Positions 1 through 64,000 of a stretch of 64,000 nucleotides of DNA are shown in pieces. The position numbers were made by a program, and so were the translations under genes. The notes under the pieces were generated by a model. The model worked only from the letters and a program-made list of their open reading frames with translations. It was not told the DNA's origin and did not search any database. The stretch covers positions 56,799-120,798 of the forward strand of contig RDZG01000058.1 of NCBI GenBank assembly GCA_004293915.1. The letters are read 5' to 3'. Each line of letters starts with the position of its first letter. The first letter of the stretch is position 1. The stretch is from Bacteroidota bacterium (GTDB taxonomy: Bacteria; Bacteroidota; Bacteroidia; Cytophagales; UBA9547).

Positions 1-1
1 T

Positions 2-577
2 ATTCCACCTCCCGTAAATGCTTCACAATATTATATTTCTGAAAAGCCAAAAGAATATTATTTTATTGTTTCAAGATTAGAGTTTTATAAAAAAGTAGAT
101 ATAGTAGTTAATGTATTTAATAAATTAGGAAAAAATTTAATTGTAGTTGGAAAAGGCACGCAAGAAGAATATTTAAAATCAATAGCAAAATCTAATATAA
201 CTTTCAAAAAAGGACTTTCTGGAGCCGAATTAGCTGATTTATACGCTAATTGCAAAGGTTTTTTGATGCCACAACACGAAGATTATGGCATAACTCCACT
301 CGAAGCAAATGCTTCGGGCAGGCCCGTAATTGCTTATGCCAAAGGCGGAGTTTTGGAAACTATGATTCCATATACTAATAACGAAAACGAATGCACAGCT
401 TTGTTTTTTGAGCATCAAACCGAAGAAAGTTTGACAGAAGCCATTTTGAAATTTGAAACCTTGAAATTTAATTCCCAATTCATTAGAAACCATGCAGAAA
501 AATTTGACGAACCTATTTTTGTTGAAAAAATAAAAAACTTTGTGTTAGAAAAAGCCAATGAAAAAGGGTTGAAGTAA
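2..577 (+). CDS. Glycosyltransferase family 4/group 1, C-terminal part (5' end outside window)
   Basis: Frame open from base 2: IPPPVNASQYY..FIVSRLEFYKKVDIVVNVFNKL..LSGAELADLYANCKGFLMPQHEDYGITPLEANASGRPVIAYAKGG, a typical GT4 C-terminal motif. Confidence 0.85.
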   Translation: MPPPVNASQYYISEKPKEYYFIVSRLEFYKKVDIVVNVFNKLGKNLIVVGKGTQEEYLKSIAKSNITFKKGLSGAELADLYANCKGFLMPQHEDYGITPLEANASGRPVIAYAKGGVLETMIPYTNNENECTALFFEHQTEESLTEAILKFETLKFNSQFIRNHAEKFDEPIFVEKIKNFVLEKANEKGLK

Positions 578-595
578 AGTAAAATTTCAAATTTA

Positions 596-1507
596 CTAAA
601 CCCGCAATCCACCTGAATGTATAGCTAAAATCGATGTATTTGGCTTAAAGTAACCTTTTTTTATCAAATCAAAAATCCCAAAAAACATTTTTCCTGTATA
701 TACAAACTCGATTGGCATTTGAAATTGAAGTTCAAAATCCGAAATAAATTTTTTCAACTCACTTGTGTATTTTGCATATCCTCCGAAATGGTAATCAGTG
801 TTTATTTCCCAATTTGTATATTTTTTTGCATTTGATTGTGATATCAAATTAGCCACATCATATTTTAAAAAATCGCCTTTTAGGCTAGAAAACCCAATTA
901 TATTCGACAGATTTTGAGATGCTTGTATGATTCCTGCCATTGTTCCACCTGTACCTACACACGCACAGATGAAATCAAATTTTTTAAAATCTCGTTGGTC
1001 TATAATTTCTTCACATCCTTTTATTGCCAAATCGTTTGTGCCTCCTTCGGGTAAAATTAGTATGGATTCAGGTATATAATTTTCAATAATTTTGCTTAAA
1101 ATAGTATAGTTTTTTTCTTGTGTAAGTATTTTATACGTGGTTCTATCAACAAAAATAAGCTTCATTCCGCATGTGTTTTGTGCAAAATCTAATGTAAAAT
1201 TTAGTTCTTTAATTTCTTCCCCACGAATAATTCCAATCGTATTAAATCCAAAAACTTTCCCTGCCGCAGCTGTAGCATAAATATGGTTCGAAAATGCCCC
1301 TCCAAAGGTTAAAAGCGTTTTTTTATTTGTTTTTTTTGCAAAATCTAAATTGTATTTGAGTTTTCGCCATTTGTTTCCTGCAATTTGAGGATGAATCAAA
1401 TAATCTGCTTTTACGAAAAGTTTAATGTTATGGTTATTCAAAAAATCGGATTTTAGAGCTACAATTTGAGCTAAATTCTCATTGGGGTATGTAAAATCTA
1501 AATTCAA
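596..1507 (-). CDS. PLP-dependent 1-aminocyclopropane-1-carboxylate deaminase/D-cysteine desulfhydrase family protein
   Basis: IHPQIAGNKWRKLKYNL..TFGGAFSNHIYATAAAG.. and CVGTGGTMAGI typical of the family. Confidence 0.85.
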   Translation of the reverse strand: MNLDFTYPNENLAQIVALKSDFLNNHNIKLFVKADYLIHPQIAGNKWRKLKYNLDFAKKTNKKTLLTFGGAFSNHIYATAAAGKVFGFNTIGIIRGEEIKELNFTLDFAQNTCGMKLIFVDRTTYKILTQEKNYTILSKIIENYIPESILILPEGGTNDLAIKGCEEIIDQRDFKKFDFICACVGTGGTMAGIIQASQNLSNIIGFSSLKGDFLKYDVANLISQSNAKKYTNWEINTDYHFGGYAKYTSELKKFISDFELQFQMPIEFVYTGKMFFGIFDLIKKGYFKPNTSILAIHSGGLRV

Positions 1508-1510
1508 AAT

Positions 1511-2089
1511 TTAAAAGAAAAATCCAGTTCTAATCACAAACGGACCGTAGATACTATTTGGGTTTCTGTTATTAAAATTGTATAAAACAGTAACCATCAT
1601 GCCTCCTCTATTTCCAAATCGAACCAAATATCCACCTCCAAGCATAGGTAAAGTTGTCCAAATACGTTCTTCGTAACCAGATCTAAATTGTGCTGTATTT
1701 AGAAACGAAACTTCGCCAGTGGCAAAAAAATCTTCTGTAATCATAAAGCGTGCAAAAGGAGCCAATCCATAAACCGAATAGCCAGGAATAAATCGCTGTT
1801 TGGCATAAATATAGGTAAAGATTCCCCCAAGCGAAAATCTTTCTGTGATTTTATAGCCTACCAAAGGCGATATTTGAATTGCGGTAATTGTACCAAATTG
1901 CAAGCCAATATTTCCGCCAAAATATAATTTATCCCAAACATTATTTTCTTCCATGGGTGGTTTTGGCTGTTCTTTTTTGGGTTGCTCAGCAACTTGTTTT
2001 GCTTTTTCTGGGTCGTAATATTGTGCAAAAACATTGTTAGCATTTAGCGTAATAAAAATTATAATCAGGAAGTAAATTCGTGCAAACAT
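1511..2089 (-). CDS. Outer-membrane beta-barrel-like hypothetical protein
   Basis: Signal peptide, then alternating hydrophobic/aromatic strands ending in GFFF. Confidence 0.55.
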   Translation of the reverse strand: MFARIYFLIIIFITLNANNVFAQYYDPEKAKQVAEQPKKEQPKPPMEENNVWDKLYFGGNIGLQFGTITAIQISPLVGYKITERFSLGGIFTYIYAKQRFIPGYSVYGLAPFARFMITEDFFATGEVSFLNTAQFRSGYEERIWTTLPMLGGGYLVRFGNRGGMMVTVLYNFNNRNPNSIYGPFVIRTGFFF

Positions 2090-2132
2090 GATTCTAATTT
2101 AGTGAAATTTATCTAATTATTAGTTTACTTTT

Positions 2133-3836
2133 CTAAAATTTTCTTTTTCTATTTGCTAAATAGGTTTCTACATCGGCTAACGTTTTTGAATTAAAGTTCA
2201 TTTCTGCCGTAAGTCCGCCTTTTCTACCTACACAAACGCCAAAATGTACATCTTTTAATCCAACTAATTCGTGTGCATCAGGGTTTACACTCAACATTAC
2301 ACCTTTTTCTAATGCATAATGAATATACCTCCAATCCAAATCCAATCGCCAAGGATTTGCATTTATTTCTATTATGACTTTATTTGCAGCACAAGCATCT
2401 ATAATTTTTTGATAATCAATAGGATAGCCTTGTCTTCGGAGCAAAAGCCTGCCTGTTGGATGTCCCAAAAAAGTAGTAAATGGATTTTCGATTGCTTTAA
2501 TTAATCGCTCGGTTGCTTTTTGGATATCCATTTTTAAATTCGAATGTATAGAAGCGACTATAAAATCAAACGTTTTTAAAATTTCGTTTGGATAATCAAG
2601 TGAACCATCGCCTAAAATATCAGATTCAATGCCTTTAAAAATCTTGAAATTTGGACCTATTTTGTCGTTTAATTCATCTATTTCGGCATGTTGTTTCAAA
2701 ATTGCATCTGGTTTTAATCCTCCTGCATAGTTTGCAGTTTGCGAATGGTCCGAAATTCCGAAATAGCTGTATCCCAACTCCCTACAATAACTTACCATTT
2801 CTTCTATTGTATTTTCGCCATCGCTGTATTTGCTATGATTATGAAAACTTCCTTTTATGTCTGAATCACAAATTAGTTTTGGTAATTTATTGTTTTTTGC
2901 AGCCTCAATTTCAAAATATCCTTCACGCAATTCGGGTTCTATAAAAGGCAAATTTTGTGAAATAAAAAATTCGTTTTCTGATGAAAACGAATTTGATTTT
3001 AAAACTTTACTAACCGTTTCTTTTTCTGTAATCAACTGACTTAGATGCAATTGCGATGCAGTTTTTAAATACATTTCAGAGCCATAATTTGATTTTTTAG
3101 CTGTTCTAATTTCAATATTTAGTTCAGAACTTTTATAATTTCCTCGCCAAATGTATGGACTTGAATGAGCTAAATTTTGAACAAAATCAGGTTCTATATT
3201 TAATTTTTTAAATTCAAAAGCCGTGTTTTCTGCCTCAACCAAAAATTCTATTTTATCAACAATTTCGGATTTTCTACGCATGTCGCCAATCAAATCTACC
3301 TGAAATGGAGCAAAAATTGATTTTAATTTTTGTTCTAATGCTATTGCAAAGTCTTCAAAATCAGCATAATAATATTTTCCTTTTGATTTTTCTTGAAACA
3401 ATAAATACTCATATACTTCTTCTTGGAGCTTTTCGCCAATTCCTTTTATTTGAGCTAAAATATTTTGTTCACAAGCTGTTTTTAAGGCTTCAATCGTTTC
3501 TATTTGGTGCGTTTTCCAAATTGTTTGTACTTTTTTGGGACCTAAGCCAGTTATAGAAAGCATTTTTACTACTTCAATAGGTGTTTTCTCTAGTAAAACT
3601 TGTAAATCCCCAAACGTGTTTTTAGTTGAAATTTCAATAATTTTTGATGCAATACTTTTCCCTATTCCGTGTAAATTTACTAATTCATTTTCGCTCAATC
3701 CAGCAATTGGAACACCTATTTTACCAATAAAATACGATGAATTTGCATAAGATTTTACTTTGAAAATATTTTCATCGTGTAATTCTAATAATTTGCCGAA
3801 AAATTTTAGTAAATTGGCTATCTCTTTATTGCTCAT
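2133..3836 (-). CDS. polX: DNA polymerase/3'-5' exonuclease PolX-like (HhH + Pol X + PHP domains)
   Basis: HhH motifs (LHGIGKSIASKI, ITGLGPKKVQTIW) and C-terminal PHP motifs (FHNHSKYSDGENTIEEM, GISDHSQTA). Confidence 0.9.
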   Translation of the reverse strand: MSNKEIANLLKFFGKLLELHDENIFKVKSYANSSYFIGKIGVPIAGLSENELVNLHGIGKSIASKIIEISTKNTFGDLQVLLEKTPIEVVKMLSITGLGPKKVQTIWKTHQIETIEALKTACEQNILAQIKGIGEKLQEEVYEYLLFQEKSKGKYYYADFEDFAIALEQKLKSIFAPFQVDLIGDMRRKSEIVDKIEFLVEAENTAFEFKKLNIEPDFVQNLAHSSPYIWRGNYKSSELNIEIRTAKKSNYGSEMYLKTASQLHLSQLITEKETVSKVLKSNSFSSENEFFISQNLPFIEPELREGYFEIEAAKNNKLPKLICDSDIKGSFHNHSKYSDGENTIEEMVSYCRELGYSYFGISDHSQTANYAGGLKPDAILKQHAEIDELNDKIGPNFKIFKGIESDILGDGSLDYPNEILKTFDFIVASIHSNLKMDIQKATERLIKAIENPFTTFLGHPTGRLLLRRQGYPIDYQKIIDACAANKVIIEINANPWRLDLDWRYIHYALEKGVMLSVNPDAHELVGLKDVHFGVCVGRKGGLTAEMNFNSKTLADVETYLANRKRKF

Positions 3837-3881
3837 TAGCGTATATGTTATAATTATGCAAATAAATTACATTATTGCAAA

Positions 3882-4352
3882 ATGAAAGCTTTTTTTGTTT
3901 CGTTATTGTTATTTTTTTTATTTAATGGATGCAAAACAAGGCGATTAGTGGTTTCGGATGTAGAAGGACCAAGAATTGAATTGAAATTTAATTCTAAAAC
4001 ACCAGAAGAGCTTTTTGGAGTTTGGATGAATGCCTACGAAGAAGAAAAACTAAATGGAGAAAGTGTATATCGTCCACAAACGTATGATTTTCAGCTTTCA
4101 CGTGGTCGTTCGGGCATGGAATTTTTGCCTAATGGTACTTTTTATGAAATATATCCTGGACCAACTGATGCCTATGCGAAAATCGAAGGAAACTGGATTT
4201 ATTCTGCCAAAACAAGGAGTATTGATATTACGTTTCCAGAGAAAAATACAGTTACTTCTTCAACTAAAATCCAAGTAAATCCAAAACCTTATACCTTACT
4301 TTTGCTTTCTATTTCCAAAGAAGTTTTAAAAATCAAAAAACTTGATGATTGA
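3882..4352 (+). CDS. Hypothetical lipoprotein
   Basis: MKAFFVSLLLFFLFNGCKTRR lipobox; no clear family. Confidence 0.55.
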   Translation: MKAFFVSLLLFFLFNGCKTRRLVVSDVEGPRIELKFNSKTPEELFGVWMNAYEEEKLNGESVYRPQTYDFQLSRGRSGMEFLPNGTFYEIYPGPTDAYAKIEGNWIYSAKTRSIDITFPEKNTVTSSTKIQVNPKPYTLLLLSISKEVLKIKKLDD

Positions 4353-4414
4353 TTTTTTGCAATTAATAGTACCTATTTGTCGATATTTCAAAACGCATTA
4401 AAGCACAATAAAAT

Positions 4415-4445
4415 AAAAAAGTCTTGTAGAAACTACAAGACCTTT
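4415..4445. terminator. Intrinsic bidirectional terminator
   Basis: GTCTTGTAG-aaa-CTACAAGAC stem flanked by A and T runs between convergent genes. Confidence 0.75.
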
Positions 4446-4479
4446 AAAATAATCAAACTAAAACACAACTAAACTTTTC

Positions 4480-4983
4480 TCAATTATACATTGAGAGCAT
4501 ATCTTTAAGCTCTTTGCGAGCAATATGAATTCTATTTTTTACTGTTCCAATTGGAATCGCTAATTTTGAAGCAATTTCGCAATACTTAAAGCCTCTGTAA
4601 TACATCATAAACGGTGCTTTTACATCTTCGTCTAAGATTCCAATGGCTTTATTTATATCTTCCAGTGCAAAGTTAATATTTGCTTGGTTAATTGCAACAT
4701 ATTTTGTAGAATTTATATAATGTAAATTTTCAGTACTATCAATAAAGGTATTTCTTTTAACCAATTTTTGATAATTCGTAATGAAAGTATTTTTCATTAT
4801 GGTATACATCCAAGCCTTAAGATTAGTTCCATCTTCGAACTTATCTTTATTCATAAAGGCTTTTATCATAGTATCTTGCAATAAATCTTTTGATTCATCA
4901 AGATCTTTAGTTAAACGCATCGCAAACGGCTTCAAAGCTTTTGCTATCGTAGTTAGATTGGCGTTGAATTCGTTTTGGGTCAT
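4480..4983 (-). CDS. ECF-type RNA polymerase sigma factor (start likely MTQNEFNAN)
   Basis: DESKDLLQDTMIKAFMNKDKFEDGTNLKAWMYTIMKNTFIT (sigma2) and FKYCEIASKLAIPIGTVKNRIHIARKEL (sigma4). Confidence 0.92.
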   Translation of the reverse strand: MTQNEFNANLTTIAKALKPFAMRLTKDLDESKDLLQDTMIKAFMNKDKFEDGTNLKAWMYTIMKNTFITNYQKLVKRNTFIDSTENLHYINSTKYVAINQANINFALEDINKAIGILDEDVKAPFMMYYRGFKYCEIASKLAIPIGTVKNRIHIARKELKDMLSMYN

Positions 4984-5153
4984 AATTTTGTTTAATTTTA
5001 ATGTAACAAAGTTAAACAAAAATTATTTCAAAACAAATTTTTGTTTATTTATTTCAACAAAAAGTTAAACAAAAATTTGATTGTATTTATAAATTACTGA
5101 ATATTAATATGTTATTAGATTTATAAAAATATAGAATTGATGTATTTTTTATT

Positions 5154-6503
5154 TTAAAGTCCTTTTAGAACATTGCAATCCTTAAATTCTGGATCGATTT
5201 CAATAAAAACTTCGCCTTTGGTGCGATTAAACCAACTGTTGATGAGCTTGTTTTTTTTCTCTTGTATAGTTGCAAATTGTATGCGTTGGTAATCATCTTT
5301 TAGTGTGGCTTGATGTGGCAACGAAATAGATTTTAAATAAACGATACGAAATGCTTCTTTTCCATCATCGGTACGATACGGAATTGGCTCTGTTATCGAA
5401 CCAATTTTCATGGTATCGAGCCTAAAATATAGTGCTGGGTCAATTTTTTCGGCAATTAATTTTGTACTTCCAGTTTCTGAATCAGTAATCATTCCACCAG
5501 CTTCTTTGGTCATTTTATCATCAGAATACTCTTTTGCAGCTTTTTCAAATTTTATACTATCTCTTATTATTTTTGTTCTAATCGAATCTAATGATTTTAT
5601 AATTGACTCATTATCAGTTGATGACGATGTTGGTTTTAACAAAATATGACGTGAGTTATATTGATTACCTCTTCTTTCGATAAGCTGTACAATATGAAAA
5701 CCAAATTGGCTTTCAAAAACGGGTGAAGTTTCGCCTGACTTTAATTTTAAAGCTGCAGCTTCATATTCTGGCACTAATTCGCCTAATTTAAAAAAACCTA
5801 AATTGCCATTATCACGAGCCGAAAGTGGATCTTGAGAAAACTCTTTTGCCAAAACACCAAAATCTTCATTTTCTTCAACTATTTTTTTGCGAATATCATT
5901 CAATTTTTCCCTTGTCAATATTTTTTGATCTTTGCTCACTTTTGGATAAATTACAATATGTCCAACTTCCATTTCTTTTGAAAAAAACGGTAAACTATCT
6001 TTTGGAATTGAATTGTAAAATTTGCGAACTTCAGAAGGAGTAACTTTTACTTTTGCTGTGATATTATCTTGCATTTTTTGCGAAAGAAGTTGGTCTTTCA
6101 CTTGTTTGCGAAGCTCTTCTTTTAGTTTTTTGACAGATTTACCAAATTGTGCTTCGAGTTTTTCTTTTGATCCAATTTGAGCAATAAAATATTCCATTCT
6201 GCGGTCTAATTGGGCTTCGACTTGGCGTTCGTCCACATTTACCGAATCTATATCGGCTTTAGCAAGTAGTAATTTGTTTGTTAATAATTGCTCCAAAACA
6301 GCACAATTTGTTACCTCTGCTTTAAACTCTTGATTAGAGTTAATTGCCTGAATATAAGATAGTTCAAACTCTGATTTTAACAAAATTTGATTATCAACTT
6401 TTGCTATAATTTTGTCTAAAACAACTCCTTTTGGAATTTGTGCTAAAACTGAATTTAACCCGCAAAAAGCAAAAAATATAAATGAAAAAGAAAATCGAAA
6501 CAT
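5154..6503 (-). CDS. SurA-like periplasmic peptidylprolyl isomerase (two rotamase domains)
   Basis: SurA_N-like start (LDKIIAKVDNQILLKSEFEL) and parvulin motifs EDFGVLAKEFSQDPLSARDNGNLGFF. Confidence 0.9.
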   Translation of the reverse strand: MFRFSFSFIFFAFCGLNSVLAQIPKGVVLDKIIAKVDNQILLKSEFELSYIQAINSNQEFKAEVTNCAVLEQLLTNKLLLAKADIDSVNVDERQVEAQLDRRMEYFIAQIGSKEKLEAQFGKSVKKLKEELRKQVKDQLLSQKMQDNITAKVKVTPSEVRKFYNSIPKDSLPFFSKEMEVGHIVIYPKVSKDQKILTREKLNDIRKKIVEENEDFGVLAKEFSQDPLSARDNGNLGFFKLGELVPEYEAAALKLKSGETSPVFESQFGFHIVQLIERRGNQYNSRHILLKPTSSSTDNESIIKSLDSIRTKIIRDSIKFEKAAKEYSDDKMTKEAGGMITDSETGSTKLIAEKIDPALYFRLDTMKIGSITEPIPYRTDDGKEAFRIVYLKSISLPHQATLKDDYQRIQFATIQEKKNKLINSWFNRTKGEVFIEIDPEFKDCNVLKGL

Positions 6504-6536
6504 GAATGAAAATACTAAATGTGGTGCAAATATAGG

Positions 6537-7466
6537 TTATTTTAATTTCTCGTATTTATCTAAATTTGTAGGATCCATAACACGAAGCAATTCGTAAATA
6601 CGAGCTTTTTCTATCGAAGAAGCTTCTTGAAAAATAGAAACAAGTTCGGTTTCTTTGGTATTGAAATAGGTTCGGAGCAAAGTAGAACTTGGTCTAACAT
6701 CGTTACACTTTTTAAGTAAGCTTATGGCATCCAGCATTTTAGCTCTACTTTCTTCAGCTTTTCCATCTTTTGCATTTTTTTGCATGGTATCAAATCCAAG
6801 TCTATGGTAAAGATAAGTTGCTTCTCTGAAATCTTTAAATTGAGGACTATTTAAGTTTTCGAAAAACCAATACCTGCTGTTTTGTCCAGAATTTGTTTCC
6901 CATGCACCATCGCCTTTTTGTTGGGCATTGTTGAGTGTTTGTAAGGCTTTGTCTAAATAAATATTTCCACCAAGTTTGCTAAACGAATCATAGTCAAGAG
7001 CCAAAACCACATAGGCATAAAATGCTAAAATTGAGCCTAAATTAGTAATATATGTATTGTCGTTGAATTCTATGGTTTGAAATTGTTGATAATCAATATT
7101 GAAATCTCTATCCAAAAAGTTTAGCATAATAGTTTCATACGAAGTATTAAAAATAGGACGAGAAGATTGAATCTGAACCGAACCTTTGTATTTTCCCAAA
7201 CTTACTTGGTCTGTTAGTTTAACCAAAATATTCATTTTGATTTTTTCTGCCGTACCAAATTTATCAGTAGTCCATTTACGATTATTTACAAATTGTTTGA
7301 TATTTTGTTCCATATCTTCAAAAATCTGTTTTTCAAGATTTTGAATCAAAGTAGCATCTACTTTTACTGTGGCTACAATATCTTGGCTAAAAGCAAATGA
7401 AACACAAAAAACAAATAGTAATGTTGATTTTATAATACACATATAATATAATAGTATACAAAGCAA
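6537..7466 (-). CDS. DUF4835 family protein
   Basis: Signal peptide; NRKWTTDKF..IKMNILVKLTD..SVQIQSSRPIFNTSYETIMLNFLDRDFNI..NLGSILAFYAYVVLALDYDSFSKLGG, recognised as the DUF4835 pattern. Confidence 0.8.
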   Translation of the reverse strand: MLCILLYYMCIIKSTLLFVFCVSFAFSQDIVATVKVDATLIQNLEKQIFEDMEQNIKQFVNNRKWTTDKFGTAEKIKMNILVKLTDQVSLGKYKGSVQIQSSRPIFNTSYETIMLNFLDRDFNIDYQQFQTIEFNDNTYITNLGSILAFYAYVVLALDYDSFSKLGGNIYLDKALQTLNNAQQKGDGAWETNSGQNSRYWFFENLNSPQFKDFREATYLYHRLGFDTMQKNAKDGKAEESRAKMLDAISLLKKCNDVRPSSTLLRTYFNTKETELVSIFQEASSIEKARIYELLRVMDPTNLDKYEKLK

Positions 7467-7556
7467 ACGATAATTCGATTAAGAAATTATGATTTGCAAT
7501 ATTATTTTAAAAAAATCGTTAAACTTGCAGTAAAATTAAAAAATATTAAAATAGAC

Positions 7557-9866
7557 ATGAACAAAATAATTGGGATTTTTAGCCTTGGGATTTTTGTAAC
7601 ATTAGGCTGTACATCTAACAAACCCTCAAAAACATCTTTAGTAGAGCAAAAAAGCATTTTGCAAATCGGGAATAAATCCATTCCAACAAGCGAATTCAAA
7701 TATGTTTACAACAAAAATAATGCAAATTCGGCAGATGCTTATTCTCAAAAAAGTTTATCAGAATATATGGATTTGTACACCAAATTCAGATTAAAGGTAA
7801 AAGAAGCAGAAGATACTGGATTAGATACGACACAGGCATTCAAATCGGAACTAAATGGCTACAAAAAACAATTAGCTACTCCGTATTTGACTGAAAAAAG
7901 TGTAACAGAAGCCCTTGTGAAACAAGCATTTAGCCGTTCGCAAGAAGAAGTAAAGGCTTCGCATATTTTAATAAAAGTTTCGCCAGAAGCCGAGCCAAAA
8001 GATTCGTTATTAGCTTATAATAGAATAATGGATGTGCGTAAAAAAGCTTTGTCAGGCGAAAGTTTTGAAGCTTTAGCAAAAACTTTTTCTGAAGATCCTT
8101 CTGCACAAATGAATAGCGGAAATTTAGGATATTTTACAGCACTTCAAATGGTTTATCCATTCGAGGATGGTGCATACAACACGGCAGTTGGGCAAGTTTC
8201 GATGCCAGTTCGTACGCGTTTTGGCTATCATATAATAAAAGTGGCAGACAAAAGAAAATCGAAAGGCGAAATAAAAGTTGCACATTTAATGGTTCGTTTT
8301 TCTGCTGGTGGCGATGTTCAAGATAGTTTGGCTGCTGCAAAAAAAGCTACTGAATTATATTCACGAATAGAAAAAGGTGAAGATTGGGGAAAATTAGTAA
8401 ACGAATTTTCTGACGACATGAACTCAAGACCCAAAAATGGCGAATTACCTGCTTTTAGTACTGGAAACATGATTCCAACTTTTGAAGAAGCGGCATTTAA
8501 ACTTGAAAAAATAGGCGACATTTCAAAACCTGTTCAAACAGCTTATGGATTTCATTTGATTAAATTATTAGAGAAAAAAGAACCTTCAACATTTGAACAA
8601 GCAGAAGCAACACTAAAATCAAAAGTATCGAAAGACAGCCGCTCAGATTTGAGTAAAACCTATTTAATCAATCGTTTGAAACGCGAAAATAGATTTGTAG
8701 AAAATACAAAAGGTATGGAAATTGCTAAACTGCAAGCCGATTCGACTCTTGTTTTAGGTGCATTTGAATATAAAACAGATAAAAAAGAAAATACTGAAAC
8801 TATATTTTCGATTTCTGAAAAAAAATATTCGGTGAATGATTTTTTAGCTTATTTGAAAACAAAAGCAAAAAAGAAAAACAATGTGTCGCCAAAACACTAC
8901 ATGTCGTTGTTATATAAAGATTACACAAACGATATGCTTACAAGCTATGAAGAAAATAATTTAGATAGCAAATACGAAGACTATCGTATGCTGGTGAAAG
9001 AATATCGTGACGGCATTTTGCTTTTTCAATTGATGGACAGTAAAGTTTGGACAAAAGCTGTTGAAGACACCGCTGGTTTGAAAAAGTTTTATGAAGAAAA
9101 CAAACAAAATTATCGTTGGGGAAAACGTTGCGATGCCCAAATTTTTAATGCAAAAGATGCTTCGATTATCGAAAAAATAAAACCTAGATTAAATTCATTT
9201 CCTTACGAAGTTACTTTAGAATTTGGCAATAAAATTATTTATACAGATGGCAAATTTTCAATATTACCAGCTGATAAAAAGAAAATTGATGCGATAAAAA
9301 ATATATTGGGAAGAGATAAAAATTATAGAGTTGAAGTTTCGGCAAGTGCAAGTGCCTTGGAAAGTGCAAAAAGCAAAAAATCAATTTCAAAAGCACGTAT
9401 TGATGCATTTTGGGCTTATTTAAAATCGATAGGAGTTGATTCTACTAAAGTTATTTTTAATGATTTAGGTGTTTCAAAATCTACAGATAAAAAAATGAAT
9501 AACGAAGCTAAGTATTTGTCTTTCAGATATGTATCTACTAATATTAAGTCGTTTGAAAAAGAGTTTAATCAAACTGATCCATTGGCGTTGCAAATCAAAG
9601 AAAGTCGTTTCCAAAAAGGTGATGATGCGATTTTAGATGGAATCGAATGGAAAAACGAGTTTACTCAACTGCAAAAAAATGACAGAAACTATTTGATTTT
9701 TATCAAAAATATTTTAGAACCTCAAAACAAAACTTTTGAAGAAGCCAAAGGTCAAGTAATTTCGGATTATCAAACTTATTTGGAAAAACAATGGATCGAA
9801 AGTTTGAGAAAAAAATATCCTGTTGTTGTAAATCAAGCAGAACTAAACGGATTGATTAAAAAATAA
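7557..9866 (+). CDS. Peptidylprolyl isomerase lipoprotein with two parvulin domains
   Basis: MNKIIGIFSLGIFVTLGCTSNK lipobox; KASHILIKVSPEAEPKDSLL..LAKTFSEDPSAQMNSGNLGYF and a second parvulin repeat. Confidence 0.88.
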   Translation: MNKIIGIFSLGIFVTLGCTSNKPSKTSLVEQKSILQIGNKSIPTSEFKYVYNKNNANSADAYSQKSLSEYMDLYTKFRLKVKEAEDTGLDTTQAFKSELNGYKKQLATPYLTEKSVTEALVKQAFSRSQEEVKASHILIKVSPEAEPKDSLLAYNRIMDVRKKALSGESFEALAKTFSEDPSAQMNSGNLGYFTALQMVYPFEDGAYNTAVGQVSMPVRTRFGYHIIKVADKRKSKGEIKVAHLMVRFSAGGDVQDSLAAAKKATELYSRIEKGEDWGKLVNEFSDDMNSRPKNGELPAFSTGNMIPTFEEAAFKLEKIGDISKPVQTAYGFHLIKLLEKKEPSTFEQAEATLKSKVSKDSRSDLSKTYLINRLKRENRFVENTKGMEIAKLQADSTLVLGAFEYKTDKKENTETIFSISEKKYSVNDFLAYLKTKAKKKNNVSPKHYMSLLYKDYTNDMLTSYEENNLDSKYEDYRMLVKEYRDGILLFQLMDSKVWTKAVEDTAGLKKFYEENKQNYRWGKRCDAQIFNAKDASIIEKIKPRLNSFPYEVTLEFGNKIIYTDGKFSILPADKKKIDAIKNILGRDKNYRVEVSASASALESAKSKKSISKARIDAFWAYLKSIGVDSTKVIFNDLGVSKSTDKKMNNEAKYLSFRYVSTNIKSFEKEFNQTDPLALQIKESRFQKGDDAILDGIEWKNEFTQLQKNDRNYLIFIKNILEPQNKTFEEAKGQVISDYQTYLEKQWIESLRKKYPVVVNQAELNGLIKK

Positions 9867-9879
9867 GTTTATACTTTTA

Positions 9880-9917
9880 CTTATGCTGTTTAGGCTCTTT
9901 TGCCTATGCAGCATAAG
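9880..9917. terminator. Nested hairpin between PPIase and DUF6157 genes
   Basis: CTTATGCTG tt TAGGC tctttt GCCTA tg CAGCATAAG; strong stem but no T tract directly after it. Confidence 0.5.
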
Positions 9918-9946
9918 AATTTAATTAAATTTTAGCTGTTTCAGCA

Positions 9947-10369
9947 ATGAAAGTTCATACCACAAATTATACTGATACTTTTATTATTGCAGATGATTGC
10001 GCAGCAACTTCTGGAGAAGTGCCTCCAATAAAAACAGATGCCAAAACTGTTGCTAGTTTGCAGTTTGAGATGGTTAAAAATAATCCATATAAATACACTT
10101 CTGATGATGTATTTTTTCAGGTGTATGCAGAAAGAAATGGTTTGGTTGAAGCCGAATTTAAGGCAGAAAGAGAAAAGTTTTTTTCTAAAGGACAGCCTTG
10201 TTTTCGGACATCACCTCTTACAAAAAGATATGGGTGGGGAGTTCATAGTGATAAAAATGGCAAAATTGCAGTTTATGGTTGCCAAATTGCCGAGTATGCA
10301 GCTTTAGCTAAAAATAAAGATTTGATTTGTGTAAAGGCAATGAAATCGGCTTCGGGCTTGGTGAAGTAG
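9947..10369 (+). CDS. DUF6157 family protein
   Basis: MKVHTTNYTDTFIIADDCAATSGEVPP..FRTSPLTKRYGWGVHSDKNGKIAVYG. Confidence 0.75.
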   Translation: MKVHTTNYTDTFIIADDCAATSGEVPPIKTDAKTVASLQFEMVKNNPYKYTSDDVFFQVYAERNGLVEAEFKAEREKFFSKGQPCFRTSPLTKRYGWGVHSDKNGKIAVYGCQIAEYAALAKNKDLICVKAMKSASGLVK

Positions 10370-10493
10370 CTAATTTCAATGCACAAATATAGCATTTCAT
10401 TGTCATAGAAGTACAAATATAAAACCCCAACTTTTGTAAAACGGCTGTAATGTGCGGTTTTCATTTTCAGTCTTAAAGTAAAGTCAATGCAAT

Positions 10494-10785
10494 TTAGCGT
10501 CCAAGTCCAAACTCTAATAACTTGTAAAGTGTCGAAAGTTGGATGTCGCTTTTTCCATTTTCTATTCTTGAAATAAAACTTTTTTGAGTTCCAGTCTTTT
10601 CAGCTAATTGCACTTGTGTCATCGATGCAAGTCGCCTTTCTTCTTTGATAACTTCGCCAATAGCAAATGCTTTAGCTTTTATTTCAAAGTCAGTTCGTTT
10701 AGCAGTACCAACTTGTCCATAACGAATGTCGAGATGTTCATCAAATGATGTAATGATTTTACTTTTTTTTATTTTTTGCTTTCAT
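10494..10785 (-). pseudogene. XRE-family antitoxin (HigA-like), frameshifted near the start
   Basis: Frame reads KSKIITSFDEHLDIRYGQVGTAKRTDFEIKAKAFAIGEVIKEERRLASMTQVQLAEKTGTQKSFISRIENGKSDIQLSTLYKLLEFGLGR*; the only ATG (10783-10785, MKAKNKK) is one base out of frame across an A8 tract (10763-10770). Confidence 0.75.
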
Positions 10786-11018
10786 TTTGTTTTTGTTTTA
10801 ATTTTTCGTCAAAATACTCGTACATGATTTTCACTGCTTTGTCAAGTTCTTCGGAAGGCGTCTTTTGAGATTTTTTCTGAAACCCGTTAAACAATACAAC
10901 TACTTGTCTATCGTCAAAAAAGCAAAAAATACGGTAAATATTTCCTTAAAATTCTACTCTAATTTCATAAAGTCCGTTTGTTCCTTCTATATGCTGAAAA
11001 AATTTCTGAGGAATTCTG
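10769..11018 (-). pseudogene. HigB/RelE-like toxin remnant (truncated N-terminus, internal stop)
   Basis: FLNRIPQKFFQHIEGTNGLYEIRVEF*GNIYRIFCFFDDRQVVVLFNGFQKKSQKTPSEELDKAVKIMYEYFDEKLKQKQNESKK*; in-frame TAA and an upstream stop before any plausible start. Confidence 0.75.
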
Positions 11019-11144
11019 TTTAAAAATTATTTTTTTTCAGCACTCTAAAATTATTACACTATAATAGGAAGATTTTACTCATTCATTCTATCAAATAACC
11101 AACTTGGAATTAATTTTAAATCTACTGAACCTGCCTTTTTTATT

Positions 11145-11549
11145 TTATGATATTAAATAAGAATTTTTAAAATATTGAAAATGTTTTGTTTTTAGCTCAT
11201 GTTCGTTTTGAATTCTAAAGATACCTTCATATTTACTACTCCATATATGGCATTTGTATAAGTCTTCGTCTTCAATGGGTTCATTTGTATAAAATTTTAT
11301 TTCTAGGTATTTGGTCATGGGTTTAACGACCAAAAATGTTTTGTTTTTTACGAATACCACACAATTTTTAGTTCCACTAATTTCAACATCTTGCCACTCT
11401 GCCACTCTCTGTAATAACTTATCAAAAGCTAAAAGTATGGCATCTGATTTGTTCAAAAATAAATCATCAATATTTACTTCTTTACAATAATGCCAGGCGT
11501 TTGGATTTCTTAAAACCCGTTTGCAAGAGGGACAAATATGTTTTTCCAC
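11145..11549 (-). CDS. DUF5655-like domain protein
   Basis: CPSCKRVLRNPNAWHYC zinc-ribbon-like start, then a DUF5655-like body. Confidence 0.6.
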   Translation of the reverse strand: MEKHICPSCKRVLRNPNAWHYCKEVNIDDLFLNKSDAILLAFDKLLQRVAEWQDVEISGTKNCVVFVKNKTFLVVKPMTKYLEIKFYTNEPIEDEDLYKCHIWSSKYEGIFRIQNEHELKTKHFQYFKNSYLIS

Positions 11550-11575
11550 AACTTTTTTTTATTGAAAACGAATTT

Positions 11576-12781
11576 TTAAAAAAACTTAGATATTTTCATT
11601 TCTAACAAATCATCACTTCTGAAATTGTACAATATTTCTTTGTCAGAAACATTGCTAAGAATGTTTGCTTTCAATGCAATTTTGTAGCTTTTGGCAACTC
11701 TTCTACTTGCTTCTACACGATATAAAGTTGTTCCTTTTTCAACATCAAATATGCCTCCAATAAGGCAATCAGTACTTTTGTCATCATTCAGAGCAATTCT
11801 TGTTCCAATAAAAACATCGTTATCTAACCCCGAAAAGGTAAGTTCACGTCTGCTATCGTAGGTATATTCTGCAACAATTCCAACATCTGCACCTTTGTCA
11901 AAAACATTTCCAAAGGTATATTCAAAACCGCTCGTGAAAGCAATAAAATCCTGAAATGTTGAGGTTCTATAAATAGATTCTAATTTCAGAATCCAAGCAT
12001 CTTTGTTGTATTGAATGTCTATACCACTTTGATTGATGACAGGATAGGACAAATCTAACCCTGTTGCAGGATTAAATCCTAAGAATAAAGGCTCACGACT
12101 ATTTCCATAGAAATGAGATAATCCTAAACTAAAATCATCGGCTGTTTTTGACCAACGCAGAGCAAAACTTGGATGCCACTCTTTGTTGCTTGATCGAAAT
12201 TGGATATCTTCTCGTTCAAGAACCACTGGAAACCTATATCTACCAGTTTTTGACGATAATTGAATTCTTCTGGAGTAAGGTAGATAAAAGAATTCAAAAT
12301 TACCCAATTTTGAATTCTTTGAAATTTGCAACATGGGCTGACCAAGTTTTTGCTTTCCATCAATACCCTCTACTGCATCTGTTTGGTTGATAATATCGAC
12401 TAAATGATTGGATTCTGCAACACCCCAAAATACTTTACGGACACCCACTGTGATAGTCCAACTCTTCAATTTTCTTTGATAATATGCTTGCCTCACATCC
12501 CAGTGTGTTCTGTTGGGGTCTTGAATACTTCCTCTTACAAAAGGCTCAACTTTAAAGGCATGCTTTCCATCAGCGGAATTTATTTTTAGAGTTGGCTTAA
12601 AAGCACCTGATAGGAAGTAATCCTTTTGGTTGGGATACAATCCTTTACTGGTAAAGTATTGATTTTCAAGTTCTAATTCAGCTGATAAATCAACTTCCCA
12701 TTTTTTTTTCAGCGTATCTTGACTCCAAACCAAGTTATTTATTAACAAGAAAACGCACACAATTAACAAAAACTTTGGCAT
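11576..12781 (-). CDS. Outer-membrane beta-barrel protein
   Basis: Signal peptide and alternating beta-strand pattern; last gene of the TetR/MMPL operon. Confidence 0.65.
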   Translation of the reverse strand: MPKFLLIVCVFLLINNLVWSQDTLKKKWEVDLSAELELENQYFTSKGLYPNQKDYFLSGAFKPTLKINSADGKHAFKVEPFVRGSIQDPNRTHWDVRQAYYQRKLKSWTITVGVRKVFWGVAESNHLVDIINQTDAVEGIDGKQKLGQPMLQISKNSKLGNFEFFYLPYSRRIQLSSKTGRYRFPVVLEREDIQFRSSNKEWHPSFALRWSKTADDFSLGLSHFYGNSREPLFLGFNPATGLDLSYPVINQSGIDIQYNKDAWILKLESIYRTSTFQDFIAFTSGFEYTFGNVFDKGADVGIVAEYTYDSRRELTFSGLDNDVFIGTRIALNDDKSTDCLIGGIFDVEKGTTLYRVEASRRVAKSYKIALKANILSNVSDKEILYNFRSDDLLEMKISKFF

Positions 12782-12785
12782 ATTC

Positions 12786-13565
12786 TCAATTTTTTAGATT
12801 ATCTTCTGTCAAGTCGTTTTCACTCAGGTTGATGCCAAATTTATAATTCGTAAACAGCAATTGCGTTTTTTTGCCGCTTTGGTGATTTACCATGTTCAAA
12901 GCGTTTGCTCTGAAATATTTATTATTGTATAATTTGTAATCACTGTAAGTCAATGTTTTCAGTTTTTCATTTTTTCTATCATAAAATTCTAATTCCTCAA
13001 CCCTATAATTTTTTGAAAGATTAAATTTCCCAATAATTCTTGTGTAACCGCTTTTAGGATCTTTAGGGTCCATTTCAACTATGGCAATTTTTTCTGTACC
13101 AACCATAGACTCGCTTATAAATTTGTACGTATATTTTTCTACCTCAAAAGAGCTTAAATCTTCAAATGCAAATTCACTACCCATAAATGGTCCTGATTTG
13201 TTAGAAGATGCAATTCTTTTTACTCTTGTTACAGCTGGTAAATATATCCACTGGTCATCATCACCAGACTTGTGGGTATAAGTAAGCGTTTTTGTACCTT
13301 TTACATCTTTTGGGCTGTTAAATTCGATGATTGACTTATCTCCATCATTAGGCACTTCCAACGTTTTATTTTTTAACAAATTGATAGAAGTCTGACCTTG
13401 TTTATTAGTTAGAATCATCTGTAATTCTGACTCAGAACTTTTGTAGCCTATATCTGCTTTGTCGCTATTTTGTGCTATTTCTAATCCTCTATCTTGTGCA
13501 AAACTTGCAGGTAAGGTTAAAGAAGAGAAAAGAATAGAGGCTACGATTGATTTTAAATTGTACAT
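12786..13565 (-). CDS. Outer membrane lipoprotein-sorting (LolA/LppX-like) protein
   Basis: LTYTHKSGDDDQWIYLPAVTRVKRIASSNKSGPFMGSEFAFEDLSSFEVEKYTYKF, the family signature. Confidence 0.85.
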   Translation of the reverse strand: MYNLKSIVASILFSSLTLPASFAQDRGLEIAQNSDKADIGYKSSESELQMILTNKQGQTSINLLKNKTLEVPNDGDKSIIEFNSPKDVKGTKTLTYTHKSGDDDQWIYLPAVTRVKRIASSNKSGPFMGSEFAFEDLSSFEVEKYTYKFISESMVGTEKIAIVEMDPKDPKSGYTRIIGKFNLSKNYRVEELEFYDRKNEKLKTLTYSDYKLYNNKYFRANALNMVNHQSGKKTQLLFTNYKFGINLSENDLTEDNLKN

Positions 13566-13592
13566 AAGTTTTAAGATTTAATGGTTAGAGAT

Positions 13593-15893
13593 TTATTTTG
13601 AAAATTTGAGTAATAACGCTGGCAAAGCCAATAAGCAAATGATAATTGAGGCTGATATAATAATTATAGTAATTAAAGCTAATTGTGAGTTAATCATGAA
13701 TGTAGATTGAGCTAAAATGAAGAATCCAACACAGAGTATACCAGCAGTAGCTACTATTGCTCTTCCTACATTTTCAAAACTATAACGTATGGCATCTTCT
13801 GTCGAAAGATTCAATTCTCTTTTGGCTCGCAAATATTTCGACATAAAATGAATAGTACTATCTACTATTATACCAAGTGTCATGCCAAATACAGCTGTCA
13901 TACCAAGATTTACATATCCAAGCACAAAATACCAAATACCGAATCCATAAATAGCTGGCACCACATTAGAAAATATACTGATTAATCCATACTTAATGCT
14001 TCTGAAAGTAATCATTAAAATGAGTGTAATCATCAATGCCGAGAGGATAGCTCCTGAAATCAAACTTTTTACTTGTTGCCTTCCTATGTGGGCAAACATT
14101 AAAGTTAAGCTAGATGCTTTTGCATGCATATATTTTGGTGTATTTGTCTCAAGCCAAGTTTCTAAACGAGTGGCTAAATCTATCATTTGTGCCGACTTTA
14201 CCTCTTTGAGTGTAACACTAAACCTGGTTTCAGACTTACCTATATTTACTTGATTACTTAAGTCTAAACCGTAAGGAAGCGAAAGTTCATACAATAAATT
14301 ATATTGAGCTGCTTCTTTTATATCTTTTGGAATTGAATAATAAGCATTATCATCATTATGCAAGGCTTTGTTCACTCTTTTTTGTACTTCTGAAAAGCAG
14401 CTTACATGCACTACTTCAGGTTGTGATTTTGCAAAAGCTGCAAATTTTTCTAGATAATTTAGATACACTGGGCTATTTATTTCTCCTTCGCCAGCAGCAG
14501 GAAGTGAAAAGTCTAAACTATAGACCCCTGTTAAATTTTCATTTATAAAATCTGAATCTGTACGGAAAGAGATTGATTTTGAAAAATACTTTATAAATTC
14601 ATCATTGAGTTGATTTTTTAAAGTAAACACACTGGATATTACAAGCAATACAATTGAAGTAACTAATATTTGATTAGGATATTTCAAAGCGAAATCGCTA
14701 AGGCTGTTATAAAACCCTTTTTTCTCTACATCAATGGGCAATAAAGCTAATAAGGCAGGAAAAGTAGTTAGTGAAAATAACAAAGCAAAAATCATACCTA
14801 ATGCAGATATGTTCCCAAAGTCTGCATATGGTGGTACATCTCCAGTATTTAGGGATAAGAATCCTACAATAGTTGTAAGACTTGTGATTATGACTGGTAC
14901 AAAATTTATCTTAATACTTTCTATGATGGCTTCATTTTTCGATTTTCCTGTTTTCATATAAGCAATAATAGCAGCTAAAATATGAATGCAATCCGCTATG
15001 GCGAGTGTGCAAATAACGATAGGCGTATTTGACGATGAGGCAGTAAGATTAATACCTACTAATCCTGAAACTCCTAATGCTGCAGAAATAGATATAATGA
15101 TAATAACGAATGTACTTAACGAACCAGTAACCGATCGGGTAAAAAAGTAAATCATTACTAAAAAAATTAGAAATATGAGTGGAATTAGCGTTTGTCCGTC
15201 CTTTTGACCAGCTTCCGAAAAAGCATTATTGAGCATTACATTACCTGAGATATAAATATCTATGTCTTTGTATTTAGTCTTCCATGCTTCAGTTTTATTT
15301 CTAACAAAATTTACGATTTGTGGTGTAGCTGCCTCATTCGTATCTATTTTACAAGTAATATTTATAGCAGTTACCGATGCATCTTTATTAATGAGTCTAT
15401 TGAACAAGATGGGTTCATTTAAAGCAATTTCTTTCGCTTTTAGTAATGCTTCATCTGTTAGGGAATCAATATCAGTTATTAAATCAGAAACAATTAAGTT
15501 ATCGCCATCTGCCCTTGTATACTGAAAATTTGTAACCGCATCCACTCTTACTGAGTGGGGAGTTTGCCACGAAGAATCAACCAACTCTTTGATGGCTGAT
15601 ATCGTTTCTTTAGTAAAAACTTTACCTGATTTTGGTGCAAGTGCAATTAACACATTGTCATCATCGGTGTACAAATTTTCCATTTTGTTGTAGGAAATAA
15701 GCCGAGGATTGTCTTCTTTAAAGAATATTTTAGAATCTGAATTGAACTTGAGCTTGCTAAATCCAATACCTGCAAGTATTGGCACCAGCAAAGAAAGAAA
15801 AAGAACCGTTTTTTTGTATTTGATAAGTTTGGAAGTGAAATCTACTACCCTTTGTTCAAAAGATGAGATTGGCTTAGAATTTTTGTTCTCCAT
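13593..15893 (-). CDS. RND/MMPL family transporter
   Basis: Two clusters of TM segments with FGMTLGIIVDSTIHFMSKYLR and ADCIHILAAI; two large periplasmic loops. Confidence 0.9.
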   Translation of the reverse strand: MENKNSKPISSFEQRVVDFTSKLIKYKKTVLFLSLLVPILAGIGFSKLKFNSDSKIFFKEDNPRLISYNKMENLYTDDDNVLIALAPKSGKVFTKETISAIKELVDSSWQTPHSVRVDAVTNFQYTRADGDNLIVSDLITDIDSLTDEALLKAKEIALNEPILFNRLINKDASVTAINITCKIDTNEAATPQIVNFVRNKTEAWKTKYKDIDIYISGNVMLNNAFSEAGQKDGQTLIPLIFLIFLVMIYFFTRSVTGSLSTFVIIIISISAALGVSGLVGINLTASSSNTPIVICTLAIADCIHILAAIIAYMKTGKSKNEAIIESIKINFVPVIITSLTTIVGFLSLNTGDVPPYADFGNISALGMIFALLFSLTTFPALLALLPIDVEKKGFYNSLSDFALKYPNQILVTSIVLLVISSVFTLKNQLNDEFIKYFSKSISFRTDSDFINENLTGVYSLDFSLPAAGEGEINSPVYLNYLEKFAAFAKSQPEVVHVSCFSEVQKRVNKALHNDDNAYYSIPKDIKEAAQYNLLYELSLPYGLDLSNQVNIGKSETRFSVTLKEVKSAQMIDLATRLETWLETNTPKYMHAKASSLTLMFAHIGRQQVKSLISGAILSALMITLILMITFRSIKYGLISIFSNVVPAIYGFGIWYFVLGYVNLGMTAVFGMTLGIIVDSTIHFMSKYLRAKRELNLSTEDAIRYSFENVGRAIVATAGILCVGFFILAQSTFMINSQLALITIIIISASIIICLLALPALLLKFSK

Positions 15894-15922
15894 GTTTTTA
15901 TTTTTTAATTACAAAGAGAACA

Positions 15923-15953
15923 AAAATAAATGAACAATGTTCATTTATTTTTA
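15923..15953. promoter_or_regulatory. Perfect palindrome, probable TetR operator
   Basis: AAAAATAAATGAACA-A-TGTTCATTTATTTTT: 15-bp arms with a 1-nt centre, between tetR and the MMPL gene. Confidence 0.8.
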
Positions 15954-15965
15954 AATATTTTTTAT

Positions 15966-16583
15966 TTATTTTTTTAATGAGTTGATTATCAGTTGTATAT
16001 ATGAATTAAAAAAATCAATTTCAGTAGTTTTTAGATTATTTTCAAGTGCCTCTTTTTTAACGTCAATAAGCTGAAGAATTCCTACAGCAGTTCCCCACAT
16101 TAAAAATGAAAACTCAAGTTCGTTTAAATCTTGTCGTATTAAGCCTTGTTTTTTACCCTCTTGTAAAACTTTTACAACAAACATATTAATATCGAGACTT
16201 GCTGATTTTAAATACTCTGGCTCTTCCAAACCAGTGTTGCTCTCATAATATGAAACGAGTTGATTATAGAAAGGATATTCTTTGTAAAACTTAAAATAGG
16301 CATAAATAAAGTTAGATACTTGATTTAAAGCATTGGGTTCATTTATAATACTTTCATGAAAATTTTTAAGCAATACCTGCCTAGACTTTAAAGTTAGATG
16401 CCCAATAATTTCTTCCTTGTTTTCAAAATATAAATAAATAGTTCCGATGGATAATTTAGATTTTTTACCAACTTTAGCAATACTCAATTCCTTTAAACCA
16501 CCTTGCTCTATAATATCTTCTGCACAATCAAGTATAAATTGCTTACGATCATCTTTTGAAGATTCAGTTCTTGCTCTTTTCAT
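15966..16583 (-). CDS. TetR/AcrR family transcriptional regulator
   Basis: RKQFILDCAEDIIEQGGLKELSIAKVGKKSKLSIGTIYLYFENKEEIIGHLT. Confidence 0.92.
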   Translation of the reverse strand: MKRARTESSKDDRKQFILDCAEDIIEQGGLKELSIAKVGKKSKLSIGTIYLYFENKEEIIGHLTLKSRQVLLKNFHESIINEPNALNQVSNFIYAYFKFYKEYPFYNQLVSYYESNTGLEEPEYLKSASLDINMFVVKVLQEGKKQGLIRQDLNELEFSFLMWGTAVGILQLIDVKKEALENNLKTTEIDFFNSYIQLIINSLKK

Positions 16584-17188
16584 TTGCTATTATTCTTATT
16601 ATATGCTTTATACGCTAACAAATATAAAACCGCTAAAGACTTTTGATTTTTCCACTTTTTTGCAATTTCCAACATTTGAGCTTTTAATTTGACATTTGGG
16701 TTTAAGCCATAAAGATTTATCATAATTTCTTTGAGGTGAAAATCATCATAAGGAAATACATTGGGACGTTGTAAAGTGTAAATCAAAATCATATCTATTG
16801 TCCATTTGCCAATTCCTTTGATTGAGGATAATTCTTTGATTACTTCTTCATCAGAAAGTTCTTTAAAATTAATTGTATTATTACTCCAATATTCGATGAA
16901 AGTCATCATAGATTCATATTTACCCAATGCCAATTTTATTTGTGGAAGAGAATGTTGCTCCAATAAATTGAAATTTTGAAGTGTAAGATGTTCAATACCT
17001 GCTAGTTCTAAGGCTTTAGAAAAAATTCTTTTTGTGCTACGGTAGTGAATTTGTTGTTCAATTATACAACTCATTATATCATGAAAAACATTCTTTGTTG
17101 AGTTAATAGTAGGTTTAGGTAATTGAAGAATTATTTTTTCAATTATAGGGTCGGTCTTAGCTAAAATTTTCTCGTTATCAATTTCCAT
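16580..17188 (-). CDS. DNA-3-methyladenine glycosylase II-like (HhH-GPD)
   Basis: LSSIKGIGKWTIDMILIYTLQRPNVFPYDDFHLKE; ATGA overlap with tetR. Confidence 0.88.
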   Translation of the reverse strand: MEIDNEKILAKTDPIIEKIILQLPKPTINSTKNVFHDIMSCIIEQQIHYRSTKRIFSKALELAGIEHLTLQNFNLLEQHSLPQIKLALGKYESMMTFIEYWSNNTINFKELSDEEVIKELSSIKGIGKWTIDMILIYTLQRPNVFPYDDFHLKEIMINLYGLNPNVKLKAQMLEIAKKWKNQKSLAVLYLLAYKAYNKNNSK

Positions 17189-17250
17189 TTATGATTTTGT
17201 AGTGTAATAAAATGACATCCTATTACAAATTAAGCTAAAATTTAGAAATA

Positions 17251-17300
17251 AAAAAACCGAGTGAATATTCTCAAAACAAGAATATTACTCGGTTTTTTTA
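17251..17300. terminator. Bidirectional terminator
   Basis: AAAAAACCGAGTGAATATTC..GAATATTACTCGGTTTTTT. Confidence 0.8.
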
Positions 17301-17312
17301 TTTATCATTAAA

Positions 17313-18771
17313 CTATGCTTCGGTTGCGATAGGCTGCATGGCTGTCATAGCTTGGCGAAGCTCTGAACCAACCATTTCGATTGGGTGAAAACGGATAATT
17401 TCGTTTACAGCAATCAGCAATTTATTATCAACTCCATTATCTTTTCCTTCATTAAAGTTTTTACCAATAATGTTGGTATCCACTTTTTTCATAAAATCTT
17501 TCAACAAAGGTTTGCAAGCATGGTCAAACAAATAACAACCGTATTCAGCAGTATCAGAAATCACACGATTCATTTCAAATAATTTTTTACGAGCGATGGT
17601 ATTAGCTATCAAAGGCGTTTCGTGAAGGGATTCGTAATATGCACTTTCTTCTTTTATTCCTGCTTCGGTCATCGTTTCAAATGCTAATTCTACACCAGCA
17701 CGCACCATTGCTACCATCAATAAGCCATTGTCGTAATATTCTTGCTCAGAAATTTTCATCGAACCAGCTGGCGTTTGCTCAAATGCAGTGTTTCCAGTTG
17801 CGGCTCTCCAAGTCAAAAGGTTTTTATCATCATTTTTCCAATCTTCCATCATGGTTTTAGAAAATTCGCCACTCATAATGTCGTCTTGATGTTTTTGAAA
17901 CTTCAGAAACTTCTAAAGCATAAATTTTTGCAGGATTCGATAGTCTATCCATCATACCTGTAATTCCGCCATGTTTCAACGATTCTGTAATTACTTCCCA
18001 ACCATATTGTATTAATTTAGAAGCATATCCTTTGTCAATCCCTTTTTCAACCATTTTATCGAAACATAATATTGAACCTGTTTGAAGTAAGCCACACAAA
18101 ATAGTTTGTTCACCCATCAAATCAGATTTCACTTCAGCAACAAACGAAGATTTCAACACACCTGCTCTGTCGCCACCTGTGCCTGCACAATAGGCTTTTG
18201 CCAATTCCCAACCTTTTCCTTCTGGGTCGTTTTCTGGATGTACTGCAATTAAAGTAGGCACACCAAAACCACGCACATATTCGGCACGAACTTCCGAACC
18301 TGGGCATTTTGGAGCAACCATAATTACAGTAATATCTTTACGAATTTGCATTCCTTCTTCTACAATGTTGAATCCATGCGAATACGACAAAGTAGCTCCT
18401 TTTTTAATCAAAGGCATGATGGCAGTTACAACCGAAGTATGTTGTTTATCGGGTGTTAAATTAATTACCAAATCAGCCGTTGGGATTAATTCTTCGTAAG
18501 TTCCAACTTTAAATTTATTGTCGGTAGCTTTTTTCCACGATTCTCTTTTTTGATCAATAGCCTCTTTACGAAGTGTATATGAAACATCTAAACCAGAATC
18601 TCTCAAATTCAAACCTTGATTCAAACCTTGAGCTCCACAGCCCACGATTACAATTTTTTTGCCTTTCAATGCATTTACACCATCAGTAAATTCGCTCGAA
18701 TCCATAAATTCGCAAACTCCCAATTGATTTAGTTTTTCTCTCAATGGAAGTGTATTAAAATAATTTGCCAT
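17313..18771 (-). pseudogene. ilvC: Ketol-acid reductoisomerase, split into two frames (17857-18771 and 17313-17876)
   Basis: N-terminal ORF ([29 protein letters not shown]) and C-terminal ORF ([33 protein letters not shown]) are adjacent in different frames; continuity is lost near 17896-17913. Confidence 0.9.
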
Positions 18772-18954
18772 TTTTGTTTTTATTTAAAGAATATGATTTC
18801 TGTATATATTTTGATGTTACAAAGTTGGAATAATTATTTTTTGTAGGCTAGTAAAATTTGTATAAATTTAGGTAGTTTTAATGGCTGTAAAAACATATTA
18901 ATTTAGTAAATATTATTAATATATTGATAATCAAGTTATTGATAAAATATAAAT

Positions 18955-19833
18955 ATGAAAGAAATACCAATTTATACTATTAAAAATTTTGCACAAAAAT
19001 CAAATACTACCATTTTATACCAAGTTGAGCCATTTGATAAGAGTAGAGATTTTAAAGTAACTTATCCACATCGGCACGACAATTTTTTTGAAATTCTGTT
19101 TTTAACAAACGGAAAAGGTTCGCATACAATTGATTTTCAGCAATATGAAGTAAAACCATATAGTGTGTTTTTTCTCTCGCCAGGACAAATCCACGAACTC
19201 GATTTGTCGCCTGATGTGCAAGGTTATATTTTTCTTTTTACTTCTGATTTTTATCATTTTAATAAAACTGAAACCAATAAATTATTTGAATTACCTTATT
19301 TTTTTCATGAAACATTGGCTTCTCCTCCACTTTATTTAGAAAATAATCTCGAAATAACAGAATTGGAATATTGGTTCAAAAAAGCTACTTTAGAAAATAA
19401 TTCTTCGGAATTAGATAAAAACGAAGTCGTTCGTGCTTACTTAGATTTGATACTGGTTTTTTGCAAACGAAAATACATTCAACCTTTTGGTATGGATGAG
19501 AAACTTCAAAAAGGTAAGCTTTTGGTAAAAAAATTTAAACAGTTAATAGAACAACATTGCTCCGAAAATTTTTCTATAAAACAGTATGCCGATTTGCTTT
19601 TTGTAACTCCATCGCATCTGAGCGAAATTGTAAAAGCTATCAGTGGCAGAACTAGTACAGATTTAATAAACGATCGTATGGTATTAGAAATCAAGCGGTT
19701 ACTCAAATATTCGGATTTAACTATTACCGAAATTTCATACAAGCTAAATTTTTCAGACCAAAGTTATTTTGCAAAATATGTAAAAAAATTAACTGGTTTT
19801 TCGCCAAAAGAATTAAGAAACAATACAATTTAG
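18955..19833 (+). CDS. AraC family transcriptional regulator
   Basis: Cupin-like N-terminus (YPHRHDNFFEILFLTNG) and AraC HTH (ITEISYKLNFSDQSYFAKYVKKLTGFSPKELR). Confidence 0.9.
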   Translation: MKEIPIYTIKNFAQKSNTTILYQVEPFDKSRDFKVTYPHRHDNFFEILFLTNGKGSHTIDFQQYEVKPYSVFFLSPGQIHELDLSPDVQGYIFLFTSDFYHFNKTETNKLFELPYFFHETLASPPLYLENNLEITELEYWFKKATLENNSSELDKNEVVRAYLDLILVFCKRKYIQPFGMDEKLQKGKLLVKKFKQLIEQHCSENFSIKQYADLLFVTPSHLSEIVKAISGRTSTDLINDRMVLEIKRLLKYSDLTITEISYKLNFSDQSYFAKYVKKLTGFSPKELRNNTI

Positions 19834-19898
19834 TACATGTTAAATTTATAGAAAAACCTAAATATTGTATTTTTCTTAGAAAATCCGAATTATTAAAT

Positions 19899-19906
19899 TA
19901 CATTTG
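19899..19906 (+). promoter_or_regulatory. Bacteroidota -7-like promoter element TACATTTG
   Basis: Matches TAnnTTTG upstream of the DEAD-box helicase; -33 element not clear. Confidence 0.4.
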
Positions 19907-19927
19907 CAAAATGTTTGCTTTTAAGGC

Positions 19928-19999
19928 AGCATCTCCGCAACCTGTCGGTCTTTGATTCATGTATGTGATTATGTGCCATCCGAGGGGTTTTTAGATGCT
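19928..19999 (+). ncRNA. Candidate structured 5' leader of the DEAD-box helicase gene
   Basis: Outer stem AGCATCT (19928-19934)/AGATGCT (19993-19999) nests CCTGTCGG (19941-19948)/CCGAGGGG (19980-19987). Confidence 0.4.
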
Positions 20000-20046
20000 C
20001 TAAAGCTCACTTGGAAATTTATTGGTTCACTTAATCATCATCATGT

Positions 20047-21870
20047 ATGAATGAAAAAATTATGTTCGCAGATTTGAATTTATCTGCCGAAACGTTACAA
20101 TCGCTTATTGATATGGGTTTTACAACCCCATCACCCATCCAAGAACAAGCTATTCCTTTTTTATTAGAAGGAAAAGACATGATTGGACAAGCTCAAACGG
20201 GTACAGGAAAAACGGCTGCTTTTGCCGTTCCAGCTATCGAATTGATAGATGTTGAAAAAAGAGGCGTTCAAACTTTAGTAATGTGCCCAACGAGAGAGTT
20301 GGCTATTCAAGTTGCTGAAGAATTCAAAAAAATTGGTAAATACAAAAAAGGATTTCGTACGGTAGCTGTTTATGGTGGCTCAAGTATCGACAAACAAATC
20401 CAAGCTTTGCGTCAAGGTGTGCAAGTTGTAATTGGTACTCCTGGTCGAATTATGGATCATATCGACAGAGGTACTTTGAAATTGGATAGCATCGAAATGG
20501 TAATTCTTGATGAAGCAGATGAAATGCTAAATATGGGATTTATTGATGATATCGAAAGTATTTTGAGTAACACGCCTGAAGGTCGCCAAACGGTATTTTT
20601 TTCTGCTACAATGCCAAAACCAATTATGGATTTGACACGCAGATTTCAAAAAAATCCAGAAATTATAAAAGTAGCTGCCAAAGAATTGACAGTTACAAAC
20701 ATCGAACAATTTTATTTTGAAGTTCGCCATACAGCAAGAGTAGAAGCTATGAGTCGTATTATCGATATGCATGGGTTGAAACTGATGTTGGTTTTTTGTA
20801 ATCAAAAACGTGTAGTTGATGAATTAGTTGAAGAATTGCAAGTGCGTGGCATGATGGCAGAAGGAATTCATGGCGATTTGCGTCAGCAACAACGTAATAA
20901 TGTGTTATCGAAATTCAAACAAGGTGTAGTTTCTATTTTGGTAGCTACTGATGTTGCTGCTCGTGGAATTGATGTAGATAATGTAGATGCAGTTTTCAAT
21001 TATGATATTCCATTAGATGACGAAAGTTATGTACATAGAATTGGTCGTACGGGTAGAGCAGGAAGAAAAGGAAAATCGTTTACTTTTTTAACTGGTCGCA
21101 AAGATGCACTTCGTATGCGTGATATCGAACGTTATACAAAATCACAAGTTGCTAAAGGCGAGGTGCCGTCAGGTGCTGAAATAGAGGCGTTTAGAAAAAA
21201 TCAGTTTGTAGAAAAAATTACAAATTTGGTAAATGCAGACCAATTCAACGAATTTATTCCTTTAGCGGAACAAATTATTGCAACTGGTATTTCTCCTTTA
21301 AAAATTATTGCTTCGTTATCTAAATTGCATTTAGGAACATTAGCATCGAAAACAGGTGGTGATGAGAACTTTTCTGTTGAAACTCGTGGTTCAAGAGACA
21401 GTTCAGACCGTGGTGGAAGAGATAGAGGCGACCGTAGTGGTGCCGATCGTGGTGGACGCAGCAGCGATCGTTTCGAACGCAGACCAAGTGGCGACCGTTT
21501 TGAAAGCAATCGTGGAGGCGGTTCAGACCGTTTTGACAGAGGTGGCGACAGAAGCAGAAGCGGTGGAAATCGTTTTGAAAGAAGTGGCGACAGACCAGAA
21601 CGTGGACCTTCGAGAGATTACGAAACCAATTCGGCTGATATGCAACGTATAGCCATAAATATTGGTAGAAATCAACGTGTTAGACCTGGAGATATAGTTG
21701 GTGCTTTAGCTGGAGAATCAGGAATTAATGGAAAAAATATAGGTAATATCGAAATAAAAGACAGCACTACGTTTGTATTTGTTCCTAAAACAGATGCCCG
21801 CAAAGTACTAGATGCTATGAATGGAAATACCATCAAAGGATTTAATGTAATGCTCGAATTAGCAGATTAA
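20047..21870 (+). CDS. DEAD/DEAH box RNA helicase with DbpA-like C-terminal RNA-binding domain and Arg/Gly-rich linker
   Basis: AQTGTGKTAAF, VLDEADEML, SAT, HRIGRTGRAG; C-terminal IAINIGRNQRVRPGDIVGALAGESGINGKNIGNIEI. Confidence 0.95.
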   Translation: MNEKIMFADLNLSAETLQSLIDMGFTTPSPIQEQAIPFLLEGKDMIGQAQTGTGKTAAFAVPAIELIDVEKRGVQTLVMCPTRELAIQVAEEFKKIGKYKKGFRTVAVYGGSSIDKQIQALRQGVQVVIGTPGRIMDHIDRGTLKLDSIEMVILDEADEMLNMGFIDDIESILSNTPEGRQTVFFSATMPKPIMDLTRRFQKNPEIIKVAAKELTVTNIEQFYFEVRHTARVEAMSRIIDMHGLKLMLVFCNQKRVVDELVEELQVRGMMAEGIHGDLRQQQRNNVLSKFKQGVVSILVATDVAARGIDVDNVDAVFNYDIPLDDESYVHRIGRTGRAGRKGKSFTFLTGRKDALRMRDIERYTKSQVAKGEVPSGAEIEAFRKNQFVEKITNLVNADQFNEFIPLAEQIIATGISPLKIIASLSKLHLGTLASKTGGDENFSVETRGSRDSSDRGGRDRGDRSGADRGGRSSDRFERRPSGDRFESNRGGGSDRFDRGGDRSRSGGNRFERSGDRPERGPSRDYETNSADMQRIAINIGRNQRVRPGDIVGALAGESGINGKNIGNIEIKDSTTFVFVPKTDARKVLDAMNGNTIKGFNVMLELAD

Positions 21871-21886
21871 TTTATCTTTTAAATAA

Positions 21887-21926
21887 CAAAAAGCCCTGCA
21901 AGTTTTAATATTTGTTGGGCTTTTTT
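21887..21926 (+). terminator. Intrinsic terminator
   Basis: AAAAAGCCC..GGGCTTTTTT hairpin. Confidence 0.65.
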
Positions 21927-22149
21927 GATTATTATAGGGATAAATTATTTGGAAATTTTTTATACTTAAATGTTATTCAGTAAGAGTGAAAAAGTAAGCC
22001 TACATCACTTTCAAGCACATTTGATTTTTTTTTCGACACACAAGACAATACTCAAAAATCCCAAAAAGTCATTTTTTTGCATACGTTCTGCCACTGTTCC
22101 AACAGAAAAACGTATCTTGGCAAATCGAAATAGAAAAAACATTTTGTAG

Positions 22150-25100
22150 ATGATTTTAAAAGAATTGAAACCAAGAAAAGCACTGAACAAAGCCTTTTTG
22201 AAAGTAAAACCGATTAGGATTGAAATTGAAGGTTTTAAGAGCAATCTTATAACTTTATTAGATTCTATAAATGACAAAGAAAGCGAAGAGTTTCATAAAA
22301 ACTTGGTTTCCGACTTTCTAAAAGATACCTATTACAAACAAAATCATTTTATCAATACCAAAGGTCGAAACGACCTAGTTATTCATAATGGAAATAACGC
22401 AAGCAGTTCAGTTGGTGTAATCATAGAAGCAAAAAAGCCGACCAATAAAAATGAGATGATTACCAAAGAGCATCTCAATAAAAAGGCATTTCAAGAATTG
22501 GTTTTGTATTACCTAAGAGAGCGAATTACACTTAAAAATTTGGAAGTCAAACATTTGGTGGCGACCAACATAAACGAATGGTTCATCTTTAACGAATATT
22601 TATTTGAAAGACTTTTTGCACAAAACAATGCATTTGTAAAGCAATTCGAGAATTTTGAAGCAAGCAAGAAAACAACAGATGTTTTTTACAAAGAAATAGC
22701 CGAACCATTTATTGAAAGCATCACTTCTGAAATTGAATTTACATACTTCAATATTCAGGACTTTCAAAAAACGCTTCGCAATCACTATAAAGCAGACGAC
22801 AATTCGCTGATTGCTTTGTTCAAATTGCTTTCGCCAGAACATCTTTTAAAACTTCCTTTCAGCAACGACAGCAACAGCCTTGACAAACGCTTTTACAGCG
22901 AGTTGTTGCATATCATTGGCTTGACTGAAATTAATGAAGGCGGAAAAAAACTAATTCAAAGAACCAAAGAAAGTGAGCGACATTTGGGAAGCATTTTGGA
23001 AGATGCCATCATTCAACTCGATAGTTTAGATAAACTCAACCGACTTGAAAAACCAAGTCAATTTGGAGCCAACTCGCAAGAACGACTTTTCAATGTAGCC
23101 CTCGAATTGTCTATTACTTGGATAAATCGTATTTTGTTTTTGAAGTTGTTGGAAGCTCAGCTAGTTACTTACCACAAAGGCGACAAATCGTATTCGTTTT
23201 TAAGTTTAGACAAAATCAAAAACTATGACGACCTTAATAGCTTGTTTTTTCAGGTATTGGCACGCAAGTATGACGAGCGAAACGAAGATGTTAAAAAAAA
23301 ATTTGAGAAAGTGCCTTATCTTAATTCTTCGTTATTTGAGCCAACAGAGATGGAGCAAGTTACTTTGTTTATCTCCAACTTAAAAGACGATAAAACAATT
23401 CCTGTTATTTCATCAACTGTTCTCAAAAACGACCAAGGCAAAAAAAGAACAAGCAATTTGAATACGCTTGAATATCTATTTGAGTTTTTAGATGCTTACG
23501 ATTTTGGAGCTGAGGGTACTGAAGAAATACAAGAAGAAAATAAAACATTGATTACTGCTTCGGTGCTTGGGTTGATTTTTGAGAAAATAAACGGCTACAA
23601 AGACGGTGCATTTTTTACACCTGGTTTTATTACTATGTATATGTGCCGTGAAACTATTCGCAAAGCAGTAGTTCAGAAGTTTACGGAATACCTAACGCTT
23701 CAAGGGTTTCAACCCCTTGAAGCGTTGAAAAGTATTGAAGATATTTATGAATTGATTCCGCAAAAGATTTCGAGAAAAAAAGCCAATGAAATAGTAAATT
23801 CCCTAAAAATATGCGATCCTGCCGTAGGTTCAGGACATTTTTTAGTGTCGGCACTTAATGAAATTATTGCCATAAAAAACGACCTTAAAATATTGGAAGA
23901 CCGTGAAGGAAAATCCTTACATCGTTATGAATTTACTGTCGATAACGATGAACTTTCAATAACAGACGAGGATGGCGAACTGTTTGAGTATAATCCAACA
24001 AATAAAGAAAGCCAACGCATACAAGAAACGATTTTCTACGAAAAGCAAACCATTATTGAAAACTGCCTTTTCGGTGTTGATATCAATTCCAATTCCGTAA
24101 AAATTTGCCGTTTGCGTTTGTGGATTGAACTTCTGAAAAACGCATACTACAAAAACAGCACAGAACTTGAAACGCTTCCAAATATTGACATCAACATAAA
24201 ATGTGGAAACTCTTTGGTGAGCCGTTTTGCCATTGATGCAGACTTAAGTAAATCTTTAAAAAGCCTAAAATGGGATATAAAAACCTACCGAGGTCTGATA
24301 CATGAGTATCAAAATGCGACTGACAAAGAAGCCAAACGAGGTTTTGAAAAACTTATCAACGATATTAAAAAAGATTTTAGAACCGAAATACACAAAAACG
24401 ACCCCATTCGCAAAAAACTAAGCGAACAAAGTGGACAACTTTTTATACACCTTAACCAAAAGCAAATTTTTGCATTAAATGGCAAGGAAAAAGAAGAATT
24501 TGAATTACGAACACGTTTTTTAGAAGTGGAAGTTGAAAAACGTAAAAAGCAAATAGATGAGATAGAAAGCAATAAAATCTATGATAACGCTTTTGAATGG
24601 CGTTTTGAATTTCCCGAAGTGCTCAATGATGATGGTGATTTTGTAGGATTTGATGTTGTTATTGGGAATCCGCCATATTTTTCGGTTTCGAACTTGGAAA
24701 AATCATTTTTGAATCATTTTGAAGTCTCAAATTATAAAACTTTTATAAAAAGCACAGATATTTATTGTTTGTTTTTAGAACTTGCTAAAAAGATAGGTAG
24801 TAAATACGGACTAAATCACTTTATAATTTCAAACAAATGGCTGACAGCAAGTTATGGTGAAAAAACAAGAACTTTTCTATCCGAACACACAAGCAAAATT
24901 TTTGTAATAGACTTTAACAAATACCAAATATTTGAAGAGGCTACTGTTGATGCCTGTTTGTTATCATTTTCTAATCAAAACGGCAAACGAACCGATTATA
25001 TAGAATATGACATTAAAGAAAATATAGAAAAAGTAGAGCAGTTTTTATCAAATATTACTTCCTCAACTAAAATAATTAGCTTAAACGAAACATGGAATCT

Positions 25101-25911
25101 GAGCGGGTTTGGATTTCAAAATATTAAACAAAAAATCGAATCGAAAGGTAAAATATTAATCAAATGGGACGTTAATTTTTATAGAGGAATAACAACAGGT
25201 TTTAACGAAGCCTTTGTAATTGATGGAGCTACTAAAAACAAGTTATTGGCAGAAGATAAAAAAAATTCATCTATTATAAAACCACTTTTGAGAGGTAGAG
25301 ATATAAAAAAATATAAATTTGATAAAGGATTACTTTGGTTAATTAATTCACATAATGGTTTAAAATCTGAAAAATTAAAGTCTATTGATGTGCCAAGAAC
25401 TTATCCATCTGTTTTTGAACATTTATTAAAACATAAAGAAAGACTTATTAATAGAATAGACAAAGGAGATGATTGGAGTAATTTGAGAAATTGTGCCTAC
25501 TTAAAAGAATTTGAAAAAGAAAAAATAGTTTTTACCAAAGCCTCTAAAATACAAGCATTTGCTTATGATAATCAAGGACATTTTGTATTAAATACAAGTT
25601 ATATTTTGGTAGGAGAAAAGTTAAAATATCTATTGGCATTTTTAAATTCCAAATTATTCCAATTTGCATTCAAAAAGTTTTATCAAAGTGGTGGGATTGA
25701 CGGAGAAATTACGATTCAATCTATTGAGCAAATTCCTATTGTATATCCTACCGCAAAGCAAGAATCTATTTTGATAAAAATCGTTGATAAAATAATTGAT
25801 TTAAAACAAAAAAATAAAACGACCACCGACTTAGAAACCCAAATAGACCAATTGGTTTATAAACTTTATGAATTGACAGAAGAAGAAATAAAAATTGTGG
25901 AAAATGCCTAA
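22150..25911 (+). CDS. Type IIG (Eco57I-like) restriction endonuclease/N6-adenine methyltransferase with C-terminal TaqI-like specificity domain
   Basis: PD-(D/E)XK-like NDLVIHNG..VIIEAKK; motif I KICDPAVGSGHFLVSAL; motif IV VVIGNPPYFSVSN; C-terminal TRD-like region. Confidence 0.92.
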   Translation: MILKELKPRKALNKAFLKVKPIRIEIEGFKSNLITLLDSINDKESEEFHKNLVSDFLKDTYYKQNHFINTKGRNDLVIHNGNNASSSVGVIIEAKKPTNKNEMITKEHLNKKAFQELVLYYLRERITLKNLEVKHLVATNINEWFIFNEYLFERLFAQNNAFVKQFENFEASKKTTDVFYKEIAEPFIESITSEIEFTYFNIQDFQKTLRNHYKADDNSLIALFKLLSPEHLLKLPFSNDSNSLDKRFYSELLHIIGLTEINEGGKKLIQRTKESERHLGSILEDAIIQLDSLDKLNRLEKPSQFGANSQERLFNVALELSITWINRILFLKLLEAQLVTYHKGDKSYSFLSLDKIKNYDDLNSLFFQVLARKYDERNEDVKKKFEKVPYLNSSLFEPTEMEQVTLFISNLKDDKTIPVISSTVLKNDQGKKRTSNLNTLEYLFEFLDAYDFGAEGTEEIQEENKTLITASVLGLIFEKINGYKDGAFFTPGFITMYMCRETIRKAVVQKFTEYLTLQGFQPLEALKSIEDIYELIPQKISRKKANEIVNSLKICDPAVGSGHFLVSALNEIIAIKNDLKILEDREGKSLHRYEFTVDNDELSITDEDGELFEYNPTNKESQRIQETIFYEKQTIIENCLFGVDINSNSVKICRLRLWIELLKNAYYKNSTELETLPNIDINIKCGNSLVSRFAIDADLSKSLKSLKWDIKTYRGLIHEYQNATDKEAKRGFEKLINDIKKDFRTEIHKNDPIRKKLSEQSGQLFIHLNQKQIFALNGKEKEEFELRTRFLEVEVEKRKKQIDEIESNKIYDNAFEWRFEFPEVLNDDGDFVGFDVVIGNPPYFSVSNLEKSFLNHFEVSNYKTFIKSTDIYCLFLELAKKIGSKYGLNHFIISNKWLTASYGEKTRTFLSEHTSKIFVIDFNKYQIFEEATVDACLLSFSNQNGKRTDYIEYDIKENIEKVEQFLSNITSSTKIISLNETWNLSGFGFQNIKQKIESKGKILIKWDVNFYRGITTGFNEAFVIDGATKNKLLAEDKKNSSIIKPLLRGRDIKKYKFDKGLLWLINSHNGLKSEKLKSIDVPRTYPSVFEHLLKHKERLINRIDKGDDWSNLRNCAYLKEFEKEKIVFTKASKIQAFAYDNQGHFVLNTSYILVGEKLKYLLAFLNSKLFQFAFKKFYQSGGIDGEITIQSIEQIPIVYPTAKQESILIKIVDKIIDLKQKNKTTTDLETQIDQLVYKLYELTEEEIKIVENA
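23694..23726. repeat. 13-bp perfect inverted repeat inside the type IIG CDS
   Basis: AACGCTTCAAGGG tttcaac CCCTTGAAGCGTT. Confidence 0.85.
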
Positions 25912-26731
25912 ATCTAATAACTCTGATATTGTTAAATATCTTAACAAAGATAAAAACTCAAGGTTAAGAGAAGCCATATTCAAGTATGCCTTTCTCCATG
26001 ACATTAAATTAGGGGCAGCACAATTCCAATCCAACCTAAAAATTTACGAACCTGAAGTTGATAATGAAGGTTGTGACATAATTATTGAAGATTCAAGAGA
26101 TTTTATTAGAAAAATACAACTGAAATCAATATATAACTCAAAGACTTCAGTTTGGTATATTCATAAAAATATATTGCTCCCTGCATTCAATCAAATGAGT
26201 GACTTTGGCTTGGATACAATTCTTTGCCCAACCTATCCAGGAGCGGTTGTTTTAATAGATGCTAAAGAAAAAACAAAGATTACTAGAGACAATGAATCTT
26301 CTCACAAAAGTGTTTTCCCTCAAAATGACTATAATTATCTTTACACAGATATCAATATCATATTTCTGATTTATTTAGGAATTATTAAAGGTAATTCATC
26401 ATCTAAAAGAAACGCGGAGAAGGTAATCTCTCTTATTAGAGAACAGTTTTATTTCGACAAGATAAAGGTGTCAAAAAATTTATTTATAAAAGTGAATGGC
26501 ACAGCTTCATTAATCAAACTTTTAGGATTCTGTGGCCAATATGATTTCTTAAATCATTCAAACCGGTTTATAAGAAACAATGTAAACCCAAGCAATTTTT
26601 TCAAAACCCTTAAAGATTTTAATTCTTATGAAACATCTGAAATTGAATTAAAAAAAAGGATTGAACTTTTAGAAAATGATAAAAATATTTATAAAAAACT
26701 ACTTATAAATACCATTGAGCAATTGACTTAA
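25904..26731 (+). CDS. Hypothetical protein, possible PD-(D/E)XK-like nuclease, coupled to the type IIG gene
   Basis: ATG at 25904 overlaps the upstream TAA (25909-25911); VDNEGCDIIIED..RKIQLKSIY resembles a D...QxK nuclease core. Confidence 0.55.
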   Translation: MPKSNNSDIVKYLNKDKNSRLREAIFKYAFLHDIKLGAAQFQSNLKIYEPEVDNEGCDIIIEDSRDFIRKIQLKSIYNSKTSVWYIHKNILLPAFNQMSDFGLDTILCPTYPGAVVLIDAKEKTKITRDNESSHKSVFPQNDYNYLYTDINIIFLIYLGIIKGNSSSKRNAEKVISLIREQFYFDKIKVSKNLFIKVNGTASLIKLLGFCGQYDFLNHSNRFIRNNVNPSNFFKTLKDFNSYETSEIELKKRIELLENDKNIYKKLLINTIEQLT

Positions 26732-26894
26732 AACATTCATAATTATGAATTACAAACGATATATGGCCACACACATTGCCATGTTGCATAATCAAACGCT
26801 CAATCTAAAACTTGAAATAGGTATTTGGATTCAAAATTTGAAATATTCGTACTTTTAAATCTTCCCAGTCGTGTTATACCAATAAGATAAACAA

Positions 26895-27863
26895 TCAACC
26901 AAAATCTGTTGAAGAAATCTTTTTCCAATGAATAAGTGATTTTTCGAAATCATAATTAAAGGTAAATCCTCGTTTTATTAATTCGTTTGGCAAAATATGC
27001 GTTGGACGTGCTACTTTTTTTACCCTTTCTGGATGAATTCCATTTAGATTCGGTTTGATTTTATGTAAAATATTAGCTGCAATTTTGAGTGCAAATAGTG
27101 GAATTCTGATTACTTTTCCATTTGTGCCAAGCACTTTATTGATTGTGCTAATCATTCCTCCTAACGATAAAGTTTCTTGCTCAACATAATTATAGGTTAT
27201 CACTTTTTCAGGCTGATTAATCATAAAAACGATGCTTTCAAATAATCCAAAAACATATCCATACGATTTTTTGATTGTCGGATTAACAGGCAAAAAGAAA
27301 TAACCTTTTTTTACTGCTTTTATCATTCTCAAAATGTTTCCAGGATCACCCGGACCATAAATCACACCAGGTCTTACAATAATTAAGCGATTAGATATAT
27401 TCTTCGATTGCCAAAGTTTGTGAATAAATTCTGCAGAAAGTTTCGAAATTCCATACGGAGTGTTAGGCATTGGTAAAATACTTTCGTCTGTAGCTTTCAA
27501 GGTGGGTCCATAAGGCGAAATACTTGAAGTAAAAAATATATTTGAGCAACCTACTTTTTCGGCAAATTGGCAAATATTTGTTGCACCTTTTATATTGGTT
27601 TCAAAATACTCTTGGCTTTCGTGTCCCGGCTCACGATGTATAGCTGCAAAATTAAAAATCCATTCGACTGGATGTTTTAAGATAGATGTCGAAATAGGAT
27701 TTCGTACATCAGCAATAGTACAAATTACATTTTCATTATTTTTAAGCGGAGATTCTTTTAAATCTAAAATATAAACGGTGGAGCAGATTTTATTGCTCAA
27801 TAAATATTCGCTCAATTTTGTGCCAATATAACCTGCTCCACCAAAAATAATACACGCTGTCAT
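26895..27863 (-). CDS. NAD-dependent epimerase/dehydratase
   Basis: IIFGGAGYIGTKLSEYLLS Rossmann motif and YGISKLSAE. Confidence 0.88.
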   Translation of the reverse strand: MTACIIFGGAGYIGTKLSEYLLSNKICSTVYILDLKESPLKNNENVICTIADVRNPISTSILKHPVEWIFNFAAIHREPGHESQEYFETNIKGATNICQFAEKVGCSNIFFTSSISPYGPTLKATDESILPMPNTPYGISKLSAEFIHKLWQSKNISNRLIIVRPGVIYGPGDPGNILRMIKAVKKGYFFLPVNPTIKKSYGYVFGLFESIVFMINQPEKVITYNYVEQETLSLGGMISTINKVLGTNGKVIRIPLFALKIAANILHKIKPNLNGIHPERVKKVARPTHILPNELIKRGFTFNYDFEKSLIHWKKISSTDFG

Positions 27864-27875
27864 GTTTTTAAAAAA

Positions 27876-28988
27876 CTATTCTTTGTATGCTTTAATGGTA
27901 TGTCCGCCTTCTTGCAAATATTTTTCTTTTTTAAATAAACTTACATCCGAAGCCATCATTTCTTTTACCAATCCAGCTAAATCATATTTTGGTTTCCATC
28001 CCAATTGGGTTTTCGATTTTGTAGGGTCGCCTATCAATAAATCTACTTCTGTTGGACGGAAATATTGTGGATCAACAGCTACAACAACAGTTCCAACTGC
28101 TACTTGATAATCTGGATATGAGCAACTTACTACAATTCCTTTTTCATCAACACCACTGCCTTCAAATTTTAATACGATGCCAACTTCGGCAAAAGACATA
28201 CGTACAAACTCACGCACACGAGTGGTTACACCTGTTGCAATTACATAGTCTTCTGGTTTTGATTGTTGCAAAATCAACCACATGGCTTCCACATAATCTT
28301 TGGCATGTCCCCAATCTCTTTCAGCATTTAAGTTCCCTAAATAAATTTTATCTTGCATTCCCAATGCAATTCGAGCAACACCACGTGTGATTTTGCGAGT
28401 TACAAAAGTTTCGCCTCGCAAAGGAGATTCGTGGTTGAATAAAATTCCATTACAAGCATACATATTGTATGCTTCACGATAGTTTACTGTAATCCAATAG
28501 CCATAAATTTTTGCTACGCCATACGGTGAACGAGGATAAAAAGGAGTTTTTTCTGATTGCGGAACTTCTTGAACCAAACCATAAAGTTCTGATGTCGAAG
28601 CCTGATAAATTCTTGTTTTTTCAACCAATCCTAAAATTCGAACTGCCTCAAGAATACGTAAAGTACCCAATCCATCTACATTTGCAACATATTCTGGCGT
28701 ATCGAAACTCACTTTTACATGACTCATTGCACCTAAATTATAAATTTCGTCAGGCTGAACTTCTTGAATAATTCTGATAATATTAGTAGAATCTGTTAAA
28801 TCGCCATAATGTAATTTAAAACGAACATTTGCTTCATGTTTATCTTGATACAAATGATCAATTCTATCGGTATTAAAAAGTGAACTTCTACGTTTTATAC
28901 CATGAACTTCATATCCTTTTGATAAAAGTAATTCAGAAAGATAGGCTCCATCTTGACCTGTAACTCCTGTAATAAGGGCTTTTTTCAT
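27876..28988 (-). CDS. gmd: GDP-mannose 4,6-dehydratase
   Basis: [36 protein letters not shown].. [45 protein letters not shown]. Confidence 0.96.
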
Positions 28989-29080
28989 TAACTAATTTGT
29001 TTTTACAATTTTATACTAACTAATTTTATTGTTTAACTTTTAAAAGAAATGTTTTTTTAAAACAAATCAACATTCATTTC

Positions 29081-31825
29081 TTAAATCGTAAATGCTTTTT
29101 TTACTATTTCAGCTTGTTCTTTTATATGCACTTTATTATATCCAGTTGCAGGCGAAGAGCTTGATTTTCTTGCATTTACATTGATTTTTATTTCTTCGGG
29201 CATCAATCGTTTGATAAAATCCCAATAACCCATATTTTTGTTTTCTTCTTGTACCCATTCAACTTTTGCACTGCTATATTTTTTCAAAATAGCCATAATT
29301 TGTTTTTCTGGGAATGGATAAAGTTGCTCTATTCTAACTATAGCTACATCTCCACGTTTATTAGTTTGTTGTTCGTTTAATAAATCAAAATATACTTTAC
29401 CAGTACACAATAATACTTTTTTAACATCAGCAGCTTTTACAAATATATCATCATAGGTTTCTTGAAATTTACCTTTAGTTAATTCTTCAATAGGCGAAAC
29501 TACCAACGGGTGGCGTAAAAGCGATTTTGGTGACATAACCACACATGGTTTGCGGAAATTCCAAGCTAATTGTCTGCGTAAAATGTGGAAAATATTGGCT
29601 GGCGTTGTCAAATTGGCAACAACCATATTACGTTCTGCGGCAAGTTGTAAAAACCTTTCTGGACGAGCACTCGAATGCTCTGGACCTTGCCCCTCCATAC
29701 CATGCGGAAGTAACATTACCAATCCATTTTGGCGATTCCATTTGGTTTCGGCAGAAGATATAAATTGGTCGATCATAGTTTGAGCACCATTAGAAAAATC
29801 ACCAAATTGAGCTTCCCAAACCACTAATGCGTTTGGAGTTGCCATAGCATAGCCATATTCAAAACCTAAAACTCCATACTCTGAAAGTAAGGAATTAAAT
29901 ATTTTTAATTTGTCTTGTTTAGGATCGATATTATCGATTTGGCAATACGGAACATTTTGTTCGATATCCATAAAATAAGCATGACGATGCGAAAATGTGC
30001 CTCTTTTTACATCCTGCCCAGATATACGAACAATTTTATTTTCTACTAATAAAGAACCATAAGCCATCAACTCGGCTGTTGCCCAGTTTACTGTTTTGGT
30101 TTCGTTCAACATTTTTTCACGCTCCTTAATCAAATTTTCGATTTGTTTTAAGGCTTTAAAATCTGCTGGAATATGTAAAAGTGCTTTACTGATTTTATCA
30201 AAGGCTTCTTTCGAAATTCCAGTTTTTGGCGATGAGTCAAAATCTTCAAGCGAAGCTTTTTTCATTCCAAGCCATTCTTGTTCTAATTTTTGTGGAACAT
30301 AAGGCAATGGTTTTTCTTTTATTAAATTTTGTTTTTCTTGCAACAAAGCTTTGAATTGGGCATCCATTTCTTCTGCCTGTGCTTCATTTATATCTCCACG
30401 TTTGATTAAATCTTGTTTATAGATTTCTCTTGGCGAAGCATGTTTTGCAATCAAACTATATAATTTTGGTTGTGTAAAGCGAGGCTCATCGCTTTCATTA
30501 TGTCCATTTTTACGATAACAAACCATGTCGATAAAAATATCTTTACCGAAAAGTTGGCGGAAATCTATGGCGGTTTTTGCTGCAAAAGCAACCGCTTCTG
30601 CATCGTCACCATTTACATGAATTACTGGTGCATCAACCAATTTGGCAATATCTGTACAATAAATCGAAGTACGAGCATCATCAAAATCGGTTGTAAACCC
30701 AACTTGATTATTGATTACAAAATGGATAGTTCCACCTGTTTTATAGCCTGGCAAATTTGCCATTTGTAAAGTTTCATACACAATACCTTGTCCAGCCACA
30801 GCCGCATCGCCATGAATCAAAATAGGTACGCATTTTTTGAAATCACCTTTGTATTCATCATCAACTTGTGCACGAGCATATCCCAAAACCAATGGATCAA
30901 CAGCCTCCAAATGCGAAGGATTTGGCATTAATTTTAAGTGCATTTTTTTATCGTATAGCGTTGTGATTTCGCTCGAATAGCCCATGTGATATTTCACATC
31001 GCCAGCACCTTCTAGACTATCAATGTTTATATTTCCTTCAAATTCATTAAAAATTTGCTCGTAGGTTTTGCCCATGATGTTACAAAGTACGTTTAATCGA
31101 CCTCTATGAGCCATTCCAATCACAACTTCTTCGGCACCAAAAAGAGAACCTACATTAATAATTGTATCTATGGCAACTATAGTATTTTCGCCACCTTCGA
31201 GTCCAAAACGTTTTTGTCCAACATATTTTGTAGCCAAGAAATTTTCAAAAACTGTTGCTTCATTTAATTTTTTGAGAATACGTGTTTTGATTTCTTTAGG
31301 CGGATTATAAGCTTTAGCCGCTTTTTCAAATTCAATTGTGAGCCAATTTAAAATTTCGGGTTGGCGTATATAATAGTATTCAAATCCAAAAGCACCTTCA
31401 TAAATGGTCTCTAGCGATTTTACAATCTCACGAAGTGGGGCATTTTCCATACCAATTTCGGCACCAACTTTGAATTTTGTATCCAAATCTGACTCAGAAA
31501 GTCCATAATCTTTGAGCGAAATAAAAGCCTGACGATCTTTGCGTTCGCGAATTGGATTTGTTTTTGCTTTTAAATGTCCTCTCGAACGATAGCCTCTGAT
31601 AAGTCTATAAACTGCAACTTCTTTTTCGTTGATACCGACATTGGTAGAAGCACCATTAGATTTTGAGCTTCCATTGTTTTCGCCATATTTTGCGATGGAA
31701 AAATCAAAACCTTCAAAAAACTTTTGCCAAGATACATCTACATCTGCGGGATTGGCTTTATAAGATTCGTAAATGCTTTCTATTGCAGCTGTGTCAGCAT
31801 TGGCTATATATGAAAATTTATCCAT
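29081..31825 (-). CDS. sucA: 2-oxoglutarate dehydrogenase E1 component
   Basis: SYIANADTAAIESIYESYKANPADVDVSWQKFFEGF; GMAHRGRLNVL; HGDAAVAGQGIVYETLQMANLPGYKTGGTIHFVINNQVGFTTD. Confidence 0.97.
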   Translation of the reverse strand: MDKFSYIANADTAAIESIYESYKANPADVDVSWQKFFEGFDFSIAKYGENNGSSKSNGASTNVGINEKEVAVYRLIRGYRSRGHLKAKTNPIRERKDRQAFISLKDYGLSESDLDTKFKVGAEIGMENAPLREIVKSLETIYEGAFGFEYYYIRQPEILNWLTIEFEKAAKAYNPPKEIKTRILKKLNEATVFENFLATKYVGQKRFGLEGGENTIVAIDTIINVGSLFGAEEVVIGMAHRGRLNVLCNIMGKTYEQIFNEFEGNINIDSLEGAGDVKYHMGYSSEITTLYDKKMHLKLMPNPSHLEAVDPLVLGYARAQVDDEYKGDFKKCVPILIHGDAAVAGQGIVYETLQMANLPGYKTGGTIHFVINNQVGFTTDFDDARTSIYCTDIAKLVDAPVIHVNGDDAEAVAFAAKTAIDFRQLFGKDIFIDMVCYRKNGHNESDEPRFTQPKLYSLIAKHASPREIYKQDLIKRGDINEAQAEEMDAQFKALLQEKQNLIKEKPLPYVPQKLEQEWLGMKKASLEDFDSSPKTGISKEAFDKISKALLHIPADFKALKQIENLIKEREKMLNETKTVNWATAELMAYGSLLVENKIVRISGQDVKRGTFSHRHAYFMDIEQNVPYCQIDNIDPKQDKLKIFNSLLSEYGVLGFEYGYAMATPNALVVWEAQFGDFSNGAQTMIDQFISSAETKWNRQNGLVMLLPHGMEGQGPEHSSARPERFLQLAAERNMVVANLTTPANIFHILRRQLAWNFRKPCVVMSPKSLLRHPLVVSPIEELTKGKFQETYDDIFVKAADVKKVLLCTGKVYFDLLNEQQTNKRGDVAIVRIEQLYPFPEKQIMAILKKYSSAKVEWVQEENKNMGYWDFIKRLMPEEIKINVNARKSSSSPATGYNKVHIKEQAEIVKKAFTI

Positions 31826-32205
31826 GATTGATATTAATTCGAGTGCTTTGTCATAAAGTAATGTGCAAAAATATGTATTTGAATGAAATTAAATGCTATT
31901 TTTTGAGAAAGTTTTAAAAAGTAGTTTTGTTTAAGTTATGGATGTTCTTAAAGTATGTTATAAACCATTTATAATTATCGATTTTATCCTGTTTTATTAA
32001 TAGTTTATACAACTTGTTTTCAGGTTTTTAAAACAACTTAAATAGCTTAGTTTTTAATCTTCACAACTATTTATTAATATTGTATCGAAGTGTAAACTTG
32101 TTATTTGATAGCAGATATTTGCGAAAAAATGAAAAACTAAAAAAATAGCATAAATGAAAATGCGTAAATATAAATGTTGTTTTATCATACGATTATAGAC
32201 AACAT

Positions 32206-34653
32206 ATGAAGTATCGAAATATAAGAGAAGAAGAACTTAAAAACAAAGTAGCAAACGACTATTTTTGGATTTATGACTGTACAAAAATAATTGGTAATGT
32301 CGATTTTTGTGTTTGTATTCACCAAAGCCAAAAAGAATTATTTGAACAAGAATCTTTGCTTTGGGCTGAAGCAAAAAAAGGTATTTCAGATATTTTTAAA
32401 TCAATAGTTCAACTCATTTTAACCATTGGAAAAGCTAGAACTTTTGATAAATTTTTACCCCCACCATTTCTAGGTGCTTTTGATAGCGAAAACATAGCAT
32501 TTATTCCTTATGTAGATATTTATGAAGTTTTTTATATAAATGACTTTAACTGGAACGTAACACCTTCAAACTATGAGACAAAAGAGTTTAAACTGATTCA
32601 CGAAAAAGTTAAATCTATAATTGATAGTAAAGCACTTTTATTTAACTTTCAAAAAGATGATAAAGAATTAAAGCGATTTATCAAAGATAATTTCATAGTT
32701 GGTAAATTAGGCTTGACAAAAACTAAGATCGATAAAAATAATTTTATTATTATTTACAACAAATGGCTACAATCTGTAAAACCAACTATTGGATTAAATT
32801 GGGATTTGCTAAAAAACAGGCATGGCATTATTGATGGAGATTTTTATTTGGCAGACTTATTGTCGCATGAAAACAAAAGCCTAAGAGAAAAATTATATGT
32901 ACTTTTAAATAACAATCATTATTTGCTTGACAGGGAAATTAACGAATTGGGATTTTTAAGTAGTAAAAGAGCTGATTTTTTAGATAAACAAATAGCTCAC
33001 ACACAATTTTGGAACAAATACGAGCGTCCACCGAAAGAAGAATATTGGGATTATATAGTTGAACGTAGAGATTTGCTCGTTCCGCAAGATGTGAGAGAAC
33101 GCAAAGGTAGTTTCTTTACACCTCAAATTTGGGTGGAACTTTCACAAAAATATTTGACAGATGTATTAGGGGAAGACTGGCAAGACGAATATTATATTTG
33201 GGACTGTGCCGCAGGAACAGGCAACTTACTTGCTGGACTTTCCAATAAGTACAATATTTGGGCTTCTACACTAGATAAGCAAGATGTAGAAGTAATGCAC
33301 GACCGTATAAATAATGGTGCTAATTTATTAGACGACCACGTTTTTCAGTTTGATTTTTTGAATGATGAATTTTTGCCAATATCCAAAGGAGGAAAATTGC
33401 CTGATTCGCTTTACCAAGTTATATCAAATGAAAACAAGCGAAAGAAATTGGTAATTTATATCAATCCGCCTTATGCAGAAGCTAGCGATAAAAAAACACT
33501 TACTAAAATTGAAGGCAAAAGAGGGGTAGAGCAAAGTAAAACAAACCTCAAATACGCAAAGCACCTCGGGCAAGGCAATGCAGAGCTTTTTGTACAGTTT
33601 TTAACTAGGATTTATTTTGAAATTCCTGAAAGTATAATTGCTGAGTTTTCTACTTTAAAAATTATTTCAGGTCCACATTTTATTAACTTTAGAAGCTTTT
33701 TTAAGGCAAAAATGGAAAAAGCTTTCATTTGTCCTGCACAATCTTTTGACAATGTAAAAGGAAAATTCCCAATCGGATTTATGATTTGGGACACCTCAAA
33801 AAAAGTTAAATATGATAAAATCGAAACTCAAGTTTTTGATGAAAATAATACTGAACTAGGCAAGAAAAACTTTTATGTCTACGATAAAGACCAGTATATT
33901 AATGATTGGATAAAACCATATAGGGCTGATGTATCAAAAAATCAGTTGATTGGTAAATTCCCATTTAAAGGAAGCGATTTTCAAAATCAAAACATGATTC
34001 AAGTAGTTCATCATAAAATGGACTATAACACAGAAGCAGGTCAGTTTTTTATTAATCAGAAAAATATAATCTATGCTTGTGTTTATTTTGCTGTACGCAA
34101 ATGTATAGATGCTTCTTGGCTCAACGATCGTGATCAGTTTTTAGCACCCAATAAAAACTGGGAATCTGACCTCATGTTTCAATCAGATTGCCTAACATAT
34201 ACTTTATTTACTAATAATATTCAATCTAGTTTTGGCACAAACCACTGGATTCCGTTTACTGAAAAAGAAATAGATGCAAAAGAAAAGTTTGAAAGTAGCT
34301 TTATGACTAAGTTTATTAGTGGAAAAATAGATACAGAAATCTCTTTTGATTTATTCCAAAAAATTGATAAAAAAGAAGAAAAACCTTTACAATTTTCAAC
34401 TGAAGCAAAATCGGTATTTGATGTTGGTAGAGAGCTTTGGAAATTCTATCATAAACAACCAAACTGTAATGTAAATGCTTCTCTATATGATATAAGAGAA
34501 TATTTTCAAGGCAGAAACGAAGCAGGAAAAATGAATAATAAAAGCCAAGATAAAACATACATGATTTTAATTGGCGACCTAAGGGAAAAACTTAATAAAC
34601 TAGCTGAAAAAATTGAGCCTAAAGTCTATGAATACAGATTTTTAAAAGAATGA
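32206..34653 (+). CDS. Orphan type IIG-like restriction/N6-adenine methyltransferase protein
   Basis: N-terminal LLWAEAKKG; motif I YIWDCAAGTGNLLAGL; motif IV VIYINPPYAEA; KGSFFTPQIWVELS. Confidence 0.82.
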   Translation: MKYRNIREEELKNKVANDYFWIYDCTKIIGNVDFCVCIHQSQKELFEQESLLWAEAKKGISDIFKSIVQLILTIGKARTFDKFLPPPFLGAFDSENIAFIPYVDIYEVFYINDFNWNVTPSNYETKEFKLIHEKVKSIIDSKALLFNFQKDDKELKRFIKDNFIVGKLGLTKTKIDKNNFIIIYNKWLQSVKPTIGLNWDLLKNRHGIIDGDFYLADLLSHENKSLREKLYVLLNNNHYLLDREINELGFLSSKRADFLDKQIAHTQFWNKYERPPKEEYWDYIVERRDLLVPQDVRERKGSFFTPQIWVELSQKYLTDVLGEDWQDEYYIWDCAAGTGNLLAGLSNKYNIWASTLDKQDVEVMHDRINNGANLLDDHVFQFDFLNDEFLPISKGGKLPDSLYQVISNENKRKKLVIYINPPYAEASDKKTLTKIEGKRGVEQSKTNLKYAKHLGQGNAELFVQFLTRIYFEIPESIIAEFSTLKIISGPHFINFRSFFKAKMEKAFICPAQSFDNVKGKFPIGFMIWDTSKKVKYDKIETQVFDENNTELGKKNFYVYDKDQYINDWIKPYRADVSKNQLIGKFPFKGSDFQNQNMIQVVHHKMDYNTEAGQFFINQKNIIYACVYFAVRKCIDASWLNDRDQFLAPNKNWESDLMFQSDCLTYTLFTNNIQSSFGTNHWIPFTEKEIDAKEKFESSFMTKFISGKIDTEISFDLFQKIDKKEEKPLQFSTEAKSVFDVGRELWKFYHKQPNCNVNASLYDIREYFQGRNEAGKMNNKSQDKTYMILIGDLREKLNKLAEKIEPKVYEYRFLKE

Positions 34654-34813
34654 CATAAACTACGAAAGCTAAGTATTTGGACATTCACTGAAAAAAGCAA
34701 TATAAATAAGCTATAAAGTACTTTTTTACTGCTTATTTCACTGATTTTGGAGTTCATTACCATAAAGTCGAATATTTTTTTGGTAATCAACAGACAACTT
34801 TTTGATTTATAAA

Positions 34814-35731
34814 CTATCTCCTATTATCCTCATTATTAATAATACTCAAATAATTTTTATAGCGTGAATGTGCAATTTTTCCTTTTTCAACTGCATTTTT
34901 AACTGCACAGCTTGGTTCGTTGATATGCAAACAATTATGAAATTTACATTGATTTAATAATTCTCTCATTTCTGGAAAGTAATGCCCAAGTTCGTTGTTT
35001 TCTAAATCTATAATTCCAAATTCTTTAATTCCAGGAGTGTCAATCAAATAGGTTTTTTCTGAAACTTCAAACATTTCGGCAAAAGTAGTTGTATGCACAC
35101 CTTTTTGTGCAAAATTTGATATGACAGCCGTTTTTTGGCTCAAAGTTGGAAACAAAACATTCATCAACGTGGATTTGCCTACGCCAGAATGTCCACTAAA
35201 TAATATTGTTTTGTGTTGCAAGTGTTTTTTCAGTTCTTCAATTCCAGTTTGAAGTTCTGCAGATGTAATAAAAGATTGATAACCAATATTTTGATACATT
35301 TCTGCAATTTGTTTTTGGTAAGTAATATGTTTTTCTGTCCACAAATCTGATTTATTAAAAACGAGCGAAACAGGAATCCGAAACGACTCTGCTGCCACTA
35401 AAAAACGGTCTATAAAACCCAACGAAGTTTCGGGCATGGTAAGCGTTACAATCAAAAAAGCTTCCTCAATATTAGATGCAATAATATGAGCATGCTCTGT
35501 TTTGTGTGCCGATTTGCGAATAATATAGTTTTTTCTATCATGCAATTCGGTAATTACAACCGATTCTGAATTTTCGATTTCAAAACCAACGTCATCACCT
35601 ACGGCAATTGGATTAGTAAGTTTGTGGTCGTCTAATTTGAATTTCCCACGCAAACGTCCTTTATATTTTTGAGAATCTTCTCCTAAAATATCATACCACG
35701 AACCAACCGAACGAAATATTTTGCCTTGCAT
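34814..35731 (-). CDS. rsgA: Ribosome small-subunit-dependent GTPase A
   Basis: NKSDL, FSGHSGVGKSTLMN, DTPGIKEFG and zinc motif CKFHNCLHINEPSC. Confidence 0.95.
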   Translation of the reverse strand: MQGKIFRSVGSWYDILGEDSQKYKGRLRGKFKLDDHKLTNPIAVGDDVGFEIENSESVVITELHDRKNYIIRKSAHKTEHAHIIASNIEEAFLIVTLTMPETSLGFIDRFLVAAESFRIPVSLVFNKSDLWTEKHITYQKQIAEMYQNIGYQSFITSAELQTGIEELKKHLQHKTILFSGHSGVGKSTLMNVLFPTLSQKTAVISNFAQKGVHTTTFAEMFEVSEKTYLIDTPGIKEFGIIDLENNELGHYFPEMRELLNQCKFHNCLHINEPSCAVKNAVEKGKIAHSRYKNYLSIINNEDNRR

Positions 35732-36955
35732 TTATGATGTTAAATTTATTTTTTCTAAAAAAAGTGCCGTTGCTCCACTGTTTTGTTCAACATAAGTTGA
35801 GCAAATTTCGCCAGTATTTATTCTTTCAATTTCATCAAAATAAAATGATTTTATGCGTTTTTCAAGTTCATAATAATTTTTGATAGAAAAAGCTCCTTTC
35901 TGTTTTATTAATGCAATTGCTTCATTAAATTTTTGATAATTTTCACCAAAAATCACTGGAATTCCATACACAGCAGGTTCAAGAATATTATGCAAACCAC
36001 TTCCAAATGCCCCACCAATATAAGCTAAATCTGCATATTGATAAATCGAACTTAACATACCAATATTATCAATGATTAAAATTTTTGCATTTTCAAAATC
36101 ACCTTCACTATAGCGATAACATTTTATTGAAAAAGCATTTGTGATTTTTAATAATGTTTCTTCATCTATCAAATGTGGAGCAATTATGATTTTAAATTTT
36201 GGAAATTCTGCAAGATCAATTTGGTAAATTAAATCAATATCTTCTTGCCAAGTACTTCCAACAACAAGTAAGAAATTTTTATCTTTAAATTTTTCTATTT
36301 CAGGCAATGATTTTTTGTTCGTCAAAAAAGTTTTTACACTATCAAATCGCGTATCGCCAATTATAGTCGAATCTATATTAATAGTTTTTAGTAATTTTTG
36401 CGAATCAATGTCTTGTACAAAAATATGGGTAAATAACTTTAATGGATTGGGAATGATGTATTTTTTCCAATTAAAAAAATATTGATTTTCTCTAAAAATA
36501 GCTGATAATGAATAAGTTGGAATGTTTTTATAATTTAATTCAGCAATATGATTATACCAAAATTCATATTTTACAAAAATCGCTATCATGGGATTTGTCA
36601 CTTCTATAAATGTTTTCGCATTTGATTTTGTATCCAAACAAATATAAAAAACCCAATCTGCAAGTTTATAATTTTTGCGAATTTCGTAACCCGAAGGCGA
36701 AAAAAAAGTAAGTAAAATTTTATATTTAGAATGTGTGTTTTTGATTTCTTCTATAACAGGACGGGCTTGCTCAAACTCGCCAAGCGATGCACAATGAAAC
36801 CAAATCACATAAGGTTGTTTTGCAATGTTTGCTTGCTTTAATTTCTCAAAAATATCAGTTCGTCCATCAATCCAACTTTTTGCTTTGGAATTAAAAATAG
36901 ATGTTAATCGAATAAAAAATCCAAAAATATAAATGCCAATCGTGTAAAGAATCAT
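35732..36955 (-). CDS. kdtA: 3-deoxy-D-manno-octulosonic acid transferase (start likely MILYTIGIYIF)
   Basis: PYVIWFHCASLGEFEQARPVIEEI and YIGGAFGSGLHNILEPAVYGIPVIFG. Confidence 0.93.
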   Translation of the reverse strand: MILYTIGIYIFGFFIRLTSIFNSKAKSWIDGRTDIFEKLKQANIAKQPYVIWFHCASLGEFEQARPVIEEIKNTHSKYKILLTFFSPSGYEIRKNYKLADWVFYICLDTKSNAKTFIEVTNPMIAIFVKYEFWYNHIAELNYKNIPTYSLSAIFRENQYFFNWKKYIIPNPLKLFTHIFVQDIDSQKLLKTINIDSTIIGDTRFDSVKTFLTNKKSLPEIEKFKDKNFLLVVGSTWQEDIDLIYQIDLAEFPKFKIIIAPHLIDEETLLKITNAFSIKCYRYSEGDFENAKILIIDNIGMLSSIYQYADLAYIGGAFGSGLHNILEPAVYGIPVIFGENYQKFNEAIALIKQKGAFSIKNYYELEKRIKSFYFDEIERINTGEICSTYVEQNSGATALFLEKINLTS

Positions 36956-36986
36956 TAAAGGTTTATTTTTGTGCAAATTATAAAAA

Positions 36987-37334
36987 ATGAAGCAAGTATT
37001 TTTATTGATAGCATCTTTAGTCTTAATTTTTTCGTGTAACAAATCAGAAAAAATAAATCGTGATGGAATTTTGACTCCCGACCAAATGACAAATGCCTTA
37101 ATACATATCCATTTGTGTGAAGGAAAAGTTTCGCATACTTTTTTTACTGGCGATTCTGCAAAACTATATTATTTGAATTTAGAAAATGCTGCTTTTAAAA
37201 AATTGTGTATCACAAAAGCCCAATACGAAAAAAGTTATGCTTTTTATTCAAATCAAGTCGAAGAGTTTGATGATATATATACAAGAGTTGTAGATAGTTT
37301 GAGTTTAAGAGAGCAACTCAAAAAATATTATTAA
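36987..37334 (+). CDS. DUF4296 domain lipoprotein
   Basis: LVLIFSCNKS lipobox; GILTPDQMTNALIHIHLCEGKV.. YEKSYAFYSNQVEEFDDIYTRVVDSLS. Confidence 0.8.
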   Translation: MKQVFLLIASLVLIFSCNKSEKINRDGILTPDQMTNALIHIHLCEGKVSHTFFTGDSAKLYYLNLENAAFKKLCITKAQYEKSYAFYSNQVEEFDDIYTRVVDSLSLREQLKKYY

Positions 37335-37436
37335 TTTAAAAAACACATCATTACAACATAAAATAGTTTTTTAAAATTATCCTGAAGTTTGCTAAAATCA
37401 ACTTAATTTGCATTTAAAATTAAGATAATCAATAGC

Positions 37437-39889
37437 ATGGATTTTAAAAAATATATTCCTCACGCCAGTATTCTTGTACTTTTTGTAGTAGTTACAATTG
37501 CCTATTTTTTTCCGTTATATCAAGGAAAAACGGTTCGTTCGCACGATATTGTGCAATATCAAGGCATGGCAAAAGAAATTATTGACAACCGTCAAAAATT
37601 TGGAGAAGAGCCTTTTTGGACATCTGCCATGTTCGGTGGAATGCCAAACACAATGGTAAATATGGAACACAGTGGTAATTTATTTAAACCGCTTCATGGC
37701 TTTATTATCAGCATAACAAAATATCCTAGTAGCCTCATTTTTATATCGTTAGTTAGTTTTTTTCTATTGATGTTGGCTTTCGATTCGAGTGTGATTTTGG
37801 CAACCATTGGTGCTGTTGGATTTGCGTTTGCATCGTTTAATTTTATAAGTTTGCAAGCCGGACACAATGCAAAAATTGCTTGTATAGCTTATATGCCAGC
37901 TGTTTTGGCGGGTTTGGTTTGGTCATATCGCAAAAACAAATGGATGGGTGCTGCCATTTTAGCCATAGCTTTGGCTTTGCAAATCACAAATAATCATGTG
38001 CAGATAACGTATTATTTGGCTTTTATCTGCTTAGGATATGGAATAGTAGAGTTTTATAATGCTTTATTAGCCAAAAAACTAAATGTTTTTTTTCAAACCA
38101 CATTGATTTTGATGGTTGTAGCTTTGGTAGCACTTGGCTCAAATGCAGGTTATTTTCTTTCGCTGAATGAATATGGAAAATACTCGATTCGAGGAAAAAC
38201 CGAACTAAAACCTTTGGAAGAAAACAAAGAAGCTGTAAGAGCCGATGGTTTGGATAGAGATTATGTTTTTAATTATAGCAACTCACTTACCGAACCTTTT
38301 ACTTTTTTGATTCCTGATTATATGGGTGGTGCAAGTAGCGGAAGTTTAGATACAAAATCGGCTGCAGCAACTGCAATGCAAAAAAATGGTGTAGACTACC
38401 AACAAATGCAAGGATTTTTGCAACAAGTGCCACTTTATTTTGGCGAACAACCTTATGTTGCAGGTCCAATTTATATAGGTGCTATCATCTGTTTTTTATT
38501 TATTTTAGGACTAATAATAGTAAAAGATCGAATCAAATGGATGCTTTTGGTTTGTAGTGTTATAGGGATTTTATTAACTTTTGGCAAAAATCTACCTGCA
38601 CTTAATTATCTGTTATTCGATTATTTTCCTTTGTATAACAAATTTAGGTCGGTTACAATGGCTGTTGTGATTCCACAAGTTTGTATGAGTATTTTAGCGG
38701 TTTTAGCACTCAAAACCATTTTTGAAACCAAAGACAATACTATTTTCTCAAAACCTTTGGCAATAGCAGCTGGTACCACCGCAGGTTTTTCGATAATGGC
38801 TTTTTTGATGGCTAGTACAGGCTCGTATAGTTCAGCTGTAGATCAGGCTTACCAACTGCCCGAATGGCTGATTGAAGCCCTTGAAGAAGACAGAAAAGGA
38901 ATGAGAACTGGCGATGCTTTACGCTCTTTTTTCTTTATTGCCTTAGTTGGCGGAACGATTTATTTGCTGATAATCAATAAGATAAAACAAAATTTGGCTG
39001 GAATTGCAATTTTGATTTTTACATTTTTTGATCTTTGGCTAGTAGATAAAAGATACTTAAATAATAATAGTTTTGATAAAAATGTTATCAAGGAATTTTA
39101 TGCTCCAACCGAAGCCGATGCTTTGGTATTGCAAGATACCGACCCCAATTTTAGAGTTTTTAATTTAGATAATCCGTTTAATGATGCTCGAACTTCTTAT
39201 TTTTTCACAAATCTGTTGGCGGATATAGCCCAGCAAAACTTCGTAGATACCAAGATTTAATCGAACGTAAAATATCTATCGAGCAACAATTATTTATAGA
39301 TGGATTGAAAAAAAGAGAAGTCAATTTTCATCTCACTCCAGTGCTTAATATGCTCAACACCAAATATGTATTGGCAGGAAACGAAGCTCAAGGTGTGATT
39401 AAAAACGATTCGGCTTATGGCAATGCTTGGTATGTAAAAGATATAGAAACAGTTAACAATGCAGACGAGGAAATTGCTGAACTTGGACTCCATGACCCAC
39501 GACATACTGCCGTAATGGATGTTTCTCGATTTAAACAAGACCAAGTTCATTTCTTAAAAGATACTGCAGCGTATGTAAAACTTACAGCCTTTAAACCTTA
39601 TGAATTGGTTTACGAATGTTCGAGCAAATACGAAGGTTTTATTGTTTTTTCCGAAGTTTTTTATCCAAAAGGATGGACAGCAACCATAGATGAAAAACCT
39701 ACAACGATTAAACAAGTAAATTATGTTTTGCGTGGCTTACATGTACAGCCTGGCAAACATACAATCACAATGAAAATGTCAAACGAAAGTTATTTATTAG
39801 GTAATAAAATTGCACTAGGCTGCTCAGGATTAATTTACTTAGGTTTTGTGTTGGTTTTATACACAACTTTTAAAGGAAATAAAAAATAA
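37437..39889 (+). pseudogene. YfhO family large membrane protein, split by frameshift (37437-39260 and 39305-39889)
   Basis: Frame 1 ends ..NDARTSYFFTNLLADIAQQNFVDTKI*; shifting frame at the T6 tract 39200-39205 restores [59 protein letters not shown]. Confidence 0.88.
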
Positions 39890-39969
39890 AGTTTGTACGT
39901 CAAGTCTTTCTTTAAAAACATTAAAGAAAGTTATCAAAATGAAAGCAGAGTAATAATAGCAATCTAATT

Positions 39970-40542
39970 ATGAACAAACTTTTAATACAAATAAAAAATT
40001 GTAAAGAGTGCGAACATCATCTTAAAGATGGAGTAAATCCAATTATTGCTGCAAGCTCAAAAAGTAAACTTATTATCATCGGACAAGCACCGGGAAGAAT
40101 AGTGCATAATACCAATATTCCTTGGAACGACAAAAGCGGTGATAATCTGCGCAATTGGTTAGATATTGACAAACATACATTTTATAATACAGACATTGTC
40201 GCTCTAATGCCAATGGGATTTTGTTATCTTGGAACAGGTAAAAATGGGGACTTACCTCCACGAACCGAATGTGCTCCTTTATGGCACAATAAATTGTTGA
40301 ACTTAATGCCTAATGTAAAACTCATTTTACTTATTGGACAATATGCTCAAAACTATTATTTAGGCAACAAATCAAAAATTACTTTGACAGAAACCGTTTA
40401 TAATTTTAAAGACTATTTACCAAAATACTTCACATTGCCACATCCTTCGCCAAGAAACAATATTTGGCTAGCAAAGAATGAATGGTTTGGACAAAATGTA
40501 TTGCCAGAGTTAAAAAAACAAGTTCAAAATATTTTGAACTAG
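39970..40542 (+). CDS. Uracil-DNA glycosylase family protein
   Basis: LIIIGQAPGRIVHNTNIPWNDKSGDNLRNWL.. FTLPHPSPRNNIWLAKNEWF. Confidence 0.88.
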   Translation: MNKLLIQIKNCKECEHHLKDGVNPIIAASSKSKLIIIGQAPGRIVHNTNIPWNDKSGDNLRNWLDIDKHTFYNTDIVALMPMGFCYLGTGKNGDLPPRTECAPLWHNKLLNLMPNVKLILLIGQYAQNYYLGNKSKITLTETVYNFKDYLPKYFTLPHPSPRNNIWLAKNEWFGQNVLPELKKQVQNILN

Positions 40543-40655
40543 AAAATAATCGTTAATTTTATCTTAAAAATTGGAGATTTGGTAATTAGAATATACATTT
40601 TAAGTGTGAATTATATCAAATGATGTACTCAAAACGTTATCTTATTACATCTGAA

Positions 40656-41456
40656 TTAATCTTCCTCAATAGAGGTTTTCATATCAGGACCTTTCAGGAT
40701 TCCTCGCGTGCTGTTACCAATAAAATTTAAAATCTCGTCACGTTCGCTTGAAGGCTTAAACTCTACTTCTACTTTGTGCAAAGCCTGATTTGTATTCATT
40801 CCTTGCATATAAAACGTACGGTAAATATCTGCAATTTCATTGATTTGATCGTTGGAGTAGCCTCTCCTACGAAGTCCAACGGAGTTTATGCCACAATAAC
40901 TTAATGGCTCACGAGCAGCTTTTATAAAAGGAGGAACATCTTTACGAACCAATGCACCACCTGTAACAAAAGCATGTGCACCAATATGTACAAATTGATG
41001 AATGGCAGATGTACCGCCAATCATTGCCCAATCGTCTATGGTAATATGTCCAGCCAATTGTACACTATTTACAATGATACAATTGTTGCCTATCGTGCAA
41101 TCATGAGCCACATGCACATAAGCCATTATTAAACAATTAGAACCTATAACAGTCTGATTATTAGCTGTTGTGCCTCGATTTAAGGTTACACATTCTCTAA
41201 TTGTTGTGTTGTCGCCAATTACTGTAAGCGTTGGCTCTCCTTTGTATTTTAAATCTTGTGGCACAGCCGAAATAGAAGCACATGGAAATATTTTACAGTT
41301 TTTACCAATGCGAGCACCATCGAAAATAACTGCGTTGGAGCCAATCCAAGTGCCATCGCCAATAATTACATCGCCTGCAATATAGGCAAAAGGTTCAATC
41401 GTAACGTTGTTGCCTATTTGTGCGTTAGGGTGTATGTATGAAAGATTATGCGGCAT
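40656..41456 (-). CDS. lpxA: Acyl-ACP--UDP-N-acetylglucosamine O-acyltransferase
   Basis: Left-handed beta-helix hexapeptides; MPHNLSYIHPNAQIGNNVTIEPFAYI; AYVHVAHDCTIGNNC. Confidence 0.96.
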   Translation of the reverse strand: MPHNLSYIHPNAQIGNNVTIEPFAYIAGDVIIGDGTWIGSNAVIFDGARIGKNCKIFPCASISAVPQDLKYKGEPTLTVIGDNTTIRECVTLNRGTTANNQTVIGSNCLIMAYVHVAHDCTIGNNCIIVNSVQLAGHITIDDWAMIGGTSAIHQFVHIGAHAFVTGGALVRKDVPPFIKAAREPLSYCGINSVGLRRRGYSNDQINEIADIYRTFYMQGMNTNQALHKVEVEFKPSSERDEILNFIGNSTRGILKGPDMKTSIEED

Positions 41457-41463
41457 TTTTTTA

Positions 41464-42858
41464 TTATACTCCAGGTTTACGAACAATACTAGCTGTCATT
41501 AAGGCTTCGCAAGTGAGTTGCCCATTTACATAAGCGTGTCCTTGCATTTTGATAATACCACGTTTTATAGGCGAAACTAATTCGCATTTATAAATAAGTG
41601 TATCGCCTGGTACTACCATTTTTTTGAATCTACAATTTTCTATTGCAAGAAAATATGCCCAATAATTTTCGGGGTCATCAACGGTTTCGAGTGCTAAAAT
41701 TCCACCTGTTTGTGCCATTCCTTCGATTTGAAACACACCCGGAAAAACTGGATTATCATTGAAATGACCAGTAAAAAAAGGTTCATTTATAGTTACATTT
41801 TTTACACCTACCACCAAACTTGCTTCCAAATGAATCACTTTGTCCAACATTTTGAATGGATAAGTGTGTGGTAAAATATTATAAACTTGTTTTACATCAT
41901 ATATTGGTGGATTGTTTGGGTTATAATATGGAGCTGCATTTTTGGAATCCAACATGGCTTTTTTTAGTTTTTTGCAAAAAGCCACATTTGCTGCGTGACC
42001 CGGACGGGCAGCCAAAATTTGTGCTTTTATAGGTCTGCCAAGCAAAGTTAAATCGCCAATTACATCCAGAAGTTTATGTCGAGCAGGTTCATTATTATAC
42101 CGCAATTCGACATTGTTTAAAATCCCTTCTTTGCGAACTTCAATTTTTTGTTTGTTGAATAGTTTTGCTAAACTTTCGAGTTCTTCATCTTTAACCACTC
42201 TATCCACAATCACAATGGCATTGTTTAAATCACCACCTTTAATTAGATTTTGCGATTTTAACATTTCTAGCTCATGTAAAAAACAAAAGGTACGGCAAGC
42301 AGCAATCTCTTTTGGAAACTGCGAAATGTCTGTAATCGAAGCATGTTGGCTTCCCAAAACAGGCGAATTATAATCAATCATTACCGTAACTCGGTAATTA
42401 TCAAGTGGCAATGCGGCAATTTCTACACCTCTGGATTCATCTACATACCTAATATTTTCTGTAACTACAAAATAGTTGCGAGAAGCTTTTTGTTCGATTA
42501 AACCAACTTCGGAAAGAGCATCAACAAATATTTTTGAACTTCCATCCATGATTGGTGGCTCTGGACCATCCAACTGAATCAGTACATTATCTATTTCTAA
42601 ACCACTCAAAGCTGCTAATGTATGTTCAACAGTATTGATTCTGGCTCCATTTTTTTCTATGGTAGTTCCTCTTGATAAATCAACCACATAATCTACATCT
42701 GCCTCAACTATTGGCTGATTTGGTAAATCTATGCGTTGAAATTTTATTCCAAAATTAATGTCTTGTGGCACAAAAGTCATGTTACAATTCTGACCTGTAT
42801 GAAGACCAACTCCAGAAACGGTTATTTTGTCTTTAATGGTATGCTGCTTACTATTCAT
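41464..42858 (-). CDS. lpxC-fabZ: Bifunctional LpxC deacetylase / FabZ dehydratase
   Basis: LpxC part SGVGLHTGQNCNMTF..EHTLAALSG; FabZ part LPHTYPFKMLDKVIHLE..NEPFFTGHFNDNPVFPGVFQIEGMAQ. Confidence 0.97.
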   Translation of the reverse strand: MNSKQHTIKDKITVSGVGLHTGQNCNMTFVPQDINFGIKFQRIDLPNQPIVEADVDYVVDLSRGTTIEKNGARINTVEHTLAALSGLEIDNVLIQLDGPEPPIMDGSSKIFVDALSEVGLIEQKASRNYFVVTENIRYVDESRGVEIAALPLDNYRVTVMIDYNSPVLGSQHASITDISQFPKEIAACRTFCFLHELEMLKSQNLIKGGDLNNAIVIVDRVVKDEELESLAKLFNKQKIEVRKEGILNNVELRYNNEPARHKLLDVIGDLTLLGRPIKAQILAARPGHAANVAFCKKLKKAMLDSKNAAPYYNPNNPPIYDVKQVYNILPHTYPFKMLDKVIHLEASLVVGVKNVTINEPFFTGHFNDNPVFPGVFQIEGMAQTGGILALETVDDPENYWAYFLAIENCRFKKMVVPGDTLIYKCELVSPIKRGIIKMQGHAYVNGQLTCEALMTASIVRKPGV

Positions 42859-42861
42859 TCG

Positions 42862-43908
42862 TTAAGATTCGAGAGGGAGCAAATGTAAAACTTTTTCTTC
42901 AAGTTCCTCAATTCGCTTTAATAATTCAGGTAATTTTCTGTACACACTGTATGTTCTCAGATTTTGTTTAAGCTCAACTGCAGGCGAACCAAAGTAAGAT
43001 TTTCCTTCTTCTGAAATTGGTCTTGAAATTCCAGATTGAGCACCAACAGAAGTTCTGTTTGCAACTTCTATATGTCCAACCACACCAACTTGTCCGCCTA
43101 TTACACAATTTTCGCCTAATTTTGTTGAGCCAGAAACGCCTGACTGAGAGGCAATTACAGTGTTTTTGCCTATTTCTACATTATGGGCAATTTGAATTAA
43201 ATTATCAAGTTTTACACCTTTTCTAATAATGGTCGAACCCATTGTTGCACAATCAATTACTGTATTTGCACCAATATCAACATGGTCTTCCAAAATCACA
43301 TTTCCAATTTGAGGAATTGTTTTGTACGAACCATCAGATAGGGGAGCGAAACCAAATCCATCGCTACCAATTATAGCTCCTGATTGAATGGTACAATAAG
43401 AACCAATAACACAATCGGCATAAATTTTGGATCCAGCATATAAAATTGTATTATTTCCAATGGTTACATTATCGCCAATATATACTTGAGGATAAATTTT
43501 TACATTATTGCCTATTTTACAGTTAGAACCAATATATGAAAAAGCACCTCTGTAAATATTATCACCTATTATTACCTTTTCGCCAACAAAACAGGGCTGT
43601 TCAATTCCTGTTTTTTTGAAAGTAATCAGTTTATGATATTCTTCTAAAAGTGTAGAAAATGCTGTATATGAGTTTTTTACACGAATAAGTGTTGTTGAAA
43701 CTTTTTCTTTTAATTGATAATCTTCGTTTATAATTACTGCGCCAGCTTGTGTATCATATAAAAAATTTTCGTATTTTAAATTTGATAAAAAGCTAATACT
43801 GTTTGGAGATCCTTCTTGAATTTTAGAAAGCGTATTGATTTTTTGATTGCTATTTCCTTCAACCTTTCCTTCTAAAATGTGTGCTATTTGTGCTGCAGTA
43901 AACTCCAT
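42862..43908 (-). CDS. lpxD: UDP-3-O-(3-hydroxymyristoyl)glucosamine N-acyltransferase
   Basis: Hexapeptide repeats, IGSDGFGFAPLSDGSYKTIPQIGNVILEDHVDIGANTVIDCA. Confidence 0.96.
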   Translation of the reverse strand: MEFTAAQIAHILEGKVEGNSNQKINTLSKIQEGSPNSISFLSNLKYENFLYDTQAGAVIINEDYQLKEKVSTTLIRVKNSYTAFSTLLEEYHKLITFKKTGIEQPCFVGEKVIIGDNIYRGAFSYIGSNCKIGNNVKIYPQVYIGDNVTIGNNTILYAGSKIYADCVIGSYCTIQSGAIIGSDGFGFAPLSDGSYKTIPQIGNVILEDHVDIGANTVIDCATMGSTIIRKGVKLDNLIQIAHNVEIGKNTVIASQSGVSGSTKLGENCVIGGQVGVVGHIEVANRTSVGAQSGISRPISEEGKSYFGSPAVELKQNLRTYSVYRKLPELLKRIEELEEKVLHLLPLES

Positions 43909-44001
43909 ATTTATACTTTAATATCTAAATTTAAAACAAAACTATTTTTTAGACAACTCTTTTTAGAAATAGTTTAATACTTAATTTCCAAAAGTAACAA
44001 T

Positions 44002-45243
44002 TTAACTAAATATGCCAAAAAAAGCTTCTTCGGTTGTACATAAATAATGTTTGGTTACAATCTCACTTATTGCTTTGATATTTGGCAAATCAGAAGCGTA
44101 ACTAACATCGATTAATTCGCCAGTTTTTTTCATAATATTTATGCTTTTTCCAGTTGGAATGTAACCTAAATTAGATAACTCACCAACAATTCTCAAATAA
44201 TGCATATTTTCGGCATTCACTTGATGATATTGGCTAATTTTTTGTCCTACATTGCTTAAATATTCAGCCGAAAATGGCTTTTTAGCTAAAACTATTTTAA
44301 ATAACGTTCTGTTTAAAAGTTTATTGCACAATAAAGATAAAATAGCATCTTTTTCACTAGCCCAAAATTTGATACCCGTCCAAATATCATAATCATCGAG
44401 CTTACCAAATACATCTAAAAGATTTGTATCTTGCTCAAAATCAGAAAGTTTAAAATCATTTAAAAAAAATATTTTTAGATTTGGAGTACAAAAAATTTCA
44501 ACTCCATTTTTTGTTAATTCCCTTGCACGATTTACGATCTGAATCAGCATTTGTTCAGCACAAATCGTAGTTTTATGCAAATAAACTTGCCAATACATCA
44601 GCCTGCGAGCATTTAAAAAATTTTCGACACTGTATACTCCTTTTTCTTGAACAGCAATTTCATCGTTTACAATTTCAAACATCCGAACCAACCTATCAGC
44701 ACTTACTATACCTTCGGAAACTCCTGTAAAATACGAATCTCGATTGAGGTAATCCAATCTATCTATATCTAATTGACTACTAACTAGTTGATTGAAAAAA
44801 TGGCGTTCATATTTATCTGTAAAAATAGCTATTGCTAAGGTTAATGCTCCATTAAATTCACTATTTAATTTGTTCATAAAAAGCAAAGAAATGTCTTCAT
44901 GATGCACATTTTGTAAAATAGAATTTTCGAGTGCATGCGAAAAAGGTCCATGACCAATATCGTGCAACAGAATAGCAATCAAAGCACTTTCAAATTCATG
45001 TTCAGAAATTTCATAGCCTTTTAATCGAAGCGAATTTAGGGCTTGCTCCATTAAATGCATTGCACCCAAAGCATGATGAAACCGTGTGTGATTTGCTCCA
45101 GGATAAACCAAATCTGTTAATCCAAGTTGTTTTATTCGCCTAAGTCGTTGGAAATAAGGATGTTGAATTATATCGAAAATCAAATCCGAATGTATTGTTA
45201 TAAAACCATAAAGTGGGTCATTAAAAATTTTTCTTTTATTCAT
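44002..45243 (-). CDS. HD domain phosphohydrolase
   Basis: DPLYGFITIHSDLIFDIIQHPYFQRLRRIKQLG..RFHHALGAMHLM..LLHDIGHGPFSHALE. Confidence 0.93.
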   Translation of the reverse strand: MNKRKIFNDPLYGFITIHSDLIFDIIQHPYFQRLRRIKQLGLTDLVYPGANHTRFHHALGAMHLMEQALNSLRLKGYEISEHEFESALIAILLHDIGHGPFSHALENSILQNVHHEDISLLFMNKLNSEFNGALTLAIAIFTDKYERHFFNQLVSSQLDIDRLDYLNRDSYFTGVSEGIVSADRLVRMFEIVNDEIAVQEKGVYSVENFLNARRLMYWQVYLHKTTICAEQMLIQIVNRARELTKNGVEIFCTPNLKIFFLNDFKLSDFEQDTNLLDVFGKLDDYDIWTGIKFWASEKDAILSLLCNKLLNRTLFKIVLAKKPFSAEYLSNVGQKISQYHQVNAENMHYLRIVGELSNLGYIPTGKSINIMKKTGELIDVSYASDLPNIKAISEIVTKHYLCTTEEAFFGIFS

Positions 45244-45278
45244 AAAATAATGATTCGTTTTTTTGAGAATCGTAAATT

Positions 45279-45959
45279 TTAATTTTCTTTCCAGAGTTTA
45301 GGTCTGCGTTGTTTTGTTCTTTCCACAGATTGTTCGTAACGCCATTCGTTTATTTTTTTTTCGTGACCAGAAAGTAAAATTTCAGGTACTTTCATTCCTT
45401 TAAAATCTTCGGGACGAGTATAAACAGGTGGAGCAATCAAATCATCTTGAAAAGAATCGGTAAGAGCCGAAGTTTCATCGCTCAACACACCCGGAACCAG
45501 CCTAATTAAGGCATCAGAAACCACTGCCGCAGCCAATTCGCCACCCGAAAGTACATAATCGCCAATACTTATTTCTTTGGTAATCAAATGTTTACGCACT
45601 CTTTCATCAACACCTTTATAATGACCACAAAGGATAATAAAATTTTGTTTAAGCGAAAGTGAGTTTGCCATTTTTTGATCAAAAAGTTCGCCATCAGGCG
45701 ACATATAAATGATTTCATCATACGTTCTTTCTGTTTTTAATTTTTCGATGATAGCAAAAATTGGTTCTGACATTAGCACCATTCCTGCTCCACCACCAAA
45801 AGCATAATCATCAACCTGACGATGTTTTGAGGTCGAATAATCTCTTAAATTATGAACTTGCAAAGTTACTAAACCTTTTTCTTGGGCACGTTTTAAAATA
45901 GATTGGTTGAGTGGACCATTAAAAATTTCGGGCAAAACTGTTATAATATCAATTCTCAT
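45279..45959 (-). CDS. trmD: tRNA (guanine-N1)-methyltransferase
   Basis: [56 protein letters not shown]. Confidence 0.97.
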
Positions 45960-46038
45960 TATGCAAAAATAAAAAATAAAAAGGAGTGTGAATTTTATTT
46001 TTTTGAATCATTAAAAAACTAATTTTGTTGCCATAGCT

Positions 46039-46287
46039 ATGCAAACATTTGTAAACCCACGAGACCCAACAAACGAAATAATTACTCAAAAAATAATTGA
46101 GTGGATTCGCCATAAATTTTCGGTTTCGCCTGAAATAGAAGTTTTTGTAAATGAAATAAGCTGTGCTGATCCACATTGTGTGTGTAAAGAAACCCAAATA
46201 AAGATTTTACAAGTACCTATTTTAACTAAAAAAATTGCAAAACCGCTCACTTTTATTCGCAAATGGGATATAGAACTTTTGCAATAA
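46039..46287 (+). CDS. Small hypothetical protein
   Basis: Intact ORF in the gap between trmD and rlmD; no overlap with a better candidate. Confidence 0.5.
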   Translation: MQTFVNPRDPTNEIITQKIIEWIRHKFSVSPEIEVFVNEISCADPHCVCKETQIKILQVPILTKKIAKPLTFIRKWDIELLQ

Positions 46288-46335
46288 AAACTTCCTGCAC
46301 AAATCTTTCTGATTAATTTTACACAAAATTAGCGA

Positions 46336-47727
46336 ATGAAAGATTACGGAAAGATTATTGAAAACATTGAAATTTTAGATGTTGCTGCCGAAGGAAAATG
46401 TATAGCCAAAATTGATGGAAAAGTGATTTTTGTGCATCATACAGCTCCAGGCGATGTGGTTGATGTAAAAATTATTGGCAGAGATAAGAAGTTTTTAGAA
46501 GCTGTTCCTGTACTTTTTCATTCGTATTCAAAACAAAGAGTAGAACCACATTGTGTTCATTTTGGCGTTTGTGGAGGTTGCAAATGGCAACATATTGATT
46601 ATAAATCGCAGCTCGTTTTTAAACAAAAGCAAGTGAAAGATGCACTCGAACGCATTGCAAAAGTACAATTTCCTGAAATTTTACCAATAATTGGCTCAAG
46701 CCAAACCACTTTTTATAGAAATAAGTTAGATTTTACTTTTTCTAATAAACGTTGGTTCGAAACCAAAGATAATGACAATGAAACTAAAGATGCTAATGCA
46801 CTCGGATTCCATATACCCGGTAGATTTGATAAAATTTTGGATATCGAAAAATGTCATCATCAAGCAGATCCATCAAATGCAATCAGAAATGGACTTAAAA
46901 GCTTTTGTTTAGCACAAAATTTTGACTTTTTTGATATTAAAAATCGCTCGGGTTTGATGCGAAATTTGATTATCCGCACCACTTCTACAGGAGAAATAAT
47001 GGTTATCGTTCAGTTTTTTTATAATGATAAAAAAGCTGTAAATGCTGTTATGGATTTTTTAAAATCAAATTTCAAAATTGATGCTTTATTATACATTATT
47101 AATGAAAAAGGAAACGAAACCTATCAAGATTTAGAAATTTTGGTTTATGCAGGCAAAGATTATATTATGGAAGAAATGGAAGGTTTGAAGTTTAAAATCG
47201 GACCAAAATCTTTTTATCAAACCAATTCGGCACAAGCCTATGAATTATATAAAGTTGCTCGTCAATTAGCTGATATTCAACAAAATGATATTGTTTATGA
47301 TTTATATACAGGCACTGGAACGATTGCCAATTTTGTGGCAAAACAAGCTAAAAAAGTTGTTGGAGTAGAATATGTGCCTGCTGCAATAGAAGATGCAAAA
47401 GTTAATTCAACTTTAAATGCAATCACAAATACTTCGTTTTTTGCTGGTGATATGAGCAAAGTTTTTACTAATGATTTTGTCAAAAAAAATGGAACACCAA
47501 ATGTAATAATTACTGATCCGCCACGTGCAGGTATGGATACACCTGTGATTCAGGTTTTGTTGGATTTGGCTGCTCCCAAAATTGTTTATGTAAGTTGTAA
47601 TCCAGCTACACAAGCTCGTGATTTGGCTTTTTTAGATGCAAAATATCGTGTAGAAGCTGTTCAACCTGTGGATATGTTTCCACATACGCACCATGTTGAA
47701 AATGTGGTATTGTTAAAGTTGAAGTGA
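46336..47727 (+). CDS. rlmD: 23S rRNA (uracil-C5)-methyltransferase, RlmD family
   Basis: TRAM-like N-terminus, CVHFGVCGGCKWQHIDYKSQL, YDLYTGTGTIANF, DPPRAGMD, YVSCNPATQARDL. Confidence 0.95.
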   Translation: MKDYGKIIENIEILDVAAEGKCIAKIDGKVIFVHHTAPGDVVDVKIIGRDKKFLEAVPVLFHSYSKQRVEPHCVHFGVCGGCKWQHIDYKSQLVFKQKQVKDALERIAKVQFPEILPIIGSSQTTFYRNKLDFTFSNKRWFETKDNDNETKDANALGFHIPGRFDKILDIEKCHHQADPSNAIRNGLKSFCLAQNFDFFDIKNRSGLMRNLIIRTTSTGEIMVIVQFFYNDKKAVNAVMDFLKSNFKIDALLYIINEKGNETYQDLEILVYAGKDYIMEEMEGLKFKIGPKSFYQTNSAQAYELYKVARQLADIQQNDIVYDLYTGTGTIANFVAKQAKKVVGVEYVPAAIEDAKVNSTLNAITNTSFFAGDMSKVFTNDFVKKNGTPNVIITDPPRAGMDTPVIQVLLDLAAPKIVYVSCNPATQARDLAFLDAKYRVEAVQPVDMFPHTHHVENVVLLKLK

Positions 47728-47737
47728 TCGCTCGCTA

Positions 47738-48041
47738 AGATGCAAAGTCGCTAAGTTTGCTACCCAGAAAAAAAATCTAAAAAAAGATGCAAAGTCGCTA
47801 AGTTTGCTACCCTGAAAATAAATCTTTAAAAGATGTAAAGTCGCTAAGTTTGTTACCCCGAAAATAAATCTAAAAAAGATGCAAAGTCGCTAAGTTTGCT
47901 ACCTCGAAAATAAATCTAAAAAAGATGCAAAGTCGCTAAGTTTGTTATCTCGAAAATAAATCTTAAAAAGATGCAAATTCGCAAAGTTTGCTACCCTGAA
48001 AAAAAATCTTTAGAAGATGCAAATTCGCTAAGTTTTTTACA
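47738..48041. repeat. 46/47-bp tandem repeat, ~6.5 copies
   Basis: Units AGATGCAAAGTCGCTAAGTTTGCTACCCTGAAAATAAATCTAAAA start at 47738, 47785, 47831, 47877, 47923, 47969, 48015. Confidence 0.95.
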
Positions 48042-48071
48042 AAAAAGTTAGCCAAAAACATTTTTAAGTAC

Positions 48072-49991
48072 CTAAATCAGTCCTTTTAGGCTTGGGAATT
48101 CAAAACGAAAAGATGTACCTATGCCTTCATCAGTCGAAAAATCCATTTTCCCATTGAGTTTGTTTACAACGCCTTTCACGATGTAAAGTCCCAAACCTGC
48201 TCCTTGTGAGTCGTTTGTGCCTTTATAAAACATTTCGAACATGCGTGGTTTTATTTCGTCTCTTATTCCTTTTCCGTTGTCTTGGATTAGTATTATTGAT
48301 TTTTCTAAGCTTTGTGTGATATGAATATTTACAGTTGATTTGTCTTTTGTAAAATCGGCATGTGATATTCCGTTTGAAATCATATTAGTAAGTAAAATCC
48401 CAATTCGGCTCGAATCTGAAAAGAATTGATTTTCGCCAACAATGGTGTGCGTTATTTCAACTTTAGGGAAATTTTCATGATAAGCCAATTCTGTTAACGA
48501 TTTATCTAATAATATTCTAAAATCAATTGATTCGGCTAAAATCTCACTTCTTGCATTTGCCGAATAACTAGTTAAATCTCTCAAAACCAACATCAATTTA
48601 TCCACACTTTTGTGCATTTTTTGCAAAAAAGTGGGAATATTTTCCATTGTTTTTTCCATTTTAGAAATATTTATTAAACCTAAAACAGACGTCAATGGAG
48701 CTTTTAAGTCGTGTGATGAACGGTAAATAAATTTATCTAATTCATCGTGTGCAATTACTAAAGCTTCGCTTTGAGCTTTAATTTCTTTGTTTTGTGATAT
48801 CAGCTGTTGATTATATTCTTTTGTTTTTTTGTTATTTATGTATTGTATAAATGTGAGCAAACCAACAAATCCCAACACAATTCCAACGATAATTAAATTT
48901 CGATTTAATACTTCACGATGTGCTTTGGCTTCGTTTAAGGCTTTGTCTTTCTCTAATAAATCAATTTCGGTTTGCTTTTTTTCGAGTTCAAATTTCGATT
49001 CTAATTTTCCAAATTCTTTGTTTTTCGAATCACTAAAAATCGAATCTTTTACAGCAGCCGAAGCCTCGAAATAAGCTAAAGCTGATTTGAAATCGCCTTT
49101 GGCTTTATAGATTCTTGAAATAGATTGAATAGCTAGTTGCATATCAGATTTTGAGCCAATTTCTATTGCCAAATCCAAACTTTGATTAGAATAATCGAGT
49201 GCTTTATCCAGTTTTTTTGTTTGGAGATATAAATTACCAATATTGTTTAAGCATGTTACAGAGCCTGTTTTATCGTTTAATTCGTTAGTTATTTTTAAAG
49301 CTTTAAAGTAATTTTTTTCAGCTTCCACATATTTTTTTTCATAAGTATAAACATTGCCAATGTTTATCAATGCTTTATAAATATCCTTTGTATGCTCTCT
49401 TTCTGTACTGATTTTTATGGCTTCTTGGTAGTTTTTGATTGCCATTTTATAATCCTGTAAATTTGTATATACATTAGCAATGTTTGTTAAACAGCCCGAA
49501 ATGGTTTCTTTGTCGTCAATTTCTTTTGCCAATGTTAACGATTTAGAGAAGTTATCTAATGCTAAATTATATTCGCTATAATCATAATTTATAGCACCAA
49601 CATTCATTAAGCACTTGGCAATCAGGAGTTTGTTATTGAGTTTTTCGGCAATTTGCATGGCTTTTATGATGTTTTCCATTGCTTTTGGATAGTCGCTATG
49701 ATACATATAATATATACCAATTCTGCGATACGATTCAGATTTTTGAGGTTCTAAACCTTCTTTTTCTGAAATTGTTAAAGCTTGCATAGCAAATTCGTGC
49801 GATTGATTTGGGTCGAAGTCAATCGAATTTTTGCTTAATTCGAGCAAAATTCTAACTTTTTCTGTTTCTGATTTCGCCAAAATAAGTTCTTTAATTAATG
49901 CAGAATCGACTTGCGAAAAAATTAGCGAATTACTAAAAGTTAATACTAAAAATACGATTATGTATTTCAATTTTCTCATGTCTAAAAACAA
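48072..49991 (-). CDS. Tetratricopeptide-repeat sensor histidine kinase
   Basis: Signal peptide, ~6 TPR units, one TM, FIYRSSHDLKAPLTSVLGL (HisKA), IQDNGKGI, GAGLGLYIVKG. Confidence 0.93.
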   Translation of the reverse strand: MFLDMRKLKYIIVFLVLTFSNSLIFSQVDSALIKELILAKSETEKVRILLELSKNSIDFDPNQSHEFAMQALTISEKEGLEPQKSESYRRIGIYYMYHSDYPKAMENIIKAMQIAEKLNNKLLIAKCLMNVGAINYDYSEYNLALDNFSKSLTLAKEIDDKETISGCLTNIANVYTNLQDYKMAIKNYQEAIKISTEREHTKDIYKALINIGNVYTYEKKYVEAEKNYFKALKITNELNDKTGSVTCLNNIGNLYLQTKKLDKALDYSNQSLDLAIEIGSKSDMQLAIQSISRIYKAKGDFKSALAYFEASAAVKDSIFSDSKNKEFGKLESKFELEKKQTEIDLLEKDKALNEAKAHREVLNRNLIIVGIVLGFVGLLTFIQYINNKKTKEYNQQLISQNKEIKAQSEALVIAHDELDKFIYRSSHDLKAPLTSVLGLINISKMEKTMENIPTFLQKMHKSVDKLMLVLRDLTSYSANARSEILAESIDFRILLDKSLTELAYHENFPKVEITHTIVGENQFFSDSSRIGILLTNMISNGISHADFTKDKSTVNIHITQSLEKSIILIQDNGKGIRDEIKPRMFEMFYKGTNDSQGAGLGLYIVKGVVNKLNGKMDFSTDEGIGTSFRFEFPSLKGLI

Positions 49992-50074
49992 AAATGTTAT
50001 GCAATATATTTTTTTTTAGAAAACAATCAAACTCGATTATAATTTTTTATTGAAATATCACTTAAAACAATATC

Positions 50075-50689
50075 CTATGCTTTTCCAAAAGCTTTTTTTA
50101 GTGTTTCCCAATATTTTACTTTTAATGCTTTGTTTTCGACAATCATGTATGTATCCATTTTTTCTACAAAAATAATTTTTGATTTGCCTAAAACTCCAAC
50201 CTCGTAAAAATCTCTATTGCCAGTGTAGTTTTGAAGTGCATGTAGTGTCTTGCCTTTGCCTCCCATCAAAACCAAAAAATCAAACGAAAACATATCAAGT
50301 AATGCTGGATTTGCAATAGTTACATTTAAAATCTCAATTTCAGTTTTTTGAACAGCTAAAGCATTGAAAGTCAGATATAAATTATCGGAAACCGCACTTG
50401 GCAAACCGTTTGGATAAGACACTAAAATAATGACTTTTTTGTGTGTTTTGTTTGGCTCAGTAGGTTTTTGTTCTACTAAAACAGTTGGATTTGATACTTT
50501 TTTTATTTCTGGAACTATTTTTTTTGCTTCTTCAATAGTAGAAATCTTATTTTCTGTTTTAGATTCTATTTCCAGTGGTTTTGACTCAATTAATTGTTCG
50601 TTTTTTTTTGTAACAATTTGATTTTCAGAAACATAAATGCCTTCGTCTAAAAAATTGGATAAAAATTCAATATCGTTTTCTGGATTCAT
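50075..50689 (-). CDS. Hypothetical protein (possibly HolD/psi-like fold), coupled to Rpn gene
   Basis: C-terminal half VIILVSYPNGLPSAVSDNLYLTFNALAV..FLVLMGGKGK..NKALKVKYWETLKKAFGKA; ATGA overlap with the upstream gene. Confidence 0.4.
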   Translation of the reverse strand: MNPENDIEFLSNFLDEGIYVSENQIVTKKNEQLIESKPLEIESKTENKISTIEEAKKIVPEIKKVSNPTVLVEQKPTEPNKTHKKVIILVSYPNGLPSAVSDNLYLTFNALAVQKTEIEILNVTIANPALLDMFSFDFLVLMGGKGKTLHALQNYTGNRDFYEVGVLGKSKIIFVEKMDTYMIVENKALKVKYWETLKKAFGKA

Positions 50690-51507
50690 TTTTCGTTTTG
50701 CAATTTTTCGATTTGTTCAATGGTAAGTTTTGTATGGTTTGCAATTTCATGGTTACTTAAGTTTGTATTAAATAAACTCCTTGCAACTTCTTCAATTTTT
50801 CGTCTAGTAGCCAACATCCATCGTCCTCTATCGTCTTGCTCTCGCATCAAAACATAGTCATAAGCTTCCAATTCTGATTTCGACCAATTATGTTTATCGG
50901 CATCTTGATAAGCAAATTTAAGCCCTTCATCATTTATGTTTTCTGGAACAACTTCAAGATTTTCGGCATTTTTTATAAAATAAATCCACTGGTCTATAAT
51001 TGAATTTAACTCAGCTTCTTTTTTATTGAATTTTGGTAATTCTATAAAATTAAATTCTATATCTTTAATATAGTTTTCAGATGTTTCAATGTCAATTATT
51101 TTATGTCTATTTATATAGCTTGGATTTTTTGTAACTTCAAAGTCTAAAATTCCAATAAAATATGTAGGGTTTAGTTTTTCATACTCATCACCTCTTTCAA
51201 TTTGTGCAGCATAGCTTTTGGATGCGTAATATAAAACACGTTTGTCAAAACCTTCAACTTCGGCAACTTGCATTTCTACAATATATACTTTATCGTTTTG
51301 GTCTTTTGCTTTCACATCCACAATGGTAACTTTTCCTCCTTTCAATGCAGGAAGTTGGTATGGAGTCAAAATTTCGACACTAACAATTTTATTGTTATTT
51401 TGAAGCAATAAAACTGCGTTCAAAAAAGAAATCAAAACTTCTTTTCTGTTTTCATTTCCAAATATTTTTCGGAAAGCAACATCGTTTTTAATGTCTACAA
51501 ATTTCAT
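50686..51507 (-). CDS. Rpn family recombination-promoting nuclease / PD-(D/E)XK putative transposase
   Basis: MKFVDIKNDVAFRKIFGNENRKEVLISFLNAVL..VTIVDVKAKDQNDKVYIVEMQVAEVEGFDKRVLYYASKSYAAQI. Confidence 0.93.
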   Translation of the reverse strand: MKFVDIKNDVAFRKIFGNENRKEVLISFLNAVLLLQNNNKIVSVEILTPYQLPALKGGKVTIVDVKAKDQNDKVYIVEMQVAEVEGFDKRVLYYASKSYAAQIERGDEYEKLNPTYFIGILDFEVTKNPSYINRHKIIDIETSENYIKDIEFNFIELPKFNKKEAELNSIIDQWIYFIKNAENLEVVPENINDEGLKFAYQDADKHNWSKSELEAYDYVLMREQDDRGRWMLATRRKIEEVARSLFNTNLSNHEIANHTKLTIEQIEKLQNEK

Positions 51508-51637
51508 AATGCAAATTTATTAAAAAATGTCAAATTTTGTTATTATCGTTTTACTGATATTTTTTAACAAGTTGTTTCTAGAATCAACACATGTTTATTT
51601 TCTTAAAATGTATTATTACCCAAAATATTATAAAAAC

Positions 51638-51674
51638 AAAAAAGGCATGTAAAAATAATTTACATGCCTTTTTT
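51638..51674. terminator. Intrinsic terminator
   Basis: GGCATGTAAA aataa TTTACATGCC followed by T6. Confidence 0.8.
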
Positions 51675-51693
51675 AGGGTTATAAATTTAAGCT

Positions 51694-52791
51694 TTAAGCT
51701 ATTTCTTTGTTCATTACATCGTTTTGAATACGTATCGATTCGCCATGAATGGATTGTAAATAAGTACTCAAAAACTCTTCTGAAAGACCTTTTTTCTCGC
51801 CTTCTTTTATTCTATCTTTCACTAAATCTTGCCAACGATTCGATTGCAAAATTGTAATATTATTATCGCGTTTGTATTGACCAATTTCTTTGGCAACTTC
51901 CATGCGTTTTGCAATTAAGTTTATCAAATCTTTGTCGATACTATCTATAATATCACGAAGTTCTTCTAATTTATTTAATACAAATGGATCGCTTGTGCTG
52001 CGGTCTCTGATTACCAGCGCATTTAAAATTCTATCCAATTCGGCAGGCACAACTTGTTGTTTTGCATCAGAAAGAGCAACCGATGGATCGCGATGCGATT
52101 CAATCATTAATCCATCATAATCCAAATCCATTGCTTTTTGAGCCACTTCTTGTAAATATTCTCTCGTACCACAAATATGACTAGGGTCGCAAATCATTGG
52201 TAAATTAGGAGCTTTTCTACGCAATTCTAATGCCAATTCCCACATCGGTTTGTTACGATACTCAGATTTTATCATCGTAGAAAACCCACGGTGGATTGCA
52301 CCTAGTTTTTTAACACCAGCTTTATTCAAACGTTCTAAACCACCAATCCATAATTCTAAATCTGGATTAATAGGATTTTTTACAAACACTGGAATATCAA
52401 CACCTTTCAACGCATCTGCAATTTCTTGCATTCCAAATGGATTTACTGTAGTTCTTGCTCCAATCCAAACAATATTTACACCTGCTTTTAGGGCTTGTTC
52501 CAAATGTGTGGCATTTGCAATTTCAGTTGCAACTGGTTTGCCAACCGCTTTTCCCGCTTTGGTTAGCCACGACAAACCTTCCATGCCAATTCCTTCAAAA
52601 GTACCCGGACGAGTTCTTGGTTTCCAAATCCCAGCTCTGATAATAGAAACTTTAGGATTTTTGGCAACGCCAAGCACTGTTTCCATCACTTGTTCTTCGC
52701 TTTCGGCACTACAAGGACCAGATATTATTACGGGGGCTTTTAAATTAAATCCCCATTTTTCCATTGGGATTAAGTCTAATTCTAATTTCAT
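51694..52791 (-). CDS. Bifunctional 3-deoxy-7-phosphoheptulonate synthase/chorismate mutase type II
   Basis: VIISGPCSAESEEQVMETV..AGIWKPRTRPGTFEGIG..ICDPSHICGTRE, then CM domain LEELRDIIDSIDKDLINLIAKRMEVAKEIGQYKRDNN. Confidence 0.95.
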   Translation of the reverse strand: MKLELDLIPMEKWGFNLKAPVIISGPCSAESEEQVMETVLGVAKNPKVSIIRAGIWKPRTRPGTFEGIGMEGLSWLTKAGKAVGKPVATEIANATHLEQALKAGVNIVWIGARTTVNPFGMQEIADALKGVDIPVFVKNPINPDLELWIGGLERLNKAGVKKLGAIHRGFSTMIKSEYRNKPMWELALELRRKAPNLPMICDPSHICGTREYLQEVAQKAMDLDYDGLMIESHRDPSVALSDAKQQVVPAELDRILNALVIRDRSTSDPFVLNKLEELRDIIDSIDKDLINLIAKRMEVAKEIGQYKRDNNITILQSNRWQDLVKDRIKEGEKKGLSEEFLSTYLQSIHGESIRIQNDVMNKEIA

Positions 52792-53050
52792 TCTTTTATT
52801 GTTTACTTTTTCCTTGACTCCTTCAGGTTTTTGTTTTAATATTTTCAACTGTCGAAGTCATTTACAGTTTACTTAATTTAATTATATTTTTTGCTCGAGT
52901 TTATGCACTTTATTATCCTAAAAGTTTACATAAGATGATTGATTTGGCTAGCTTTTGCCAACCAAAATCGAAAGAAAAAAGTAAAATCTTTTGTAAAACT
53001 ATTCTTCACGTTAAAATAAAAGGTCGCAAAGGTAATTATAAATTGTGAAT

Positions 53051-53187
53051 TATAAATTATTTAGGCAATAAAAATACACTTTTATATAATGATTTTTGAA
53101 AATAGATTACACAAAGGTTTTTGGGTTATGATTTTTCTTCGCTCAAATGGCTTTGATTATTTTATTATAACATTTAGTATGATAAAA
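53051..53187. repeat. Duplicated ndk upstream region, copy 1 (degenerate, contains remnant of ndk start)
   Basis: Near-identical to 55994-56111, then ATAACATTTAGTATGATAAAA matching ndk codons at 56151-56171. Confidence 0.9.
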
Positions 53188-53380
53188 TCCCTTTTGGAGA
53201 GAGAAAAAAAGATAGGAGCAATAAAAAATGCTTAAGTTAATGATATTGATTGATAATATTTAATTATAATATTAAAATTTTAATTTTATTTTTTTTTTAA
53301 AATAATTACGCTTATGATTGTGTCATAAATGTTGAATATATAAAATAAATATTGAAACTCACTTGCATAACTTATTAATA

Positions 53381-54132
53381 ATGAGTAACTTTAACACAAG
53401 CCACAAGCCACAAGCCACAAGCCACAAGCCACAAGCCACAAGCCACAAGCCACAAGCCACAAGCCACAAGCCACAAGCATTTTTTGCTTTAAAGGATTAA
53501 TATTTTTAGGAACTATATTTTTTTTAACCGGATGTAAATCTGGAAATCCGTATGAGTTTTGCAGCATAAGTTGGCCATCCTTTGGATTTCCAGAATTAAT
53601 TAATGGTTTGCTTGGAGGGATTATAACGGGTCTAATAGCTTCCATTTTACTAACCTTATATTTCTACAATCTAAAGCCTAAAATCAAACTGCCATGTTGC
53701 ATTGATATTAGTGAATACAATATTTTAAAAATTAAAATTGAAAATGAAAATCATTTGCGAAAGTGGTATTATTGCTTCTTTAGAAAAAAATCAATAATAA
53801 ATTTAAAAATAGAAGTAGCAATTTTTAAAATAGAAAATAGAAAAACTACAACGATACATCTTGAAATAGTCAAAGATGAATTTCTATTTATCCCTTCCCA
53901 AAACAAATTTATTGATGCTGACGATTGGCATTATAGAATTTTCAAAACCAGTAATGAAGACAGCGATAAAATTGAAAATAAACTAGCAGAAGACTTTCCA
54001 AATAGAAAACTACGACTTCGTGTTTTTGGACAAGATGAAAATTCAATGGTAGGTACTATTGTCGAAGGAATATATCTTTTCAACGAAAGAAACTCAAAAT
54101 GTTTAACATTAACCACCAAAAAAAATAATTGA
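53381..54132 (+). CDS. Lipoprotein with N-terminal heptad-repeat region; start codon currently out of frame (candidate phase-variable gene)
   Basis: Frame open 53395-54132: ..HKPQATSHKPQATSIFCFKGLIFLGTIFFLTGCKSGNPYEFCSISWPSFGFPELINGLLGGIITGLIAS..; ATG at 53381 is in the adjacent frame upstream of the repeats. Confidence 0.65.
53395..53478. repeat. Heptanucleotide tandem repeat (CCACAAG)~12
   Basis: Eleven perfect CCACAAG units 53401-53477, preceded by a partial CACAAG. Confidence 0.98.
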
Positions 54133-54152
54133 ACCCTTTTAACTCAAAAACT

Positions 54153-55742
54153 ATGAAAACAATATCGAAAATTATCGGCTTACTTTTATTAAGTATAGTA
54201 TCTTTTAGCCAAAACTTAACTTTTTCGCCTGCTAGTGGAACACAAGTTATTGCTGCTAGTGGTGGGTCTTTTAGATTACAGATAACACAACCTTTTCCAG
54301 GAGGAATTAGTCTTTATAATTTCAATATTGGGATTAGTTCTAGTAGTTCAACACAAACGAATCCTACTATAACATTACAAGCTAATAATGGTCCTGCTAG
54401 AACACTTAAATTTAATATTTATGGAAATGGTGTTACATATGATTATGTCGTATCACAATTAGGGATTAATTGTACAACATTGTCGGGTGTAAATCCTACT
54501 AGCATTACTGGTAATATAAATCCATGTTTAAATGAAACAGTTACTTATTCATTACCTACCCTTTCAACTACTGGTACATGGTATAATATTAAATTTGGTA
54601 ATATCGAAGGTATTTTCTATGATACAACTACTGATGGTGGGAATTTTAATGTAAATTTCACTTTTACAGGATTGTTTGATATCCAAATTGTAAGAAGAAC
54701 AAATTGTTTTTATGGTACTAATGTTGGATTTTGGGGTAATGTTAATGTTAATCCTTCAAATCCTACTATATCAGGAATGAATACTTTTACAACAGGAAGT
54801 CCAATCAATTTTACTTCTACTTTAGAAAGTGGCGAATCTAATATATGGAGATTTAATTCTAATACCTTTACTGGTACTGCATTTAGCACTACTTTGGGGA
54901 TAGGTTTATACACCTTAACCGCTCAAAATTTCAATGGTAATTGCCCTTCGAGTTTGGTTTCACGATCGTTTACAGTTAAATCTAGGCAAACCATTGCTGG
55001 CATATCATCTTTACTTAGCGGATATACCTATCCAGTACCCAATATTAGTTTAGCCAATGTAACAGCAAGTTCTGGGTTGCCTGTAAGCGTAGTGAGTTAC
55101 GACCCATCGGTAATATCCATTTCGGGAAATGCTATTTATTTCTTAAAAGCAGGTGTTACAACCATCACGGCATCACAAGCTGGCAATAGTCAGTACTTTG
55201 CAGCACCACCGTTGGTGTATAATGTAGCTGTATCCAAAGGTTCTTCTGTGGTATCGGTTACATCATCCATACCATCAGTAGTTACTGTGGTGGGTACAGG
55301 CACCAGTTTCACCGTTTCTGGGCTGAGTTCTGTGGGTTCTCCCTTGCAGTATTCGCTTTCGGGTGGCGGCATAGTTACAAATAATGTTATTACACTTTCT
55401 CAACCAGGCACTTTTACACTCACTGTTTCAAGTCCTGAAAACGAAAAATATCAGTCTTCCACCTTGAGTTTTGTAATCAATGTGGTTACAGTTGCTGGTA
55501 TTACCAATATTATAAGTAACGAATACCAACGAGATGGAGGTTTTGAAGTTTACCCCAATCCTTCAACTGGTACTTTCACTACAAAATCTTTTGGCATATC
55601 AAGCAACGAAATTAAGTATGTAGAGGTATTTAGTATCGAAGGCATTAAAATTACTAATTTAGCCTTAGGAGTAGCTCAATTGCCTAAAGGTATCTATATA
55701 TTAAAATATGGCACTCATGTACGAAAATTAATACTAGAATAG
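54153..55742 (+). CDS. Ig-like/MBG-type surface protein with T9SS type A sorting domain
   Basis: Signal peptide MKTISKIIGLLLLSIVSFSQ; C-terminus FEVYPNPSTGTFTTKS..KYVEVFSIEGIKI..LPKGIYILKYGTHVRKLILE. Confidence 0.88.
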   Translation: MKTISKIIGLLLLSIVSFSQNLTFSPASGTQVIAASGGSFRLQITQPFPGGISLYNFNIGISSSSSTQTNPTITLQANNGPARTLKFNIYGNGVTYDYVVSQLGINCTTLSGVNPTSITGNINPCLNETVTYSLPTLSTTGTWYNIKFGNIEGIFYDTTTDGGNFNVNFTFTGLFDIQIVRRTNCFYGTNVGFWGNVNVNPSNPTISGMNTFTTGSPINFTSTLESGESNIWRFNSNTFTGTAFSTTLGIGLYTLTAQNFNGNCPSSLVSRSFTVKSRQTIAGISSLLSGYTYPVPNISLANVTASSGLPVSVVSYDPSVISISGNAIYFLKAGVTTITASQAGNSQYFAAPPLVYNVAVSKGSSVVSVTSSIPSVVTVVGTGTSFTVSGLSSVGSPLQYSLSGGGIVTNNVITLSQPGTFTLTVSSPENEKYQSSTLSFVINVVTVAGITNIISNEYQRDGGFEVYPNPSTGTFTTKSFGISSNEIKYVEVFSIEGIKITNLALGVAQLPKGIYILKYGTHVRKLILE

Positions 55743-55993
55743 TAACTTTATTTTCTTCAAAAAAACAAAATAAAGCAACTCGCTTTGTTTAATCAAATGG
55801 CTTTATATTTTTTATTTAATACTTAACAAAACAAGGTACAAGCGGATGCTTGTACCAGTGAGGTAAAAATCATACTAACTACATATTTGCCACGAATGCA
55901 CGAAAAAAAACATTAAAAATTAGTGAATTTGTGGCAAAAAAAATAATAGAAATAAATTTGGAGTAGAAGTTGTATCTTCAACTCCAATAAGGC

Positions 55994-56171
55994 TATAAAT
56001 TATTTAGGCAATAAAAATACACTTTTATATAATGATTTTTGAAAATAGATTACACAAAGGTTTTTAGGATATGATTTTTCTTCGCTCAAATGGCTTTGAT
56101 TATTTTATTATTTCGGTTTAATTTGTCAAAAAATATAAAAAATGGGAAATATAACATTTAGTATGATAAAA
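55994..56171. repeat. Duplicated ndk upstream region, copy 2 (intact, directly before ndk)
   Basis: TATAAATTATTTAGGCAATAAAAATACACTTTTATATAATGATTTTTGAAAATAGATTACACAAAGG.. shared with 53051-53168. Confidence 0.9.
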
Positions 56172-56558
56172 CCCGATGCCGTTACAGACAAGCATTCGGG
56201 AGCAATTTTAAAAATGATTGAAGAGGCAGGTTTTAGAATTAAAGCATTAAAAATGACTAATTTGACTGACGAAAGAGCGGGTCAATTTTATGAAGTTCAT
56301 AAAGAAAGACCTTTTTATGGCGAACTAAAAGCTGTAATGTCGAAAAGCCATATTATTGCAATGGTTTTGGAAAAAGAAAATGCAGTTGCCGATTTTAGAA
56401 AACTAATTGGAGCTACTAATCCTGCCAATGCAGATGCAGGAACAATACGCAAACTTTTTGCTCGTTCGCTCGAATCAAACGCCATTCATGGTTCAGATTC
56501 TGACGAAAATGCCAGAATTGAAGCGAGTTTCTTTTTTGCTCAAACCGAAATATACTAA
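56142..56558 (+). CDS. ndk: Nucleoside diphosphate kinase
   Basis: ITFSMIKPDAVTDKHSGAILKMIEEAGFRIKALKM..RKLFARSLESNAIHGSDSDENA. Confidence 0.97.
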   Translation: MGNITFSMIKPDAVTDKHSGAILKMIEEAGFRIKALKMTNLTDERAGQFYEVHKERPFYGELKAVMSKSHIIAMVLEKENAVADFRKLIGATNPANADAGTIRKLFARSLESNAIHGSDSDENARIEASFFFAQTEIY

Positions 56559-56569
56559 ATCATTTTTCT

Positions 56570-56601
56570 TGCCTCTGTTTTAAAACGAAATAGAGGCTTT
56601 T
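56570..56601 (+). terminator. Intrinsic terminator of ndk
   Basis: GCCTCT..AGAGGC followed by T5. Confidence 0.6.
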
Positions 56602-56620
56602 TACAAAAATATGTAATTTT

Positions 56621-57619
56621 ATGTCAAGTCAAGAACACACACTAATACATATTTTTGATTATAACCAAACTCATTTTAAAGAAGTTGCAAATGCCGAATT
56701 GCACACTTGTGCCGAATATACACGAAGCGATAGCATAACTTGGATAGATATAGATAGCAATAAAGATTTAAACATTGTTGAAACAATTGCTCAAAATTTT
56801 GATTTTCATCCGCTTATAAAAGAAAATATTTTAGACAAAACCCAACGACCCAAATTCGAGGATTTCGATAAAGAATTGTTTGTTTTATTAAAATTTTTGA
56901 AAAGAAACACCATTACACAAAAATTTGATACCGAAAATATTTCTGTAATTTTTGGGCAAAAAGCAGTGGTTTCGTTTCAAGAAAAAATAGAAGGCGATGC
57001 GTTTGAAAACATCCGTTTAAAAATCAGAAATCCAGCTAGTAAAATACGCAAATCAGGTACAGATTTTTTGGTTTATACACTTTTGGATGCCACAATAGAA
57101 AGTTATTTTAATCTTTTAGAAGATGTTGGCGAGCAAGTAGAGCAAATCGAAACTGCTGTGATGTCGAAGCCAGATTCTTCTACCTTGAGGCAAATTTATA
57201 GGCTCAAAAGAGATATAATGTACTTGCGCAAAGTGGTTTGGCCCATGCGTGAGGTGATTAATAATCTCATTATGACAGATAGCGAATTGATAAAAGAAAA
57301 CACAAAAATTTATTTGCGTGATGTGTATCAACACGCCTCACAAGTGCTAGACACCATCGAAATCAACCGAGAAATGCTTACAGGAATGCTAGATGTTTAT
57401 TTATCGAGCATTAGTTATCGGATGAATGCAGTAATGAAAGTACTTACCATAATTTCTACCATTTTTATTCCATTAACATTTATTACAAGCATTTATGGTA
57501 TGAATTTTGAGTTTATTCCAGAACTTAAATGGAAATGGGGCTATTTTTTTGTTTGGGGAATGGTTTTTGTTACCACAGTTGTGATGTTGAGTTATTTTAA
57601 AATAAAAAAATGGTTTTGA
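56621..57619 (+). CDS. corA: CorA family magnesium/cobalt transporter
   Basis: C-terminal two TM segments with ITSIYGMNFEFIPELKWKWGYFFVWG. Confidence 0.96.
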   Translation: MSSQEHTLIHIFDYNQTHFKEVANAELHTCAEYTRSDSITWIDIDSNKDLNIVETIAQNFDFHPLIKENILDKTQRPKFEDFDKELFVLLKFLKRNTITQKFDTENISVIFGQKAVVSFQEKIEGDAFENIRLKIRNPASKIRKSGTDFLVYTLLDATIESYFNLLEDVGEQVEQIETAVMSKPDSSTLRQIYRLKRDIMYLRKVVWPMREVINNLIMTDSELIKENTKIYLRDVYQHASQVLDTIEINREMLTGMLDVYLSSISYRMNAVMKVLTIISTIFIPLTFITSIYGMNFEFIPELKWKWGYFFVWGMVFVTTVVMLSYFKIKKWF

Positions 57620-57672
57620 TGAAAATCAGTGATTTCCCTTAACAAAAATTTACACGCTATAAATTCTTCCTT

Positions 57673-57934
57673 TCATGGGAATATTTTATAAATTTCATCT
57701 CTTTTGGCAACACGTACAAGAAAAATACAATCAACTTCTATGCTAAATCCAATACGATAATTTCCAATCCGGATTCGGTAGTATTTAGAATACCCAACCA
57801 TTTTTTTGATATCAAATTTATCAAGGTTGGTTGCCTTTTCTAATTCGCTAATAAATTTTAAGATTTCTATTTGTAATGGTTTTGAAAGCTTTTTTGGTGT
57901 CTTTTACAAATGATTTTTTAATCTCAATTTTCAT
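57673..57934 (-). pseudogene. RelE/ParE-family toxin, frameshifted
   Basis: MKIEIKKSFVKDTKK / (shift at T6 57890-57895) / KLSKPLQIEILKFISELEKATNLDKFDIKKMVGYSKYYRIRIGNYRIGFSIEVDCIFLVRVAKRDEIYKIFP*. Confidence 0.88.
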
Positions 57935-58131
57935 TCACCTAAAGATTTTAAAAAAGATTTTTTTTCGTTTTTATTAAGTGTAGCTGATTTCATTCCTTCT
58001 GCTATCATTTGTCCGAAGTTTTTATCCTCAATACTATCTATATAATCTGCTTTTGCGTCCATTATTTGTAGTATTTTAATGATTTTTTCGGCACTACTTT
58101 TAGTTTTAGTTTTTACTATTAACGTTTCCAT
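57931..58131 (-). CDS. Antitoxin paired with the RelE-like gene
   Basis: METLIVKTKTKSSAEKIIKILQIMDAKADYI..; ATGA overlap with the toxin start. Confidence 0.78.
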   Translation of the reverse strand: METLIVKTKTKSSAEKIIKILQIMDAKADYIDSIEDKNFGQMIAEGMKSATLNKNEKKSFLKSLGE

Positions 58132-58295
58132 GTTATTTTAAAGGATTATTTTATATCAAATATACAGAAAAATTCAATAGGTATTATTTTCTAATCAACA
58201 AACATCAAATTTACATTAACAAATATAGCAAATTTTAGAATTAAATAGTTAGGTTAGTTGGTAAAGAATATTTGTAGCGGATATGCTAAAACATT

Positions 58296-58318
58296 GTTAT
58301 CTGTGAGCCACAGATAAC
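58296..58318. repeat. Perfect 10-bp inverted repeat upstream of the VapBC-like pair
   Basis: GTTATCTGTG-AGC-CACAGATAAC. Confidence 0.9.
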
Positions 58319-58416
58319 GGTGATGAACTTTTGATAGCGTTGTAATTGCATATTTTTTATTTATCTTTTGTAATTAATGTGAAAATATATTAATTTCACA
58401 TCATATAAAATAAATT

Positions 58417-58635
58417 TTGATGGAAACAGTTCTGGTTCAAATTAATAACAACAAAGCTTACAGGCTCTTGGAAGATTTAGAGGATTTGAATATCATTACT
58501 GTAATTAAAAAAAACATTCCTCCCGCACAAAAGATATCTGAAAAATATGCAGGTAAACTTCCTTCTGATATTGCAGATGAATTACAAAACTACGTGAGCC
58601 AAAGTCGAAAAGAATGGAACAACCAAACTATTTGA
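58417..58635 (+). CDS. VapB-like antitoxin
   Basis: 72-aa protein overlapping the start of a PIN-domain gene. Confidence 0.75.
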   Translation: MMETVLVQINNNKAYRLLEDLEDLNIITVIKKNIPPAQKISEKYAGKLPSDIADELQNYVSQSRKEWNNQTI

Positions 58636-59003
58636 TAGACACTAATATTGTAATCGATTACTTGGGTAAAAAAATACCTACTTTGGGTATGTCTTTTATG
58701 AATAACGTCATCGATAACACTCCTTGTTTGTCAGTTGTATCTAAAATAGAAATATTAGGATACAATGCACCTAAAGAACACTACAAATTGCTTACTGATT
58801 TTATGGATGATTCCACCGTTTTAGATTTAAACTCTTTTGTTGTGGATGAGAGTATTGAAATACGCAAAAAGTATAAAACTAAACTTCCCGATGCTATTAT
58901 TGCTGCTACTGCTTTAGTTTTTGACCTTACACTAATTACTAGAAATACAAAAGACTTTGACTCAATTCAAGGATTAAAATTGATTGACCCTTGGAAAATT
59001 TAA
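58614..59003 (+). CDS. PIN-domain (VapC-like) ribonuclease toxin
   Basis: NYLIDTNIVIDYLG..SVVSKIEILGY..KLPDAIIAATALVFDLTLITRNTKDF: acidic PIN residues conserved. Confidence 0.92.
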   Translation: MEQPNYLIDTNIVIDYLGKKIPTLGMSFMNNVIDNTPCLSVVSKIEILGYNAPKEHYKLLTDFMDDSTVLDLNSFVVDESIEIRKKYKTKLPDAIIAATALVFDLTLITRNTKDFDSIQGLKLIDPWKI

Positions 59004-59157
59004 TTGATTGCGATTTGCATATTTTCTTGCCATACTTTTTCATAACTAGAGTTTATTTATTATTTTAATGGGATTTAGATAAGAAGCTAAGCTCAGTTAG
59101 GGAATTATCCCAAATCATAAATAATAATGTATGCAGGTTTAAATTTTAGCTCGTTTT

Positions 59158-59446
59158 CATTCCTTCTAATATCATTTGTCCGAAGTTTTTATCTCAATAC
59201 TATCTATATAATCTGCTTTTGCGTCCATTATTTGTAGTATTTTTATGATTTTTTCGGCACTACTTTTAGTTTTAGTTTTTACTATTAACGTTTCCATGTT
59301 ATTTTAAAGGATTATTTTATATCAAATATACAGAAAAATTCAATCAGCTTTTGTAGGTATTATTTTCTAATCAACAAACATCAAATTTACATTAACAAAT
59401 ATAGCAAATTTTAGAATTAAATAGTTAGGTTAGTTGGTGAAGAATA
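59158..59446 (-). pseudogene. Duplicate of the 57931-58131 antitoxin plus its promoter region, frameshifted
   Basis: Near-identical to 57989-58273; reads METLIVKTKTKSSAEKIIKILQIMDAKADYIDSIEIKTSDK* because one C is missing (TTATCTCAATAC versus TTATCCTCAATAC). Confidence 0.9.
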
Positions 59447-59551
59447 TTAATAAAGGCGGAATTATGTAGATTTTATGCAAAAAACACCAAACTGGACTAA
59501 AAACATGATTTACTTTTTTGAGAATCTAGGAATTATAAATTAATTTGCAAC

Positions 59552-60982
59552 ATGAAAATATGCTTAATGAAAAAAAATATCACTTCATTGGTAATACTAG
59601 TATATTGCTTTTATTCTCAGGGACAAAGTCTTATACAAGCTACTGGGTCATCAAACAATTTTAACGTCAACATCGGTGCAAACTTTGGTGGACAATATCA
59701 ATCAGGTCATATGTTTTGTTTTATTTCAAATCAAACCATAACCGGACCTGCTACACTTGCCATCAATGGGATGTCACCCCAATCTATTCTCAAAAATTTA
59801 GATCAACCACTCGCAAGTGGTGAAATCGTCAATGGACAATCAGTCTGTGTCATCTATGATGGAACCAATTTCCAACTTAATAGTCCAACTATTCCGACCT
59901 TTGTAGTCACATCATCCACAGGATGGGTAACTACAACTTTTGGTCTGAATTATGATGCAAATGGAAGTGTTGTTGTACGAGGAACTATCAATACTGGACC
60001 TATCTATGACATCACTCAAGCAAGTACAGCAACATGGTTTCAATATGCTCCAAGAAAAGGCGCATTAAAAATTGGTCGTGCTGATGCTACTAGTTGGCTT
60101 GATGCAAATACAGGACGTTATACATTTTCTTCGGGCGATAGAAATAGAGCTGGAGCAAACAATTCTGCAGCTATCGGTGGAACACTAAATATTATTGTTA
60201 CTTCTAGCGGCGTCAACTCTGTTGCTATCGGTGGAGCAAATTCAACAATTATTGGTAATAATGCTATAAGCCTAGGAACAAATCTTTCGATTCCTTCTTA
60301 TGGAGAAGTTAGTATGGGATTATTTAATCGTCCTTACAGTGGCACACCCAATACATCTATTCCAACTGATCAACTCTTTAGTATTGGTAATGGAACTGGA
60401 GTTGGAGCAGAATCTAATGCCTTAGTAGTACTTAAAAATGGAAATATCGGTATCAATAATGTCGACAATCCTACCGCTACGTTGGATATCAATTGAACGG
60501 TCAAGTTGAGAAACTTCACTACACCTGGTATCTTGAGTACTGATAATACTGGACAGATACAACTTATTTCCGCTTGCGGATTTAATGTGTATAGAAGTAG
60601 TGATCAGATCCTTACTTCAAGTGTGATTGGCATCGTCAATTTTGATGTAGCATCATACAATGATGGTAATGCTTTTGATCTGAGTACAGATGAATTTACT
60701 GCTCCTAGCAATGGGATTTATCAATTCTCTGCCAAAATCATGGTCAAAGATATTGGACAAGTCGATCTGATGCTCTACCTCAATAGTAGCGTCATAGAAC
60801 AAACTTCACAATTCTTTACTTTAGGAACTTCAGGCAACAACACATTATCAGTCAATAGTACACTCAAACTCAATAGCGGTGATAAAATTACTTTGAGAGC
60901 ATTGCAAATTACTGCAAGCAATCAGGTGATCAAAAACATCAACAATGCTACGATCCGTTTTAGTGGATCGAGACTATATTAA
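59552..60982 (+). pseudogene. Surface adhesin/fibre-like protein with YadA-head-like repeats and C1q/TNF-like C-terminus, split by an in-frame TGA
   Basis: 59552-60496 and 60506-60982 share one frame and are separated by TGA at 60494-60496; NSVAIGGANSTIIGNNAISLG head motifs, then a C1q-like C-terminal beta domain. Confidence 0.75.
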
Positions 60983-61013
60983 AAAAGCCCCCGAAATTCG
61001 GGGGTGCTTTTTA
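60979..61013 (+). terminator. Intrinsic terminator
   Basis: AAAAAAGCCCCCGAAATTCGGGGGTGCTTTTT. Confidence 0.85.
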
Positions 61014-61302
61014 TGTTACAAATTAAATGAGTGTTATGTAATGACACCTTAATAAGGGATTGGTTATCAAGTATTATGAAAATAAGCTATAGACTTTGTC
61101 AAACAAACCTTTTTTATACATAAACATATCACAAAAAAGCTTAATTAAAATTGTATTTTAGCCAATAAATTATTTTTTATATCATTATTTGAAAATAGCC
61201 TTTTGAATTATAGCGAATTTGGATTTATTTTGCTCAACTTTTCTGAAATCATATATCATTTGAAATTCAGAAATAAAAAATTTAGATTTAGAAAACAATA
61301 TT

Positions 61303-62889
61303 ATGGCAGAAATTCTTAGAATGCCCAAATTGAGCGATACCATGACCGAAGGTATTATTGCTGTGTGGCATAAAAAAGTAGGAGATACAGTGAAAGAAGG
61401 CGAACTTTTGGCAGAAGTAGATTCGGATAAAGCCACTATGGAGGTTGAAGCGTATGCCTCTGGCACGGTTTTATACATTGGTGGAAAAGCAAAAGAAGCT
61501 ATTGCTGTTGATGGTATTTTAGCTATTGTTGGAAAAGCTGGCGAAGATATTTCGGCACTAATTGGTGGTGGTGCTGCCGCTTCTGTTGTTGCTACTCCTG
61601 CTGCGACTCCTGTTGTTACATCTAGTCCAGCTGTGGATACATCAAACATCAAAGCAAAATTGATATTGATGCCAAAAATGAGCGATACCATGACAGAAGG
61701 TACAATCGAAAAATGGCATAAAAAAGTTGGCGATAAAGTCAAATCTGGCGAACTTTTAGCAGATGTAGCTACCGACAAAGCCACAATGGAGCTCGAAAGC
61801 TACGAAGATGGCACACTTTTATATATTGGTATTGAAGAAGGAAAATCAGTAGTTGTAGATGGCGTTTTGGCTATTGTAGGCGAAGCGGGTGCCGATTACA
61901 AAGTACTTTTGGCTAGTGGAAACGCTCCTAAAGTTGCACCAGCAGCGGTGGTAAATACACCAGTCGCTACTGAAACACAAATTGCAGTTTTAACATCAGC
62001 AACTAATGATGCTCGCATTAAAGCATCGCCTTTAGCTAAAAAAATTGCCGCAGATAAAGGTATAGACATAAAATTAGTAACAGGTACTGCCGAAGGCGGT
62101 AGAGTTACTAAAAAAGATATTGAATCGTTCAAACCGGGTGCATTGCCAGCAGCCGTTTCTAAAGATGCGCCAAAAACTTCGACTATATCGCCAGCAGCTG
62201 TTGGCGTTGAAAGTTTTGAAGAGGTTTCGGTAAGTTCGATGCGAAAAGTTATTGCTAAACGCTTAGCAGAAAGTTTGTTTACTGCTCCGCATTTTAGCTT
62301 AACGATGGAAATTAATATGGACAAAGCGGTGGATGCTCGCAAAAGCATGAACGATTGGGCTGAGTCTAAAATTTCGTTTAACGATATGGTTATCAAGGCT
62401 GTAGCTGCTGCCATTCGTAAACATCCAAAAGTTAATGGCTCTTGGCTTGGCGACAAAATTCGATACAACAATCACATACATATTGGTGTGGCAGTTGCGG
62501 TTGAAGATGGTTTGTTAGTACCTGTGGTTCGTTTTGCTGATAGTTTATCTTTAACTCAAATTTCTGCAACTGTAAAAGACCTTGGCGGAAAAGCAAAAAC
62601 AGGCAAATTGCAACCTAACGATTGGGCTGGTAATACGTTTACTGTCTCAAATTTAGGTATGTTTGGTATCGAAGAATTTACTTCGATTATCAATCAACCT
62701 GATGTTTGTATTCTTTCGGTTGGTGCAATTGTACAAAAACCGATTGTGAAAGATGGACAAATAGTGATTGGTAATACTATGAAAATCACACTTTCAGCTG
62801 ATCACAGAGTAGTTGATGGAGCTGTTGGTTCGGCTTTCTTAGTTACATTGCGAGGTTTGCTTGAAGATCCAGTTCGGATTTTGGCATAA
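61303..62889 (+). CDS. Pyruvate dehydrogenase E2 (dihydrolipoamide acetyltransferase), two lipoyl domains
   Basis: Two copies of MPKxSDTMTEGxIxxWHKKVGD..EVDSDKATMEVE / DVATDKATMELE; E3-binding domain ASPLAKKIAADKGIDIKLVTGTAEGGRVTKKDIE; catalytic ADHRVVDGA. Confidence 0.96.
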   Translation: MAEILRMPKLSDTMTEGIIAVWHKKVGDTVKEGELLAEVDSDKATMEVEAYASGTVLYIGGKAKEAIAVDGILAIVGKAGEDISALIGGGAAASVVATPAATPVVTSSPAVDTSNIKAKLILMPKMSDTMTEGTIEKWHKKVGDKVKSGELLADVATDKATMELESYEDGTLLYIGIEEGKSVVVDGVLAIVGEAGADYKVLLASGNAPKVAPAAVVNTPVATETQIAVLTSATNDARIKASPLAKKIAADKGIDIKLVTGTAEGGRVTKKDIESFKPGALPAAVSKDAPKTSTISPAAVGVESFEEVSVSSMRKVIAKRLAESLFTAPHFSLTMEINMDKAVDARKSMNDWAESKISFNDMVIKAVAAAIRKHPKVNGSWLGDKIRYNNHIHIGVAVAVEDGLLVPVVRFADSLSLTQISATVKDLGGKAKTGKLQPNDWAGNTFTVSNLGMFGIEEFTSIINQPDVCILSVGAIVQKPIVKDGQIVIGNTMKITLSADHRVVDGAVGSAFLVTLRGLLEDPVRILA

Positions 62890-62901
62890 ATTTTAACAAA
62901 G

Positions 62902-62927
62902 AAACCAAACTTAAACGTTTGGTTTTT
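62902..62927. terminator. Bidirectional terminator between convergent genes
   Basis: AAACCAAAC ttaaac GTTTGGTTT. Confidence 0.75.
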
Positions 62928-63557
62928 TTATGCAGTTTTCACATCAAATTTTGTGATTACTCTTGCGGCATTAGAAATTAAATATTTTTTGCCTGATTGA
63001 ATGTCTTTGCATAGCGAACGAGTACGAACCGATTTTTCTTTCATAAAAAACCGTTTATTAAATTCAAAAGCCTTGCCAATGCTTACTTGCAAAAGTGGCT
63101 CTTTGCCATCGGGTTCGTCAAATGCTGATAAGGCATCAATCAAATCGTGGTCGGCACACGATGATGCTTTTGGGTTTACTAAATAATCAGAAAAAACTTT
63201 TAAAATTTTTGGTGGAAACACGCCTGAATGCAACATTGGTTTGGCAACTAATCGAAATTCCGATTTCCACTCTTGTCCATGCGGTTCGGGCTTGTTGCCA
63301 TGTTTTACACGTGTATATAAATGTGCAACCTCGTGCAAATACGTTACCAAAAAAGCAAAGGGATTCAAATCGCCATTAATAGTAATAGTGTGCGATTTGT
63401 CGGTAAAATAATAGCGGTAATCGCCAAGTTTTGTTTGTCTTTTGCGAGAAATCTTGAAATGGAAATCGTTTTTTTGCCAAATATCAAAACAATAATCTAC
63501 TGCCTGTTCGGGAAAATACGTAAAAAATACTTTTTTTGGGTCTGGTTTTAGTGGCAA
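62928..63557 (-). CDS. SprT-like zinc-metalloprotease domain protein
   Basis: LVTYLHEVAHLYTRVKHGNKPEPHGQEWKSEF (HExxH with downstream H). Confidence 0.85.
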   Translation of the reverse strand: MPLKPDPKKVFFTYFPEQAVDYCFDIWQKNDFHFKISRKRQTKLGDYRYYFTDKSHTITINGDLNPFAFLVTYLHEVAHLYTRVKHGNKPEPHGQEWKSEFRLVAKPMLHSGVFPPKILKVFSDYLVNPKASSCADHDLIDALSAFDEPDGKEPLLQVSIGKAFEFNKRFFMKEKSVRTRSLCKDIQSGKKYLISNAARVITKFDVKTA

Positions 63558-63680
63558 TTGGGTAGGCTAATTTTCCTGAATCAAAGGCATAACAAAATAA
63601 ATAAAAAAATAATTCTAAAGACACATTTTTTGTTTTAAATTATAATTAAATTGTGGTTTAATATCTATTTCTAAAGAACA

Positions 63681-63903
63681 ATGTCGGAACTTGAACTTTA
63701 TATAAAATCGTATTTTGGTGTGGTTTCAGAAAATGATTTAAAATCCATAGTTTCGTTATTCAACTCAAAAACCATTTTAAAAGGAGAATATTTTCTGAAA
63801 ACTGGAAATAAATGCGATAAGTTGAGTTTTGTTCAATCGGGGCTTTTAAGAATTTTTGTGCAAACACAAGATAAGGAAGTAACGCAATGGATTTCTGAAA
63901 AAG
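63681..63903 (+). pseudogene. Crp/Fnr family regulator, N-terminal cNMP-binding part, interrupted
   Basis: LKSIVSLFNSKTILKGEYFLKTGNKCDKLSFVQSGLLRIFVQTQDKEVTQWISEK; sequence diverges from the family immediately after. Confidence 0.7.
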
Positions 63904-64000
63904 TGTCTTGTCCTGAAATAGGTTTACACAAAAGTAGTGTAAAATATGGAAGAAAAAACAGAGAGATTTGAAGTAAATAGATATAGTTTAGAATTCAAAC
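63904..64000 (+). mobile_element. Probable left end of an insertion sequence with start of a transposase orfA-like ORF
   Basis: TGTCTTGTCCTGAAATAGGTTTACACAAAAGTAGTGTAAA, then ATG at 63946: MEEKTERFEVNRYSLEFK..., reminiscent of IS3-type OrfA starts. Confidence 0.55.

What the first reader, a model, noticed from the sequence alone, without database searches (positions are those of the whole stretch)
53381..54132. Heptanucleotide (CCACAAG)~12 tract inside a lipoprotein reading frame: candidate ON/OFF phase-variable gene, currently OFF
Seen directly: the lipoprotein frame (lipobox FLGTIFFLTGCKS) is open from 53395 to 54132 and runs through the repeat (PQATSHK heptads), but has no ATG/GTG/TTG before TTG 53608, which lies after the lipobox. 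The ATG at 53381 (MSNFN) sits just before the repeat in the adjacent frame (53476-53381=95, remainder 2). Because 7 is 1 mod 3, gaining one unit or losing two joins the ATG to the lipoprotein. The repeat has no stop in any frame. Slipped-strand phase variation in tandem repeats is established for surface genes of other bacteria; applying it here is inference.
Basis: partly seen in the sequence, partly recalled or inferred. Interest (0 to 1): 0.82.

Follow-up and report, generated by a model that had tools for sequence, protein, structure and literature searches.

The report
Slippage switch in membrane-protein gene start
A DNA stutter of twelve identical 7-base units sits between the start codon and the signal sequence of a small membrane-protein gene and puts it out of frame; related species carry the same kind of stutter at the start of a large secreted protein, in frame in one and out of frame in two, so this lineage probably uses such stutters as on/off switches.

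Summary
53395-53478 is a perfect (CACAAGC)x12 array. The lipobox frame is open 53395-54132, ATG 53381 is out of frame with it, and 1, 4, 7, 10 or 13 units join them. With one unit the product begins as a normal-length signal peptide, MSNFNTSIFCFKGLIFLGTIFFLTGC.

The protein is an orphan, so copy-number variation at this locus could not be tested. Perfect 7-mer arrays are abundant in this Cytophagales genus and mostly lie outside genes, so an array alone proves little.

The comparison that changes the odds: all three genomes of the genus have one homologue of a long secreted (T9SS) protein, each with an array of one identical unit (AAATTAC) between ATG and signal peptide: 8.3 copies and in frame in G002; 5.9 and 7.1 copies and out of frame in G000 and G001. 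Heptamer frame-switching is the best reading for the genus and the likely one for this gene; it works like E. coli neuO.

Not shown: actual switching, selection for it, or surface exposure of this protein, whose C-terminal domain looks cytoplasmic.

The parts
53381..53383 (+). ATG, most likely start codon of the switched gene; 11 bases before the array
   Evidence: First ATG of the frame that joins the lipobox at 1+3k units; inference
53395..53478 (+). (CACAAGC)x12.0 perfect heptanucleotide array, stop-free in all six frames; three units encode TSHKPQA
53479..53607 (+). Signal/lipobox segment (IFCFKGLIFLGTIFFLTGCKS...), 43 open codons without ATG/GTG/TTG
   Evidence: Chance of being open about 0.033; codon score above 99.1% of random open segments and at the 8.6th percentile of genes
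53395..54132 (+). Open reading frame of the orphan two-helix membrane protein (in-frame product 245 aa with 10 units, 252 aa with 13)
   Evidence: hydrophobic helices by Kyte-Doolittle and low-confidence model; no relatives
53381..53500 (+). 39-codon out-of-frame product of the assembled 12-unit state (MSNFN...FFALKD*)
54153..55742 (+). Following gene, 20 bp downstream: protein with signal peptide and T9SS type A sorting domain, possibly co-transcribed
   Evidence: TIGR04183 above cut-off, Pfam Por_Secre_tail just below cut-off; co-transcription is inference

Best explanation
The array is a simple-sequence contingency tract inside the 5' coding region of a gene for a small signal-peptide-bearing membrane protein. 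Translation starts at ATG 53381. DNA-polymerase slippage adds or removes 7-base units, so one copy number in three (1, 4, 7, 10, 13) reads through the array as TSHKPQA heptads into the signal/lipobox sequence and gives the whole protein; the others stop after a short peptide. The assembled 12-unit copy encodes a 39-residue peptide, hence OFF. Shown: array, frame arithmetic, open signal segment without its own start, and the same layout with differing frame states in a homologous long protein of three congeneric genomes. Inferred: that slippage happens here, that cells of both phases coexist, and that switching is selected.
For: Frame simulation, and the one-unit state in frame with a normal-length signal peptide. 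Open startless signal segment. Of 645 ORFs of at least 150 aa, 14 have a startless extension of 40 or more codons; two of these hold heptamer arrays, each followed directly by a signal sequence. Same layout in single-copy homologues in G000, G001 and G002, identical AAATTAC unit, 5.86/7.14/8.29 copies, OFF/OFF/ON, although the bodies are only 33-39% identical. Both heptads are basic and without acidic residues (TSHKPQA, KLQITNY), as an n-region needs; chance for a stop-free 7-mer is about 0.23 each. The mechanism is established for the heptamer of neuO (PMC3046976).
Against: No relative of this gene, so no copy-number variation seen at this locus. Heptamer arrays are common and mostly untranslated in this genus, including one of the AAATTAC unit (L228). 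In the ON state at 10 or 13 units the n-region is long for a signal peptide. Codon usage of the gene is only weakly coding-like. No read data.
Confidence: 0.6

Rival explanations
1. Neutral or decaying version of the same anatomy: a heptamer array, of a class that expands freely in this genus, grew inside the 5' end of a dispensable orphan gene and knocked it out of frame. Slippage may still flip it, but nothing selects for switching.
For: Arrays are abundant and at least one is species-specific; the gene is an orphan with weak codon bias; it is out of frame in the assembly.
Against: The open frame is intact through 217 codons after the array with no other lesion; the homologous long-protein arrays were kept in the same place in three diverged species.
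Confidence: 0.2
2. The array lies in the untranslated leader, like most arrays of the genus, and translation begins downstream at TTG 53608 (or a rare ATT at 53479). Copy number would at most tune spacing or expression.
For: Other arrays abut start codons without being translated: L072, L084, L094, L228. TTG 53608 would still give a one-helix membrane protein.
Against: 43 open codons with a signal/lipobox sequence lie between the array and TTG 53608, and the second helix begins before that TTG. ATT is a very rare start codon. In the three homologous long proteins, too, the signal peptide follows the array directly.
Confidence: 0.17
3. Assembly artefact: the true array is in frame and the copy number is miscounted by a short-read assembler.
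For: The genome is a 156-contig draft, and other heptamer arrays lie at contig ends.
Against: The array is 84 bp, inside a 120-kb contig, and short enough to be spanned by 150-base reads. An artefact of this kind would change the ON/OFF call but not the architecture.
Confidence: 0.03

Closest known systems
neuO of Escherichia coli K1 prophage CUS-3 (PMC3046976)
   Same: Heptanucleotide array (AAGACTC) in the 5' coding region, two bases after the start codon; stop-free; three units encode one heptad; one copy number in three gives full-length protein
   Different: NeuO is a cytoplasmic O-acetyltransferase whose heptads raise activity; here the array precedes a signal sequence, the protein is an unrelated orphan, and switching has not been shown
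Simple-sequence contingency loci of Neisseria, Haemophilus and Campylobacter (reviewed in PMC11868660)
   Same: Short tandem repeats not divisible by three near the 5' end of genes for exported or surface products
   Different: Those use mostly 1-5 base units in host-adapted bacteria (my knowledge; PMC4692102 abstract); here 7-base units in an uncultured Cytophagales
Genome-wide heptamer repeats of Beggiatoaceae, Cyanobacteria and some Bacteroidetes, and long simple sequence repeats of Mrazek 2007 (PMC4679880)
   Same: Many perfect heptamer arrays, mainly intergenic, often just upstream of start codons; heptamers the commonest long class
   Different: Here units differ from locus to locus, and a few stop-free arrays lie inside coding sequence before signal peptides

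Membership tests
SSR-mediated translational phase-variable (contingency) locus | Tandem array with unit length not divisible by three inside the 5' coding region | tested here: met
   7-bp x 12 between ATG 53381 and the signal sequence; that ATG 53381 is the start is inferred from the open startless segment
SSR-mediated translational phase-variable (contingency) locus | Copy number sets full-length versus truncated product | tested here: met
   In silico: full length only at 1, 4, 7, 10 and 13 of 0-15 units
SSR-mediated translational phase-variable (contingency) locus | Copy number varies between relatives or cells | not testable with these tools
   No orthologue of this gene found and no reads. 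Met for the analogous long T9SS-type protein of the genus: 5.86, 7.14 and 8.29 copies, OFF/OFF/ON
SSR-mediated translational phase-variable (contingency) locus | Reversible high-frequency switching shown by experiment | not testable with these tools
   Needs reads or culture
NeuO O-acetyltransferase family | Left-handed beta-helix hexapeptide acyltransferase sequence | tested here: not met
   No Pfam or NCBIfam match and no significant PDB sequence match; works like neuO, is not a member
Genome-wide heptamer (LSSR) arrays | Many perfect 7-mer arrays well above chance, dispersed in the genome | tested here: met
   11 in 993 kb (G000), 25 in 779 kb (G002), 10 in 146 kb (G001), 0 in 400 kb of another genus; Markov control near zero
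Bacterial lipoprotein (signal peptidase II substrate) | Basic n-region, hydrophobic stretch and lipobox ending in Cys near the N-terminus | tested here: inconclusive
   FKGLIFLGTIFFLTGC fits, but only in the ON frame, with Cys at residue 47 or 54 at 10 or 13 units, and a second helix follows

The most novel reading that the evidence does not exclude
This uncultured Cytophagales genus runs a heptanucleotide contingency system: a pool of freely expanding 7-mer arrays supplies slippage switches, and stop-free arrays that fall into the signal-peptide n-region of exported proteins (a long T9SS-type protein in all three species, this orphan in one) are retained as on/off switches of the cell envelope.
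Probability: 0.45. Interest if true: 0.7.

Novelty: new member of a known kind. Interest (0 to 1): 0.56.

Why it matters
Slipped-strand phase variation is known chiefly from host-adapted pathogens, and in Bacteroidota the described phase variation is mostly DNA inversion (PMC11868660). Three searches of the held library for it in Cytophagales, in Flavobacterium or with the type IX secretion system found nothing relevant, which is not proof of absence. Here the layout recurs at the start of a homologous long exported protein in three congeneric genomes with different frame states. That makes a simple test possible: count units in metagenome reads. The extended n-regions also offer a natural series for asking how long an n-region the export machinery tolerates.

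Tried and rejected
(1) Copy number in orthologues of this gene: none in genus, family, 391 genomes of the order, plasmids, phages or viral contigs; only marginal hits, most with stops, in 396 genomes of the phylum. (2) CCACAAG as a dispersed family: three or more units only in this genome of 391; 19 viral contigs have it, about 3.5-5 units where measured, in contexts I did not pursue. (3) Fold of the protein: single-sequence AlphaFold model, mean pLDDT 41, too poor for a fold search. (4) My first ORF-based count called the AAATTAC arrays intergenic. That was wrong, because the ORF caller started those genes downstream of the array; a scan for open frames through arrays corrected it. The 'mostly outside genes' counts carry the same weakness for arrays just upstream of a gene, but most units there contain stop codons. 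(5) RNA structure in the array: none. (6) Sigma-70 promoter scan: near chance.

Full report
What is there. The window is bases 56799-120798 of contig 30 of a 3.85-Mb, 156-contig draft genome. At 53395-53478 lie exactly twelve perfect copies of CACAAGC. ATG 53381 reads 39 codons and stops. The frame open from 53395 to 54132 carries a hydrophobic stretch ending in LTGC, and its first conventional start codon is TTG 53608, after the lipobox. Such an array is far above chance.

Frame arithmetic. I rebuilt the 5' end with 0 to 15 units. Only 1, 4, 7, 10 and 13 units give the full protein; 12 gives a 39-residue peptide. The one-unit state, the simplest ancestor, is in frame and reads MSNFNTSIFCFKGLIFLGTIFFLTGCKS, a signal peptide of normal length. 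This favours growth of the array inside the coding sequence over an array that merely lies upstream, although the frame alone has a one-in-three chance.

Is the segment after the array coding? Between the array and TTG 53608 there are 43 stop-free codons (chance about 3% at this composition), with a codon score above 99% of random open segments and within the lower range of real genes. Among 645 ORFs of 150 aa or more in the sampled genome, 14 have a startless extension of 40 or more codons. Two of these contain a heptamer array, and in both a signal sequence follows the array directly. A start at or before the array is the best reading.

The protein. It is an orphan: no match in Pfam or NCBIfam, nothing above noise in PHROGs or PDB sequences, none in plasmids or phages, and none at E<=1e-3 in 391 genomes of the order. 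It has two hydrophobic helices. The second is followed by KPKIK, so by the positive-inside rule (general knowledge) the C-terminal domain should be cytoplasmic. 'Surface lipoprotein' is therefore doubtful, although the lipobox is good. A protein with a T9SS type A sorting domain starts 20 bp downstream and may be co-transcribed.

Genome context of the array. Perfect heptamer arrays of many different units are a feature of this genus: 11 in 993 kb of G000, 25 in 779 kb of G002, 10 in 146 kb of G001, none in 400 kb of a genome from another genus of the family. Most are outside called ORFs and contain stop codons, and many abut gene ends or start codons. At least one seems species-specific: the G001 arrays in L174 have no counterpart at the matching gene end in G000 and G002. 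So an array near a gene is not, by itself, a switch.

The decisive comparison. A scan for arrays with an open frame running through them into a long ORF, plus an upstream ATG, found the window gene and two others, L056 in G000 and L177 in G001, both with unit AAATTAC. A pattern search then found the G002 counterpart, L219. A homology search finds one such gene per genome in the genus and none in the rest of the family. L056 has a T9SS sorting domain, and L177 is homologous to it through to the C-terminus; the C-terminus of the G002 gene was not read. The bodies are only 33-39% identical, but all have ATG, one to six bases, the AAATTAC array (5.86, 7.14, 8.29 copies) and then the signal peptide. 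G002 is in frame; G000 and G001 are out of frame by one unit. The aligned in-frame versions share the heptads (two of the three rows are hypothetical in-frame translations, so that identity follows from the identical DNA unit). The same unit can also sit untranslated before an ATG (L228), so position matters and not the unit.

Mechanism and confidence. The best explanation is translational slipped-strand phase variation, as established for neuO, whose AAGACTC heptamers lie two bases after the start codon and are ON at multiples of three (PMC3046976). This gene works like neuO but is not a member of that protein family. I give 0.6 to a working coding frame switch here, 0.2 to a neutral or decaying version of the same anatomy, 0.17 to an untranslated array with a downstream start, and 0.03 to an assembly artefact. 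Sequence alone cannot tell selected from neutral switching; read-level copy-number counts can.

Novelty. Heptamer contingency loci and genome-wide heptamer arrays are both known (PMC3046976, PMC4679880). What appears new is their combination in a Bacteroidota genus, at the n-region of signal peptides of exported proteins, kept across species for a long T9SS-type protein. I rate this a new member of a known kind.

Noticed in passing
L056:7701-11839 (-), L177:8000-8404 (-), L219:1493-3021 (+): Homologous long T9SS-type proteins in three congeneric genomes with an AAATTAC heptamer array between ATG and signal peptide; in frame in G002, out of frame in G000 and G001. A stronger phase-variation candidate than the finding itself.
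   Followed up: yes
G000, G001, G002 samples: Genus-wide wealth of perfect heptamer arrays of many different units, often abutting stop or start codons; absent from 400 kb of G006 of the same family.
   Followed up: partly
L062:1-99 (C30:1-99), L168:1-41 (C22:1-41), L111:4174-4299 (G002 C60 end): Contigs end inside heptamer arrays, which suggests that longer arrays break the assemblies and are undercounted.
   Followed up: no
window 47737-48035: 6.5 copies of a 46-bp tandem repeat between the gene ending at 47727 and the converging histidine-kinase-like gene 48072-49991.
   Followed up: no
window 58614-59003: Small ORF that looks by eye like a PIN-domain (VapC-like) toxin; not tested.
   Followed up: no
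L099:358-2557: Five tandem copies of a small gene family (about 124-161 aa, shared C-terminal half) upstream in the G002 contig that carries the DAHP synthase gene.
   Followed up: no
G234: A genome of the order has 22 matches to the reversed control pattern (GAACACCx3), so another heptamer array family exists there.
   Followed up: no
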